From Schizochytrium sp. TIO01 (taxonomy: Eukaryota > Sar > Bigyra > Thraustochytrida > Thraustochytriidae), in assembly GCA_004764695.1 (NCBI GenBank), contig SMSO01000032.1, positions 1,262,501-1,326,500 on the forward strand: DNA of 64,000 bases. Direction: 5' to 3'. The translations under genes and the position numbers were made by a program. Positions within the stretch are counted from its first letter, which is position 1, and every line of letters begins with the position of its first letter. A model generated the notes under the pieces. That model was given only the letters and a program-made list of their open reading frames with translations, had not been told where the DNA came from and did no database searches. Shown here piece by piece: positions 1 through 64,000 of this stretch.

Positions 1-3000
1 GAAATTCAACTGATTAATTAGCTGCTTACAAAATGATCACAACTAAGACGTTCTCCCAGTAGCACAACTCCTATAGTTATGGCTGAGTGCCTGTCGATGA
101 ATGTAATAAATAATAAATCACTAGAACAAGAAGAAAAGGCAAAAGGTTCTTGTTTACTACCTACTATGAAAGTAGAGAATCGAAGAAAGAACTTGAAAGC
201 AAATGCTCAAATAAAATAAATAAGCAGAAAAGCGAAGAAACAAACTCCTCCGCACCCAGGCTTCTTCTTTCTGTATTTATTAATTGATGTATTTATTCAC
301 ATGCGTCAGCGGATCGAAGCTGTACTCCGAGGCGGATGAGGTCACAGGAATTCCGCACAGGACAGGATTGAATCAATTTGATCACATCCCTGTCAAAACT
401 AAGTATATTTCTCTCTGATGAGACAGAATTGTCGATGGTATCCCCTCTCAGTCAGCCTGTGCTCTGGAGAACATTCTGTCAGTGCGGCGCTATTTATTTG
501 TTTACTTTCATTGCCCTTTCCAAAGGATGGGTGGGGGGATCAAAAGTCTTCAACCTACTCAGTCACACACATCAGATATCTCATACTTTCATCACGAATT
601 GGAATGTTCAGAATTGCGAATGTTCATAATTGCGAGGCCGACTCTCCTTTATCTCGGGTGCAGATGGTGACCTCTACTACATTCATACTCTCATACTCTC
701 ATTCTCACATTCATATTCATATATAAATATGTTTATATCTCTAACACGGCGGTTTACAACGCGGCTTGAAAGTGCGGTGGCGCCCAGAGCGGATGTTTAG
801 ATAGATACTCTCCACCGGAATTGGGTATCGAGGCGTGAGGGTGGGTGGTTATTTGCAGCCTGCCACCTTTTTGAGAACTAGTTTCATCTCTTCGAAAGAA
901 TTGCTGCGCAGTGTCTAAAATCAATATTGGACTCACACCGATCAAACTTTACAAGAGGACTCCCTTCTTCAGTCTCGTGCTTCTGCCTAAAACTAATTCG
1001 CCTCATTCTCTTATTGGTGAGTAGCAACTCAATTAGCAGTCTGCCTACGCAGTACCTCTTGAAATGAGAACGAGAATACAACCATTTCCATAAACCTTTT
1101 GATGTTTATATATTATAGAAATATTTATATTAATAAAATATTTATTTATATATTCATGTAACATTGCAGAATGAAGTGGAATAATCGTGACGTTAAATCT
1201 TCAACAAAACGTGAATCGCTAATGCAAAACACAGGACGCCTCGGGACGCCACCAAACACAGGTTGTGTAGAAGATGAGGGCGCTTCGCGCTGAGTTATGA
1301 GAGTGTCACTGCCAAGCTATGCGTGCCTGTGTTTCACTTTGCCAATAAAACCCTTTTCGAGCTCGATTTTTTCATCTCCAATTTTTATCAATTATTACTA
1401 ACTTATTAAAAAAGTGATCATAATATTAGTTTATATTTATATACCGCATCAACACTAACCTAAAGTTATATACAAACACTAGCAAGGTAGCGCTTCCGGT
1501 AACGACATAAAATCTATCTCTCCTTCGTATTGAAGTTGTAGGCGTACAACGAGGAGACTTTGCGGGTGTTGGTGATCCCGACATGGACCTTCATGATTGG
1601 CCGGTCTTCATGGCATGTTTCCGCTTCTTGGACAGCTTCGCCACGCGTGCGGTGAGAACATCCTAATACTTTCTCGTAGATTTCAGGGTCCATAATGATT
1701 TCACGGCCCTCCTATAAACGTGATGAAACCTACCTGGAAATCATGGCATCATTCAAGACAGAAGCATCTACCTAGGTATGCATACGTATATGTTTACATT
1801 TATGTATTTATGTATTTATGTATGAATGAAGTGTTTGTGAATATACCTAGGTGCTGTAGTTTCCTGAGAGCGCTTGAAGCTTTTGGTGGTCTAGGTCCTG
1901 CACGCGGAGAAACTCTAGGGAAGCGACACAGTGGTCGAGTATGAGTTGAAAAACCAGATGCTGATTGCGCTTCCTTGATGCGGCCTCTTCCGAAGAACAG
2001 TCGAGGACCCGCAGACTGATTTCTCGCCTGCCGGGCCTTGAAGGAATCGCTCATTTGTTTGATCATGCTCAAATAAAAGCAATTAATCACACCATTACCT
2101 ACTGCTCCTTCTTAGTGCCTACCGTAGTAGGCTAGAATCGTGTCTTTCAGTACTTTGTATGTCTTTGGACGTCTTTCACGCACACTTTTAAGGACAGCTT
2201 AGGTACTCAGTTCTATTATGCAATATTCTGTTTCGGAAAGTAAAACAAAATCAAAACCTGCTAGATACCTATGCAGTTTACCTACTAGTATGTATGCTTA
2301 ATAAAAACATTGTTTATTAAAAATTTAAAAAAAATAATGTGCCTATATATCTGACGATTCTTATTTTTATTTTATTTTTGCGAAAAGCTACCTCCCCAGA
2401 TAATAGAAAGGGGTGGAGGTGAAGCTTTGCCAACATGGATAATGACTGATTCAAATTTATGGAGAGTTGAAATCGCATGTCTGACATGAATTCATTTACC
2501 TAGTATTGGTGTGCACACCGAGAAAGACATACAGGCGCCGCCGAGAAAGGATGAAGATGCGTGCCCGCCTTTTGGCCTTTTGGCCTTTTGATTATATATT
2601 ATTTTCATTATAATTGTCTTTTTTTTATATTAATGAAAAATAATTATAAACGTAAAGAGTGAGTATAACAGAACAATATAATTTGCATTGATGACAACTT
2701 CGCCTTCTCACCTGGCTCAGCTGAGTGGCTTGAGGGCTTTCATGATAGCTGGTGATCTGATTCACTCACAGCGAAGACAATACCGACTTCACGGGCAAGT
2801 TGAATAGGTTGAAGGTGCCTTGCTCGGATTTCCAGTGAAGGCCTCTTTTGTTTGTTGTTTCAACCTTGCTACTTCTTTCATTCGCAGAAGAGAAAGGCTA
2901 CCCATCTATATAAGCATAGGTTAAGTTCTATTTACTTTTTCTAAATTATACACGTTCTCATTTGCAGCAAAATGACTTGGACCTTGAACAGAAACTTCGA

Positions 3001-5185
3001 CGTGTTTATGAACCAAGACTTTCCATTTTCGCGACGACTCAAAGACAGGGCTCTATTAAAATATGCGTACTCTGCAGCGTTCTATTAAACTCCTTTTGTT
3101 ATGTTAAGAAAAGGAGTCTTTAATTTATGCAGCCTCTGTTCATAACGATATACTCTTCAGCAAAGGGGGTTAAATACGCGAGGGCGAGGCGGGACTACAG
3201 CATCCTGCGAATGGCGCACGCGGAGAAACGAATTTCAAATCGAGCACTGTAGGAGCACGTTAAACCAAGTATTTTATTATACTGACCAACATGACACTAC
3301 AACATTTCAGCCCGAACAGGTCTTCACGATGGCCATAAAACGCAGGCGACCGTTTAATTCTTTAAAAGTGAGAGCTTGTTGCACTTCATGACTCATTATG
3401 GATTCTCATCATTTCATATATGTATAATTTTAAGCGTACAATACAGACTATGAGCCTTGAAAGTTCAAAGTCTAACAAACATTGAAGGTGGTTGTTATCT
3501 AGCTAGAGTTGGTGAGAACAGTCAAGATTCCGCTTGGCGCACCAGACAGACAGATCAATCTATTTTATTTGTAATTAAAATTTTATTCTAAAGCAGCCCC
3601 ACAACTAAAGTAGGTGCCTCGTCACAGTCTTCAAAGCTCCCGCCCAGCAAATACGGTACCACTGTTACTTGCCTTTGGCGTGTATACTTTCATTTAAAAC
3701 CCAACCTATCAAGGAGACTAAATAAAAAGAGTCAGGTAGCACTTAATACTTGGTATGATTTTGAGAGATGAGAGGAATAAATGACTTAAATATGTTCTCT
3801 TTTTGCGTACATTTATGTATCACCGTACATTTTAACAAGTTTGCGAAGCTTAAACTATGTATAGTAGCTGCAGCCATATTTTGAATAATGATAAAATCTG
3901 CCAGAGATCTCCAAAACAAAATGCCAAGCAAGAAAAAATCATGTTCAACGAAAGGATCAATGCTTGAAGCAAGTTGCTTTCGGACACAGTGCCAAAAGAG
4001 CTTGTCCCCACAATATTCAATTTCTCTATCGACCGAGTTCTTAGTGTGGCTTGGCCGTTTCATTATTTACACTGGTTACAAAAAACTTTGAAATGAACCA
4101 TTCATCAATTCAGTGCCTATAAAGTTTGTGCTCTTCTGCAAGACATCACACTGGATAGATCAATTCTAAGTGACGATAGAAGAAACCAGATTAGTCTTGT
4201 CAAATTTTGTACTACAAATATCCAGACTTAGCCTCTGAAAAAGAAATCAACGACCCCGATCTTGACATTTTCTGACTTTCTAATTTACACTTATATAACG
4301 GAATATTTTAGCTTACTAGGAGCAATCTTGAATTTATGTTGACCCAGCGTTAAAGTGCTCATTTCCAAAGTTAATACTTTTGCATTATGAAAGCACACGG
4401 TGTAATCATAAGTTGTGACGAATTCTAGCATATCTCGGAATGTCTGGAAATGAGTTGGTTTCACTATTGACACTCCTGAAATCTTCATGCAAGTGCATTT
4501 GCTATCGCATCTGTTATCATAAATGCGTAGAAATAATGTTTGATTAAATTAAATACATTCTAATTATCTTGCCCAATATTACTTTAAATATTGCATCACC
4601 TTACCGCCCTGTCCCTCTTAAAAGAATCGTGAAACATCCCAGATTAACCACTTGGCAGCTCTTTTATGTTTCTCCGTGATATTACATTGGTCTTCAATCT
4701 AATTCTAACGAAGTCCTTAGCCTTGAGCAGAGTCACTGTATGAGTTGCCGTGAACATTACAACGTGGATACCATCTCTTCTTCAAATCAATCGTCCAAAA
4801 TTTTAAGATTAAAGTCCCTACTTTTCAGCATTAGATAGGACTCTTCTACCGTCAACCATCTTGCTTGAAGTTTACCCGAATTAGAGCTTTGCTGATAACA
4901 GCCTCTGAACGATAAGAGTGTATCGATGGACTATAGCTGTGAGACTTTCTACTAGATTTGTAGTTTCCACAGATTCCTTCTGTGCCATAAGTTCCTACCT
5001 ATTCATACTCCTAGGAGTACTTATCACCACTTTTTTTCTCTACACTCAATCTTTTTTTTCTGTAAGTATAAACAATATTTGCCTAGTTCGCAATTGCTCA
5101 ATGGATATGCCATCTTGGCAACCCAAACGCACTGCTCTCCCGGTATCGCCACGACGGCTCATCCCCGCTCGCGGCACCGTTAATC
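1..5185. other. AT-rich gene-poor region
   Basis: About 5.2 kb with no gene I can identify. It has several AT-rich runs (for example around 1090-1150, 1380-1440 and 2300-2350) and scattered short open frames on both strands. None matches a family I know and none reaches 110 codons. The best coding-like piece is listed separately at 1514-1711. A second pair of overlapping minus-strand frames lies at 754-1081. I saw no terminal repeats, reverse transcriptase or transposase motifs. The region just before 5186 is promoter and 5'UTR of the zinc transporter. Confidence 0.6.
1514..1711 (-). other. possible terminal exon, unknown protein
   Basis: On the minus strand an open frame starts right after a possible splice acceptor (cgtttatag) and runs about 65 codons to a TAG. 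It contains short stretches such as EIIMDPEIYEKVLG and KVHVGITNTRKVSS that look protein-like. An upstream minus frame at about 1800-2056, beginning MSDSFKARQARNQ, could be an earlier exon, but I could not join the two in phase. It may be a decayed gene or chance. I do not recognise the family. Confidence 0.2.
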
Positions 5186-6298
5186 ATGGGTGTCGCAAGC
5201 ATCCGCAACGCTCTTGAGGAGCTGCCTGTGTCAGCACGGCCACTCGTAGCATATGGTTGCCTCAATCTTGGACTACTAATCGTGGAAGTGGGCTATGGGT
5301 TGTACGCTGGGTCTCTGGGTCTCGTTTCGGATGGTGTACACCTTGGGATCAATTGCTTTGGCATTGCACTATCATTAATAGCGCTAAGGCTCGGTCGCAA
5401 GCCTCCTTCGCTGGATTCTAGTTTCGGTCATGATCGTGTGCATGTGCTCGCAGCCTTCACAAATGCAGTTTTCATGTGCTTCGTGGCAATCTTCCTTGCG
5501 GTCGAGGGACTGCACCAATTTCTTGGCGTTGAACATGGCCACGGGCATGGTTCAAAGCAAGCTGAATCTCCACTTGCTGAAGGTGAAAAAATAACATTTG
5601 ATGCTCATCGGGATCACCAGCTTGAAGAAGCATCTGCAGGCCATGCTCACCTCCATCACCACGCTCACGAAGATCATGTCATAGCTGTGGCACTCGCAGG
5701 TCTTGTGATTAACTTGTTAGGTCTCTTCCTTCTAGCATGGGGTAGCCGTTCATCTCATGGTGGCCGAAACAGTATTTTCGGAGCAAGCTCAAAGTCATAT
5801 AGAAGGTTTGGAGCTATTACAAAAGGTGGACCAGAAGATGAAATTGAACGTGCAGCACGAATGCTGAATTTGCAAGGCATTGTGTTGCATGCTACTTGCG
5901 ATGTTTTTAATTCTGTCGGTGTGATTTGCAGTGCAGTTCTTGTTCGCAAAAGTGGGTGGACTGCTGCAGATCCCTTGGCAGCAGTCATGATTTGTGGCGT
6001 TATTATGTGGTCCTCAGTGCCGCTTCTCATGTCATCAGGGCGGATGCTTCTTCAGGTGGCACCATTTGGCCCTCGCATTGCTTTTGATAAAGGTATTCAT
6101 GAAATTTCAGCTATGCCTGGCGTCCTAGAGTGTCATCGTGACCATATGTGGGAGTATGCTCCTTCAATTCAAGTTTGCACACTTCACGTCCGCGTGCGGG
6201 ATGGAGCTGATGAAGACGCCTTACTTCTTCATATTAATCAGATTCTATCCTCATTCGCGCACCATGTCACTGTGCAGATTACAAAGGACCATGCATAA
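5186..6298 (+). CDS. CDF zinc transporter, ZnT5/ZnT7 (Msc2) type
   Basis: Single-exon protein of 370 residues, starting at the ATG after TTAATC. It has six hydrophobic helices and a His-rich cytosolic loop between helices 4 and 5 or close by (GHGHGS and HAHLHHHAHEDH, about residues 116-165), then a C-terminal cytosolic domain. This order is that of cation diffusion facilitators that load zinc into the secretory pathway in exchange for protons. The pattern SFGHDRVHVLAAFTNAVF matches the ZnT5/7 group best. The helix 5 metal motif is intact (HATCD, an HxxxD). In helix 2 the equivalent motif reads HLGIN, so the second acidic ligand is Asn. Either metal specificity differs, or this is the non-transporting half of a heterodimer, as ZnT6 is for ZnT5. 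The family call is firm; activity is uncertain. Confidence 0.88.
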   Translation: MGVASIRNALEELPVSARPLVAYGCLNLGLLIVEVGYGLYAGSLGLVSDGVHLGINCFGIALSLIALRLGRKPPSLDSSFGHDRVHVLAAFTNAVFMCFVAIFLAVEGLHQFLGVEHGHGHGSKQAESPLAEGEKITFDAHRDHQLEEASAGHAHLHHHAHEDHVIAVALAGLVINLLGLFLLAWGSRSSHGGRNSIFGASSKSYRRFGAITKGGPEDEIERAARMLNLQGIVLHATCDVFNSVGVICSAVLVRKSGWTAADPLAAVMICGVIMWSSVPLLMSSGRMLLQVAPFGPRIAFDKGIHEISAMPGVLECHRDHMWEYAPSIQVCTLHVRVRDGADEDALLLHINQILSSFAHHVTVQITKDHA

Positions 6299-7459
6299 AT
6301 TTGTGTTTCTTTGCCGATTGGTTGCTCGAGCAGTAGGTATTTCTGCTATATTCTTTTCCTGCGTGTAAGCTATCTTTATATGGTTTTCCTTCACTCGAAT
6401 CCTACTCTCCAAAATGTATACTACTATTCCAGTACTAAATCTTGTGGATCCCCTTGAATAATAAAATTGTTCTTCGAATTCCTTCGGTAACAAATCATTT
6501 GGAGCAATCGGGCATCTAGAAAGAACAAAGTTGTTAAAAGTGAGAAGAGCGAATCTGACTAGCCTACATAGTAATATTACATATACCAGAACTACATTTT
6601 AAAGTATAAAACTTCAACCTACTTCGAAACTCATCGCATGCTTTTACAAGCTAGCTAGGTCAACTAATCAAATCAACCTACAATGTTGGCCTGACTTCTT
6701 CATCCCTTGAAGCTCGGAACAGAACACCGTTCTAGAACGTCCCAAGTCATTTCTTTAAACGGCAGATATCGCTCAAAGTTGCTAGAGTTTTGTCAGTTTG
6801 GCGAGCTAGCCTTGCGTCCTCTTTTAGGATATTGTTAGGTATGTATAGCTATACTCACTCACTTTCACTTTAAGTGAAGAGGCAAACAAACTGAAACCTG
6901 AGAAACAAATAATAACAATAGTACTGCGTAAGAACCTACTATTGCGAATATTTTAGTTGGTAGGAAAGAATCAGCAATGAATAAAGAAAGACGCAAAGAG
7001 CGAGGCCAAGCTCCTCAGAGACATACTCCGAACTGCTAATACTCTCTGCGGCCAAGATCGCAACGGACCGCGGAGGCTTCGCAAAGCCAACGTAGCTCGT
7101 CCGCACGAGAAAAGGCAGGCTTGCGACCTGAAGTGAAGACAAGAGCGCGCCCGAGAGGGAGAAAGCGTGGGCTTGCATCTTAGTTTCAACTTTTCTTCTG
7201 AGTAGCACTATATAGCAGTAGGACCTTGGCCGTGCTTGCTTCTGAGCATACTTTGAGGCGCTGCGGCGGGAAGAGCATTGCGGTAGTCTCAGCTTTTAAG
7301 CAATCACGGCAGTTCGGGCTATCCTAGCTTTGTTATTCAAAGGGCTGCGGGCTTGACTTTGCGAAGATTGGTTGCGTAGGTTAGTTGCTGGAGGGACTTC
7401 TCTTTTCTGTGTAAACGGGGAACTGATACCTTAATTTCTCGCGTTGACATCATTGAGAA
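6299..7459. other. intergenic, no gene seen
   Basis: About 1.2 kb between the zinc transporter and the RING-H2 gene. Short minus-strand frames at 6939-7208 overlap one another and look like chance frames in a GC-richer patch. The last few hundred bases are likely promoter and 5'UTR of the downstream gene. Confidence 0.5.
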
Positions 7460-8581
7460 ATGTATCAGCAAGTATCCTCACGCGATGGTGCTATAGATTC
7501 AAGCCCACTTCAGGGACATGAAGATACAGAGGAGTCTCCGATTATCCGTCGATCGACGTCTACAGATTCGCTTCGCAGCGCAGGATCTCGGAGCTCGATT
7601 GGAGCTTCTGATACGCAGAATGTCCGGATTAATATTATTCAGGACGGCGTGTCTCAAAGACTTTCAAGGAGAGCACAGACGAATGTGGATGGAACTACAC
7701 GTGGAAATTATGCCCTTGTGATTCTGCAGACTGTGATGCAGCTGCCTCCCGCGTTAGCTGCCGTCGTCATTGTTCCGCTAACGTGGCATTCGGAATCTTG
7801 CAACCAGCCTCTGGCATTTTGGGCGTTCTTCTATGCTTTGACTTTACTAGCATCACTTTTTGTTTCGTGGACAGTGTATTTTGAGCCGACTGAAGTGCTC
7901 GCAGAGATGTCCCGTCAGAGACGCGTAGCAGAATCCATTCGAAAGCCTCTTGAAAACTTTGCTCTAGGATGGCTCATTATGGGGCAAGTTTGGTTGCAAA
8001 GTGCCTCAGAGTGCTCTGATTCTGCCCCTGTACTTTTCAGCCTTTGCTTCTGGCTTGTAATTATTGGATACTGCTACTTTCTCTTGCCATGTATCATTAT
8101 CGTGCTCATGCTTCCGTTTCTTTGCTTTTGCTTGCCATGTGTTATACGTGTTCTCTCACGGTTTGTTCCTAATGAGGGTGCAACAAGCAAGGGTGCAAGT
8201 AAAGATCTTATTGAGACATTACCACTTAAAAAGTACCATGAGGGGATGTTCCAGGACGAAGCTGACCCGCAATGCGTCATTTGTATCTCAAGTTATGAAA
8301 AGGATCAGGATATTCGTTTCTTGCCATGCGATGCACGTCACCATTTCCATGCATCTTGTGTTGATGGCTGGCTCAAGGTAAATGCGTCATGCCCAATTTG
8401 TCGTGCTCGCATCGATGGTAGTGGCAACGAAGAAGACGCCAATGGCAACGAGGCAGACTTGGAAACTGGCCATGTTGATCAGCAAAATCGCACAGGAAAT
8501 ACACATGCGAATAGCAGAAACGATGATCGTCGCTCGCGCCAACAGGAGCAAGAGCAAGAGTACTCTATGAACCAAGTATGA
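7460..8581 (+). CDS. membrane RING-H2 E3 ubiquitin ligase
   Basis: 373 residues, single exon. An acidic, Ser-rich N-terminal tail is followed by about four hydrophobic segments (roughly residues 85-230, beginning NYALVILQTVMQLPPAL) and a C-terminal RING-H2 finger at about 272-314. All eight zinc ligands are visible: CVIC, then C-x-x-x-H-x-x-H around DARHHFHASC, then CPIC. The tail is hydrophilic, with DDRRSRQQEQEQEQ-type sequence. This four-helix plus RING-H2 plan is shared with plant membrane RING proteins of the At1g63170 type. It should transfer ubiquitin from an E2 to membrane or membrane-proximal substrates; the substrate cannot be read from sequence. The start at 7460 is the first ATG of the frame and gives a normal family length. 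Confidence 0.85.
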   Translation: MYQQVSSRDGAIDSSPLQGHEDTEESPIIRRSTSTDSLRSAGSRSSIGASDTQNVRINIIQDGVSQRLSRRAQTNVDGTTRGNYALVILQTVMQLPPALAAVVIVPLTWHSESCNQPLAFWAFFYALTLLASLFVSWTVYFEPTEVLAEMSRQRRVAESIRKPLENFALGWLIMGQVWLQSASECSDSAPVLFSLCFWLVIIGYCYFLLPCIIIVLMLPFLCFCLPCVIRVLSRFVPNEGATSKGASKDLIETLPLKKYHEGMFQDEADPQCVICISSYEKDQDIRFLPCDARHHFHASCVDGWLKVNASCPICRARIDGSGNEEDANGNEADLETGHVDQQNRTGNTHANSRNDDRRSRQQEQEQEYSMNQV

Positions 8582-8971
8582 TGGAGTTGATTGACCGTTT
8601 ATATACAGAAACTTACTAAGGCGCTTACTAAGTCTCAGCATGCACTCCACCATTAATATTTGCTATATTATCATTCCCAGTCCTAAGACTGTTGTCGAGC
8701 AACCAAATGACATTATGCAGAGATGAGCATAACGTTCTTCTTGCTGCACCCTTTTGCATCCCCTACTGATATATTTCCCCTTTAAAGCATTACTGTACTT
8801 AATTTACTCCATGGCGGCTATATGATTTAATCCTCGTTGATAAGCTTTCCTTATAGATTAGTGTATCAAGTGTTTCGTAGTATGCAGTCATCGCGAAAAG
8901 GAAAATTTGTATACCTTTTGTTCTATCTCCTTTTCCAGTTGGGTTTAAAGCTCTCTCTATCGAGCCACCAT

Positions 8972-10586
8972 CTACACATCGATTGTCTTAGCAACCTGTA
9001 CATCTTGCCCGTTTGTGTCTCCAAGTTCACTGTTGGGGTCCGTGGGTTCGGCATCTACAAGAACACCGGCTTCTGGAGAGTCTTTTTCAAGTTCTTCGTC
9101 ACTCTTGGCAATTGCACTTGCAGCAGCATCGCCATTCGACTCAGTGTGCACTTGCTCATCCTCGTCGTCACTGTCATCAAATGAGATTTCTGGCTCACGA
9201 GATATCTGCGCAAGCTTTTGATCAAGTGCCTTCAGGGCACGGAGCCTTCGGCGCTCGGCAATGGGGTTCTTAATTTTGCGCGCCCCTAAGCGACCAGTAG
9301 GGGAAGCATTATTTGGCCGAGTAGCACCCCATGACTCAAGGTCATAGTCATCTGCAAAAAGTTGTGATGATGTCCGCAACTGTGCCTCTGCAAAGCCATT
9401 TCTCGGAGAAGGACGTTTATAACACTTGCAAAATCGCACTGCAAAGTTTTCAAGGAGAATACTAATTGTGCGTACGAATGGCCGCACAACGGCAGGGAAA
9501 AATGCGTCGAGCGTGAAAGGATCGTCGCTGTATGCTTCACGTGATGGAAATATAGCGTCAGACTCATGGTTAGAAAAGTCGAAAAGCTTCAATAGCACAA
9601 AGCTTACGGGGAACGCAAACGCAGTGAAGGTGGCGTCGTGAATCCACTTAGAATCGCCATTGATACGTTCGTCCAGAAGAGCAAGACCGCCGTACACCGC
9701 GATTGCAGGAAACACAAAAAGGCGAGATTTTACACGCAGTGACCCGAGTCTGTCCTCCACGTTGACGCGGACATTACCAACCAGAAGAGCAATTAATAGA
9801 CCTGCTTGACCGAAGAAAGTAGAGTTATAAAAGTGGTAAATGGATACTGGAAGTTCACAAAGTAAAAGTACAATAATCATCAAACTCACAAGAGTACATG
9901 TTGTGACAAGATAGGTGGCGATACCGCGAATGCCAATGCTGTGCTCTAACTTCGCTGAGAGCAAGAATACAGCTGGTACAAATATGAGCGCCTGGGTTCA
10001 ATAATCACCATCGCAACGAACCCAGTCACATTCATTTGTCAATTGTGTTGAAAACAATCGCAGGGAGACATCCGTACGATTTAGTGATAGATGATGCAGA
10101 GCGAGTAAACAGAAAAGTCCACGTCATCGGAAAAAATGGTTGAAGCAAGTAATACAATAGTACAAAGGGGTTTTGGACGCCGTCGACAAAGGCATATCCA
10201 CATTCGCAATCGCGTGCATAGTTTGCAAATAAGATCGAAAGAAAAGGCATGAAAATAAACCAGGTGTTCGCATGAGAAACGTTAGTAAGAGGTTGGTCGA
10301 TCAAGAAGACAGACACCTTAGACGACTAGCATTCACCCGCTCAAGAGTATCTATCCTCTGCCACAGGAGACTGACGTACCTTGATGATAGAGGCATCTAC
10401 GAGGTGCCCAGTGACCATGGTCCAGAGATACCAATTCATAAGAAGCGTGTTGCTTGCCACGAGCGCAACGTTATTAGCACTCGGCTCGGACGGCATGGCT
10501 AGAGCGGCATAAACACTGCCAACGGCGCAAACAATGGCAAGCACTGAGCTAGCCGGCGCAGATCGCGCAATGGCAGCGGCTCTCAT
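8972..10586 (-). CDS. TMEM115: TMEM115 homologue (rhomboid-like Golgi protein), two exons
   Basis: Exon 1 is 10586-10380 and exon 2 is 9991-8972, giving 408 residues. The intron, 10379-9992, starts gtacgt and ends cccag; both exons meet in phase 0. Exon 1 ends NWYLWTMVTGHLVDASIIK and exon 2 opens ALIFVPAVFLL, matching the human pattern in which a WxWTL segment leads into the rhomboid-like helices. Later landmarks also fit: DDPFTLDAFFPAVVRPFV (human DHFAFATFFPEILQPVV) and, near the end of the core, AERRRLRALKALDQKL. TMEM115 is an inactive rhomboid-fold protein of the Golgi linked to retrograde transport. The last 90 or so residues are acidic and probably disordered. A minus-strand frame at 10032-10316 lies wholly inside the intron. 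The call rests on alignment from memory. Confidence 0.8.
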
Positions 10587-12297
10587 AGTCCTGCACCCGC
10601 CCTCCAGAAGCAGATTGTACTCCAGGGAGCGACCGATTGAAGAGAAGGAATTTGGTTGATGGATTGATCCACCAAACCGGAATTGGCTCTTCTTCTTATT
10701 CGACCTAATTTGTTCAATATCATCTTATTTTCTATAGTATCCCTGAATTTACTCTATTGTACGAAGCAAATACTTTACTTTTATACTTTTTCTTTTACAA
10801 TAGTATTCACCTGAGGCAACTCATGGCCTCTTTGTTTCTCAATCTTCTAAACGTAAACAACGATGAACTACACAAGGAAGACCTACCTAACGCGAGTTAC
10901 GGCAATGCGAGCTCGTGCGAATGTATGCCATTCCTGGTATTGGCCAACTTGAACAAAGTGCAGAAACCAATATAATCTTGGATAATGCGGTTGGTATTTT
11001 GCCAGCTGGTAGTAGAACATAAATAGGAAAGATGAGGATCATCGGATCTTTCCTGGATCTCGTAATATGACTCCTCATCCCATGAATGGACTACGAACTG
11101 CGCTGGTTTCGGTATATTTGACCTTCTAATGTGTTGCTGCTACTACTTACTTATGCCCTTTTCGGAATACTGCGGTGTTGTTATTTCATCGCACCGAAGG
11201 TATCAGAAGCCAAAAGGATGATGATAAGAGACTGGTTGTTGCAAATTGAAAGCCTTTTCATTTATGGCCTCCTGGTGCTCAACCAACTTCGATGAATGCA
11301 ATATAGTGAATGAAATCTCAACGAGTGCTCCTCTAGTGCGGGAGTGAAAGACAGCAAGGAGAAAGTTATATGCCTGATCTTTAAGTGTGCTTTTAACATA
11401 TCCCGCCAAAACTTCATATTGTTTGTACTGAAAGCTCCCTTCTGCAATTGCTAATGAAAACTCAAATATGAAACCTAACGCGATGCCCAAGCAGTGCTCA
11501 CTTTTAAGAACGAATATTGGCTAAGACCTTTGAGAATCTGGCAAGACCCTCAAACAGGAATCAAAGTTTGTACTCATACAAATTCTATATTCGCGAGATG
11601 ACCTCGAGAGTCTTTATCTCAAATGTTCGCGTTCCTGAGAACTCCAACTCCACCTCTGCAAGTTGTGACCATTTCCACCCTGACCTCATGACCAGCAACA
11701 ACCTACCTATAACTGCACAATCGTTCTCGTGATGCAGGCAGCAGTATGTTTTGACTCTCTGCAGATATGTGAAAGAAACCTTGGAGCTCTTTCTAAGGTA
11801 CGGACGGACCTTGCTTGCTCCCAGCAACAACTGAAAATCCCTTCCGTCTTCAGCATACGAGCAAATGTCTACGTGCGTTCTCTACGTGCATCGTTGAACT
11901 CTTAAGCACACACGTGCACAGATTTGCTTTCATCCTCGCGTCTTTGCCTCTGACCACTTTCTCCAATCTAAATCAACTTTGAAGATTGTACCACAGCAAC
12001 TTTGGGAACGGCAGTGCTAGGGTTTAAGGTAGCTACGGGTTAGAATGTGCTCCGCCTTGCGTTCCCAGCAGCGACTTCACGCACAACCTCAGTGAGTCCT
12101 TCCTTCTCGAGCACGCTCCAGCGCAGCAAACAATGGGCTTTCGCATTCGCAAACAACGCGATGGGGCCGAAGAAGCAACTTCGGGAATGCTCCGCGTGGT
12201 CTCCATTTTGGATTCGCAGCAGTGTCGATCGTGGCGCAGAGGCTGCTTTGTTGCTGCTTTGTTGCACGGTAGTGATGAATGAATGAATGAATGAACA

Positions 12298-12374
<77 letters not shown>

Positions 12375-12753
12375 AAACTGCAGAATGAAAATAAATCAAC
12401 TAAAGATTTGCAAATCGGGGCCGCGAGATAGGTATCAAGATCTGCTGCGATTGCAGAGGCTTTGTAGGCGTTAGTTTGCTGCTTCAAGGCGTCGCCAAAG
12501 GCGTGTCTGGCTTTGGCGAACTTCAGCTACGATGCCCATGTTTGTCTTTTCTTGCTGAAGTGCAATCGCTGTGTTTGTTTGTTGTCTTTGTTTATTTCTT
12601 TGTTTCGTTGTTTCGTTGTTTCTCTGTTTGTTATCGAAACCCCAAATCAGGAAATACATGCGAACTCAGCGAAGGTGCGATGGAATCAATTCAAGGAATG
12701 GACGAGGCCATGACATGGATTAAAAATATAAATAAACCTTCACCCTACGAGAA
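10587..12753. other. intergenic with microsatellite
   Basis: About 2.2 kb with no recognisable gene. A plus-strand frame at 12047-12286 begins MLRLAFPAATSRTTS and looks like a mitochondrial presequence, but its continuation is not gene-like and a good donor (gtgagt, about 12091) leads nowhere I can follow. The minus-strand frames at 11203-11490 and 11585-11830 have no known features. The (AATC)n tract at 12301 is listed separately. Confidence 0.45.
12301..12373. repeat. (AATC)18 microsatellite
   Basis: A perfect tetranucleotide run of about 18 copies, preceded at 12275-12294 by a shorter (GAAT) run. It is a simple sequence repeat, likely length-variable between isolates. Confidence 0.97.
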
Positions 12754-13024
12754 CTAGCTTGGCATGCCCAGGCTCTGCAGAACTTCTGCAGCTGCTTCGA
12801 CAATGCCTGAGACGGTTTCGCAGTGACTGCTGTGCCATCGATCATCTTTAATTTGCACCACCAATGTACTACATTACAATGGAGGCATGTGCTTTCTTGA
12901 TCCACTTCGCTCCAGGTTTTCACAAAAGTTGACGCTGCCGTGAGATCACGAAAATACGACAACAGGTGATGGATGAGCCTTGTCGCGAAAAGGTCGAGCG
13001 TGCAATGATGCCATCTGCAGCGAA
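12754..13024 (-). CDS. candidate small spliced gene, unknown, 3' part
   Basis: Two minus-strand segments read as one protein if a 55-base GT-AG intron (12923-12869) is removed. The upstream exon, 13024-12924, follows a possible acceptor (ttttgcag) and starts FAADGIIARSTF. The last exon, 12868-12754, reads TLVVQIKDDRWHSSHCETV, then an Ala/Glu-rich helix, and ends SLGMPS before TAG. The join is in phase 2. The first exon with the start codon was not found; upstream lies a pyrimidine-rich stretch and microsatellites that could be intronic. I do not recognise the family. The intron is shorter than others in this window, so the model is tentative. Confidence 0.3.
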
Positions 13025-13047
13025 CTGCAAAACATCAGACTCTCGCA

Positions 13048-13101
13048 AAGCAGAGCAGAGCAGAGCAGAGCAGTGCAATTCAATGCAATGCAATGCAATG
13101 C
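13048..13101. repeat. (GCAGA)n and (CAATG)n pentanucleotide repeats
   Basis: Four to five copies of GCAGA (13048-13072) run straight into about five copies of CAATG (13075-13101). A poly-A/AAAAG tract follows at 13112-13200. Confidence 0.9.
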
Positions 13102-13695
13102 GAATCACAGAAAGAAAAAAAAAAAGGTAAAGTAATTTATTCATAAAAGCAAAGAGAAAAGAAAAGAAAAGAAAAAAAGAAAAGAAAGAGAAGAACAGGA
13201 AAAGACACAAAAGAGCACCCAATTATAAGCGAGTGAGCAGCATATCATATGCGAACAAGAGGCATAAATAGCTGCTTTTCCTTCCTTCATTTCAGGATTT
13301 TATACTAAACCATGGTATGAGGTGATATGGATTAGTTGCTCTTCCTTTCCTTCACTTTTCCTTTTCTTTTCTCTCCTTTTCTTTTCCTTCTCGAACAACA
13401 TTCCTGCAGAGAAAACTCACTGGTGTTCTTCTATTAGCCCACTCCTGCTATACCCCTATAAAAAGCCTTCGAAGCTTGTGTTTATCGGAGGCAATCCCCA
13501 CAGAAGGGTATATTTTGAGAGTACCGGCGTAATCAAGAATTGAAAGATATGCCGGTACGCAGGTGGCTCATGGTTCATAGCGATTGCAATTTTGCAATTG
13601 ATTAATCTCAAGCTCCGCAAGTTTCGCGCAGCCGCAGTCCCGAATCCCGCCGCACGGCCTCCTTCACCCTCACTTCTCAACACACCTCTATCACA

Positions 13696-14412
13696 ATGCG
13701 TCGCGGAGTTCTTGTTGCCGCCCAGGCCTCCAAGATGGGTCTTCGCAGACCCGTCGTGGCATCCAGAATGCCTGTCATGTCCTTCATGGAGTCCGCCAAT
13801 GTTCGCTCTGCGCGGTTCTTCTCCACCGAGGACAAGCCCAAGGCCGAGGAGACCCCCAAGGAAGCCCCCGAGCAGGCCGCAGAGGCTGCCCCTGAGCCCT
13901 CCGAAGCCGAGAAGCAGGTTGCAGAGCTCTCTGACAAGGTCAAGGGCCTCGAGGAGCAGCTCAAGGAAGCTAAGGATACCACTCTGCGCACGCTCGCAGA
14001 AATGGAGAACCTTCGCCAGCGCACCACTAAGGACATTGAAAACAGGACTACCTACGCCAACTCCAAGTTCGCCAAGTCCCTTCTTGATGTTGCTGACAAC
14101 CTTGAGCGTGCTCTCGCCTCCGTGCCTGCTGAGGCGCTTGAGAAGGACGATGCCAACCACCTCAAGAGCCTTCACGAGGGTATCAGCATGACAGAGACCG
14201 AACTTCTCAAGGTCTTCAAGGCCAACGGAATCACTGGCTTTGGCGAGGTCGGAGAGCCCTTCGACCCCCACATGCACGAGGCCTTTTTCCAGATGCCTAA
14301 CCCTGAGCTTAAGCACAACTCCATCGCCCAGGTGCTCAAGAAGGGTTACAAGTTCAAGGAACGTGTCATCCGCCCTGCACAGGTCGGCACTGTGAACAAC
14401 CCGTCTTCATAA
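13696..14412 (+). CDS. mitochondrial GrpE (Mge1), Hsp70 nucleotide exchange factor
   Basis: 238 residues, single exon. The first 50 or so residues are Arg/Ser-rich with few acids (RRGVLVAAQ, ANVRSARFFST), a typical mitochondrial presequence ending near RFFS. An acidic, Pro/Ala-rich linker leads to a long coiled-coil (about 75-125) with the GrpE signature AEMENLRQRT, then the four-helix bundle and the C-terminal beta domain with GEPFDPHMHEAFF. GrpE releases ADP from matrix Hsp70 so that it can rebind ATP during protein import and folding. Codon use is strongly C/G-ending, unlike the A/T-ending neighbours, so long frames are open on the other strand and in other frames; these are side effects. 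High expression would explain the bias. Confidence 0.95.
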   Translation: MRRGVLVAAQASKMGLRRPVVASRMPVMSFMESANVRSARFFSTEDKPKAEETPKEAPEQAAEAAPEPSEAEKQVAELSDKVKGLEEQLKEAKDTTLRTLAEMENLRQRTTKDIENRTTYANSKFAKSLLDVADNLERALASVPAEALEKDDANHLKSLHEGISMTETELLKVFKANGITGFGEVGEPFDPHMHEAFFQMPNPELKHNSIAQVLKKGYKFKERVIRPAQVGTVNNPSS

Positions 14413-14641
14413 ATGCAATGCAATGTCAAGTCGATGTCAATTGCTGCAACGATATCGATAGATGCCTTGTCCAGACAAACCAAGCGACCCAAATAAACAA
14501 CCAGAAACTATCCTCGCAGTCAATCACCAAGGTCTCACCGCAAGGTAAATAGGGTGCGTAAGCACTTGTTTGCTTGGATGGGGTGAAGACACAACAGCAA
14601 CTCATTTAACCAAGCCCACTTCTTTGTGACCTCGTATACCC

Positions 14642-14877
14642 ATGGGAGCGAGGGCAAGCAACCACGTATCTATTGACCTACTTCGGACGCCTGCCGCTGG
14701 CTTCCCGCCGGTCTCACCCACCTACTTTTGGCGTATGTAAAACACACTCGCATTCTTATTCAACAAATTTAACAATCATCGTCATTGTGCTCATTTTGCC
14801 ATTCTCTAGACTCATTTTTTCTCTCCTACTCCCTAGGATCTTGCAAAACCTTTGTCAATTACGCATTGTCAGAATGA
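14642..14877 (+). CDS. candidate tiny two-exon gene, unknown
   Basis: An ATG at 14642 opens MGARASNHVSIDLLRTPAAG and reaches a donor (gtatgt) after base 14732. A very good acceptor (a long pyrimidine run ending tactccctag) precedes 14837. Joining them in phase 1 gives 43 residues ending in a TGA. Without splicing the frame stops at once after the donor. No family is recognised, and the piece could equally be chance or part of a longer gene. Confidence 0.22.
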
Positions 14878-15214
14878 CCAGAAGTAATGGAGGTTATCAA
14901 TCTTCATGTAATTCTCAACAAAATCTTTGAATCAAGCGCCAGGGCCAGTGAAAACTTGTATATGGGCTGTTCAAAATGCTGCGGAACCGAAAGTTCCTCG
15001 TTCGGCTTCAGACGGGAGGGGGGGGGGCAAGTCGCCTCATAGGTGTTCTAAGCAAGGATCATGACTAACAGCAAAGAGACTATTTCACAAGCAGTTCAAC
15101 TGGGATCAGGTTCATGACCCACCAAGCCATCAATTCAACAGGGGAAATGAAAAATGCCAGTTATCAATTAGCGTGCACCAGCAAATATTCTGCTGCACAA
15201 TTAGTTCTCTCATT

Positions 15215-15666
15215 TTACTTCTTCTCAGCAGGCTTCTCATCCTTGAAGATCTCCTCAAACTCGGCTCCAAGCTCAGTGTTCTGTACAAGTTCACAAAGTT
15301 GTCAGTCTGACCGCTAAAAATCGTGCACGAAAAATGTTCTTGAACGAAATTGCAATTTCTACCCCAACATGAATCTCTAGGCGTCTTTAAGAAAACATCA
15401 GAATGTCCACGTTTTGAGTTATATTGCGCAAGAAACCCATCCAATTTAACTCTTGATGATCGCCAACTTACAATCTGAATACGCTTGACAGTGTAGTAGT
15501 AGACGCTGCCAGCAAAGACCGCGAGGACACCGGCCATGATGAAGTTCTTGGTGACAGGCACGGGGGCGTCGTAGTGCTGGGGCTGGTCGTGCGGGCTCTG
15601 CGAGAACGAGCGCTTCTGGGCGGCCTTGCGGACAACGCCAAAGTTCTTGCCAGCAGCACGCATCAT
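15215..15666 (-). CDS. COA3-like cytochrome c oxidase assembly protein, two exons
   Basis: Exon 1 is 15666-15472 and exon 2 is 15280-15215, giving 86 residues. The intron, 15471-15281, starts gtaagt and ends tacag, phase 0. The protein starts with a basic segment (MMRAAGKNFGVVRKAAQKRSF), consistent with a mitochondrial signal. It has one hydrophobic helix (about 41-58, FIMAGVLAVFAGSVYYYTV) and a short acidic tail (ELGAEFEEIF) ending in Lys. A basic residue before a single helix with a tyrosine cluster, then an acidic tail, is the plan of COA3/Cox25, an inner-membrane factor that binds newly made Cox1. The protein is small, so the family call is moderate. A minus-strand gtaagt at 16133 could be the donor of a 5'UTR intron. 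Confidence 0.55.
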
Positions 15667-16776
15667 CTTTCTTGCCTTGCGGAGGTAGCTTCCGACGGAG
15701 TTTTGATCAACTATATTCACGCATTCAATAACAATCCCTATCAAAGTTAGTTTTCGATTCGACGATGACTTAAGCACGCAGCGCAAACCCCTCTGAGGGA
15801 CCAACTGACTGCCCAAGAGCGCTAGGCACTCGAAGCACACATCGGGAGCGGTCCTCCAAGGCGTGCGCGAGCAGCGCTTGTCTTAAGAAACGAACAGGAA
15901 AGTGGTTTGCTTGCTGCATCGAGAAGAAGAAAAAAGACGAAAAGAAATCGATGCAAATGAATGAAGAACAATGAAACTTTTTATCAATCATTGAGAAAAT
16001 GAAAATACTATGTACCCACGTAGGCCCCGTAGGCGCTGCAGACAACTTGAAGTAGAGAGAGATCTACTGCCGCGGTTTAGGACGCGGCCTATTTTTTCTG
16101 TTGGGCGAAGAAGAGCAAAGCAAGTCGAGACTTACATAGTTTTAGTCAATTTCGAAAGAGCCTGAACCCCTAATTGAGTGAGTCCTGTCGTCGATGCCCC
16201 AAGTCTATAGAAAACTTTTTAGAAGTATGACTAATGAGGGACGCAAAGCCTCAAATCGAGGATGGATGCGAGGTCCCAAGTCGATTGGGCATTCTTAAAA
16301 TCACTAGACGCCATTTGTCGCTAAGACAAAGATTCGTACTCTGGAGAATGGGATTATGGGGCTGCCGAAGAGAATTGCAATCGACCAGGTATAATTTAGA
16401 TTTGTGGCACAATATGTTATCTAGTCACATTTTCGAGCAGGATTGGTAAATATGCGTATTTCTCTTTGTCAAGATGAGTGAGGCCTTGCTGGTGGTATCA
16501 GCTTAGTAACAACCCATTCTGATACCAGATTTGCAGATCTAACATCGCTTTAATCGCATTCTGCTCTTACGCTATCGAACGCGACGCGCATCGCATTAAT
16601 TGATTTTAAAGTTTTCATTTTCAATCATGATCTCAGATTACAATTTTTATGGTTAAGAATCTCAGGTGGTGAGGACGCTCAAACTTCGAACTCCTGAAGT
16701 TGAAGACGGAGAAGAAGCATCCTCTTTCCTAGTTCTACTTGAGATCGGTTCGTTATAACCCAGGTCTGCAGCACAG
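15667..16776. other. intergenic, divergent promoter region
   Basis: About 1.1 kb between two divergent genes, the COA3-like gene (minus) and cysteinyl-tRNA synthetase (plus). It should hold both promoters. No gene was seen. Confidence 0.5.
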
Positions 16777-18885
16777 ATGGCTTTGCGAGCCTTTAGCCGC
16801 ACGGAGGCGGCGAAGGCTTTCCATGGCCTCATGCTGCCTGTACAAAAGACGCGAGCGTCAATGTTCTTTGCCAGAGCCGTCTCAAGCTCAAGTCAGAGCG
16901 AAGAGGCATTAAAGAAGTCCAAGCTCGACCTCGGGAGGAGCGAAGCTGGCGTTGTGACAATGTACGTGTGTGGTCCCACTGTATATGACGCTGCTCACCT
17001 TGGACATGCACGGACATACGTCCAATTCGACGTCATTCGCCGCATTTTGCACGAAGTACACGGCCTTCAAGTCGCTTTTTTTATGAACGTAACAGACGTC
17101 GATGATAAAATTCTTGACCGCAGTAGGGCAAACAAATTGGCCCTGGATAATGCTCAGAAAGATGGCGATGACGAGGTCGCCAAGAGTATTGGTGAGACGA
17201 GCTGGAGAGATCTCGCCAGGAAGTTCGAGGGCGAGTTTTTTCGTGACATGCGCAGACTTGGTGTGCAACCTCCCACGTATGCACCCCGAGCCACAGAGAA
17301 CGTTGAAAACATGATTCAGCATATTCAAGACCTAGTCAACCGTGGCCTTGCCTATGTTGGGGCCAATACTGGGTCAGTGTACTTTTCCACCACCAGCTTT
17401 GACAAGGAAGTCTCAGACTTTCCGGAATTCAAGTATGGTGCAATGGATCCGAGTCGTCAGGGTGGTAGCGATGGAGTCCCTGTGGAAGCGGACCCAGACG
17501 CAGGCCCCTTTGCTGGCACAACATTGGCGGGCGGTGTCACGAGTGAGAAACGCAGTGCTAAGGACTTTGCTCTGTGGAAGTGCATTCCTGATGCACCTAG
17601 CAACGAGACTTGGCCGAGTCCATGGGGTCAAGGTAGACCTGGTTGGCATGCTGAGTGTGCTGTCATGATTAAACACACTGCAGGTACAGTGCGTCAAGAT
17701 GGTCGTCTAGATATTCATGGTGGTGGCATTGATCTTAGATTTCCTCATCATGAAAATGAACGTGCCCAAAGCCAAGCATGTTGTGGTTCACACCCGTGGA
17801 CCTCGCATTTCCTTCACACTGGGCACCTTCACATTTCAGGTCGCAAAATGTCCAAGTCGCTCAAGAACTTCATCACCATCGAGCAACTTCTCAACGGGCC
17901 GGCATCTGAGCTTCCGGCAGGATTCTCACCTCTGACTCCGCGGGAAATGCGTTTGCTTTTCTTAAATGTTCGCTACAACTTGCCTATGGAGCTCACTCCG
18001 GATGCTACAGCAGAAGCCAAAAAGATTGAACGCTCTCTTGAAGATACTTTCACAACTGTCAACCTTGCTGTCTCTTCCTTTGATTCTACACAAGCACTTA
18101 AACCATGGGGTCCCAAAGATACACAGCTTCTCGCTGGTGCGGATAGCTTCCGAGTTAACTTTCGTCAAGCTCTTATGGACGACTTTAACACACCAAGTGC
18201 CCTTCTCCTCCTTCGCGAATTCGCATCAGAAATTCGCTCGTACATCCAGGAGAATAATGCTCAGCCTGTTGTAGCACAGCAAGCAATTCACCAGGTCCGC
18301 ATTGGACTGGAAATTCTGGGTATCGGAGGTTCTGATCCTTACAATCTTCCCGGGTATGGCTCATTGTCTTCGTTGTCATCAGGTACAAATCCAGGTGGAT
18401 ATACTGGTGATTTGAAAGCAGAGAGTATTGTTGATGTTCTTGTGGACTTCCGCACCGCCGTTAGGGACGCTGCGAAAAACAAGAATATTGGTGGCGTCTT
18501 CAAAGAAGCAGACCGAATTCGTGACGTTGTTCTTCCCTCGCTAGGTGTTCGTATTGTTGATAGAGAGGGCATTTCCACATGGTCACCCTGTGCTCCCGTG
18601 GTGCAGACATGTGAAGGCGTCATGAATGACACAGAAACGAAGACCGAGAATAACGAGAAGAAGAAGGGTGAGTCGGACCCGGAACCGCAGACGCCCCAAG
18701 AGATGTTCCGGTCCTCTGAAGAGGAGGCCTCAAAGTACAGTGCATTTGATGATGACGGCGTCCCCACGCATGATGCTGATGGTGAACCTCTAAGCAAATC
18801 TGCCTTGAAAAAACTTCGCAAGAAGTGGACTATCCAAAAAACAAAGTATGATCGCTGGCTGGAGCGCTCGAATAAAAGTGTATAA
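16777..18885 (+). CDS. cysteinyl-tRNA synthetase
   Basis: 702 residues, single exon. Class I synthetase that charges tRNA-Cys with cysteine. Visible hallmarks are MYVCGPTVYDAAHLGHART, with the HIGH-type motif HLGH near residue 74; NVTDVDDK; the zinc-site elements WHAEC and FPHHENE; and KMSKS at 357-361. The anticodon-side helical part follows, with a Lys/Glu-rich insertion and a Lys-rich end (KSALKKLRKKW). The first 45 residues are basic and Ser/Ala-rich (MALRAFSRTEAAKAF, AVSSSSQS), so a mitochondrial signal is likely. Dual use in mitochondrion and cytosol is possible, since no second copy is seen here. Confidence 0.95.
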   Translation: MALRAFSRTEAAKAFHGLMLPVQKTRASMFFARAVSSSSQSEEALKKSKLDLGRSEAGVVTMYVCGPTVYDAAHLGHARTYVQFDVIRRILHEVHGLQVAFFMNVTDVDDKILDRSRANKLALDNAQKDGDDEVAKSIGETSWRDLARKFEGEFFRDMRRLGVQPPTYAPRATENVENMIQHIQDLVNRGLAYVGANTGSVYFSTTSFDKEVSDFPEFKYGAMDPSRQGGSDGVPVEADPDAGPFAGTTLAGGVTSEKRSAKDFALWKCIPDAPSNETWPSPWGQGRPGWHAECAVMIKHTAGTVRQDGRLDIHGGGIDLRFPHHENERAQSQACCGSHPWTSHFLHTGHLHISGRKMSKSLKNFITIEQLLNGPASELPAGFSPLTPREMRLLFLNVRYNLPMELTPDATAEAKKIERSLEDTFTTVNLAVSSFDSTQALKPWGPKDTQLLAGADSFRVNFRQALMDDFNTPSALLLLREFASEIRSYIQENNAQPVVAQQAIHQVRIGLEILGIGGSDPYNLPGYGSLSSLSSGTNPGGYTGDLKAESIVDVLVDFRTAVRDAAKNKNIGGVFKEADRIRDVVLPSLGVRIVDREGISTWSPCAPVVQTCEGVMNDTETKTENNEKKKGESDPEPQTPQEMFRSSEEEASKYSAFDDDGVPTHDADGEPLSKSALKKLRKKWTIQKTKYDRWLERSNKSV

Positions 18886-19333
18886 CTTATTCAATTTGTC
18901 ACATCCTCTTTACTATTTTATTTTACTGCTCTGTGAACTAATCACAACCAGTATAATAGCACTCAAACATCTAATACTTCGGAATAACAGGTGGAGTTTA
19001 TTTAAATAAGAATAGAAGAAAAACAAACAACACTAATTCCCTTCAAAGCCCCAGAGACTTCAATCAAAACTTGTACTACTTTCCACGAACTTGCGTAAGA
19101 TTCATGTATTTGAGTCCTCGAGAGCAATCAGTCAACATTTAGTCCCTCGTGACCACTAGGACTTATATAGTCACAATTAGGCTTTTGCGTAGAGTTCCTG
19201 ATGAGTGAATGGCTGGTGCTCTTGCAGAGACCAATCACAGTAGAATTGCAAAAGCTGCGGCGAGACCCTGGCTGCAGAAGACATTATATCGGGATACGAG
19301 GCCGGTTTCCTTGGTAGGAGACCACTGGAGAAG
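18886..19333. other. intergenic, no gene seen
   Basis: About 450 bases holding the 3' end of the synthetase gene and the promoter and 5'UTR of the DEAD-box helicase. Nothing else was recognised. Confidence 0.5.
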
Positions 19334-21679
19334 ATGGCTCGCGGTGGCAAGAAGGGTGGCCGCAAGAACGGTGGAGATGGCGGCAAGTCAAGCAAAGGAT
19401 TGGTCATGCCGTGGCAAAAGGTGACTCCTAAGCGCGGCAGCGGCGAGACTGATGACGGCCTTGGCCATGATGATGATATGGGCGGCATGTTTATGCTTGA
19501 GGAGATTCCCGCAGATGCTTACAAAATTGTAGATGGACAACTTATCTCACTAACCGGTAAAAACATTCTCGACGTAGCGCCCAAGGTTATGGAGCGAAAG
19601 GACGACGAAATGGACGCCGAGAGTGCCGAGGAGCCAGAAAATCAAAATAAGAAACAGAACAAAAAGCAAAACAAGAAGCAAAACAAGAAGCAAGCTGCTG
19701 AAAACAAGGGCGACGAAGAGGCTATGGAAACAGAGGATGCTGAAATCGACATGGAGGAAAGCAAAAGCAACGGTAACGATGACGAGGCAGATGCTGATGA
19801 GGGTGAAAAAGAGGCTAAGCCCTCTAAGCGTGCTCTCAAACGCAAAAAACTTCAAGAGAAAAAGCGTCGCGAGGAGCTGAAGAAACAAGGCAAAACCCCT
19901 GATGCTAAAGACTCGAAGGTAGCAGCTGATGCTGCTGGCAAGCAGAAACAACTCCCTAAGCCGATGAACCCGGAGAAGCTCAACAGAGCTGTTGGCGAAT
20001 GGCTTGAATTTGGATTTGATGATGCTCTTCTTGAGGGTATTGCACTTTGTAAATTCTCAAGTCCGACTCCGATCCAACGTATGTGCTTGCCCAAGGCAAT
20101 GCAAAAGGGTGTCGATATCCTCGGTGCCGCTGAGACTGGTTCTGGTAAAACCTTGGCCTTCGGTCTTCCCATCTTGAACGGCCTTATTACCAAGCCACCT
20201 GCTCCTGATGATGGACTTGCTGCTTTGATCCTCACACCGACACGTGAACTTGCTGTCCAGGTTGCCAAACACCTCCGCAGCGTGATGGTACCCCGTACTA
20301 GCAACATTCGCATCGAGACTCTTGTTGGTGGTATGTCGCAAGCCAAACAGGAACGTGTCTTGGAGCAGCGCCCTGCTGTCATAGTTGCTACTCCTGGTCG
20401 TCTTTGGGCCATGATCGACCAAGGCTCTGCGCACCTTGAGGATCTTGCGTCTTCTCTTCGATACCTTGCAGTTGATGAGGCTGATCGCATGTTTGACAGA
20501 GGTCACTTCCCTGACCTGTTGCCTCTTATGAAGCACCTTGCCAACGACAAGGATGGCGCCAAATACAAACGTCAAACTTTCCTCTTTTCGGCTACGCTCA
20601 TGACACAGAACGGGAGCAAAGACCTGAAGCGGAAGCGGAAGCAAAAGCAAGGGCAGGAAGACTCTTCAGAGGATAAATCAGCGTTTTCTCCACTTATGCA
20701 GCTTATGGAAAAAATTGGTGTACGCGGGAAGCCTGCAGTGTGCCAAGTTGAAAAGGCAAACGCTAATGACAAAGAGAGCGATGATAAAGATACAGGCTCA
20801 GTACAGCTCCCAGAAAACCTTAAACTGTGCTACACAGAATCGTTAGCGAAGGACAAGGACCTATTCTTGTACTACTTTGTAACCCAACATGTTGGTCGCA
20901 CGCTGGTTTTCGTTAACACTATCACATCCCTTCGACGCGTTGCAACTACCTTACGTCTTCTTGGTGTTGGAAATGTTGCTACTCTCCACGCGAACATGCA
21001 GCAAAAACTTCGTCTCCGCCACCTGGAGAGATTCACTGAAAACCAGAGTGGTGTTCTCGTGGCTACAGATGTAGCTGCGCGTGGTCTCGATATTCCTGGC
21101 ATCGACCATGTCGTGCACTACGCCCTCCCAAAGCGCCTCGATAGCTTTGTTCATCGTTCCGGTCGTACCGCTCGTGCTTCCCGGGAGGGTGTTTGTTTGT
21201 CGCTTGTCGACGCATCAGAGTTGAACCTCTTCAGTGAAATTTGTAGTTCCTTGGGTGATCGACAAATGCTCAAATTCCCAGTGCAGATGATGACGTTGGG
21301 GAAAATGCGTGAGCGTGTTACCTTGGCTCGTCGTATCGAACAAATTGAGCGAAAGTTGCAAGGTAAAGCGGAGACTAGAGATTGGTTTCGAAACAATGCC
21401 AAGGAAGCCGAAATTGAGCTTGATGAACTTATAACAGACGAGGGAGATCTCAACTTTGACAAGGATGGACAACGTGCAAAGGAGGCTGCTTCTCTGCGTG
21501 AGCGTCTTACTGAGCTTCTGGGTGAGCGTATTCTCAACGCAGGTGTCTCAACTAAATATGTGTCTACAAACCCTGACTCTGAGCGTGACATTATTCTCAA
21601 GGGTGGCAATAAAAGGGCGACCGATGTTGTTGAGAAAAGCTCTACTGTTTTGCAAAAGAACAAGCGTCGTCGCCGTTAA
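19334..21679 (+). CDS. DEAD-box RNA helicase, DDX24/Mak5 type
   Basis: 781 residues, single exon. A Lys-, Glu- and Gln-rich N-terminal third contains a KNKKQ-type tandem repeat and an acidic stretch. The helicase core follows: Q motif region (SPTPIQ), Walker A AETGSGKT near 266, PTRELAVQ, TPGRL, DEAD near 381, SAT, LVFVNT, the ATDVAARGLDIPG segment and HRSGRTAR. A charged insertion of about 90 residues (KRKRKQKQ, then acidic) between SAT and the second RecA domain is typical of Mak5/DDX24, which acts in the nucleolus in 60S ribosome assembly. The basic C-terminus (KNKRRRR) suits a nucleolar protein. Confidence 0.9.
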   Translation: MARGGKKGGRKNGGDGGKSSKGLVMPWQKVTPKRGSGETDDGLGHDDDMGGMFMLEEIPADAYKIVDGQLISLTGKNILDVAPKVMERKDDEMDAESAEEPENQNKKQNKKQNKKQNKKQAAENKGDEEAMETEDAEIDMEESKSNGNDDEADADEGEKEAKPSKRALKRKKLQEKKRREELKKQGKTPDAKDSKVAADAAGKQKQLPKPMNPEKLNRAVGEWLEFGFDDALLEGIALCKFSSPTPIQRMCLPKAMQKGVDILGAAETGSGKTLAFGLPILNGLITKPPAPDDGLAALILTPTRELAVQVAKHLRSVMVPRTSNIRIETLVGGMSQAKQERVLEQRPAVIVATPGRLWAMIDQGSAHLEDLASSLRYLAVDEADRMFDRGHFPDLLPLMKHLANDKDGAKYKRQTFLFSATLMTQNGSKDLKRKRKQKQGQEDSSEDKSAFSPLMQLMEKIGVRGKPAVCQVEKANANDKESDDKDTGSVQLPENLKLCYTESLAKDKDLFLYYFVTQHVGRTLVFVNTITSLRRVATTLRLLGVGNVATLHANMQQKLRLRHLERFTENQSGVLVATDVAARGLDIPGIDHVVHYALPKRLDSFVHRSGRTARASREGVCLSLVDASELNLFSEICSSLGDRQMLKFPVQMMTLGKMRERVTLARRIEQIERKLQGKAETRDWFRNNAKEAEIELDELITDEGDLNFDKDGQRAKEAASLRERLTELLGERILNAGVSTKYVSTNPDSERDIILKGGNKRATDVVEKSSTVLQKNKRRRR

Positions 21680-22376
21680 GTGCACCTAATGCAATTAATC
21701 ACATGTTTGCTAATTTTACTCTAGGAGATTTCTTTTTAACACTGCTATTCGCTGGTCTATACGTATTTGATAAAATGTTAAAACAAGATATTAATCATGA
21801 GCGATTCTAATTGTCCAAAGGCAGTCTTGCCTATATCAGGCTGCTGTATAATTGTTTTTTGGTCACTTGTGTTGATTTTATTGAAATGTTTTTCTCTTAA
21901 CATATAGCGAATATTAATTTGTCGATTTAATTTTTATAGAAAAAGAGAAAGAAAGAACAAATAGCTAACTTCATTGTCACACTCTTTTATCTTTAACATA
22001 ATCAATCAATACCATCACGAGACACCTGTGTCCAAACATCCATGTGGACACTGCTGTAAAAAGACAAATAGGTCAAGCCTCGCCAGCATGAAGTATTTTT
22101 AAAAGATGAAACAGGTACCAGACACCCTTTTCAATGAAATACACCCAGTCACACGTGACTGCAACTTATCCGAAAAAGCCGTTGAGATGTAAGTAATATG
22201 AAACCTTTAAATCAAGAAACGTTGATAGGAAATCCCTTTGTCTCCTAAGTGGAGTGGAGTGTGTTGTGTTGAGCTTGGCATAGTGAAGGCAATCCTTCTT
22301 TGCTGCTGTTCCTGCGTCTTGTCGCCCCCGGGGCCTCGAAAGTGAAGAGGTTGACTCTAGAAAGGCATTCGTCAGT
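21680..22376. other. intergenic, no gene seen
   Basis: About 700 AT-rich bases. No motor domain or other exon that could belong to the following C2 protein was found here. Confidence 0.5.
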
Positions 22377-23090
22377 ATGGCGGACAACACAGGAAAGAAT
22401 GAGCAGCCGCCGGGCAATCTGATTGGTGTCTGCGAGATCCTCTTGCAGCCTCTGTCTATGCTGCTTAACATCGACGAGGATGCTCCAGTGACTGATCTCT
22501 CGGGTCAACAAATTGGAAAACTCCATGTGAATTTAGAGCTTGGCCACATTGGAGCAGCTCCTGTAGCAAATTTTGAGCAAAGAAGCTCCACACGTCTCAT
22601 GCCTCGCGAAGGTGAGAGCGTAGAGGAGCAGTGGGCCCCTGTCAACTTTGCTGAGCACAAGGGTGAAAAGCTTCAAGTGAATTTACGAATTGGTGAGGCC
22701 CATACTTTGTCAGGAGCTGCGGCGCAAGGCGGGGTCTTTTTGCGCTGCTTGACTGACATTCAAAACATGAAGACGGAAGGCGTTCAACCGATCGTTATTG
22801 AGCCAGCTGGTGGTGTTAGAGGTCCTGAACTGTGCCTGAAGTTTGACTATTCGAAACTTTTCGAACCCTCATTATCGAAGTCTTTACAAGATTGGTTCTC
22901 GCTCAATACCTTGGAGCTGGAGATTTGGGGAACAGGCTCAATTGCTTCGCCTTTAACATCCCCGGCCGGCCCCGTGGATGATAGTGCTATGACCGCTTTG
23001 CGAGCTGAGAATGAGCGGTTAAAGGCAGAATTGGAACGAGCTACAGAGCTCGCAAAAAAACAAAATTCCAAAACATGCCAAATTTCCTAA
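22377..23090 (+). CDS. kinesin-3-like C2 module protein with C-terminal CaaX box
   Basis: 237 residues, single exon, with no motor domain. The first block (ILLQPLSMLLNIDEDAPVTD, then GQQIGKLHVNL) resembles the segment of kinesin-3 tails (KIF1/KIF13 group) where a short helix leads to a 'DxxGxxVGxLxV' strand. The second block (KLQVNLRIGEAHTLSG, then LEIWGTG) resembles the C2-like domain that follows it and ends in a conserved L-x-x-E-x-W/Y-G. After a linker comes a short leucine-zipper helix (ALRAENERLKAELERATEL), and the protein ends CQIS, a CaaX box with Ser last, which favours farnesylation. I infer a membrane-tethered adaptor. The family link is from remembered patterns; a stand-alone module of this kind is not known to me. 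Confidence 0.5.
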   Translation: MADNTGKNEQPPGNLIGVCEILLQPLSMLLNIDEDAPVTDLSGQQIGKLHVNLELGHIGAAPVANFEQRSSTRLMPREGESVEEQWAPVNFAEHKGEKLQVNLRIGEAHTLSGAAAQGGVFLRCLTDIQNMKTEGVQPIVIEPAGGVRGPELCLKFDYSKLFEPSLSKSLQDWFSLNTLELEIWGTGSIASPLTSPAGPVDDSAMTALRAENERLKAELERATELAKKQNSKTCQIS

Positions 23091-23555
23091 GGTATTGAAA
23101 ACTGTTGTTGATTACAAGTGGGCCAAAGATTCAATACGCAAGCCTAGCATATAGAAGGAAATATCGCTGTTCATTTGTTGAGCTCCATGCCTTGCTGTAG
23201 AGGTCTGAAATGGCACAAATAAAGAAAGATAAAGCCGGATAGCTCAATAAGCCTGTATTATACATTTAGACACAAACATCGTTGGCTTTCTATTTATTAT
23301 CTGCTCCAAGCTGAATTCACCTTTTGCACAACGCAACGCAGCCTCTTGCCTGATCGCAGAGTTTCTTTTATCCTACCTACCTCTCATTGTCTAGGTAGGT
23401 GCCGATACCTATACCTGCTACAGGTTACCTAAAGTACGCACCCAGTTTTTACTTTCTTCAATATCGCACACACCTTGTCGTCTTCTTTTCTCATGATCAT
23501 GAACAGCCCCACAAATTTATTAATTAAGCTTTAAGCCTTCTCAAAGATGGCTTCC

Positions 23556-23587
23556 CTCACTCATTCACTCACTCACTCACTCACTCC
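23556..23587. repeat. (CACT)n microsatellite
   Basis: Seven to eight slightly imperfect copies of the tetranucleotide ACTC. Confidence 0.9.
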
Positions 23588-23730
23588 TCTGTCACATGGC
23601 CTGCCAGACCTAAATGCGAGGAGGCCACTATGCGGCAGTCACCTTCTCCGCTGGAAAAGACCATGGACTGGGCCTGCAACTGCGAGAGCCTCGCTGCAGT
23701 GAACTCTCTGAGCTCGTGCATAATAAATCA

Positions 23731-23780
23731 AAGCAAAGCAAAGCAAAGCAAAGCAAAGCAAAGCAAAGCAAAGCAAAGCA
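23731..23780. repeat. (AAGCA)10 pentanucleotide repeat
   Basis: Ten perfect copies. Because the unit is five bases and has no stop on the plus strand, it creates an artificial open frame reading as a KQSKA-type repeat. Confidence 0.97.
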
Positions 23781-24572
23781 ATATGAAAGCACTTTCTTCG
23801 TGTTCTTCTTCTTTCTTGTTCTGCTCAGGGATGTTGTCCCAGCCAGAGTTTTCTCCGGTGAAAACTCGGTCGCAGCGTTGCTCAACTTGAACTGCACCAA
23901 ACTACCGACCGCGGCATCGAGAATCAAATATCGAAAGCGTAGACGGCCGAGACTCGAAAAGCCTCTGACGGTTCTCTCGTTTTTCGAGGTTTGATTGTGA
24001 TTTTTGACGATCACAATCAATCACATTTCCACAGAGAAAATTGCCACGAAATTGAAAAAATATTGTTCCACCTTCTGATTAGGATAAACAATAAGAGTAA
24101 ATAGGAGGAGGTAGGTACATCTTTATTTATTTATAGAGTAACAATGAATGCATTTCCTATTGTTCCTTTCGCTTTCTTCGGTTTCTTTGATGACCTTTCA
24201 TCTCCGCCTCCTTTCATGATCTATATTCTGCCGAGTATGCTAAACTTGCTCTCTTGTCTGCTCCTCCAAGTTCCACATGTCCTTCGTGACCTCCTCGGAG
24301 CCCCCGACGCCTCCATAGGCTGTTCGCGAGGCTTTCCATCCACGTCATGTTTGCAGCGCCTCGTTTGTTCTTCTCTGTTTCTGTTTTTCTTTTCTTGTTA
24401 ATTGACTGCTTGAATCATTCGCCAGCACGTTGAGCCTTGTGCAAACACCAAACAAACTATCCGACAAGCGTTGCGTGAGAACCTCGTGCGGGTTGAGTTT
24501 TGGAGCTGGCTTGGGGATCAGACGCAGACAGAGCCTTGGTTTAGATAAACTCACACAGATCCGCTCGGCACC

Positions 24573-25175
24573 ATGAAGATCACGGGCATGTCCATTTTGA
24601 GATGGCGGGATGACACCCAGGAGCCGGTGTACCTTGCCTCGGCCACTGAGCTCTCGAGCTATGGCTTTTTCCAAAGGAGCACAGCAGCGCAGTTTGTCAA
24701 GTTCATTTCGCGCACGCTGATCAAGCGGACCCCCCCGGGCAAGCGTCAGACTGTGGAGCACGAGGGAAACAACGTGCATACATACCTTCGCTCCGATGGT
24801 CTCGGAATTGTGGTTGTGGCAGATGCAGAGTACCCTGAGCGTGTCGCGTTTACGATCATGTCGCAGCTTCTTGACCAGTTCCAGGCACAGTATGCTGCTC
24901 AGTGGCCAACCATTAAAGACGATACTGCTCTGCCATTTGAGGCTCTCGACAAGGCCATCATTGAATACCAGGACCCAGCCAAAGCTGATAAGATCACCAA
25001 GATCCAGAAGGACCTTGATGCCACCATGGAGGTCATGCACAAGACAATCGACTCTGTACTTGAGCGCCAGGTTAAGCTCGACAAACTTGTGGAAACCAGT
25101 GAGGACCTCAGCATGCAGTCTAAAGCGTTCTACACGACCGCCAAGTCTCACAATGAGTGCTGCACCATTTGCTAA
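24573..25175 (+). CDS. YKT6: YKT6 R-SNARE
   Basis: 200 residues, single exon. An N-terminal longin domain (about 1-130; starts MKITGMSILRW, has SSYGFFQRSTAAQFVKF) is followed by an R-SNARE coiled coil (about 138-195; KIQKDLDATMEVMHKTIDSV, with the ionic-layer Arg in LERQ). The end is CCTIC. The CaaX cysteine is prenylated and the Cys before it palmitoylated in this family, so the protein attaches to membranes without a transmembrane helix. YKT6 serves ER-Golgi, endosomal and autophagosome-lysosome fusion. Length and all features are as expected for the family. Confidence 0.96.
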   Translation: MKITGMSILRWRDDTQEPVYLASATELSSYGFFQRSTAAQFVKFISRTLIKRTPPGKRQTVEHEGNNVHTYLRSDGLGIVVVADAEYPERVAFTIMSQLLDQFQAQYAAQWPTIKDDTALPFEALDKAIIEYQDPAKADKITKIQKDLDATMEVMHKTIDSVLERQVKLDKLVETSEDLSMQSKAFYTTAKSHNECCTIC

Positions 25176-26345
25176 GTGTAAGACAGCACGTCCTATCCTT
25201 GTCATCAATCGATGAACCCTTGGGTATCTCCTGATTTTCGCTGCGTCGATTTTCTCGAATAGAGCGCAATGTGACACCTCCAGCGAAGCTCTGGGGTCGT
25301 TTTCCAATTCTCCCTTCGTTTATCCTTATCATGATCACATCTACTAGCATTCTTCGTTACACCCTGGATCATGTACGGAGCCCTGAGCTCTATACCTTTG
25401 CCCATTCACAGCGCATGTAAACAAGCACCCCTAACTCGCAAAATTTTGCTCGTCTACGCTGCGGTGAGCCTGGCAAGCTTGCAAATGCTTTTCACCTTTC
25501 GGCTAAGGCATTCATCGTTTCCTTATTTCTCCTATAATTCCAAAACGATATTTGTTGTGCAGAATAACCATTACCCTTCAAAGGGTTCGGGGGCCCTTGT
25601 TAGTTATTTTCTGGTATTCAGCCCTTTCCTGCTATACTGTCAAGCTCAAATTATTTGCTTTTTTGGAGCATCAGGTGTAATATTATAATAATATGTATTG
25701 GATATTGTGACGATGCGCTGGTTGGTCTAAAAATGTATACAAACAATCAGCCATACCAACTTCAAACTAAATGCGTAACACCACACATGTTATAAATGCG
25801 AAGCTTTTTCTAGAAGCTGGAATACAAAAAACGAAAAACTACAAGAAAAACATTTCAGCCATTCCGAATATATTACTCTCAGACCTCCCTCGAAGACTAC
25901 GAAATAACAGATTTACATCTTACCTGAACTTTGTCAGCACATGTGCCTTCAATTTCAAACAACATGTTAAAGAATAAGAGAGGCTGTGATGGTAATTAGA
26001 CTGTTGTTTAGAATTTTGTTTTTCTTAGACCTTAAACTCATAAGAATTTCATGGTAGTAGGGGTACCTACACATAACTCTCTCTCTCTATATATATATTA
26101 CTTCTCTTTTTTAATTAAAAAAAATATTAAAATTGATTTTTTTTTAACTTCGAAAAAGAAATGGAGCGACGGTTGGCAACAGCAAATAGAGAGTTCAAAG
26201 AAACTCTGTTGTCTCCATTTTAGTCTTAACTCGCCGAGCAAACAACAATCATAGGTAAAGCGTACAAAGTCCAGGTCGCTCTCGAGATTTCCAAAGTCTA
26301 GGTTTCTCGCAGCCTGTAAACGCGCGAAAGGAGAAGAAGGAAAAG
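25176..26345. other. intergenic, no gene seen
   Basis: About 1.2 kb, AT-rich towards 26080-26150 with a short (CT)/(TA) tract. No gene was recognised. Confidence 0.5.
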
Positions 26346-26663
26346 ATGGACAAATCCACCGAGCAGCAGCTTCGCGTCAAGGTTGGCGTGCTCAAGCGTG
26401 CCATCAAGGAGCATAAGATGTACTCTGAGGAGGTAAAGAAAACCGAGGCCCAGCTTGAGAACATGGGTCCCGAGCATGATCGCTTCCGCCAAATTTCTGA
26501 TACTCTCAACGAGTCCAAGACTATGCTTTCTGATGCTAAGGGACGTGTCTCTGAAGCTCAATCGTCACTTGAGGCCTTTCTTGAGGATAACAGGGTTCCA
26601 GAGGACGCGGCTTTGTACACCGAGGCTAATGACTTCATGAAACAGGCCACCGAAGTGAACTAA
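26346..26663 (+). CDS. TBCA: tubulin-binding cofactor A
   Basis: 105 residues, single exon. Almost wholly helical and highly charged: KVGVLKRAIKEHKMYSEEV, then a second helix, then a short end with AFLEDN. This is the three-helix bundle of TBCA/Rbl2p, which captures quasi-native beta-tubulin released from the CCT chaperonin before it is passed to the cofactor complex that builds tubulin dimers. Length fits the family (about 105-115). Confidence 0.88.
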   Translation: MDKSTEQQLRVKVGVLKRAIKEHKMYSEEVKKTEAQLENMGPEHDRFRQISDTLNESKTMLSDAKGRVSEAQSSLEAFLEDNRVPEDAALYTEANDFMKQATEVN

Positions 26664-27103
26664 ATTGTTTGCTTACCTACTGCAAACCTGTGCGAGCAGG
26701 TAGCCAATGATCAAGAGTCGGCGAGACCGCATCCCGAAATAACTAGTTTTCGTGCAGTCAGCTTCAACATCTGATTCCCTCATGGAGCGGGAAAAGGATC
26801 TCGACGACATATTTCCTTTTTTTACCAATGAAACCACTCTGTTTATCATAATTCCCCAAAATTATTTTGCTCCTTTGGCGTGATTTTGCAATAAACTTTC
26901 TTGAGTTGCTAACGAATAGTTCCTGCTAATTTAAGACTTCGCCCTGTGGATTTATCAAAGTCACAAGGATGTTTTTTTTATGACTACAAGGCACGTGTTT
27001 ATTCTTTTGAAATAATACCGAAACGAAAAACCAATGCAATCATCATGACTACTCAGGATGTACCTACTAGTAAACAACATATTTTTTCTTATGGGTAGAT
27101 ATA
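26664..27103. other. intergenic between convergent genes
   Basis: About 440 bases between the ends of TBCA (plus) and the LMBRD2-like gene (minus). It holds both 3'UTRs; no further gene seen. Confidence 0.5.
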
Positions 27104-28855
27104 TTAAAACTCGCGCAAGGAGAAAGAGCGCTCCTCGGCGATCTCAGCATCACGACCGCGGCGACGCTCAAGGCGAGTCCGGTAGCGGGAAATCAGTTGC
27201 TTTCCTTGTTGAACCATTTCTTGATTGTATCCACCTTCAGAATCACCAGGCTCGTTGTGCGTCTCGACGCCAATCATATTGAGCAAGCGATCGAGGACAC
27301 GGAAATATGTACATACTGCAAGAAGCAGGATGAGTAAAGGCAAAAAGAAAATGTACGAGTCTCCAAGGATAGGCACTACATTCATCTCCCCAATCACAGA
27401 ATAGAAAGCAAGCGCATGGCGGTCATCTGTCATGAGTTGAGTAGTATAGTTCACGCCAAGTGAGAATTGAATTCTGCCCAAGTAAGACGCGTTCGCCAAA
27501 AGATTTGTCACGTCTGTTTGCCGATGTCCCGAAAGAGTGAGTTTATCAAGACGTTTGAACTTGAACAAACCAACATATACGCACGAAGTCAGATATGAGA
27601 GCGGCAAGATGCAGCAAAGCCAACGGGTGAAGAGAGAATTCGAATAATGAACCATGAGAGCGAAGACGGAGACCTTGCTTGATACTGATGAAGCGCATTC
27701 ATTCCAGAGCACCACAAGCGTAAATAATACAGCAAGTATTGCAAGACCCTGAAGAATTTTGTAGTAAATTTTCATTCTCTTCGGCGTTCTCAGGATGCCC
27801 GCATTTGAGGAGTCCTCTGCTAATGCTGATTCGGCAAGTTCACGAGAGGAGTTTAGACCTCCGGCCTCCATACTACCTGCATCAAGTCTCTGGTACAGCG
27901 AGCTTTGATTCTCAAGAACACGAATCTTTTCCTCCAATTTGGCAGTAGAGTCAAGATGCGATTTCCACTGAAATTTGGACCGCCGTGCACGCGTTGCTGT
28001 TAATTTCAATCGTGAATGCAACTGCTCTAGAGCCGACAAGGCATCCTTTCCTCCTGTGCTATCCATGGACGTACGCCGTACACGTTGACCAGCCATTGAA
28101 CGTTCTTCAAGACATACGTCGCGAGCAACCTTTGCCTTGGCTTTCACCTGATCTAAGTATACTTGCAAAAGAATGTCCCCGTCACATGTGAAACGGTCTA
28201 CCTCGTCCAGGATATCCATAAGGTCTGCCTGGGCATCCATCATTTGCTCTTCAGCTCGCGAAGCTGAGCAATAGTAATAGTCTAACATACGACGGGGGTT
28301 CGTCTTTTCCACAATCTCACGAGGAAGCTCTACCAGGCCATATCCAAGCAGCATGACCACAATGAAGAGTCCGTAGGTATTAGCGGCTGCAAATACGAAG
28401 CCTGTGACCTTGGAAATTTCAAAGTTTTGCTTAATCAACACAAGTAAAAGAGCGACGACAAGAACGGCTAGTAATTGAAGCCAAAACTTGATGTTAGAAA
28501 TAATCGCAAGACGCAACCGACGTTTCCATGTAAAAGCGCCTGAGATCCAGTAAGAATTCGCAATAGGGTTGATTACCCAACAGCAAAGTGATGTGAGCCA
28601 GTAATTAGTTCTCCACAGAGCAACCAGTGGCGTAGCCGCATCTTCTTCCTCAATAAATGCAGATGTTGCAACATCGATTGGCAACAAAACACCCAAGGCA
28701 GTGATTCCCATTAGCCATACACCACCGACAAGGAGCAAATAAGGCCATGGGGTGTCCTCGTGAGCATAAAAATGCAACCTGCGCCACACCCAAATCAAGC
28801 AGAAAGAGATCGCACATACACTCAAACCAGCCACCGCTCCAGCAGAGACCGTCAT
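27104..28855 (-). CDS. LMBR1-domain membrane protein, LMBRD2 type
   Basis: 583 residues, single exon. About nine hydrophobic helices: two at the N-terminus, three by residue 180 (including WINPIANSYWISGAFTWKRR), then a central cytosolic part of about 170 residues with coiled coil (AEEQMMDAQADLMDILDEVD), then four more. The ELPREIVEKTNPRRML segment after the fifth helix is characteristic of LMBR1 proteins such as LMBRD2, polytopic proteins of the plasma membrane or endomembranes that in animals affect GPCR signalling. It is divergently transcribed from the candidate small gene at 29053, with about 200 bases between. Confidence 0.85.
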   Translation of the reverse strand: MTVSAGAVAGLSVCAISFCLIWVWRRLHFYAHEDTPWPYLLLVGGVWLMGITALGVLLPIDVATSAFIEEEDAATPLVALWRTNYWLTSLCCWVINPIANSYWISGAFTWKRRLRLAIISNIKFWLQLLAVLVVALLLVLIKQNFEISKVTGFVFAAANTYGLFIVVMLLGYGLVELPREIVEKTNPRRMLDYYYCSASRAEEQMMDAQADLMDILDEVDRFTCDGDILLQVYLDQVKAKAKVARDVCLEERSMAGQRVRRTSMDSTGGKDALSALEQLHSRLKLTATRARRSKFQWKSHLDSTAKLEEKIRVLENQSSLYQRLDAGSMEAGGLNSSRELAESALAEDSSNAGILRTPKRMKIYYKILQGLAILAVLFTLVVLWNECASSVSSKVSVFALMVHYSNSLFTRWLCCILPLSYLTSCVYVGLFKFKRLDKLTLSGHRQTDVTNLLANASYLGRIQFSLGVNYTTQLMTDDRHALAFYSVIGEMNVVPILGDSYIFFLPLLILLLAVCTYFRVLDRLLNMIGVETHNEPGDSEGGYNQEMVQQGKQLISRYRTRLERRRGRDAEIAEERSFSLREF

Positions 28856-29052
28856 TATTCTATCTACGTGAACTTGCTATGCCCTCACAGATAACTGCAT
28901 GAAAGGTAATCTTCTACGCTTGCAATCGTTCAAAGCTTTGTTCTAAGCAGATTTGGCTTCTCCGTTTCGAAGTCTCAGGTTTGGGGAATACTATCAGGCG
29001 CAATCACTCAGGTAGCACAAGGCAAGCCAAATGGTCTAATTAGAACTTTGCA

Positions 29053-29484
29053 ATGCCCAGGAGTTGGCCTCTTGTTGCCCAGAATTATGTCGCGGGTGCC
29101 ACTGTGGCTGCTCCAGCTAACTTGGACTTGAGGGCGCGTAATCGCGAGGAAAACGCCTCCGGTAAGTTTTCTTTTCACCCGCTATACCTGGTGAATAGTG
29201 CCACCACAACGCCGCGATTGTACGTCTGTTTGCCACAACTCAGAGCAGTGCGAGTGAAGCCACTTTAGGAGGTCTGTCACCGTTGGACTCTAATGCAGAC
29301 AAAGAGAGGTCGTCTTGGTTTTGTCTTTTCATTCGTACCCAAGGAGGAGAAGAAAGTAAAAGGACGAATGAGTCATTATACAAATTCAGGTAGGAATGTG
29401 TTACTAACTAAAATATTAACTAATACTGATGCTCCAGTAGGTAGTAGTATTATGGTGGTGGAAGAAATGCCGAATATTGTGTAA
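29053..29484 (+). CDS. candidate small spliced gene, unknown
   Basis: Exon 1, 29053-29161, starts MPRSWPLVAQNYVAGATVAA and ends at a perfect donor (ggtaagt). The acceptor at 29298 follows ctaatgcag. Exon 2 from 29299 continues in phase 1 as DKERSSWFCLFIRTQ. It can stop at 29393 (67 residues in total), or splice again (donor after 29389; ttactaac branch-like site; exon 3 from 29445) to end at 29484 with 79 residues (SSIMVVEEMPNIV). The precise splice signals make this better than chance, but I do not recognise the protein. It shares a short divergent promoter region with the LMBRD2-like gene. Confidence 0.4.
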
Positions 29485-29916
29485 TTCAGCGTTGAGGACC
29501 AGAAGACAAGTGCGAGCTATCGATTCAAAGAGCTGACAACTCAATTAATATGCCGGTACTAGCTAAGTAGTTTAAGAAACCAACATCAGATTTTACTCCC
29601 TAAAGCTTTAGCGACAGCGCTTATTTAGTTCGTACTACATTTTTCAATAGATCGTAGGAGAGAAAAGCAAAAAAAGAGTGAAGGATCCTACTACAGAGAA
29701 ATCATTGCAATAATTCCCTTGTAGAATAACTGTATCAAACAAAGAAGAAGATTGAGATTATTGTCAGATTTAATAGTCAGACAGAATAGAACAAAGAAAA
29801 TAACAAAGAAACACCGCCTTTGCACTGACAAGACGAAGACAACGAAATTTAGTGGAAGAATAAAAGAAGAGGGAATGTGAAAATCCACCATTCGAAGGTC
29901 GCAAGATTGCTCTTGC
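29485..29916. other. intergenic, no gene seen
   Basis: About 430 AT-rich bases before the 3' end of the HERC-type gene, which is on the minus strand. Confidence 0.5.
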
Positions 29917-32900
29917 TTATTCAAGCCCAAAACCAATTGAATGCTCAAGTGCTAAGCACAAACGGTCCCGCATCTTTTCCTCTGAAGAATAATCGGGTAG
30001 CATAATGGTGTTAAAGCATGTATGGGACGTGGGCAATTGATCTGTATCTGGGCCTGCGCGTTGTACCTTAAATGACATTAGGGCAGCAAGACCACCAACA
30101 GGGGACTTTGGAGAACCGGTGGTAAACCGAAGAAATTGCTGTTTCTGATCATACGAGAATGAATTCACAATGTGCCAGAATCGTTTGACTGTTTCATGAT
30201 CCTCATCGTATCCACCTTCGTAAGACGCGATTCGATGCAGCTCGTCAAAGTCCAACTCAGGTGTTCCGCATACAGCGAGCTCAAGCTCATCTGGCTCAAA
30301 GAGGTTCAAGGATGGAATATCGTTCGGAATTACGCGATTGAAACCCTCGACAAGATCCTTCGCATTTGCGCCAATGCTGTCGACGACTAAGTATTTGACA
30401 AGGGCGTCAACATATTCATTGCGATTATCCAAAGTCACAGCAATGTCTGCACCACCTCGAACAAGCTCTACATCGCGACGAACGCCAAAGATATCAACGG
30501 ATACCTCAAAGTTCTGCATGAAGACATCCTCAAAGTCGGGCTCATCATACTCGAGCAGGGACTTCACATTTTTAGCGAGAGAAGCGTCAAGTTCCTCCAA
30601 GTTATCTAAGGTTGGCTTGCGAGGAACCTTATTTAGCAGAATACGCCAAAATAACAGAGGGAACTGTACGTCTAACAACGTCGAATTATAAATTGCCAAT
30701 CCGATGAGAGTGCCTACCAGAAGGTAAGGGCGACTTGCGTCGGCAAGATCCTCATCAAACACATTAAACCAGAGCGTGTTGGTATCACCATTGCGACGAA
30801 AAAGACCGCAATCTGGCTGGAAAAGCTGCGCTGACAAGAGTTGGAAGAACTCTTTTCGAACACCACCCGCATCAAGGCCTTGTTCGCCAACAAACTTGAC
30901 ACGCAAAGGTTTGCGAAGCTCGGTTGATTGACCGCGAGTATTCTCGATCTGAGACATTGTATCCTCCAAAAGGTGAGTACGGCGCACGTTCAGAGTGTAA
31001 AAAGGTTCACTGCTAAAAAGACGGCTAACAAGGATATTGCGCAATTGGGTAGTCTGATCCTCAACCTGCAAAATCCGTCGCTTCACGCCAGCACTTAGGA
31101 GGAAGGGATAATCAAATAAGTTAAATTCGTGGACCAAGGCATGTGTCGCTGCGTTTCGTCCCAAGTATGCTTCCTGGTGGCGCAGCTGTTGCCGAGTTGC
31201 CAGAATCTTACGCCACCTTTCGAGTGTTTTACCAAGTTCTTCATTGTCAATATCTTGCATATGCTTGGAGTAGAAGCGAGTATGATCAATACGTGACATT
31301 GAAGAGTTGTCGCGAGGGCGGCTCTGGTTGATCCGATAGAGGTAACGTAAGAGAGTGCAAACTTCCTTGCATGTATCGTCAAAACGGGTAAACATGACAG
31401 ACTTGTCAAGCAGCCCCAACAGAGGATCAACAAGGTATGCGGCAATCAGGTTCGAGTTAATGTCATATTTGATCCATGAAAGGAGAACATCACGAGAGCG
31501 CGATGGAAGCTTACGGAAGGTGGCAACCAGGAGATCGTACTCTTTTGGTGTTGCGCGCATAAATGGGGACATAAAGAGCACCAGGAAGACTCTAAGCTGG
31601 TCGGGTTCAGTCAAATGACTAGCTGCTTCGTCGAGCTGGCCAATGATTGGTGCAAGTCGCTCACGCAAGTACATCGAAGCTGTCTCAGGTCCCATTGTTG
31701 TTTGAAACGATTCAAGAAGCGCTTCCATACCAGAGAGCATGGACTCAAACTCAATACAAGAGTTCCGCTTCTCGTCAAATTTGTCTGGGCTCGATCTATG
31801 TGTTGAGGAGTATGTGCCAGTCAGGAAACTGGAGTTTAGGGTACAGAAATCAAAAAGTTCAAGGTTCACCGAGCGACGAAAGGTTCTTACGGACTTGCGG
31901 CCTTGTTTGCCAAACTTAATAAGGATGTCTTCTGCTAAAGCAGAGAGGTCACTGCCAGTGAAATCAAGAATAACTTGTTTGGGCCAACCTCGAGACATCA
32001 CTTCGCGTCGATCAAGGGTATCATCGTCAGAGGACAAAGCGAAGATACTTTCTCCACCAGCTGAAATAGACACCACATTTGCTGTTTCATCTAGTGCTCT
32101 GACAAACCCAGGAAGAATCTCAGTTTGGCCGTCGTCAGTAGGAAAGCTATCAATTTCGCTTTCTTCCTCGCCCCCGCTTGAGGATACGCGCTCATCTGTG
32201 CGACTTCCGCTACTACTTTCATCGGAGGAATTATGTCGAGACAAGTCAAAAGAGGACTCTTCATCAATGGTATCGTTTCCATGGGCAGAGAAACGAGGAA
32301 GTTTAAGATCTGAGATGCCCCCGGATGACAGCCGCGGACCCCGAATTGCGCTCTTAAAGGTACCGAAGTCGTACATTTTCTTCTCGGGAGCAGAATTGCC
32401 GGCCACATACACAGCTCCATTTTCGAAAAGCAAGACTGTCGAATGTTGAGCTGCAGCAACCTGCACTGGGATATGAGGAAAGCTAGAAAGCGCTTCAAGG
32501 CGCCGTGGAGGAGTTACATTACGATGAGTCTTCTTGGGTGACATGCCAAGTTGCCCTTGGTCCGGACGACCACAAACATAAACCCCACCTGCTACAGTGA
32601 GGAACACAGTATGCTCAGCACCGCACGCAACCTTTGCAACAGCGCGGGAGAGAACAACCCGGTCAGGTGAGGTGCAAAATGAAGGTGCGCCCTTCCGGGC
32701 AAAGCCAAGCTGGCCATGTGAGTTGCTACCCCAAGCGTACACCCGGCCTGTTGAAGAGACTGCACAAACATGGTTTCCTCCAGCTGCAATTTGTACAATA
32801 GGGTTTCCGTCCAAAGCACCGCGTACCATTTTCGGGGAAGCACGATTCTCCCCATCACCGAGACCTAAAACACCATCAAGGTTTCCACCGAAAGAGAACA

Positions 32901-34038
32901 CGCGACCTCTTTGGCTCAACAAGAGGGTCGAGCTTCCTGTGCAGGCAACCTGGATAATAATTTCATGCAATTTTTCCACAAGCCTTGGTCCAACATTGTA
33001 GATATCTCTGTCCCTTGAGTGACCAAGCTGACCAGCCTCATTATTGCCCCAGGTTATGACCCGGCCAGCCGATGTGAGTACTGCAGTGTGAGCATCACCA
33101 CACGAGGCCTGGACAATGTGCTGCTTAGAAAGAAATGAATCCGCAATGGGCATAGGATTATGCATAAAGTCTTCGGCCTGTTTGTCTACATGGAGTTGCC
33201 CCTCACTATTATCTCCAGCGCCAATAAGTTTTCCATCTGCCGTTACAGCAATTGAGTGAGATCCTGAGGCGCCTACCTGTACAATGCAGAGGCTATCAAG
33301 GATCCCCGAGCACGAGCTCACATCACGAGAGCTCGTCTCAGCGCACCTGCCACCTTCTCTAAGCAGCTGGCCGGCTGAATTGTCGCCCCATGCGAGTAAA
33401 TGGGTAGGCGCAGGGCCTCCTGGAACTGTATATACACTCTCCGCTGCATCAGCATTCTTTATTAGGCGACCATCAGCGGGATTCTGAGTAGAATCTCGAG
33501 CTTTACTGCGCCTAGTATCGAACTTCTGCGCAGCCGAGTCTCGCATGCGACGACTGATGCGTGCGACGACGCTCAGTGCCCTTTTGCTGCTCTTACGAAG
33601 TGATAGCTTTGCTTGCGGATTCGCAAGCTGAGCGCCGCCAAGGATGCTACGTCTTGAGATACGGTTTTCCTGATTAGCAAGATGCACAGCACCAGCAGAA
33701 TTTTGTGATGTTGCATAGTTCCGCGACCCAGAATTCCTAGAAACACCTTCACCATAGTCTTCATCATGGTCATTTCCAGCTCCAAAAGAGCCAACCTCGC
33801 ATCCTTCACTTTCGTCAATAAATTCTTCAGTGGAAAGCCTAGACCGACCATGGTTCATTGCCCGCACTTCATCCCTAAATCCATGACCTTCCCCGGTCTC
33901 CGATGTTGTCGTACTCTGAGTACCAGACCGCGATCTGTGACTTCCTCGCCGAAACAAGCTAAAGCTAGGCTTTCTTGAAGAAGCTGTGCTCGCCTCGCTC
34001 TCCCCACGAGCTCTTGAACCCGTGCGACTGCGAAGCAT
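29917..34038 (-). CDS. HERC-type E3 ubiquitin ligase (RCC1 repeats plus HECT)
   Basis: 1373 residues, single exon. A basic, Ser-rich N-terminal tail of about 205 residues is followed by an RCC1-like propeller (about 210-560) with repeated units such as VITWGNNEAGQLGHS and VYAWGSNSHGQLGF. Next come an acidic Ser-rich insert (about 580-640), a helical middle, and a HECT domain (about 1020-1373) with VKFVGEQGLDAGGVRKEFF. The catalytic cysteine is in SHTCFN, residue 1341, where ubiquitin is held as a thioester before transfer. The order matches small HERCs (HERC3/HERC4). Those have about 1050 residues, so this one is longer by its N-terminal tail and inserts. Substrates cannot be read from sequence. 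Confidence 0.93.
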   Translation of the reverse strand: MLRSRTGSRARGESEASTASSRKPSFSLFRRGSHRSRSGTQSTTTSETGEGHGFRDEVRAMNHGRSRLSTEEFIDESEGCEVGSFGAGNDHDEDYGEGVSRNSGSRNYATSQNSAGAVHLANQENRISRRSILGGAQLANPQAKLSLRKSSKRALSVVARISRRMRDSAAQKFDTRRSKARDSTQNPADGRLIKNADAAESVYTVPGGPAPTHLLAWGDNSAGQLLREGGRCAETSSRDVSSCSGILDSLCIVQVGASGSHSIAVTADGKLIGAGDNSEGQLHVDKQAEDFMHNPMPIADSFLSKQHIVQASCGDAHTAVLTSAGRVITWGNNEAGQLGHSRDRDIYNVGPRLVEKLHEIIIQVACTGSSTLLLSQRGRVFSFGGNLDGVLGLGDGENRASPKMVRGALDGNPIVQIAAGGNHVCAVSSTGRVYAWGSNSHGQLGFARKGAPSFCTSPDRVVLSRAVAKVACGAEHTVFLTVAGGVYVCGRPDQGQLGMSPKKTHRNVTPPRRLEALSSFPHIPVQVAAAQHSTVLLFENGAVYVAGNSAPEKKMYDFGTFKSAIRGPRLSSGGISDLKLPRFSAHGNDTIDEESSFDLSRHNSSDESSSGSRTDERVSSSGGEEESEIDSFPTDDGQTEILPGFVRALDETANVVSISAGGESIFALSSDDDTLDRREVMSRGWPKQVILDFTGSDLSALAEDILIKFGKQGRKSVRTFRRSVNLELFDFCTLNSSFLTGTYSSTHRSSPDKFDEKRNSCIEFESMLSGMEALLESFQTTMGPETASMYLRERLAPIIGQLDEAASHLTEPDQLRVFLVLFMSPFMRATPKEYDLLVATFRKLPSRSRDVLLSWIKYDINSNLIAAYLVDPLLGLLDKSVMFTRFDDTCKEVCTLLRYLYRINQSRPRDNSSMSRIDHTRFYSKHMQDIDNEELGKTLERWRKILATRQQLRHQEAYLGRNAATHALVHEFNLFDYPFLLSAGVKRRILQVEDQTTQLRNILVSRLFSSEPFYTLNVRRTHLLEDTMSQIENTRGQSTELRKPLRVKFVGEQGLDAGGVRKEFFQLLSAQLFQPDCGLFRRNGDTNTLWFNVFDEDLADASRPYLLVGTLIGLAIYNSTLLDVQFPLLFWRILLNKVPRKPTLDNLEELDASLAKNVKSLLEYDEPDFEDVFMQNFEVSVDIFGVRRDVELVRGGADIAVTLDNRNEYVDALVKYLVVDSIGANAKDLVEGFNRVIPNDIPSLNLFEPDELELAVCGTPELDFDELHRIASYEGGYDEDHETVKRFWHIVNSFSYDQKQQFLRFTTGSPKSPVGGLAALMSFKVQRAGPDTDQLPTSHTCFNTIMLPDYSSEEKMRDRLCLALEHSIGFGLE

Positions 34039-34438
34039 CTTCTATTCGCGTGAACTGCCTTAAATTGGGTTGTTTGTATTCAAATTAATTAAATGAATTC
34101 CGAAGCCGCAATTCAGTCCAACGCCCTGTCGATCTCACGCAGCTTACGAAGGGGCTGCAACGTATGCTCACCTCAGAATCAATTTTGAGCTAGAGTTTAA
34201 ATGATGGGATCACAGCAAAATGTGTATCAAAAAACTTTGAACACGTGATTGGAGCCTGAGAGTGATATAGTTTATTGGACTTTATACGAGAACGCCTGGC
34301 TTCGAACCTCGTACAAACTACTGTAGCAATGTCCACGGGATAGAGCGTCGTGTTGAGTACTCTTCCCAGCCCTTGATGCCCCACCTTTGTTTCTGCCTCC
34401 TGCTGGCTAGCGTTTCTAGCTCGGCTCGTCCAAGTTAA

Positions 34439-34559
34439 GGTCCGTGCCGTGATCACGGACCGCAGCGCTGTTCTACTCTTGCGCCGCTAGAATAGCGGCA
34501 GAGCGGATCAAGCAGGGAAGTGAAGTATCTGTGCTCCCCGCGCGTATCTATACGCGCGG
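34439..34559. other. cluster of three perfect inverted repeats
   Basis: Three hairpin-forming palindromes occur within 120 bases: 34439-34461 (GGTCCGTG arms, 7-base loop), 34483-34499 (GCCGCTA arms, GAA loop) and 34538-34559 (10-base arms around CCGCGCGTAT, CT loop). The last is GC-rich in an AT-rich setting. They could be a structured RNA, a protein-binding region or remnants of an element. No known RNA family is recognised. Confidence 0.6.
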
Positions 34560-35235
34560 CAAGAAGCGAGGTCTGCCACGTTAGCGTTCTTCCTTTGCTC
34601 GATTGATTGCCCTCTTTTTCTTGATTTCTGTCTCGTTTTTATGTATATTTCTTTTCTTCGGCTTTTTTGATAAAAAATTTTTTGGTGTACTGTACAAATC
34701 AAATAGTTCACTTTGTTTCCAGGACAAAGTAGGTTATAGCCTCTGTAATGTATTTATGAAAACAATGATCTTCTTCCAGGGCCGGGTAGCGATTACTTCA
34801 GATGAGCGAGGTAGCTCGCAAGTGAGTGCGAGAGAGCTTTCAGTTGAGGACGAGGCGAGGGAGAGAGAGGTTCAGATGGATGGCATTTGATAGTGAGTTG
34901 TTTTACCTTTTGCGTTTGATTTGTCTTATTTGCTTCGGTTTGCTTCGACTGGGTTATTTTTTAGAGACCTGCTTTCAGGGTTCCTGGGTGCGCTGATATG
35001 AGCCACAGGGTGACTATTTTCTCTGTCAGATCAGTCAAAAAGAGGAAACATGAGCTGCTTCTTGATTATAGCGCGAAGAAGTCAAAAGTAGGATAGTAGG
35101 TACCTGACTACGTAACTCCAAGTTTGACTCGGAGTTATCGGCCTAGGATGTGTGACGTACTTGCGAATAGACGATTATGATAGCATGAGCCCTGAATCTT
35201 GCTCCTTTATTCTTATTTAAAAATTCTATCCCTCC

Positions 35236-35258
35236 TTTTTTTTTTTTTTTTTTTTTTT
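35236..35258. repeat. poly-T tract (23 T)
   Basis: Uninterrupted run of T on the plus strand. It could be the poly-A tail of a minus-strand retrocopy, but no retrocopied sequence is recognised next to it. Confidence 0.9.
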
Positions 35259-36156
35259 ATAATTTGAAGTGTGATTGGCGCGTGCAAGTGAAAGGGACAA
35301 GAAGAAAAGAAGGAAACTCCATCTATTGGACAGATTAAAGAGTGCACAGTAAAGTCTCATGTAACCTAGCTCGATTTGCATCTGGGGCATGTCTTTACGA
35401 CCTGAGCGAGTGTCTGAGAGTTTCAACTTCAGCAGAGATTGCTATCGGCAGGATAATTCAACGAAATATATATATTTTTTCTTGCGACTAATTATGGGTA
35501 GGATTCAATAATGAAATAATCAAGCTCGTCATAGGAGTTGGAATCTGCCCAAGCCAGATAGATCACAGTATCGCAATGCAAAGATATATGATCTTTCCTT
35601 AAAGCACTAGATTCCTTAAAGCACTAGATAGATGCAAGATAGAACAGGCTTTTAATGAATGCTCATACTTATGAGCTTATCTTGTGATGCAAGTTTGATT
35701 GATACTTTTTTTAAATACATGACTTCTGATTGCTTTATAAAAATAACTGTATCACAAAAGCAAATAAGTTTAGCTTCATTTTATGCATGTATGAACATAT
35801 TTAACAGATTCCTTCAAACATTGTTCACGCCTGTAAAGATACGAAGGCAGCAAACTTTCTTAGTATCACATGGAGCATACCAACCCATTTTGTTCAACTA
35901 TTGCAAGTACATAAGTGCTAAGGTTGGAAAAAAGCTTTTTAAAAGTCTCTTTCGCATGCCATGCTGCTGGTGGTACCCTCAGAATTATTTCTGCTTCTTG
36001 AAATGCAACGAATAAAGAAAATTCATCTATAATGCAATATCAACAACACAAATTGAAACGCAGTGTCTTCATAAGTTGGTGCACACAAGTAAACCTGCAG
36101 ATTTCGATTCGTGAAACAAAGTACCGCCGACTATAATAAAACAAAGAACTACTCCA

Positions 36157-38886
36157 TTAAGACTGCACTGCTCCAATCGACGATGCATGCGCAAGATGAG
36201 ATTTAGCAGAAGAGTTCTCCTTTGCAGATTGACTAGCACTGCGAATTGGCAGTGATTTCTCTGTGTGTAAAGACCCCGACTTCGAAGACGAATTAACATT
36301 TGGCTTGCTTGATTTAACAGGGGCATTATTTGCGCCATTAATCACAAGCGTTGAGGAGGACGAGCTCAAGCCCGCTCCGACCTGGTTTACAATAAGCTTC
36401 CCCGTCCCATCATTTACATTTGAGACTTGGGTTTTGCTTGATGGCTTGGATAGCTTCCCTGTATCGTCCCTTTTGCTCGTACTTTTTGCGGATTGCGGTC
36501 GAGATTGTAGTCGAGGTGCAGTTGTGTTTTCAAAAACCCGAGGCCTGGTTGGCGGGATTGTTGATGATTGGCCACCACTTCCTTTTTTTAACAAAACATT
36601 CTCGTTAGCCTTTGGGTTTTTAGCATTATTTCCGCAAGAGAGACAGCGACAAGATGATTTGCAATAGTCTCCGTTCGAGTAACAAATGCAGTACTTCTTT
36701 AGGCAAAGCGTGCGACGACAATTACAACCAACTTCAAGAGTACGAGCATCTTCAGTTTGCGAATATGTCCTACCTTGAACATGAAAGGCATATGGTTTCC
36801 GGCGAAGAATGCTTTCAAGGGCCAAAAGACGTTCACGAGCATATTCTGGCAAGTTGCGACAATCCTGGCAAGAACAGCAGTCACTGCAAGTCATACTTGC
36901 TGCAAAGCAGTCGCAATATAACTTGAGACAACGGGACTTGCGGCACGAGCAAAATAGCGAGCCTTTCGTCGTCGGCGCAGGCTTAGCATTTAAAAGTTTG
37001 AAGGCCTGACGCTGAATTGTCTTGGAGTCTAAACCAACATGCCAAGCGCCACCTGCATTTCGAGGTTTTCGCAAGTATCCCATATATCCAGCAGGAATGA
37101 GAATACCTCGGTTGTCTCGAACATATCCATCTGGAAGGCCACCGGTTTGACCTTCAGCAACTGCAATCTCATCTTCCCCTGAACCTTCGCCTGAACCTTC
37201 GCCATGGGCACTTTCATTGTCTGATTCTTCATGCAGAGACTGGTCATCGCTAATTCGCTCCAAAATTCGATTCTGTGCAGAGGTTTCCTGTGCTACATGC
37301 GTAGCTGATAAGCTTTTAGTATCATGAGCAGACTCAGATACTTCCATTGATGCATCTGAGTTGGCACCTCCACTATGCTCTTTGATCTGTGGATTCCATG
37401 CATTAGAAGGTCCTGCATCCGTTTTCTTTGCAACTTCGACATCACGGATGGTAGAGGATGTTGAAGAATTGAAAGCATGAGTCGATAGGTCGTGCGATGC
37501 ACTTTGGGAGGATGCCTCTGATGGATCCTTTGACATGGGTGGCGGGGTGGGAGGTAATGATGTCGACGAAGAGGAAGAACTTGCGGAGGCCAGCACCGCA
37601 GCCGCGGCTGCTCCAAGAACAGAGAATCCCGTATTTTTCTCACCTGTGCCATCCTGTACAGCAGGGGCACCCATGATCTTAATTGCACTGGGTTCTCCAA
37701 TTTCTTCTGTACTCGTCATGAGTAGTCCACTGTTCCTTGGTGTGAGGTCAAATCCTAAATCAGAACCATTGATACGGACTTGACCTTGTAGAACAGTTTT
37801 TTGTTCAGGGTTCGGCGAGTGTAGTTGTCGAGAGCTGAGATCTTTTAAAGTTTGTTGAGCCATCATCTCCCCAAAGGTTTGGTCACAGCTCTGATTATGG
37901 AGGCGCTCTTTCAAGGAACGAAGTTCGCGAAGACTGTGCTGGAGAAACGCCCAGTATTCCCGACCTTCACTTTCGATGCCTGCGATAGCATTCTGTAGAA
38001 TCTGATCCTCTCTATCCACGAAGGATGCCTTTGCGATTTCAGAAAACTCTGCTTCAAGCATCGTCACACGTGTCTGTCTCTTAAGAATGAGGGAATCCAA
38101 GTCGGCATCACTCATTGCTTTGATGATGCGATTTGTAGTACCATCTTTAAGTGACTCTGGTAACGGCGGGAGCACCACGCGCTTTTTCCTAGGTTGCTTA
38201 GCAAGACGACCCGAGCGGGATCGTTTGCCTCCGTTTTGGTTTTCTTCATGGGTGCCCGTCAAAATAGGTGATGATGGCAGGTCTGCCCGATCTGAAGGCG
38301 AGCTTACCTCTTGCGAAGCCGGGCTACTCGCAGGGAAGAATTCTGACGGCAATGATGCAGAGTTGGCACGAATCATCAGATTTGTAGAAAGAAAGTCAAC
38401 AATGCCCTGGGGATGTGAATCGTCGTCAAAAATGTCGTAATTCATATCCCTATGAGAGTCTTGTGCTTTCGCGGATTTCGTCCCGACCCGTTTCTTTTTT
38501 GCTGTTTGCTGCCTCGCTGAAGACGATTTATCATTCCCTAGACCATCTCCACCAAAGTCCACATCTTCCATCTCCTTCTTTGACCTGCTTGATCTGGGCC
38601 TCTTTGAAGAACGTCGAGCCTGGTTCTGAGCTGCTGTGCCCGTTCCGCTTTTTGAACCTTTGCCGTTCGGCCTAGCTGGTCTCGCGGAGCTCCTGAGTGC
38701 TCTTCTTTTCGAATTCGAGTTCGACGCTGGTTGTATGCTTTTCATAAGTGTCTTCTCAATCACATCTAAGAGGCTTTTGTCAATGCCCTGTCTGCTATCT
38801 GCCAGCTCCTCTGCGTGGTCTGCTTTGTTATCAACATCTCCGCTTGCCGCTTTGTTCCTGCGGCTCGCCGCACTGCGGGCCGTCAT
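36157..38886 (-). CDS. CXC (tesmin/TSO1) domain DNA-binding protein, LIN54 type
   Basis: 909 residues, single exon. A long, low-complexity N-terminal half, basic at first (RRSSKRPRSSRSKK), contains a predicted coiled coil (about 270-340). A Cys-rich CRC region is formed by two CXC motifs: the first at about 640-680 (FCSCRKSRCLKLYCDC, then CSDCCSCQDCRN), the second at about 715-755 (CNCRRTLCLKKYCIC, then CRCLSCGN), with a linker ending near RKPYAFHV. In LIN54 and plant TSO1 this pair binds the CHR element in promoters as part of the MuvB/DREAM cell-cycle complex. The C-terminus is Ser/Asn-rich. Complex membership is inferred from the domain, not seen. Confidence 0.9.
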   Translation of the reverse strand: MTARSAASRRNKAASGDVDNKADHAEELADSRQGIDKSLLDVIEKTLMKSIQPASNSNSKRRALRSSARPARPNGKGSKSGTGTAAQNQARRSSKRPRSSRSKKEMEDVDFGGDGLGNDKSSSARQQTAKKKRVGTKSAKAQDSHRDMNYDIFDDDSHPQGIVDFLSTNLMIRANSASLPSEFFPASSPASQEVSSPSDRADLPSSPILTGTHEENQNGGKRSRSGRLAKQPRKKRVVLPPLPESLKDGTTNRIIKAMSDADLDSLILKRQTRVTMLEAEFSEIAKASFVDREDQILQNAIAGIESEGREYWAFLQHSLRELRSLKERLHNQSCDQTFGEMMAQQTLKDLSSRQLHSPNPEQKTVLQGQVRINGSDLGFDLTPRNSGLLMTSTEEIGEPSAIKIMGAPAVQDGTGEKNTGFSVLGAAAAAVLASASSSSSSTSLPPTPPPMSKDPSEASSQSASHDLSTHAFNSSTSSTIRDVEVAKKTDAGPSNAWNPQIKEHSGGANSDASMEVSESAHDTKSLSATHVAQETSAQNRILERISDDQSLHEESDNESAHGEGSGEGSGEDEIAVAEGQTGGLPDGYVRDNRGILIPAGYMGYLRKPRNAGGAWHVGLDSKTIQRQAFKLLNAKPAPTTKGSLFCSCRKSRCLKLYCDCFAASMTCSDCCSCQDCRNLPEYARERLLALESILRRKPYAFHVQGRTYSQTEDARTLEVGCNCRRTLCLKKYCICYSNGDYCKSSCRCLSCGNNAKNPKANENVLLKKGSGGQSSTIPPTRPRVFENTTAPRLQSRPQSAKSTSKRDDTGKLSKPSSKTQVSNVNDGTGKLIVNQVGAGLSSSSSTLVINGANNAPVKSSKPNVNSSSKSGSLHTEKSLPIRSASQSAKENSSAKSHLAHASSIGAVQS

Positions 38887-39914
38887 GCCAGCCTGCCAGA
38901 CCGCCCGGGTTCCAACCCCCAGGCCTCTACGCCGTCCTGGTCACGAGTCTCTTCACCCGCCCACGCAAGCCCACACGCGCTGTTGCCAGTCTTGGTCTTT
39001 GCTTGTTCCTCTCTTTCTGTCGCCTGTTTCTCTGTCTGTTTGTTTATCGTAGTAGCCCTACTAGTAGTTGTTCTCTCACCGCTTGGAAACTCCGCTTTTC
39101 TCCACAGAGATAGACAGATTAGATAGATACCTACTTACAAAGTCAGACAGGGCAGTAGTTAGACGGACCGGTGCTTCAGTCTGTCTGCCTGTCTGTCAGT
39201 CCACAATCGAAGATCGTTCGATCTACCTCAGCAGGTTCAGTGTCGCTCGCTTGCTCGAACGATCAAAGGATACAAAGCCCCAGACGACAATAAATACTAC
39301 ACAGCGAGGCAGCACGCACACGGATCACCACTTTGGATGGCAAGAGCAGTCAGTAGGTATCGCTTGATCGATCTCTACGTACCAAACTACGCAAGACCCT
39401 ATCTTGTATCCGACGGAAAGGAATATGGGTGAGGTGAGCGAGTCCCTAGCTAGTTAGGGAAAAAGAGACAAAGAGAAGAGAGCGACTCCTACACTTTCAG
39501 TTAGGCACCCTCTTACCCCTTGCCAGATGGGAACAAAAGGAGAGAAAGAACAGGCAGCCAAAACCGAGTGACAGCTGGGCCGGGAAACGGGACGAGGTCG
39601 GACTCCTCTGCTTGCCTAAGCCCGCTGGTGCTTCTCGAGACAGCTCGCTGCAAGGTCGCCGTGAGGTTACGACTGTGGCTGTGGTGCGCTCGCTGTATGT
39701 ACCCTGAAGCTCCTTCGTGTCGCCGCTCCCGCTCCCGTGCTTGGTGTCTAAAATGAAAGAGGCGCAGACACTGAGAGAGTCTTCAAAAGAAAGAGAGAGA
39801 GAAAAGAGACAAAGAAAGGGTAACGAAGACAAGAGAAGTAAGTGCCTACTAGGTGGGCACTAAGGCGCTCCTAAGAGAATCAACTAGCACCTCCTCAGGG
39901 AAAACGAACGAGTT

Positions 39915-39969
39915 TCTTCTTTCTTTCTTTCTTTTTTACTTTCTTTCTTTCTTTCTTTTTTTCTTTCTT
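39915..39969. repeat. (TTTC)n pyrimidine tract
   Basis: Imperfect TTTC/CTTT repeats. Similar tracts recur at 40619-40710. Confidence 0.85.
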
Positions 39970-40313
39970 CGCTCGTTTTCTTTGCGAATCCCCTCTCGAT
40001 CTTCGCCGCCTACGCACCGGCTTTGACCAGAGCTGGAGACGTCGAGACTGCGGAGCAGCCCTGATTCCTTCGCACTGCTGCTGCCCCTGGCACCTTGAGT
40101 TCCTGGCTCCACCTTAGTTCTCTTTGTTTGGTGCAGAGTTTGGTTGGTTTGTTTTCTTTTCTTTTCTGCTCAGTATTTGGTTCTCTCGGGAGAGGTTCTT
40201 TCCGGAGAAACAATTTCAAATAAATCTCCACAGAAACCCCGAACGCCTCTTTGTCCCTCTGAAGTTAGTTTCCCCGAGATCTCCTGATCAGATTTCAAAA
40301 GTTTGCACCTGAG

Positions 40314-40340
40314 CAAATCAAATCAAATCAAATCAAATCA
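40314..40340. repeat. (AAATC)5 pentanucleotide repeat
   Basis: Five perfect tandem copies. Confidence 0.95.
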
Positions 40341-40618
40341 GCCTGCAGGCAAGCCAAAGTCAAAGCCGGGGCCCAAGACGCCTGCGGCTGACCTTGAGGC
40401 ACGAAGTAGCAGCCGAGACTGGTGGCGTGACGACGGGTACCTCAGCGCCTGCTTGCGTGGCGCCGGTGTCCTCCTGGTCTGGCCTGGCCTCCTCCAGAAA
40501 CCTGCGAGCACAATCAGTTCGAAGTTTGTCAGTCTATCTTGTCTATCAGTTTCTTTGTTATCCTGGTTTTTCTCCCTTCCTTTTCTCTTAGTTTTCCTCT
40601 CCTTTCCTCTTAGAGTTT

Positions 40619-40710
40619 TTCTTTCTTTCCTTCTTTCTTTCTTTCTTTCTTATCTCTTTGTCTCCTTTTCTCTTAGAGTTCTTATTCTCTCTTTCTTTCT
40701 TTCTTGTCTG
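40619..40710. repeat. (TTTC)n pyrimidine tract
   Basis: Long CT-only stretch with several runs of TTTC, broken by short TCTTAGAG units that repeat three times nearby (from about 40606). Confidence 0.8.
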
Positions 40711-40970
40711 TGTTCCTCCTGCTTTCTCTTGAGTCCAGATTCGTGCAGAACGCGCTTTTTAGACGCCCTGAAGAGACGGAGACCGTCGCTCTGGCGATGA
40801 CCAAGCTGGCCACGAGAGAACGCCCTGAGGCCTGCCTCGAGAGAGCCCAGAGGAACGGAAGCCGGAGGGTCAGCGAGAGGAAGAGAAGGCGAGGCAGAAC
40901 TCCGCTTGCTTTGCTCGCTTCTTCTCCTCTGCCTTTCCTTGAGGGATTGATTTCAACCCCAAAAGAGTTT

Positions 40971-41003
40971 TATGATTGATTGATTGATTGATTGACTGAT
41001 TGA
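40971..41003. repeat. (GATT)n microsatellite
   Basis: About eight near-perfect copies of GATT, with one GACT variant. Confidence 0.93.
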
Positions 41004-42517
41004 TAAAACAAAGAGTTCTATGTAATCCAGCTGAGTAGGGAGGTACCTAGGACCTACTACTCGCCAGCTAGCTAGCCTTAGCCTATTTGGGGAGTATTGA
41101 AAGACAGAGAGAAAGAGGGATCGAAAGAAGGAGAAAGAGAGCACTCGATCTGTTTTGATCTTCCTTTGGTTTTTAGTGATTCTTTCTTCTCTTTTCTTCT
41201 CTTTTCTTTGCTTTTCTCACAAAACAGTGAAAAAGGGAAAAAAGGGAAAAAAGAAAAAAAAAGAAAGAAAGAAAAAGAGGGAATCAACAGGAAAAAGAAA
41301 AGAAAACCACCGTCGAGAGATTGCAAATCCTCCCGGTTCTGCGCCCTCCTGGCCCTCCCAAGCCGCCGCGAGCCTGAGCAGACGCGTGGAGGCGGGCCGG
41401 CAAGGGCCTCACTGGCCCTCTTCGAGGCCCTCTCTGAGGCCTGCCTGCTCGCCTCTCCGGCAGGCCACGCAGGCAGGAAGGAGACTATCAGCAAGCGGCG
41501 ACGATACGTACCTACCTATCTAGTGAAAACGCTATCCCCTGATCTCGAGCAGTACCGATCGAGGAAGTCCTATGGATTTGTCTAGTTGAGTGCTAGTGCT
41601 CCTCGTGTCCTCGCCGTCGAAGATGGTGATAATGAGGACCTGCGCCGCTCTATCCGCTCCGGAGACGCGGCAGCAGCGCGAGAGGCGATGGCAGCGCAGG
41701 AGAGGACCCGCGGAGGCACCCCGCGTGGATCGGCGAGGGTCGGAGGCCCGGGGTCGCAAGGCTCGCCGGCTCGCCGGGCGCTTGAGAGCGCTTTGGGGTG
41801 CGTGAATGGCTGAGTTTGAAATTTGAAATTTGAAAATCCAACCTCGAACCCAGCAGATCGCGGGCTCCCTTTCGCGCCGCGACGAGAACCGAGGCGCGGG
41901 TGGCGGCACGGGGCGAGTGGCGGACGGAGGGGTTTGAGGAGGTCGAGCGGCGATTCGACGCGGCACAGGGACTCGCACGCTCCCTGCGCGGAGGGAGGAC
42001 TATCTTGCTCAAATAAACAGGAAAGAAGAAGAAGAAGAAGAAGATGGTGATGATGCTGTTTGAAGGACTTAGTTCCCTCTCTCTTTGGGCGGGGACTGCC
42101 AGTGGAGGTAGAGAGGAGGCTGTTCTTTGCCCACTGTGACATCCACGAGGAAAGATCGCAAGATTTTCATTGTGGGAGAGGAGGGGATTTCAAAATTAAT
42201 TTGCGCCAGTGGGGTACTGTCTATGAAATTTGAATTTTGAAATTAAACTTAGAATTTTACGGATCCGAAGAGAGGGAAGATTGCTCAATATTCTCCAGGG
42301 GTTCCCTCTCTCTGTAGAGCAAGACCTTTTTTTTTGAAATCAGGAGGCACAGTGAGGGGTCTATATTCCTATAAACCCCCTCTGTGGCCACTGAGATTGT
42401 TGTTTAGTCTATAAAATAACACTGTGGGAGAAGTAGCGAGGCAGTTCCCTCACACCCCCACTGAGATGCGCCGTTCTGGTGCCGACGCATGTGTTCCAAA
42501 CCTGTTCGTTCATTCGT

Positions 42518-43628
42518 TCACCTTCTCTGTACAGCGATGCCGCCGCGCGCAGCTTGGCGCTCTTGCTTGCGCTGCTTTTTCTCCAGGCGAGCGATCTCTG
42601 CGGCATCAGGAGCCTCTTCGCCTTGCTTTGGTGAAAACACGTAGCCTGCAACCATCTTGCCCACCTTGTACAAAGCGAAGGCAGGAATCTATCACATTTG
42701 AACACAAGCACATTTTATACCGTCAGTTGAAATTGTCGAGGTTCATTTGAAGCCAAGTATTGCGCTTTGTGAAGTTGCATATCGCTGCATTACTTACCAC
42801 GTAATAAAGCTTCCAGGCGTGGGCAGTGTACAGTGAAAGTACCTGCACTGCCCAATTAAGGGCAAGAACGTCAAACGTGTACCTGTGTGAAAAGCAAATT
42901 AAGTCCTCATTTCGTGTGAGTTTTACAGAACTCTCTGGGCGTCGTTTCATTTTAACTCGAAGGTTTTGTGACGCATTGTCGCGGTCTTCTCCATGCAAAA
43001 CTTACTCGCTGCTGTGACCCTGCTTCTCGCAAGATACTACGCGGTAGCAGAGACCTGCAGATGCAACGGTTTGCAAAATAAAGTAATACAAAAAGCTCTC
43101 CTCGGGCTCCGCAAAGATCCCATACTGGAAAGCAAGCGTCAGGACGGTCATAACGCCAAAAACAATCGCCAGGTAGCGAGTTGCCGCGCGTGCGCGTTGG
43201 GCACGCTTCTTCTCTGATGCGTTTGCCTATTTGCCCATTTGCCCAAGTTATCAGTGTGAATGAATTCACATGCATTTCATAAGAAAAGTTGACCAAAGCA
43301 ATGTAACGATGCATTATAAGTTAACACACCACGTTAGTCTCAATATGCATGCAGCAAGCACTCAGCGGCAGTCGGCAGGCATGTAATGCAGCCACTTTTC
43401 ATCTCAAACCCCGCAAAGATTCGGGCGAATTCCGAATTCGACAATAAGCCAAAGCAAACGGTGCCTCTCATGCCGTTCTCACGCTATAGTTTCTTAAATT
43501 CTAGTAGGCTCTATACTGTTGCATATACTTGCACCGGCCACGCGGGCAGGCTCAATGCTGCCCTAACCAGCCCTGGCCTCACAGGACGGGCTTACCAAGG
43601 AAGGAGCACTGCGCTGACAACGTACCAT
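42518..43628 (-). CDS. TMEM208: TMEM208/Snd2 ER protein-targeting factor, four exons
   Basis: Exons 43226-43006, 42882-42798 and 42688-42518 join in phase (2, then 0) through introns with gtaagt donors and cag or tag acceptors, giving 158 residues to a TGA. Landmarks match TMEM208: KKRAQRARAATRYL, two hydrophobic helices, then VLALNWAVQVLSLYTAHAWKLYY (human VILLTAIVQVLSCFSLYVW), then FALYKV, and a charged end EKKQRKQERQA (human EKRQRRQERRQ). An in-frame stop just before the first of these exons forces an upstream initiator exon. The best candidate is the ATG at 43628, either as the ATG alone before gtacgt (159 residues) or with ten further codons before gtaagc (169 residues). The family handles SRP-independent targeting to the ER. 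The first exon is tentative. Confidence 0.75.
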
Positions 43629-44384
43629 TGTGGCGTCTCGTAAGGGTCTCGCAAAGGCGAGGCGCTTGGGCTTAAGCCGGTGTTCGCTGCGTTCGAGGTC
43701 TGCCGCGTCCTCGTGCTCAGTACTAGAGCAAGCCACTATTGAATGTCAAAAAGAAGACAAAGGTGCATTGATTTATTTGTTATCAATGGTAGTAGGTACT
43801 ATGCAGGCCTATTGGTAGTAGTGTATTTTTAGTTTTTCTTTCTCTTTTTCTCTTCAACTCTTTTCTTCTTTCTTTTTCATCTAGTACGGGTGAATATTGG
43901 AATAAGAACACGGCGAACAAAATTTGGAGCATATAAGTTTGATCCCATTTCCTCGGTCAACTAAATTAAGCGCCACACTGCCACAAACTTATCATTGTTT
44001 TACAATACTTGAAGCCTTCGTTGATTTCGCGACCTTAACCCGTCAAAATTCCCAGGTTTAGAAAGGATTAAATTTGTTTGTGGCTTTCTTGAAAGTACAA
44101 GATCTTCGATGTGATCTTTTTATTCCTCATCTTTAGTACAAGCACGCTACCTATCATTTCATTATTCACTTCATTAATGGTAGAAGAATGAAGAGCAGGG
44201 ATGACCATGGAGCTCAGCTCAAGACGACTCAGATCTACATTTGCGTCTTTGCGTCGCGTCGCCAGTGCTGTGAAGAGGCGTGGGTAGCGCCTAATAGGTC
44301 TTCCCGCTCTAGCAACCTGGTGTACTCGCGGATCTGATATAGATTATAACGTGTGAGACTCGCAGCCCGTGGTCATCACCCATC
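43629..44384. other. intergenic, divergent promoter region
   Basis: About 750 bases between TMEM208 (minus) and LCMT1 (plus). No other gene seen. Confidence 0.5.
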
Positions 44385-45938
44385 ATGGAGCTTGGCGGTG
44401 TCCAAGGCACCTCGTGAGTGGCGAAGAGATTCATCCTAGCTTAGGAATTAAGCAAAGGAGATAGAGTTTCTGCTAAAGCAATGCAACACTGATGAATTCT
44501 TGGCACGGAGGAGGATGTGTAAAAGAGCTGACTGACTGACTGACTGACTTTCTTTTCATATGAGGTGATGAATTGCTTGCTACGCAAATATTGGTTGACA
44601 TGGGGAAATGGACTTGCTGTTACTCTGGGGTTGGCTCCACTGCCTTTAAAAACAATATTATCCCTGTTAGAGACGATGCTGCTGTGAGCAAGTTGTCAGC
44701 TTGCTTGTTAGGGTACTATGACGATGATTTCATGCGCATTTTTGTCGGTAAAGAAACTCGTCGCTCACCTCTGATCAACCGTGGATACTTTGCACGAGTT
44801 GCTGCAATGGATATGATCATTGAGCGTTTCATGGAGGCAACCAAGGGAGGCAAACGCCAAATTGTTGTTCTTGGTGCCGGAAGTGATACTACTTACTTTC
44901 GTCTTCGGAAGCGTGATCTTCTGCCTGATCTTTATGTTGAAATGGATCTCGAGGGTGTTGTTGCCAAAAAGCTCGAAGTGATCCGTCAATATAAGCATGT
45001 TCAAGAAGCATTGAATGTTAGTCTTCAGGATGTAGAATCGGCTTTGGCTGCGCCCTCATCGGCTCGCCTCCTCAAGTCCTCAAATTATGTCCTTTCCTGC
45101 GCTGATATTCGTCAGCCTGAGCTTTTTGAATCCCTTCTCAACACACTGGACGGGTTTGACTATAAGTAAGTTTCCCAGTGTCGCTGAAGCAGACGATCCC
45201 ACCATCACCCCTATATATTCACAGAATGAACAACAGGATGCTAATTAGGGACGGTGGGTGTTGTAATAACTGAAAACTGACAAATTGACATTATGCCTTA
45301 TTATGTGATGGAAAATAATGAATATGGCTCGTATTATTTGGACACTTAGCGCCCCTACGCTTTTCATCTCGGAGTGCGTTTTGTGCTACGTTGAGCCCAA
45401 GGATTCTGAACGTTTCTTGAAATGGGTTCTCGGCAAATTTCCTCAGGCAGCTTTCACTTCATATGAGCAGATTCTACCGGATGACGCTTTTGGTCGCACG
45501 ATGCTGAACCACTTTGAGAGCCGCGGCTGCCCGCTTCTGTCCATCCGGACATTTCCAGATATCCAGTCTGAGACTCGCCGTTTCGAGACTATGGGGTGGC
45601 CTCAAGTGGAGGTCTACGATATGAATGACGTATACTACAAGTGCCTACCTCGAGATCAGGTGCGCCGTGCTGAACGCATTGAAATTTTTGATGAATTTGA
45701 AGAATGGCACATGATGCAGGCGCACTATTGTGTCATTTTGACTGTGCAGTCTCCCGATGGTCAACTCGATGGACTCCGTCTGCTTAGAAAAGATGCGCAA
45801 ACAAAGGCGTCTGGTGCAACAACTAAACCCTCAGAAATGACCTCTGCTGATCTTGTGGCACCACTTGGTGGCGGGGCCAAACCAAAGATCCCCTTTCCTA
45901 TGCCAGAAATGGCCCCACTTTCTCCGAAAAACAACTAA
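44385..45938 (+). CDS. LCMT1: leucine carboxyl methyltransferase 1 (PP2A methyltransferase), three exons
   Basis: Exons 44385-44413, 44671-45165 and 45350-45938 give 370 residues. Both introns have good donors (gtgagt, gtaagt) and acceptors (gttag, cttag), and all phases agree. The 29-base first exon completes the expected start: GVQGT joins SDDAAVSK, as human VQATNDDA does. The fold is a SAM-dependent methyltransferase: INRGYFAR, VLGAGSDTTYFRL (SAM-binding loop), PTLFISECVLCY and the C-terminal PRDQVRRAERIEIFDEFEEW. LCMT1 methylates the C-terminal Leu of the PP2A catalytic subunit and so controls assembly of PP2A holoenzymes. Length is close to the human enzyme (334), with a Thr/Lys-rich extension at the end. 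Confidence 0.92.
44527..44549. repeat. (GACT)5 microsatellite inside LCMT1 intron 1
   Basis: Five copies of CTGA/GACT within the first intron of the LCMT1 gene. Confidence 0.9.
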
Positions 45939-46259
45939 ACAGCTCCATCACCAAAAACATTTTTGTTATAATTTTTCCTTCAGATTTGCTGTCTTGTAAA
46001 TTGAAGTCATTTCAATGCTAAAACCCAATCTTCTTCGCTGCAAATATTATCTTATTTTTTTAACGAAGATACACGCAAGCAAGCGCAAATGGTTCCAGCA
46101 CGTGCTGACATGCTTCTTAATAGGAATTTGATTAGCTCAAAATAAAAGAATGAGAGATTGTATGATTGCTTAGGCATTCGGTCAGGAAAGGGACAACTAT
46201 GCAAAGGGGATTGAAGACAACTTCATATTAAAATCGTGTGCTTAAATAACACGAGCGAG
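45939..46259. other. intergenic between convergent genes
   Basis: 320 bases between the ends of LCMT1 (plus) and CNOT2 (minus). Holds both 3'UTRs; nothing else seen. Confidence 0.5.
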
Positions 46260-47894
46260 TTATGATGAGGCCTGTGCCTGCGGCGTTGCTTGCTGTTGCT
46301 GTGCAATTTGTTGTTGCTGTTGCTGTTGCTGTTGCTGTGCTTGAGGGTTGCCAATTGCAAACATTGCTTGACTTGCCATAAAGCCAGCACTTAGAGTGCT
46401 TGCAACCGAAGCGTTCGTGAAAAGCCTAGGCTCCCACGATTGAATGTCAAAGTAAACATACTGTGGAACATCAGGCGGGAGCTGATGCGCAGGTGGTTTT
46501 GCCATTTCTTTGGACTCAATAAACCAAACCTTATGCTCCGTATGATAGTGCCACTTGCGCTTATACAGCTCTTGAGCAGCCTGTACCTGCGCTTTATCCC
46601 TCGGCATTCCATAAAAGATATAAAACAACGTCTCCAGCTGGTACTTGGAAAAGTGTTTCGGTGCTTGGCGCTGCCCACCGGATCCGGAACCACCCGTGGC
46701 TCCTGCGCTGTTATAACAGGCTGGCAGCTGGTATGGTGGGTCACGCGTCGACTGCCGATCTGACCATGGCGACGAAAAGCTAGTGTGCAGTGATTCTGAC
46801 GAATTCAAGTTAAGTCCAAGTGTAGTCAAGTCCGTACCAAGTGCTAGAGTGCCCCGATCAGCATCTTCCATGCGAATCACGCTGAGCAAACCCAAAAGAC
46901 CATAATGCTGTTCTGGCGGAAGTCGTTTTTTGGCACCCCCTGGAGCTTTCTTCATGGGTTGCTGTTGCACAGAAACCTTGCTTGGGTCCGCCACGCCGCC
47001 GAGACTACTTAATCCACTTGAAGAATTTGATCCACCTGGTGCAGAGTATCCATTCGCATCAAAGTTTCCAAGAACACCAGGTGGTGGAGCACCGTTAGGC
47101 CGTTTTCCAGCACCCGGTGCTGCCGAAGATGGAGGCTGTGATGCTGCAGAGGTTTGCTGCGACTGTTGTGACTGCTGTGACGAACTTGTTACTGCTTGTG
47201 GTGTTCCCTGCTGAGATGAATGTTGATGTTGTTGTTGCTGCTGCTGCTGCTGCTGTTGTTGATGTTGCGGTGCTGCTTGAAACCCAGCGGGGACACTCCT
47301 TGCAGAAGCTTGTTGTGGTTGTTGTGAAGCCTGAGTAGATGACGCGGATGCCGTACCCTGATAGTATTGACCTTGCACCTGGGAAGGTCGACCATTTGGT
47401 GCATCCCCAGGTCTGGGACCCATGTTTGGGCTCGAGGAGTTTGCGTCAGAGGTCGCTCCTCCTAATGCAGGAAAGTCTTCGTTTTGCATGGCAAAATCTG
47501 ACTGATGTTGAGAACGATCTTGCTGTGCAATGTGCATTGCATATGATCCGCCTGGGAGGTCGCCAACTTGTGAAGTTCCAGGGCCTGAACGATTCTGTGC
47601 CAACGCAGGGAAGTCAGACATGTCAAAGGGAGCACTTCCGTTGCTCCCTGAAGAATAAGGACCCGGGGTTGATCTCGTTTGCATCAATCCAGGGTTTGAT
47701 CCGCCTGCACTGCCAAGGTTAGGCGAGTCATGTGATATTGACCGGCTCAAGCCGTACCCGCCCATACCATCCTGAGAGTGCATAGACACCATCCCGCCGG
47801 ACTGTTGTTGTTGCTGCTGCTGCCCTGGTGCTCCTCCGTTTCCAGAACCAGAAGAACCTGCACTTGAATACCGGCCAGCCATACCTTGGTGCAT
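46260..47894 (-). CDS. CNOT2: CCR4-NOT complex subunit 2 (NOT2)
   Basis: 544 residues, single exon. The first 310 residues are low-complexity, rich in Gln, Ser, Gly and Pro, with several polyQ runs and two repeats of a short motif around DFPAL (DMSDFPALAQN and NEDFPALGG), which also occurs in animal and fungal NOT2. The NOT2/3/5 (NOT-box) domain covers about 330-505: HYGLLGLLSVIRMEDADR, LALGTDLTTLGLNLNS, then FYIFYGMPRDKAQ and LYKRKWHYHTEHKVWF. NOT2 pairs with NOT3/5 on the NOT1 scaffold of the main cytoplasmic deadenylase, which shortens mRNA poly(A) tails. The end is again polyQ. Confidence 0.95.
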   Translation of the reverse strand: MHQGMAGRYSSAGSSGSGNGGAPGQQQQQQQSGGMVSMHSQDGMGGYGLSRSISHDSPNLGSAGGSNPGLMQTRSTPGPYSSGSNGSAPFDMSDFPALAQNRSGPGTSQVGDLPGGSYAMHIAQQDRSQHQSDFAMQNEDFPALGGATSDANSSSPNMGPRPGDAPNGRPSQVQGQYYQGTASASSTQASQQPQQASARSVPAGFQAAPQHQQQQQQQQQQQHQHSSQQGTPQAVTSSSQQSQQSQQTSAASQPPSSAAPGAGKRPNGAPPPGVLGNFDANGYSAPGGSNSSSGLSSLGGVADPSKVSVQQQPMKKAPGGAKKRLPPEQHYGLLGLLSVIRMEDADRGTLALGTDLTTLGLNLNSSESLHTSFSSPWSDRQSTRDPPYQLPACYNSAGATGGSGSGGQRQAPKHFSKYQLETLFYIFYGMPRDKAQVQAAQELYKRKWHYHTEHKVWFIESKEMAKPPAHQLPPDVPQYVYFDIQSWEPRLFTNASVASTLSAGFMASQAMFAIGNPQAQQQQQQQQQQIAQQQQATPQAQASS

Positions 47895-49865
47895 TTTCAG
47901 ATAAACCTTACTACCTTTGGCCCCAAGGTGTCAAGAACGTTAATCAACTGCTCTTTTAGAAGCGTACGAACCCTCTTCGCACGTGCCCCCAAAAGTTTAT
48001 GCCTCTTTGAGAATATACTAAGAAATAGTCCACACCTACACGGCGCAAGAATCTCTACGAACTCTACTCAAGATCACGTGCAAATAAGCTTGACAACTAA
48101 TTTCTCACCAGACTCCACGCTCGTCCAAGCCCACGTGTAGCTATAGCTTTCTGGCAGGGTCAATCTTGTGGCCCCAATTAATGTCTGTTCAACACACTCA
48201 GAGCCAGAAGAACAGGTCTATCGTGATTTAGCTTAAGCGCCTTCAGACTATCTTGCTGCCGGGATCCACAGCCAGCACGTAGATGAAGAACAACTTGCAG
48301 AAGGAATGGAGAAGAAGGAGCAGAAGTCGCAAAAGAAGCTAAAGAAGAACAACGCCACGCCAAGGGAAAGACCGCCCAAAGCCAGCTTTCACAGCCACCA
48401 GGCGCGCCTTTAGGCAGCCGGTCCAAACCAAGCGCGCAAAGCCGCCTGTTATCCGCTGCTCAAGTTCGCCCCGCCGCCAGACAGCGAGCTTCGCAGCGCA
48501 CGGAGAGCGGCTGCAACTCTGTCTCTGTCTGTCTCAGCGTCTGTCTGTCTATCTATTCACTACTCTTACTTCTCTACTATTGACTATCAATCAATCAATA
48601 GGCGAATAAGCGAATAAACTAGCAACTAATGAGCTTAAGCAAGGGCTACGCTAGTACCTACTAACAGGTTGAGTGTTTTGTTCTGTTCTGTTCTGTTCTG
48701 TTCCACTTTCGCCTATTCAAGATAACAATAAGTTGTTTCATTCCAGAGATAAATTCTGCTTTTAGAACGCTAAAACAAAGCTCATCGTGACTCATGTTTA
48801 ATAATGTTTCATGTTTAATGCTTAGAGTTTAGCTCTACTCTTAGCGGGAGTGCTACCCCTCCTACGGCAAACTGGGGCCAGTTGGAAGAGAGTGCTATAA
48901 ATCTACTATCTATTTTAGAAAGCCCCTTCTCCCTCATATTAGACCCACTAGTAGGTAGTTTTTTATTGTCTCTTTTCTTAGAGATAAAGGGATAGAAGCA
49001 TAGGACTGTGCTATTTGGACGCTAGGGAGTCCTACACCCTCTACTTTACCAAACGGTGTAAGCAATTAAGGTGATAGGTAGTTTGGAACAGGCTGAGTAG
49101 GACCCCATTAGATCTTATTAGGTCATAGGTGGTCATGGATATAGGAAAAGAGAGTTGTCAGAAAGGGCTGATTAGATAGTTGTTGGTCTTCTAATCTTGA
49201 ATGAAAGTTGCAGAAAGGGTCGAATAGAAGGAGCTCGGGAAGAAGAGATGAGCGAGAACAAATTAGGATTCAATCTAAACATTCGCTGATGGATTTCATT
49301 TTGGCATACGATCTTTAGGCATCTTTTATCCGCGTTTGTGTCTTCCTTCGTTTTTTTCCCTTCCACTGTATGCCAGGTGTCAAAAGTAGTCTATTCAAGA
49401 AGGGCTATAACCGACTTGCAAAGGCTTCCAGTATATGAAGTATTTGAATTAAGTTGCACTTGTAGAAACTTCAATAAGCAATCTTTTTTCACTGTCGGTG
49501 ATACTTTAACACAAACTATTTCTCCGACTCTAGAGAAAAACTAAACATACACTACTAGGTATATGTTGACATTCACGCAGAGACCCGAAAAAGTCTTCCT
49601 CACAACTGTAGTGAATTGAAATATAGGGAGCTCCACTAAGACCCGGGTAAACTCAGGGGGAGCTACTAACGGACAAACACCAAATATAAGCGACCCATGA
49701 CTTAAAGGCCTAACGGTCCAAAGCAAGGAGCAAACCAAATGTGCATGGGATGCGGCGAAGACAAAGCGAAAACGCTCACGTGGACCGGCCTGGAGTGGTT
49801 CACTTCAACTAGAATCCGGTTTTTTGCAGGTTGCTGTGAGAGGCTTGAAATTGTGATTTCTTAAT
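47895..49865. other. intergenic, one coding-like patch
   Basis: About 2 kb. At 48233-48416 a plus frame reads HVDEEQLAEGMEKKEQKSQK and onward, Lys-rich, to a TAG; it may be a lone exon or chance. No splice partner was found. A (TTCTG)n repeat lies at 48676-48703. The rest is AT-rich. The last few hundred bases are the BBS5 promoter region. Confidence 0.4.
48676..48703. repeat. (TTCTG)n pentanucleotide repeat
   Basis: About five tandem copies of TTCTG. Confidence 0.92.
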
Positions 49866-51360
49866 ATGTTGGTCAAGGATGAAGATGACTGCCTCTGGCA
49901 GGACCGAGAGCTCCACTTTGACGCCCCAGATATGTAAGTCAGAGACACCTCGAATCAACCGGAGAAGTATGCTATCATGGATTGCTTTAGAATGGTTTCC
50001 AGAGCGCTTGTGAATTTTCAGTCTAACCTGTGTCAATTTGGTCTATCTGTATTTCCACAGAATTTTCAAGCCGAGGAAAGGAGAGACAGTAATTGATTCT
50101 ATCAACTCTGTTGAGGATACGAAAGGTAACAATGGCATGCGTGGTAGCTTGTACATTACAAATTTACGAATCGAATGGATTGCTCACAAAGGTTATCGCA
50201 CAAATTTAAGTACGTTGATATTGTCAACTATCTAGGTCGGTGAGCACGTTTACAGTCCCGATTTCGTATATTTCAAACTAATATTAGGTTCTCTCACTCA
50301 CTAACGTCTTACTCTCGTTTCGAAAATTGTCCTCACGTAATATTTTCAGGCATTGGGTTTAAGAATATTCTAAAGCTTCGTATCAAGAAAGCTCAATCTA
50401 AACTAAGAGGTGTGACACGTGCGCTCTTTGTAACATGCAAGCATGAGACGACCCGCTATGAGTTTATTTTCACTTCTCTCGTAAACACAAGCCCGCGTCT
50501 TTTTACCACAGTTCTTGCAGTTTTCAAGTAAGTTTATTCTATTTTCAAGAAACTTCTCATTAATGTCCAGGTTTCTGACAATGCAATTGATAAACTGTCT
50601 TCATCACAACAACTATTCAGAGCATACGAGTCTACAACTCTTTACCGTGAGCTCCGTTTACGTGGTGCTATTGTGAAAGATAAATCTCTTCGTCTTCTCC
50701 CTGGAGAGGAAGTCTATCAAACGCTTCCTGGTGTTTGGAATCTCTCGTCTGAGCAGGGAAGTCTTGGTACTTTTGTCGTGACCAATATTCGGATAGTTTG
50801 GTTTGCTGACCTTGCCAATAATTTTAACGTGAGCATTCCATACATACAAATTGTCAATGTTGCAATTAACAATTCACGCTTTGGAGATGCACTTGTTGTA
50901 GAAACAGCTCGCACAGGCGGAAAATATACCTTAGGGTTTTCGGATTGATCCAAAAGATAGGTTGACCCGCACGCTTGAAACGATCACAAACTTACATGCT
51001 ATTTTCTTCAAGTCTCCGGATTTTGGCGTCCGTGTATCTGTGGAAAGTGCACCAAAGCAAAGTCCATTTAATGCCATTGAAAAGGCAGCTGAGGAGGACC
51101 TCAGTATTGAAGAGAATGTGGATGATTTTATTCCGGCGTCCTTCTCTGCAGCCCCTCGTGGTCCTGAGGCGTACCTGGCTGGGGAGCCTGATGAGTCAAA
51201 TGACGAGTCAAAGGACCCAGAGTCCTCAAGCGATAGCGCTTCCTCAATCCCTGTGTACAATGCTCACCTTGGGCTTGCTGTACAACCACTTCTTTCGGGG
51301 GCAAGTGTGCAGTCCTTATGGAGCCTTGTTAGTGGTCCATCAACATCGAAAAAGGCCTAG
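49866..51360 (+). CDS. BBS5: BBS5 (BBSome subunit), four exons, with a one-base frame break
   Basis: Exons 49866-49933, 50061-50209, 50350-50527 and 50621-51360. All three introns have good donors (gtaagt, gtacgt, gtaagt) and acceptors, and phases agree. Conserved BBS5 pieces: LWQDRELHFD, SVEDTKGNNGMRGSLYITNL, SKLRGVTRALF, EFIFTSLVNTSPRLFT, RLLPGEEVY, GVWNLSSEQGSLGTF, SIPYIQIVNVAI and, near the end, LGLAVQPLL. These form the two PH-like (DM16) domains that bind phosphoinositides in the BBSome, the coat that moves cargo in cilia and flagella. Inside exon 4, at 50937-50940 (TTTT), the frame shifts: YTLGF is followed by a stop, while RIDPKDRL continues in the +1 frame. Removing one T gives 377 residues. 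Sequencing error is the simplest cause; a real lesion cannot be excluded. Confidence 0.88.
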
Positions 51361-51891
51361 ATCATGAAGTCTTCAAAACGCAAAGCACGTTAGATGCACC
51401 CGAACCTCCTACTGTAAAACTAAATTTTCTCTCTGATACATTTCATAATTTGTTCTCGTTCCCAATTTCAACCCTTTTATGTATGCGTTTGTGCCTGCCT
51501 TCATTGCATGCTAGGTTTTTTTTAGAGTGGCCCCGACGGATATTCCCAGGCAACCAGTGAAGTGGTTGAGGAACTACAAATACCATCATACCCGATATCT
51601 TAAGATATCATGTGCAAGTCCAAAATTACTGTCAACGGTGAGCATAAGCCTGGCATTCCATGTTTAAAGATATCTCTCTTGCTTTTTAATTATATATATA
51701 ATTGTTAATTTTAAACAAGGCCTAGCCAATCAAGGCAAAAACAACCATCTTTCTCAATTCAAGCAGTTCATTAAATCCCTCCGCCGCTGATCCTAAATTG
51801 CTTGGAGAAATCCCTTCACGGGTCTCGGCTCTGGGTTCCTTAGCGTTGGTGCATCTTACTGTTCTCAAGTGAACACTTCATATCGGCCGGC
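51361..51891. other. intergenic, no gene seen
   Basis: About 530 bases between BBS5 and DHX16, both on the plus strand. Nothing recognised. Confidence 0.5.
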
Positions 51892-54800
51892 ATGTCAAGC
51901 GCTCGACGATGGGTGAGTGACCACCTGCACGATTTACTTGGGTTTAGCGAGCGTGCTGCTGAGGATTTCGTGTTGGCGTTGGGCAAGTCAGCAAAGAGCG
52001 TTGCGGACGCAGAGGTTCGCCTGCACGCATTTGACTTCCCGCAAGATTCCCGTACGTATGAATTCGCGAGGGCTCTGCTGGCAAAAGTTGGGTCGTCCAA
52101 ATCGTCGTCATCATCTTCGTCCTCTTCAAATTCGAATATAAATGCTGTTTCGGCTTCGGGCTCCGAATCATATGGACTTCTCCTCGAGGATCCTGAAGGC
52201 AATGCAGGTGCGGATAGAGATAGAGATGGGAAATCGCGGAAGCGCAAGAAGCATCATAAAGATAAAGACAACAAAAAAAGCAAAAACAAAAAGAGCGATA
52301 AATCTCGTGAAGAACGTAAGCAAGAACGCAAGAGGGCCCGTGAAGACCGTCTCCATGCACCCTCTGCAGATGGATTTGCTGAAGAAGATGTTGCCATCGT
52401 CATCCCTGGCCAAGACAATGAGGAGGATGATGTTGAAGAACAAGAAGATGTGCAAGAAGATGTTCAAGAAAACGATGGCCAAACCAGAACAAGCGATACC
52501 AACGACACAGATAATTCAACCGGGCTTCATGACGCAGATGACAAGAAGGAAACCGAGCATGAACGCAAGCTTCGCGAGTTCAAGGAGTTCGTGGGCTCAG
52601 GAGAAGATGGCAAGGCCGAAGATCAACGTATGAAAACCCGAGCCGCGGAGAAAGAACAGGAGAAACTCAAGCAAAAGCTTCAACAAAGCCAGGATGAAAG
52701 CGAGCGACTTCGTCGTGAATTCACAATAGACGAACTGCGCGATGAGTCTCGATTTGCTTATTTGAAGAAACGCGAGGAACGTGAACTGAAACTTCTTGAA
52801 GCGAGTATTCAAGACGAGGAAAACCTTTTCCAAGGTCAAGAGCTCACAGAAAAAGAGAAAAAGGATTTAGAAATGCGCAAAGAGCTAAAAAGGTTGATTG
52901 AAAGTCGTAAACAAATCGAACAAAACGCCAACAGCGAGTTTTACCAGCTTCCTGATTCCTATGAAGATTCTGAAGGCAAGATCAATGCGCAGAAAAGGGA
53001 TGCGCTGCTATCTCAGCGGTATCATGATGAGGGTAGAATGAAAACAGAAAACGATGTATGGGAAGAACAACAAACCAAGCTTGCAAGATCTCAAAATCGG
53101 TACGCCTCAACGGGGACATCAACTTCATCAACTCAAAATGGCGAGGATGCTGCCTATGAGCTTATTCGGGCTAGTGAAATTGGTTTTGTACCCACCAAAC
53201 GCATTCCAGGGTCGAAGCCATCGAATAGGCTTAGGAAAAGGCTATCTGCGTCCCCAAGGTGGTGAAGAAAGCCCAGCTGAAGGTGCAACAGATCCCAATA
53301 AAATTCAAGAGGGGGGGGATGCTGAGGAGAAGCCTAAAACGATGGCTGAGGTCAGAGCTGCACTTCCAGTCTTTCCTTATCGTGAAGAACTGTTACGTGC
53401 AATAAAAGATCATCAAATCTTGATTGTTGTCGGTGAGACCGGATCTGGTAAGACAACGCAAATCCCTCAGTACATTCATGAGGCTGGGTATTCCGCTCTA
53501 GGAAAAATTGGTTGTACTCAGCCACGTCGAGTGGCTGCTATGAGCGTAGCTGCACGTGTCGCACAAGAAATGTCTGTAAAGCTTGGTCGCGAAGTAGGGT
53601 ATTCTATCCGTTTTGAAGATTGCACATCGGACAAAACACTGATTAAATACATGACTGATGGTATGCTTCTGCGAGAGTTCATGACATCCCCTGATCTTGC
53701 GGATTACAGCGCGATGATGATCGATGAGGCGCATGAACGTGGATTGAACACTGATATTTTGTTTGGGTTAATCAAGGACATTGCTCGGTATCGTAAAGAC
53801 TTGCGCGTGATTGTGGCTAGCGCTACACTTGATGCACAAAAGTTTGCAGCTTATTTTGACAACGCTCCAATTTTTAATATCCCTGGTCGGCGTTATCCGG
53901 TTGACATTATGCACACCAAAGCTCCGGAAGCTGACTATCTTGATGCTGCGGTAGTCACTACTCTTCAGATCCACATCAGCGAACCAACTCCTGGTGATAT
54001 TCTTATTTTCCTTACTGGTCAAGAAGAAATTGAAGCTGCACGTGAGAGCCTTGTTCAACGTACGCGTGGCCTCGGTAGTCGTATCAAAGAACTTTTAATT
54101 TGTCCAATTTATGCTTCCCTTCCAAGTGAAGAGCAAGCTAAAGTATTTGTTCCAACGCCTAAAGGTGCTCGCAAGGTTGTGCTTGCAACTAACATTGCAG
54201 AAACTTCTTTGACCATTGATGGCATCTGCTATGTAATCGACACTGGATTTTGCAAGCAAACAAGTTACGATGCCAGAACTGGAATGGACTCTTTGATGGT
54301 CACACCAGTATCGCAGGCCGGTGCGCAACAACGTGCTGGTCGTGCTGGTCGTACAGCACCTGGTAAATGTTTCCGCCTTTATACCGAGTGGTCTTTTAAA
54401 CATGAATTGGAGGAAACTACTACTCCAGAGATTCAGCGAAGTAACTTAACCTCAGTGGTTCTTATGCTCAAAAGTTTAGGCATCAATGATCTCATTGGCT
54501 TTGACTTCATGGATCCGCCGCCTCCAGAAGCCCTGATACGATGCTTGCAGCAACTATATGCGCTTGGTGCATTGACTGACAAAGGAGAACTTACAAAGCT
54601 TGGACGCAGAATGGCTGAATTTCCAGCGGACCCAATGCTCTCCAAGTCACTGTTGGCTGCAGAGCATTATGGTTGCGTTGAAGAAGCCTTGACCGTATCT
54701 GCAATGCTCGATGTTAATGCATCGGTTTTCTACCGACCACCAGACAAAGCCGTTCTTGCAGATACGGCTCGTAAAACTTTTGCTCAGGGTGAAGGTGCTT

Positions 54801-55351
54801 GGGGCGACCATATGGTGCTAAAAACTGTGTATGAGCAATGGGCCGCTACAAACTATAGTGCTGCATGGTGTTATGAAAACTATGTGCAGGTTCGAAGCAT
54901 GCGCCGTGCTCGAGATGTACGTGATCAACTTGCGGAGTTGTGCGATCGCGTTGAAATGGAACGGAGCTCTAGTACTGACTCAGAGGCTCTGCGTAAGGCC
55001 ATCACTGCAGGATATTTCTTCCATACAGCTAAGTTGCAAAAGGATGGCTCCTACAAAACGGTCAAGGACCAATACAGTGTCCATGTTCACCCGTCAAGTA
55101 GCTTGCACAAACGTGATCCTCTGCCAAAATTGGTTCTTTATCATCAACTCCAACGCACAAAGCAGGAGTACATGCGTCAGATCTTAGTGATAAAGCCAGA
55201 ATGGCTTTTAGAGATTGCACCTCACTTTTACACACAACGAGATATTGACGAGATGATGCGCGCAGGCAAGCCTCGCAATAATGTAATTGCATCAGTTATT
55301 AACGCAAAGGGCGATGCCCCTGAGAAATATCAAGTAGAGAAGAGTTCTTGA
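51892..55351 (+). CDS. DHX16: DEAH-box splicing helicase DHX16/Prp2, with a frame break
   Basis: Two overlapping frames form one protein of about 1152 residues. The first (51892-53265) starts [22 protein letters not shown], like the DHX16 N-terminus, then has Lys/Glu-rich linkers. The second (open to 55351) carries the helicase: [29 protein letters not shown] (Walker A), [20 protein letters not shown] (IDEAHERG), [30 protein letters not shown] and the C-terminal OB-fold region. Prp2/DHX16 uses ATP to remodel the activated spliceosome before the first splicing step. The frames must join between about 53188 and 53265. A one-base indel at AAAA (53236-53239) or removal of a 22-base GT-AG segment (53188-53209) would both restore frame; the former is more likely. 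Confidence 0.92.
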
Positions 55352-55657
55352 TGTTTAAGATAGAGAAGAAGAAAAAAGGAGTTATGGCAACAGACTGGAC
55401 TCAAAACTATGAAACTAAAACTGGAGGAGTCATTAAGTAAGAGTTTACGCTATGGCAAGATCATCATTTGCTATAAAGTTTTAGAAATCTGACAAGATTT
55501 ATTATTAAGTGTAGTTGGTAGAGTATAACATAGTCTTCTTTTTTCTTTCTTACTTTGTTTATTGTCAGTAAAGACGAAAGATCAGAAAAGATTGATTTGG
55601 GGGAGAAACACGATGTTGTAGCTTGGTAAAAACCCAGCTGCACTGCTTTCGCTTAAT
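55352..55657. other. intergenic between convergent genes
   Basis: About 300 bases between DHX16 (plus) and the four-helix protein (minus). No gene seen. Confidence 0.5.
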
Positions 55658-56299
55658 TTAGACCTCGGAGCCATGGGGGGCATTGGAGTTCATGTGGCCA
55701 AAACGGTTGACATTGTGGGAGAAAGGGAGAGAGTACATGAAGGAAAAGAAGAGAAAGAAGAAGAATGCCGCACCAGCGCCGATGGTGCCACAGTAAGCCG
55801 ACGTACTTCCAACGTAGGCAATGGAATTCAGGTATGTGATATTTGTGGAGCACATGCGTGAATACACAGCAGTACTTGTAAATCCAGAAATGGTCACGTA
55901 CGAGATAACAATATCACCAATAAATCCGCCATGACCAAACACCTTCCCAGCCATTTCGTTGTTTTGCTTGAGGAGAAGAATTCCACTGACAGCCATAACG
56001 AAGGCGAAGATCAGAGTAAAGGCTGCAGCAGCAACAGGCCAGCCAAATTGGATGGACCACTTGCTAGCAACGAGGCCGATGACGAGACATGAGAGGCAGA
56101 ACTGGACGATGCGAACAATGACCAGGTGCTTCGCAAGGGCTTGAAAGTCGGCAGCATTCGTGACATGCAATTTGCTGAAGCCAGAATATTTGCCAAATGT
56201 GCTGCTACCAGAGGAGGCATGTGCACGAGGAGGGGGGGTGTTGTGCTCCTCAATAACCGGGACCGGTTCAGCCGGAACGGCGTGGTCTTCTCCACCCAT
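55658..56299 (-). CDS. four-helix membrane protein, MARVEL/CASP-like
   Basis: 213 residues, single exon. A Pro/Ser-rich cytosolic N-terminus of about 55 residues is followed by four hydrophobic helices, at about 58-78 (VIVRIVQFCLSCLVIGLVAS), 86-110, 127-147 and 165-195, and a short polar C-terminus (HNVNRFGHMNS). Helix 1 begins with an Arg in a 'R-x-x-Q-x-x-x-S/A' context, and helix 3 is preceded by a conserved-looking GGFIGD. This spacing is like MARVEL and plant CASP-like proteins, tetraspan proteins of membrane microdomains. No motif proves the family, so take it as a four-helix protein of unknown function. Confidence 0.6.
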   Translation of the reverse strand: MGGEDHAVPAEPVPVIEEHNTPPPRAHASSGSSTFGKYSGFSKLHVTNAADFQALAKHLVIVRIVQFCLSCLVIGLVASKWSIQFGWPVAAAAFTLIFAFVMAVSGILLLKQNNEMAGKVFGHGGFIGDIVISYVTISGFTSTAVYSRMCSTNITYLNSIAYVGSTSAYCGTIGAGAAFFFFLFFSFMYSLPFSHNVNRFGHMNSNAPHGSEV

Positions 56300-57267
56300 G
56301 CTGGTTAAAGTTCTTCAAGCGTTTATAAGCAAAGATAATATCTGTAGTGTTATGCAACTGATTCTCGAGTTTGCGGAATTACAGGTTTGCTGTTATGTTG
56401 CTCCACCCCCCAAAAGCTCCTAGTGCAAGTAAGTACTTTTACTGATGGAGTTGTTTTGTATCGTATTTCAATACTATCTAGAAGAGAATTATATACATAA
56501 AGTTAAACTAAAATTTGACTATTCAAATTTATAAAAAAAAAAAAAAAAAAAAAAAACACTGCCTAGGAAATAGCTCGTGAGAGTCTGATAAAATGTGTGC
56601 CAGGCCAAAGTTGCTGCAAATGAGCCCATAGCTCCACCCACATAGATAATGAGTATTTTAAGATGCATATAGGCGCGAGTATCTGTTTCTTTTGATTAAA
56701 TAAAATTAATAAAATTAATAAAAAAGAAGAAAAGACAGGAACCTGAATTGAGAATACGAAGGAGGGTGTGCGTCTCGCTAGCTAGCTATTGACAAAAATT
56801 GACTGACTGCCACTTTCATTCATTTACTATGCTTCCAAGAACCTCAAGTCCCTACACCAACTCAGCTGCTGAATGATTTCTTCTTCAAGTTCTCTTTCAT
56901 TAGGATGTACCTGCCTACCTGCCTGCACCTGTTGCGTGCGTTGCTTTGTCATTTTAGATACCTTGCCGACAGTGTTGTCTGTTCGAGCTGCCAAGATTAT
57001 TGCTTTGCACGTCATCCATATTTTAGCAACCATTCACTGAGTCAAACCAAATAAGTCGTTTCTACAGGGAGACCAACAAACATTCCTTCACTTACTGTTT
57101 TATTCATGCACTGCCAGGGACCGCATTTTGCATTTTGCATTTTGGCGCCTCTAGTGGTGGTCGTCAGCACAAGGCGTCCCCGTATTTCCCGCCTGCTGAC
57201 GTGCTGCGAGGTTATGTGGCGGATCAAACTGTGCTCTGTGTGTCCCTGGAGCAGCAGTAGTACAAGT
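56300..57267. other. intergenic, AT-rich with poly-A
   Basis: About 970 bases upstream of the four-helix gene. It contains the poly-A tract at 56533 and no recognised gene. Confidence 0.5.
56533..56556. repeat. poly-A tract (24 A)
   Basis: Uninterrupted A run on the plus strand. No retrocopy was recognised beside it. Confidence 0.9.
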
Positions 57268-57573
57268 TCAGATCGCAGGAACGGGGTGCCATTCTGCGCT
57301 CTTCAAGTTCTTATCAGCAGCATCCTTCGCAAAGTTCAACCAATCAACATCGAGGTGCTCAAAGTCGTTCGCTGCACGCCATCATCGAGCGCACAAAAAG
57401 CAGTGGTGGTTATGAATCGCCATGCCCAGACGCACGTAGGTGTGCCTTGGTGTCTTCTGTAGATGTTGCGAGCGATCGTCATTCCAAAACAATGCAGATG
57501 GAAAGAGACCCGAAGCCAGAAAAGTGATTGCGATTGCGATTGAGCGAGTGTGTTTTCCATGCGGCTTGTAGAA
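57268..57573 (-). CDS. candidate small membrane protein gene, spliced, 5' end unresolved
   Basis: Exon 57573-57436 follows a good acceptor (ggttttacag) and reads FYKPHGKHTRSIAIAITFLA, continuing through one hydrophobic helix (about 18 residues) to TPRHTY. A donor (gtgcgt) at 57435 and an acceptor ending 57358 join it in phase 0 to HLDVDWLNFAKDAADKN and onward to WHPVPAI and TGA at 57268. The 3' acceptor could also lie a few bases earlier. The total is at least 75 residues. A possible first exon is the ATG at 57897 (MVALH, then gtgagt), but the link is unproven. A basic stretch followed by one helix and a polar tail would suit a small mitochondrial inner-membrane subunit. I do not recognise the family. 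Confidence 0.38.
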
Positions 57574-60500
57574 CTGTAAAACCTTTCTTACACTAAAAGC
57601 TTTCTTTCTTTCTAATACGTGGCTACGCACCCACGCAAAGCAATCGCTGTCTTCTTGGAGCTCTGTCCGCTATTTATTTCCAAATCGCCTTCGTGCAGAC
57701 CATCGATTTGAGCTCTCGCGTCTTGCGTGCAAGCAGCTCCGGAGATTGGCTCAAGTGCCTCCGCAATTCCAGTTTTCGACAAGCCCTTAGACACCCCCAC
57801 TTCAGAGGATAAACTGGCGCCTCATTATTACATTTGAAAGCTCCTGAGCTGTCAAAGGTTCCCTCTTTGGTGCACACTCACAGTGGAGAGCGACCATCGC
57901 TATCGACAGCTATCGATAACAGCGCTCTGAAGAGCTTGGCTCCGCGGTTCAGAGCGTCAGGCACATTACTCGAGAAGCTCGAACGCAGAAACTGTAGCAT
58001 CGAAGGTGGCAGGTAGCTAGCTACGTATTGCGTCAAACGCGCTCTTAAACTTTGGTTTGAGACTGAAAGAAAACCACTCTTTGCAGCAAATGGGTGAAGA
58101 ATGAATATTAGGCCTAATCGTTGAAAAGTTTACCTCTAGAGGTAGGTAGCACGAAAAGAGCCTTGCAGGTGAGTGAGTAAGTAGCCACGTCTTGAGACCG
58201 TATGGATGGATGGATGTATTGGTTTCCAAATCTCTCGAGCCCGAAGGTCTCCATGAGGCTTGGAGGTGATATGGCCGACCGTAGGGCCATGATTCGGACT
58301 CCAAAGTGGACCATTGCGGCCGCCTTCCAGTGTGCATAATACGTTTTTTTCTTGTCATCGTTATCGTCTCGCACTTTTTTTTCTTCTCTGTTAAATTAAG
58401 AATTAAAAAATAAAATCGAAAAAATAATCAAAGAAACATTGTGACATTTATTGATTTATTCATTAAAATTATGAAGCCGCTGCTCCTGTTGAGTCTGTTG
58501 AATGAATATGTGCATCGTAGAAGCACGCCAAGAGCATCGAAATCTGTTGTTGCGCTTTTGCTCGCTTATTGTTGTTTGCTTTACTGCTTGCTTGCTTGAT
58601 TGCTTGCTTGCTTGCTTGATTGTTCAGTCTGAGGGTGAAAGCGCCTCCTGCAAGAATTACCACCCGCTTCTTTGCAGGAAATGAAGTTAAAAGAACGGTG
58701 TGTTGAATGCATCGATCTTAGATTTTAATTTCGTTCGCGATTGAAGTTTGATCCAAGTACCTTGGATCCCTCAATGACAAAACTCAGACCTCCAGCTTGA
58801 GGCAGCATTTTGGTGCCGTGGCGACCATATACAGGTCCCTGGCTTCAGCATCATGGCTTCTTCCCAGCTTGTGAACGAGGTTGTGGTGAGATCTTCATTT
58901 ATTAAATCGCAGTGGAAGAACCATCACGGTTTATAGGTTTTAATATGTGGCTGTTGATCAAAATATCAGAACGCAATGAGGTTATCAGGTAGTCGAAGTG
59001 AATCATTGAGCGAGGGAGATGGCACGAGCCAGTTTGGGCGCAGAGGTGCTGTTAGATGGATGGCCTTGGACGACGAAGCTTAGTGAGCTTAAGTCTCGAC
59101 GACTATCATGTTGCCAAGCAGCACGTGCAAACTGGAAGATGGAAACTCTTAGTGAAATCGAGACGTCAAAAGCAGGTGAGCACGACAGGAGAGAACGTTT
59201 GCAGCGGAGGATGAATATCACTCGATTGAAGTTGTCACTGCAATCATGATCGAGCTGGATAGCAGCGTGATACAACCAATATGACCAACAACCCTAATAC
59301 ATCGCTGATGATCTTCTGGCTTAGGGTGGGCGTCATAATTTAGTATCGCCTTGACGATTCGCAGAGAAAATATGATATTCGCCATCGATATTGCTGCTCA
59401 TGAGTGATTGTTTTGGCTTGAGTTTATGCCCAAGCTGCTAACTTGAGTCCTCTTGATCTTACTTACATACCATAGTAGGTAGGCCATGCTTTCGGTATCG
59501 TAATTGTAGCCATCATAAATAGTACGTAGCACTTCTTATTTTGATTTAATTTATTACTATTATTCTAAGTATGTGATAATAGTAGGTACTAGGATACTAG
59601 TTTTTGTTTTCGTGTGTTTTGGGTTTTCTAAGAAGATTGAATTTGAGACCTAATGGCTCAAATCCAGGATGAAGACGGAGAAGGGTCCCTATTGTATGAT
59701 TTAGGCAGCCTGTCATTGGTTCGCTTTCACTTCTACAAAATAATTTAGTTTTCAAGTTATCAAACCGTGCTGCTTGCTAACTGGAGTAGGTCTGCAAAGT
59801 TACAAACAATATAATTCACTCCAGGCAATGTCCCATAGGGATGATGACGGCCACAATGTGAGCTGCTCGATGAAAAGGCTTACTTGGAGAGTAATCTCAT
59901 GACGGTTGTTGACGGTTATGGCGGCATTTTGGAACACTGGTCTCTGGTCAGCTCTTCTGAGATGAAATATTGAAATCAATGTTCCGTAACATTAACAAGT
60001 TGGGACGTTACTTCAGCGTGGGGTCGAACAACTTGAGCGCTGCATGGACCTTTCAAAGCAACGAGAAGGCTCTCAAGTGACCTACTGCTTCTATTTGACA
60101 ACAAAGGCATATGTTTTGCGTGTAAAAAATACTCTGCCTTGCCAACGCACTCTGGCTACATGTGGCAAACGGCTTTCCGCTTCCTGACTAAGTGTTCAAT
60201 AGAACTTTTTCTCAGCCACACTTGGCGATGATATGTGGTCTTTGGCTCCTACTACTGTCAACAAACCAACTTAAGTGGAGTCCTATGTTATGCTCTGTAA
60301 TATAGTAATAGTAACAAGAACATGCATAACTTCCCTCGTCGATAAATTACAACTTTGGATATCTTGTCAGCAATTTCTGAAAATTGACTAAAACAACGCC
60401 GCGCAATATGATCTAACCTCTCGCCTTCGTCTATTATTGATGAGTTTGATGGTTTGCTGTGTTAAGGTCAAATTCTCCTGGGCTGGTTCGTGGCGTGCTC

Positions 60501-61416
60501 TAGGGACGCTGTCATTGTCCGCCTACCAGTGAATAATGTCCCACCTTCGACAGATTGTTCTGTGGACAGCACAATCTGGGTTTCTTGGAATGACCTATGC
60601 TATAGTATAGAATATCAGACGGAAAGTAGAAACTCTCCCCCTTTGCTTGATCAGGACTTGGGATGTTTTAAAACATGTCTCAACGTCATCGAACAAATTA
60701 AGCTAGTCTCAATGGGAACCTCCAAAGTCCTTTCAATACTGCAATGATTAATTACTTTATCCTATATTAGAGGTCGATGTACCGGCTTAAGCAGAAGCCA
60801 ATTGAATTTACCCATTGCGCACGAATTTCCAGCTCGAGTGTTCACAACTATCACATTGTACAAATAGCGACTTCAAATAATCAAGGCTTCACCGAGTCAC
60901 TATTCATTTTGTGTTAAAGTATTTCATCTATAATATGACCTTGTATCTTCTATGATGAGTAACCACTAACACTGAACTAGATTAATAAGATGTCGTGTTG
61001 AGAGTTGACTGCTTTATGCTGGTGATAAAATCGTTCAATATTTTGAACATGATACAGATGATACAGGTGCATTGTTCTAGACACCAAGTAGGGCTGAGAC
61101 TGCCATCTCATCAATGTGAAAGAGGAAAAGTTAAAGATTTATTGCTTCTAAGACTAGGCAAGAATATTCCTTGGTTTTAATTGACATTTTCAGTCGAACT
61201 TAGAGTTCGTAAATGAATTAAATCAAAATCGAACTCAGGACCTCATCATCGAATTGCCAGATGTCAGGGCGTTAGAGCGAGTATGAAATTTCAATTAATT
61301 TTAAGCTAATCTCATAGAACAAAGATGATGATATTAGGAAGTAAGTTTATTGTTCCCTGAAACGATAGCCAAAAATTGCGCACGCAAAAGAACAGATGAA
61401 GTAGGAAAAACAGGTT
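57574..61416. other. gene-poor region
   Basis: About 3.8 kb. Short coding-like pieces exist, for instance MASSQLVNEVV at 58852 before a gtgaga donor, and frames at 59019-59250, but none can be joined with confidence. A TTGC-rich repeat lies at 58570-58621. The stretch 61215-61290 has a weak tRNA-like look and is discussed among the rejected items. The rest is AT-rich with no recognised feature. Confidence 0.45.
58570..58621. repeat. (TTGC)n microsatellite
   Basis: Imperfect tandem TTGC/TTGA units. Confidence 0.85.
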
Positions 61417-63507
61417 TTACATCATTGAGCCCTTGATGATGAGACTGGTTCTTCGGCGAGGCGCAAGCTCATCATCTTCAAGCTCATCTCGAGTGGTGCT
61501 CTGGCCTGTTCCTGAATGTCCGTCAGCCTTGCTTTCGGCTGTAGCGTTGGGCACAAACGGAAGGGGCATTGACTGGTAGTTCAGTCCTTGACGGCTATCT
61601 AGGGGCTGAGGAGCACTGGCCTGTTCTTGGGGGGACATTGTATCCAGACTCTGCTCGGGAGCATAGTCAGAGCTCGAAAATTGCGAGTGCTGCTGATGTT
61701 GTTGCTGCTTAAGACGAGCAACTTGTTCTTCCTCGGCCTTAAGCTGCCGGCGAAGGTTGTCGTTCATTGACTCAAACGAGCTCTTTCGTCGCATAGAGAT
61801 CCTCCCTCCTGCTGGACTGCTGCCAGATCTAACTCCCGGGGCTGCACTGTCAGCTTGAACAGAGCGCTTAGTTGCGGCAGAGGAGGTGGTTGCCGGAGTT
61901 TGGGTGGATGGGCTTACGGGGCTTAAAGGGCTTACAGGTGAGTTTGCATAGTCGACAACACCCCCTGACGCAGGTTTGTCGTTATAACTCGGCCCTTCTA
62001 CAAAGCGACCAGCTGACTTTGAGCTGGGCTCGCCCTGAGGCTGGCTTTCAAGGTCATTCTTATAGTCAATGAAGCTGCTCATACCTTCAGCCTCGCCATC
62101 CTGGATAGGGGCCATGTGGATTCCTTGCACGTGTTGGTGAAGCCTGCGTTCCATGTCTGCGGAGTCATCGATTCCGCGCCAATGGCTTGACGCCTCACGC
62201 CAATGAGTTATTACATCATAAAGGTGACCTTCGTCGAGAATGTGGCGAATGAAACCATCCGAAAGATTGCGCTCAACTTCTTCACGCTCGACCAGAGGTC
62301 CATAGCTCGTGTCATCGAAACAGTAGCCCAAGAGAGGAAGGTAGAAGGGTTTCCGGCGGAACTGCATACGGAATTTCTGAGTATCGACACGATTTTCAAA
62401 CGCAATGGTGAGATTAAGAATGATTGCATCATAATGTGTAAGTGGGTCGCGACGTACAATCTTACTTGCGGTTTCGAGGTCAAAAGCAATCTCGCCCTCA
62501 ATCCCAGCATCGCGGAGGATGAACATAAAGAGTCGTTGAATCTCGATGCGAGGCTCAACAATGAGTACGCGGGGAGCACGAGGGCCAGCTTTGGTACGCT
62601 TGGAATTCGTTTTGCGGTTGAGGAAAGATACATTGCGCATTTTATGCGGGGCCATTGCATCAGAGCCGCGTTGGTATGGGGTAACCGCGCGAGCACTGCG
62701 AATACGCTTCACAAAAGGCTCAAGAACAACAAACCTTACATACCAAGCGAAGAAACCGAACAAGTTCTTAGCGAACAAGTCACCAACTGAGTGTCCAATC
62801 TTATCACCGTCCGGGCCCATCAAATTAAAGCACGGCGGTCCAAAGGCATAAAGAAAGATAAATAGACTCTGTGCAAAGAAAAAGTAGGTCATGACGGCAA
62901 GAACCCACTCCCAGCAGCGTTCGTGAACGATGAAATGCTTCTTTTTTTCGCGAATCATTGCCAAAAGATCAACGACAAGCCAGAAGCACACGAAATAGGA
63001 TGCAAGGTTGAAGATCCATTTAAGTGTCACGTTCTTCTGCATGGCTGCCAACACACCAAAAGCAATCATCACGATATCTTTTACCATCATAAAGGTGACA
63101 TGACCAAGCTCTAGGTCGTCAGGGGTCATAAGATTCAGTAGAATGTTAACGTTCGAGATAATCACAGGACAGGTCATCATCCAGAACAAGTAACGGCCGA
63201 TAGCTAGATCAAAAACGTCACCAGCGTGGTTTTCAATGGGAATGTAAAGGAAATCAGTTGTTCCAAAGCAAGCGAGTGAGTAAACACAAAAGGTCACAAA
63301 TTGCACATAGATAGGATGCAAATTACAGCGTCCATTGCGATACTGGAAACCATAAAAACAAATCAGTGCAGTACTGCAGGAAAACACGCATAGACTTGCG
63401 CCTGCGACTCCTTGCGACACAGTTTCATCTGTTGTTGGCTGGGTTTGTAGTACACGAATAAACTCGCGACGCCAAAGCTCATGTTCACTCATAGCCATCG
63501 CCTCCAT
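61417..63507 (-). CDS. channelrhodopsin-like protein fused to a degenerate receiver domain
   Basis: 696 residues from the ATG at 63507, single exon; the frame is open upstream but has no earlier ATG. Seven hydrophobic helices (about 30-275) carry microbial rhodopsin signatures. Helix 3 reads GRYLFWMMTCPVII; helix 7 reads GHSVGDLFAKNLFGFF, with the retinal Schiff-base lysine K247 and counterion D243. Helix 3 Cys113 and helix 4 Asp144 (VKDIVMIAFG) form the 'DC pair' of channelrhodopsins. The proton-acceptor site is Phe108, so a proton pump is unlikely. A receiver-like domain follows (about 310-440; VLIVEP, YDAIILNL, SDGFIRH) with the acidic pocket and phospho-Asp replaced (E318-P319, N365). The tail (about 470-696) has SP repeats, a short coiled coil, and two RRxS/T sites (RRKSS, RRRTS). 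I infer a light-gated ion channel, perhaps an anion channel, in the plasma or eyespot membrane. Confidence 0.9.
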   Translation of the reverse strand: MEAMAMSEHELWRREFIRVLQTQPTTDETVSQGVAGASLCVFSCSTALICFYGFQYRNGRCNLHPIYVQFVTFCVYSLACFGTTDFLYIPIENHAGDVFDLAIGRYLFWMMTCPVIISNVNILLNLMTPDDLELGHVTFMMVKDIVMIAFGVLAAMQKNVTLKWIFNLASYFVCFWLVVDLLAMIREKKKHFIVHERCWEWVLAVMTYFFFAQSLFIFLYAFGPPCFNLMGPDGDKIGHSVGDLFAKNLFGFFAWYVRFVVLEPFVKRIRSARAVTPYQRGSDAMAPHKMRNVSFLNRKTNSKRTKAGPRAPRVLIVEPRIEIQRLFMFILRDAGIEGEIAFDLETASKIVRRDPLTHYDAIILNLTIAFENRVDTQKFRMQFRRKPFYLPLLGYCFDDTSYGPLVEREEVERNLSDGFIRHILDEGHLYDVITHWREASSHWRGIDDSADMERRLHQHVQGIHMAPIQDGEAEGMSSFIDYKNDLESQPQGEPSSKSAGRFVEGPSYNDKPASGGVVDYANSPVSPLSPVSPSTQTPATTSSAATKRSVQADSAAPGVRSGSSPAGGRISMRRKSSFESMNDNLRRQLKAEEEQVARLKQQQHQQHSQFSSSDYAPEQSLDTMSPQEQASAPQPLDSRQGLNYQSMPLPFVPNATAESKADGHSGTGQSTTRDELEDDELAPRRRTSLIIKGSMM

Positions 63508-64000
63508 CTTGGCAGAATGTGCTGGCTTTTGAAATTGTGAACTTGCCCAAGCGAAAGGCAAACTTATCAACTATACCTCAGGCCTCTCGAATTCGAATTC
63601 GAAGCAAGTATGCGTCTGTCCCAGCCCAGGCTCCAGCGTCAGCGTCAAGGTTGTTTGTTTGTGTGCGTATGCCTTACACAACCGGTACCTGACGTGCCTA
63701 AGCAACTCAAGCACCCAAGGTCTGGTGACCTGCTCGAAAGACGTAAAGGGTTTTGCCAGATTTTGCCAAACCCACTCGTCAGGAAAAAAAAAGTTTACGT
63801 TCTACAATTTCATAGATTTAGAACCAAAGAGAGCTCAGTGAGGTCAATGTGCAACACAAAAGCAAGAAAAACATTATTCTTATTTTAAATAAAATTTTAA
63901 TATTACAAAGAAAATGAAAGGGATAACAAGCAGATTTAGCAAGATTTAAAAACATGCCAAGTTTGTTTCCCGCAGAGCAATTCTCTTTATGCTACCCTTT
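63508..64000. other. upstream region of the rhodopsin gene
   Basis: About 490 bases. It should contain the rhodopsin promoter and 5'UTR. A plus-strand frame at 63610-63888 shows no family features. AT-rich from 63860 to the end. Confidence 0.45.

What the first reader, a model, noticed from the sequence alone, without database searches (positions are those of the whole stretch)
61417..63507. Channelrhodopsin-like photoreceptor fused to a receiver domain and a long tail
One frame encodes seven helices with channelrhodopsin landmarks (TCPV in helix 3, GxxVGDLxAKNxxGxxxxYxR in helix 7, Cys113/Asp144 gate pair), then a response-regulator-like domain, then about 225 disordered residues. A rhodopsin linked directly to a receiver, with no histidine kinase between, differs from algal histidine-kinase rhodopsins. 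I recall red-shifted anion channelrhodopsins from labyrinthulids with a similar C-terminal domain, so the class may be known, but its signalling logic is not.
Basis: partly seen in the sequence, partly recalled or inferred. Interest (0 to 1): 0.9.

Follow-up and report, generated by a model that had tools for sequence, protein, structure and literature searches.

The report
Red-light anion channel with degenerate receiver
This is very probably a known red-light-gated anion channel of a thraustochytrid (a marine fungus-like protist), whose C-terminal half holds a receiver-like domain that has lost the residue normally phosphorylated, so it is unlikely to signal by ordinary two-component phosphotransfer.

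Summary
A 696-codon frame on the MINUS strand (61417-63507) encodes seven helices (Bac_rhodopsin E 6.8e-22), a receiver-like domain and a 230-residue low-complexity tail. Three such rhodopsins were found in the 64 Mb genome, which also has a crtI-crtB-crtYc/d fusion as described for thraustochytrids. This one alone has all six residues that two papers tie to RubyACRs, the red-shifted anion channelrhodopsins of labyrinthuleans. It is very probably AlACR1 of Aurantiochytrium limacinum or an ortholog, a known protein. I had no AlACR1 sequence to compare.

The receiver is homologous by profile comparison (96.7%; 20 shuffled controls at most 5.3%) but degenerate: Asn at the phospho-acceptor (Asn and Ser in the paralogs), where 17 of 18 other receivers found keep Asp. 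The second acidic residue is Pro in all three. Yet it is as conserved between paralogs as the channel part and was found only in these three genes. 'Receiver' should read 'pseudo-receiver', probably a phosphorylation-independent docking or gating module. Papers I could search do not describe it, but the founding RubyACR paper was not held.

The parts
61417..63507 (-). Whole coding frame, 696 codons plus stop, one open frame: RubyACR-type anion channelrhodopsin (AlACR1-like)
62704..63402 (-). Seven-helix channelrhodopsin domain, residues 36-268; F108 at the counterion position, C113/D144, D243, Schiff-base lysine K247
62575..62703 (-). Linker, residues 269-311, 10-24% identical between the three paralogs
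62212..62574 (-). Degenerate receiver (pseudo-receiver), residues 312-432; E318-P319 at the acidic pair, N365 at the phospho-Asp
62110..62211 (-). Segment after the receiver, residues 433-466; 59% identical to the neighbouring paralog, 21% to the third
61420..62109 (-). Ser/Pro/Gln/Ala-rich tail, residues 467-696, 22-24% identical to the paralogs where aligned; a weak coiled-coil match (CCDC138_cc, below its cut-off) at residues 573-605

Best explanation
The gene encodes a RubyACR: a retinal-binding, red-absorbing, light-gated anion channel of a thraustochytrid, very probably AlACR1 of Aurantiochytrium limacinum or a close ortholog. Light isomerises retinal on K247, the seven-helix part opens to anions and shifts the membrane potential of the motile zoospore, steering or stopping swimming (channel function inferred from the family; behaviour inferred). 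The receiver-like domain cannot take a phosphoryl group in the usual way. It most likely works as a phosphorylation-independent docking or gating module common to the three channels of the cell, for example placing them in one membrane patch or coupling them to one partner. Shown here: fusion, homology, degenerate active site, conservation equal to the channel part. Inferred: anion current, colour, partner and role.
For: Rhodopsin. Three Bac_rhodopsin genes found, and three AlACRs are reported for A. limacinum (PMC12221091, passages). F108, M147 and A246 match HfACR1 F104, M143 and A242 with identical spacing (PMC12448745, passages). Y171, Q213 and I217 match the residues that PMC11473104 calls unique to RubyACRs, tried in MsACR1 as W142Y, W182Q and G186I (passage). 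This gene has 6 of these 6, L002 2 of 6, L003 0 of 6. The CrChR2 Glu90 position is Thr in all three (matched by eye through), and labyrinthulean ACRs are reported to lack this Glu (PMC8406140, passage). Retinal supply: crtI-crtB-crtYc/d fusion and two RPE65-type oxygenases. AlACR1 is reported significantly lower after settlement than in zoospores (PMC12221091, passage). Receiver: hhalign probability 96.7%, P 3.6e-10 against 16 receivers of this genome; 20 column-shuffled controls 0.1-5.3%. Degeneracy: N365, N380, S358 against Asp in 17 of 18 other receivers (found, read from the listing). Constraint: receiver identities 50, 37, 31% against 48, 34, 33% for the helices and 22, 24, 21% for the tail.
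Against: No AlACR1 sequence was at hand, so the name rests on signature residues and gene count; other thraustochytrids have crtIBY as well (PMC10016063, passages). Colour and selectivity are not measured. The MsACR1 and CrChR2 positions were matched by spacing and by eye. The receiver profile aligns only over query columns 7-99, every solved-structure match has E 0.042 or worse, and single-sequence search found none. An Asp-less receiver could still be regulated in other ways. No structure could be predicted.
Confidence: 0.8

Rival explanations
1. The receiver is a live phosphorelay target: one of the cell's histidine kinases phosphorylates it, perhaps at another residue, to tune the channel.
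For: The genome has 9 HisKA matches, one Hpt match and 18 Response_reg matches, so a phosphorelay exists in the cell.
Against: Asn, Asn and Ser stand at the phospho-acceptor and Pro at the second acidic position of all three; none of the three channel receivers reaches the Response_reg cut-off or is among the 18 matches.
Confidence: 0.08
2. The protein is a sensory rhodopsin that signals by shape change through its C-terminal domain; channel current is secondary.
For: [quoted passage not shown]
Against: RubyACRs are reported to give large photocurrents (PMC8818676, passage), and the same 2025 passage says that the seven-helix domain suffices for channel activity.
Confidence: 0.12
3. The receiver part belongs to a separate gene.
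For: None found; no transcript data were available.
Against: One open frame without a stop, and the same fusion without stops in both paralogs.
Confidence: 0.02

Closest known systems
RubyACRs (AlACR1, HfACR1): labyrinthulean red-shifted anion channelrhodopsins
   Same: Channelrhodopsin domain with Phe, Met and Ala at the three HfACR1 tuning positions and the Tyr/Gln/Ile set reported as unique to RubyACRs
   Different: No difference found, but no RubyACR sequence could be aligned here
The two paralogs L002 and L003 (probably AlACR2 and AlACR3, in unknown order)
   Same: Same architecture with pseudo-receiver and tail
   Different: 2 of 6 and 0 of 6 RubyACR residues; Phe in L002 and Val in L003 at the counterion position
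Response regulator receivers (Response_reg PF00072; CheY, Sln1)
   Same: Profile homology over about the first two thirds
   Different: No phospho-acceptor Asp, Glu-Pro at the acidic pair
Algal histidine-kinase rhodopsins (Cop5/HKR1 type)
   Same: Rhodopsin and response-regulator part in one chain (PMC7693036, passages)
   Different: No histidine kinase or cyclase match in this protein; rhodopsin part is of channel type

Membership tests
Channelrhodopsin | Seven helices with Schiff-base lysine in helix 7 | tested here: met
   Bac_rhodopsin E 6.8e-22; hydrophobic windows grouped into seven; K247
Channelrhodopsin | TCP motif in helix 3 and the Cys/Asp gate pair (pair name recalled) | tested here: met
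   T112-C113-P114 and D144, invariant in the three paralogs
Channelrhodopsin | Light-gated passive current | not testable with these tools
   Needs electrophysiology
RubyACR | Phe, Met and Ala at the positions of HfACR1 F104, M143 and A242 | tested here: met
   F108, M147, A246, spacing 39 and 99 as in HfACR1 (PMC12448745 passages)
RubyACR | Tyr, Gln, Ile at the positions of MsACR1 W142, W182, G186 | tested here: met
   Y171, Q213, I217; the passage calls these residues unique to RubyACRs (PMC11473104). Positions matched by spacing and the alignment, not with an MsACR1 sequence
RubyACR | Overall sequence identity to AlACR1 or HfACR1 | not tested
   No such sequence was at hand; the founding paper was not held
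RubyACR | Absorption near 590-610 nm and anion selectivity | not testable with these tools
   Inferred from residues only
Response regulator receiver | Homology to the receiver fold | tested here: met
   hhalign 96.7% over columns 7-99; 20 shuffled controls at most 5.3%. The last third is not covered
Response regulator receiver | Phospho-acceptor Asp and acidic pair | tested here: not met
   N365; E318-P319
Response regulator receiver | Score above Pfam's Response_reg cut-off | tested here: not met
   No hit for this protein or L003; 16 bits against 30.2 for L002
Histidine-kinase rhodopsin | Histidine kinase between rhodopsin and receiver | tested here: not met
   Pfam up to E 1 gave only Bac_rhodopsin and a weak CCDC138_cc match

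The most novel reading that the evidence does not exclude
The three anion channelrhodopsins of this cell share a pseudo-receiver that couples a light-gated channel to the cell without phosphotransfer, either by binding histidine kinases or the Hpt as a decoy, or by holding channels of different colour in one photoreceptor assembly. Unless a paper that I could not read describes it, it would be a first named module in the C-terminal half of this channel family.
Probability: 0.3. Interest if true: 0.65.

Novelty: already known. Interest (0 to 1): 0.4.

Why it matters
The gene is very probably the native form of a published optogenetic tool. What is added is the C-terminal half: a 2025 paper says the role of the channelrhodopsin C-terminal domain, up to half of the chain, remains unclear (PMC12448745, passage), and a 2021 study expressed opsin domains only (PMC8406140, methods passage). 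A conserved, Asp-less receiver in all three channels found in one genome gives a concrete part to delete, to use as bait, or to test for an effect on the current.

Tried and rejected
A viral-contig scan with the alignment of the three proteins confirmed no relative (0 of 47 pattern matches; only two short peptide patterns were used, so distant relatives could be missed). NCBIfam gave no family for any of the three proteins. A single-sequence search of solved structures with L002's receiver gave nothing up to E 1, so the receiver assignment rests on profiles. Of the 5 chains in the profile search, three are named CheY or receiver; the Sln1 chain and the 'regulatory, Fis family' chain I take for receivers from recall. 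Other weak Pfam matches, all below their cut-offs, were set aside as chance: CCDC138_cc in this protein, DUF3681, Avr2 and TFIIA in L003. The usual Lys lies outside the aligned stretch; its place near H422 is my reading by eye. Live phosphorelay and separate-gene readings were set aside for the reasons under rivals.

Literature: one search shows one paper with both RubyACR and response regulator (RubyACR only in its reference list); three papers with anion channelrhodopsin and response regulator (two seen by passages, one by listing only); none; two (listing only, of 2009 and 2019); three, two listed (one seen by passage; one by listing). Of 29 papers with the word RubyACR (28 listed) I saw passages of seven (with 42, 53, 54, 67, 68). 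None of the passages names a receiver in these channels. The 2020 founding paper and the 2023 paper were not held. No whole text was read.

Full report
Observation. The frame at 61417-63507 is on the minus strand; from the ATG at 63507 it runs 696 codons to the stop. It matches Bac_rhodopsin at E 6.8e-22 and, among solved structures, channelrhodopsins best (3ug9, E 1.9e-17). A hydrophobicity scan gave 11 windows over threshold, which I group into seven helices within residues 33-262; the last 230 residues are 80% residues of a disorder-promoting set.

Genome. The window lies in a 64.06 Mb genome of 37 contigs. Bac_rhodopsin was found in three genes (the search ignores introns, so a split gene could be missed): this one, a divergent neighbour about 2.5 kb away (L002, 45% identical over the matched part) and one on another contig (L003, 32%). 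One frame, its 5' end cut in the fetched stretch, holds phytoene desaturase, phytoene synthase and lycopene cyclase matches. This fits crtIBY, reported in A. limacinum, S. aggregatum and H. fermentalgiana, with a four-domain relative in Thecamonas (PMC10016063, passages). Two RPE65-type oxygenases are present. Three channelrhodopsins, AlACR1-3, are reported for A. limacinum; AlACR1 is significantly lower after settlement than in zoospores, the other two lower but not significantly (PMC12221091, passage).

Which channel. F108, M147 and A246 lie 39 and 99 residues apart, exactly as F104, M143 and A242 of HfACR1, whose mutation shifted the spectrum to the blue (PMC12448745, passage). Y171, Q213 and I217 correspond to the changes W142Y, W182Q and G186I that mirror residues unique to RubyACRs in MsACR1 (PMC11473104, passage). 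N167 falls at MsACR1 position 138, where the same passage reports F138N as a small red shift; it does not say that this Asn is a RubyACR residue, so I do not count it. This gene has 6 of 6, L002 2 of 6 (F124, A262) and L003 0 of 6. Only this gene is of the RubyACR kind. The CrChR2 Glu90 position is Thr in all three, in line with the report that labyrinthulean ACRs lack this Glu (PMC8406140, passage). Bacteriorhodopsin and CrChR2 numbers other than those in the cited passages are recalled, and positions were matched by eye through the alignment.

The receiver. Pfam finds no Response_reg in this protein (whole up to E 1; domain up to E 10) or in L003; L002's domain scores E 0.014, 16 bits against a cut-off of 30.2. 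A profile of the three domains lists 5 solved chains up to E 1: Sln1 (E 0.042), two CheY, a Fis-family regulator and a named receiver; none is significant alone, and that the first and fourth are receiver domains is recalled. Against a profile of 16 of the 18 receivers of the same genome the probability is 96.7% (P 3.6e-10), while 20 column-shuffled controls gave 0.1 to 5.3%. In that alignment the phospho-acceptor Asp falls on N365, with N380 and S358 in the paralogs; the second acidic residue is Pro in all three; the beta-4 Thr is Cys here and Thr in both paralogs. Of the 18 receivers found (a lower bound by the tool's note), 17 keep the Asp and one (L019) has Ser, read from the listing. The channel receiver matches only the three channel genes at E below 1e-27; a fourth match has E 0.39.

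Constraint. Pairwise identities are 50, 37 and 31% in the receiver, 48, 34 and 33% in the helices, and 22, 24 and 21% in the tail. The receiver is held as firmly as the channel although it has lost its chemistry, which points to binding or mechanical coupling and not to decay. This is identity among three paralogs only; no test of selection was run.

Working model. Red light opens an anion channel in the zoospore membrane (inferred from the family). The pseudo-receiver, common to the three channels, is the likely place where they meet a shared partner or membrane site (inferred). Classical phosphotransfer is unlikely (residue loss shown). The cell does have phosphorelay parts: 9 HisKA matches, 1 of them below the Pfam cut-off, 18 receivers and one Hpt.

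What is known. RubyACRs are published (PMC8818676, passages), and a phototaxis role of thraustochytrid channelrhodopsins has been suggested there. I found no paper describing the receiver in searches, but the founding paper was not held. [quoted passage not shown]

Noticed in passing
61417-63507 and L029:6125-8077: Two of the three channel genes stand back to back, about 2.5 kb apart, reading outwards; perhaps an inverted duplication sharing a regulatory stretch.
   Followed up: partly
62203-62790 (+): A 195-codon open frame lies antisense to the channel and receiver coding region; nothing seen that makes it a gene.
   Followed up: no
29917-34038 (-): RCC1-repeat plus HECT ubiquitin ligase, 1373 codons.
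   Followed up: no
51892-55351 (+): Two overlapping open frames, the second with DEAH-helicase-type families, the first without a Pfam family at E 1e-4; perhaps one gene with an intron.
   Followed up: no
L019 (G000:C34:2370851-2371441): Another receiver with Ser in place of the phospho-acceptor Asp, in a 2320-codon open frame.
   Followed up: no
L035 (G000:C24:326104-326328): One Hpt match found against 18 receivers and 9 HisKA matches, as if the relays pass through one carrier.
   Followed up: no
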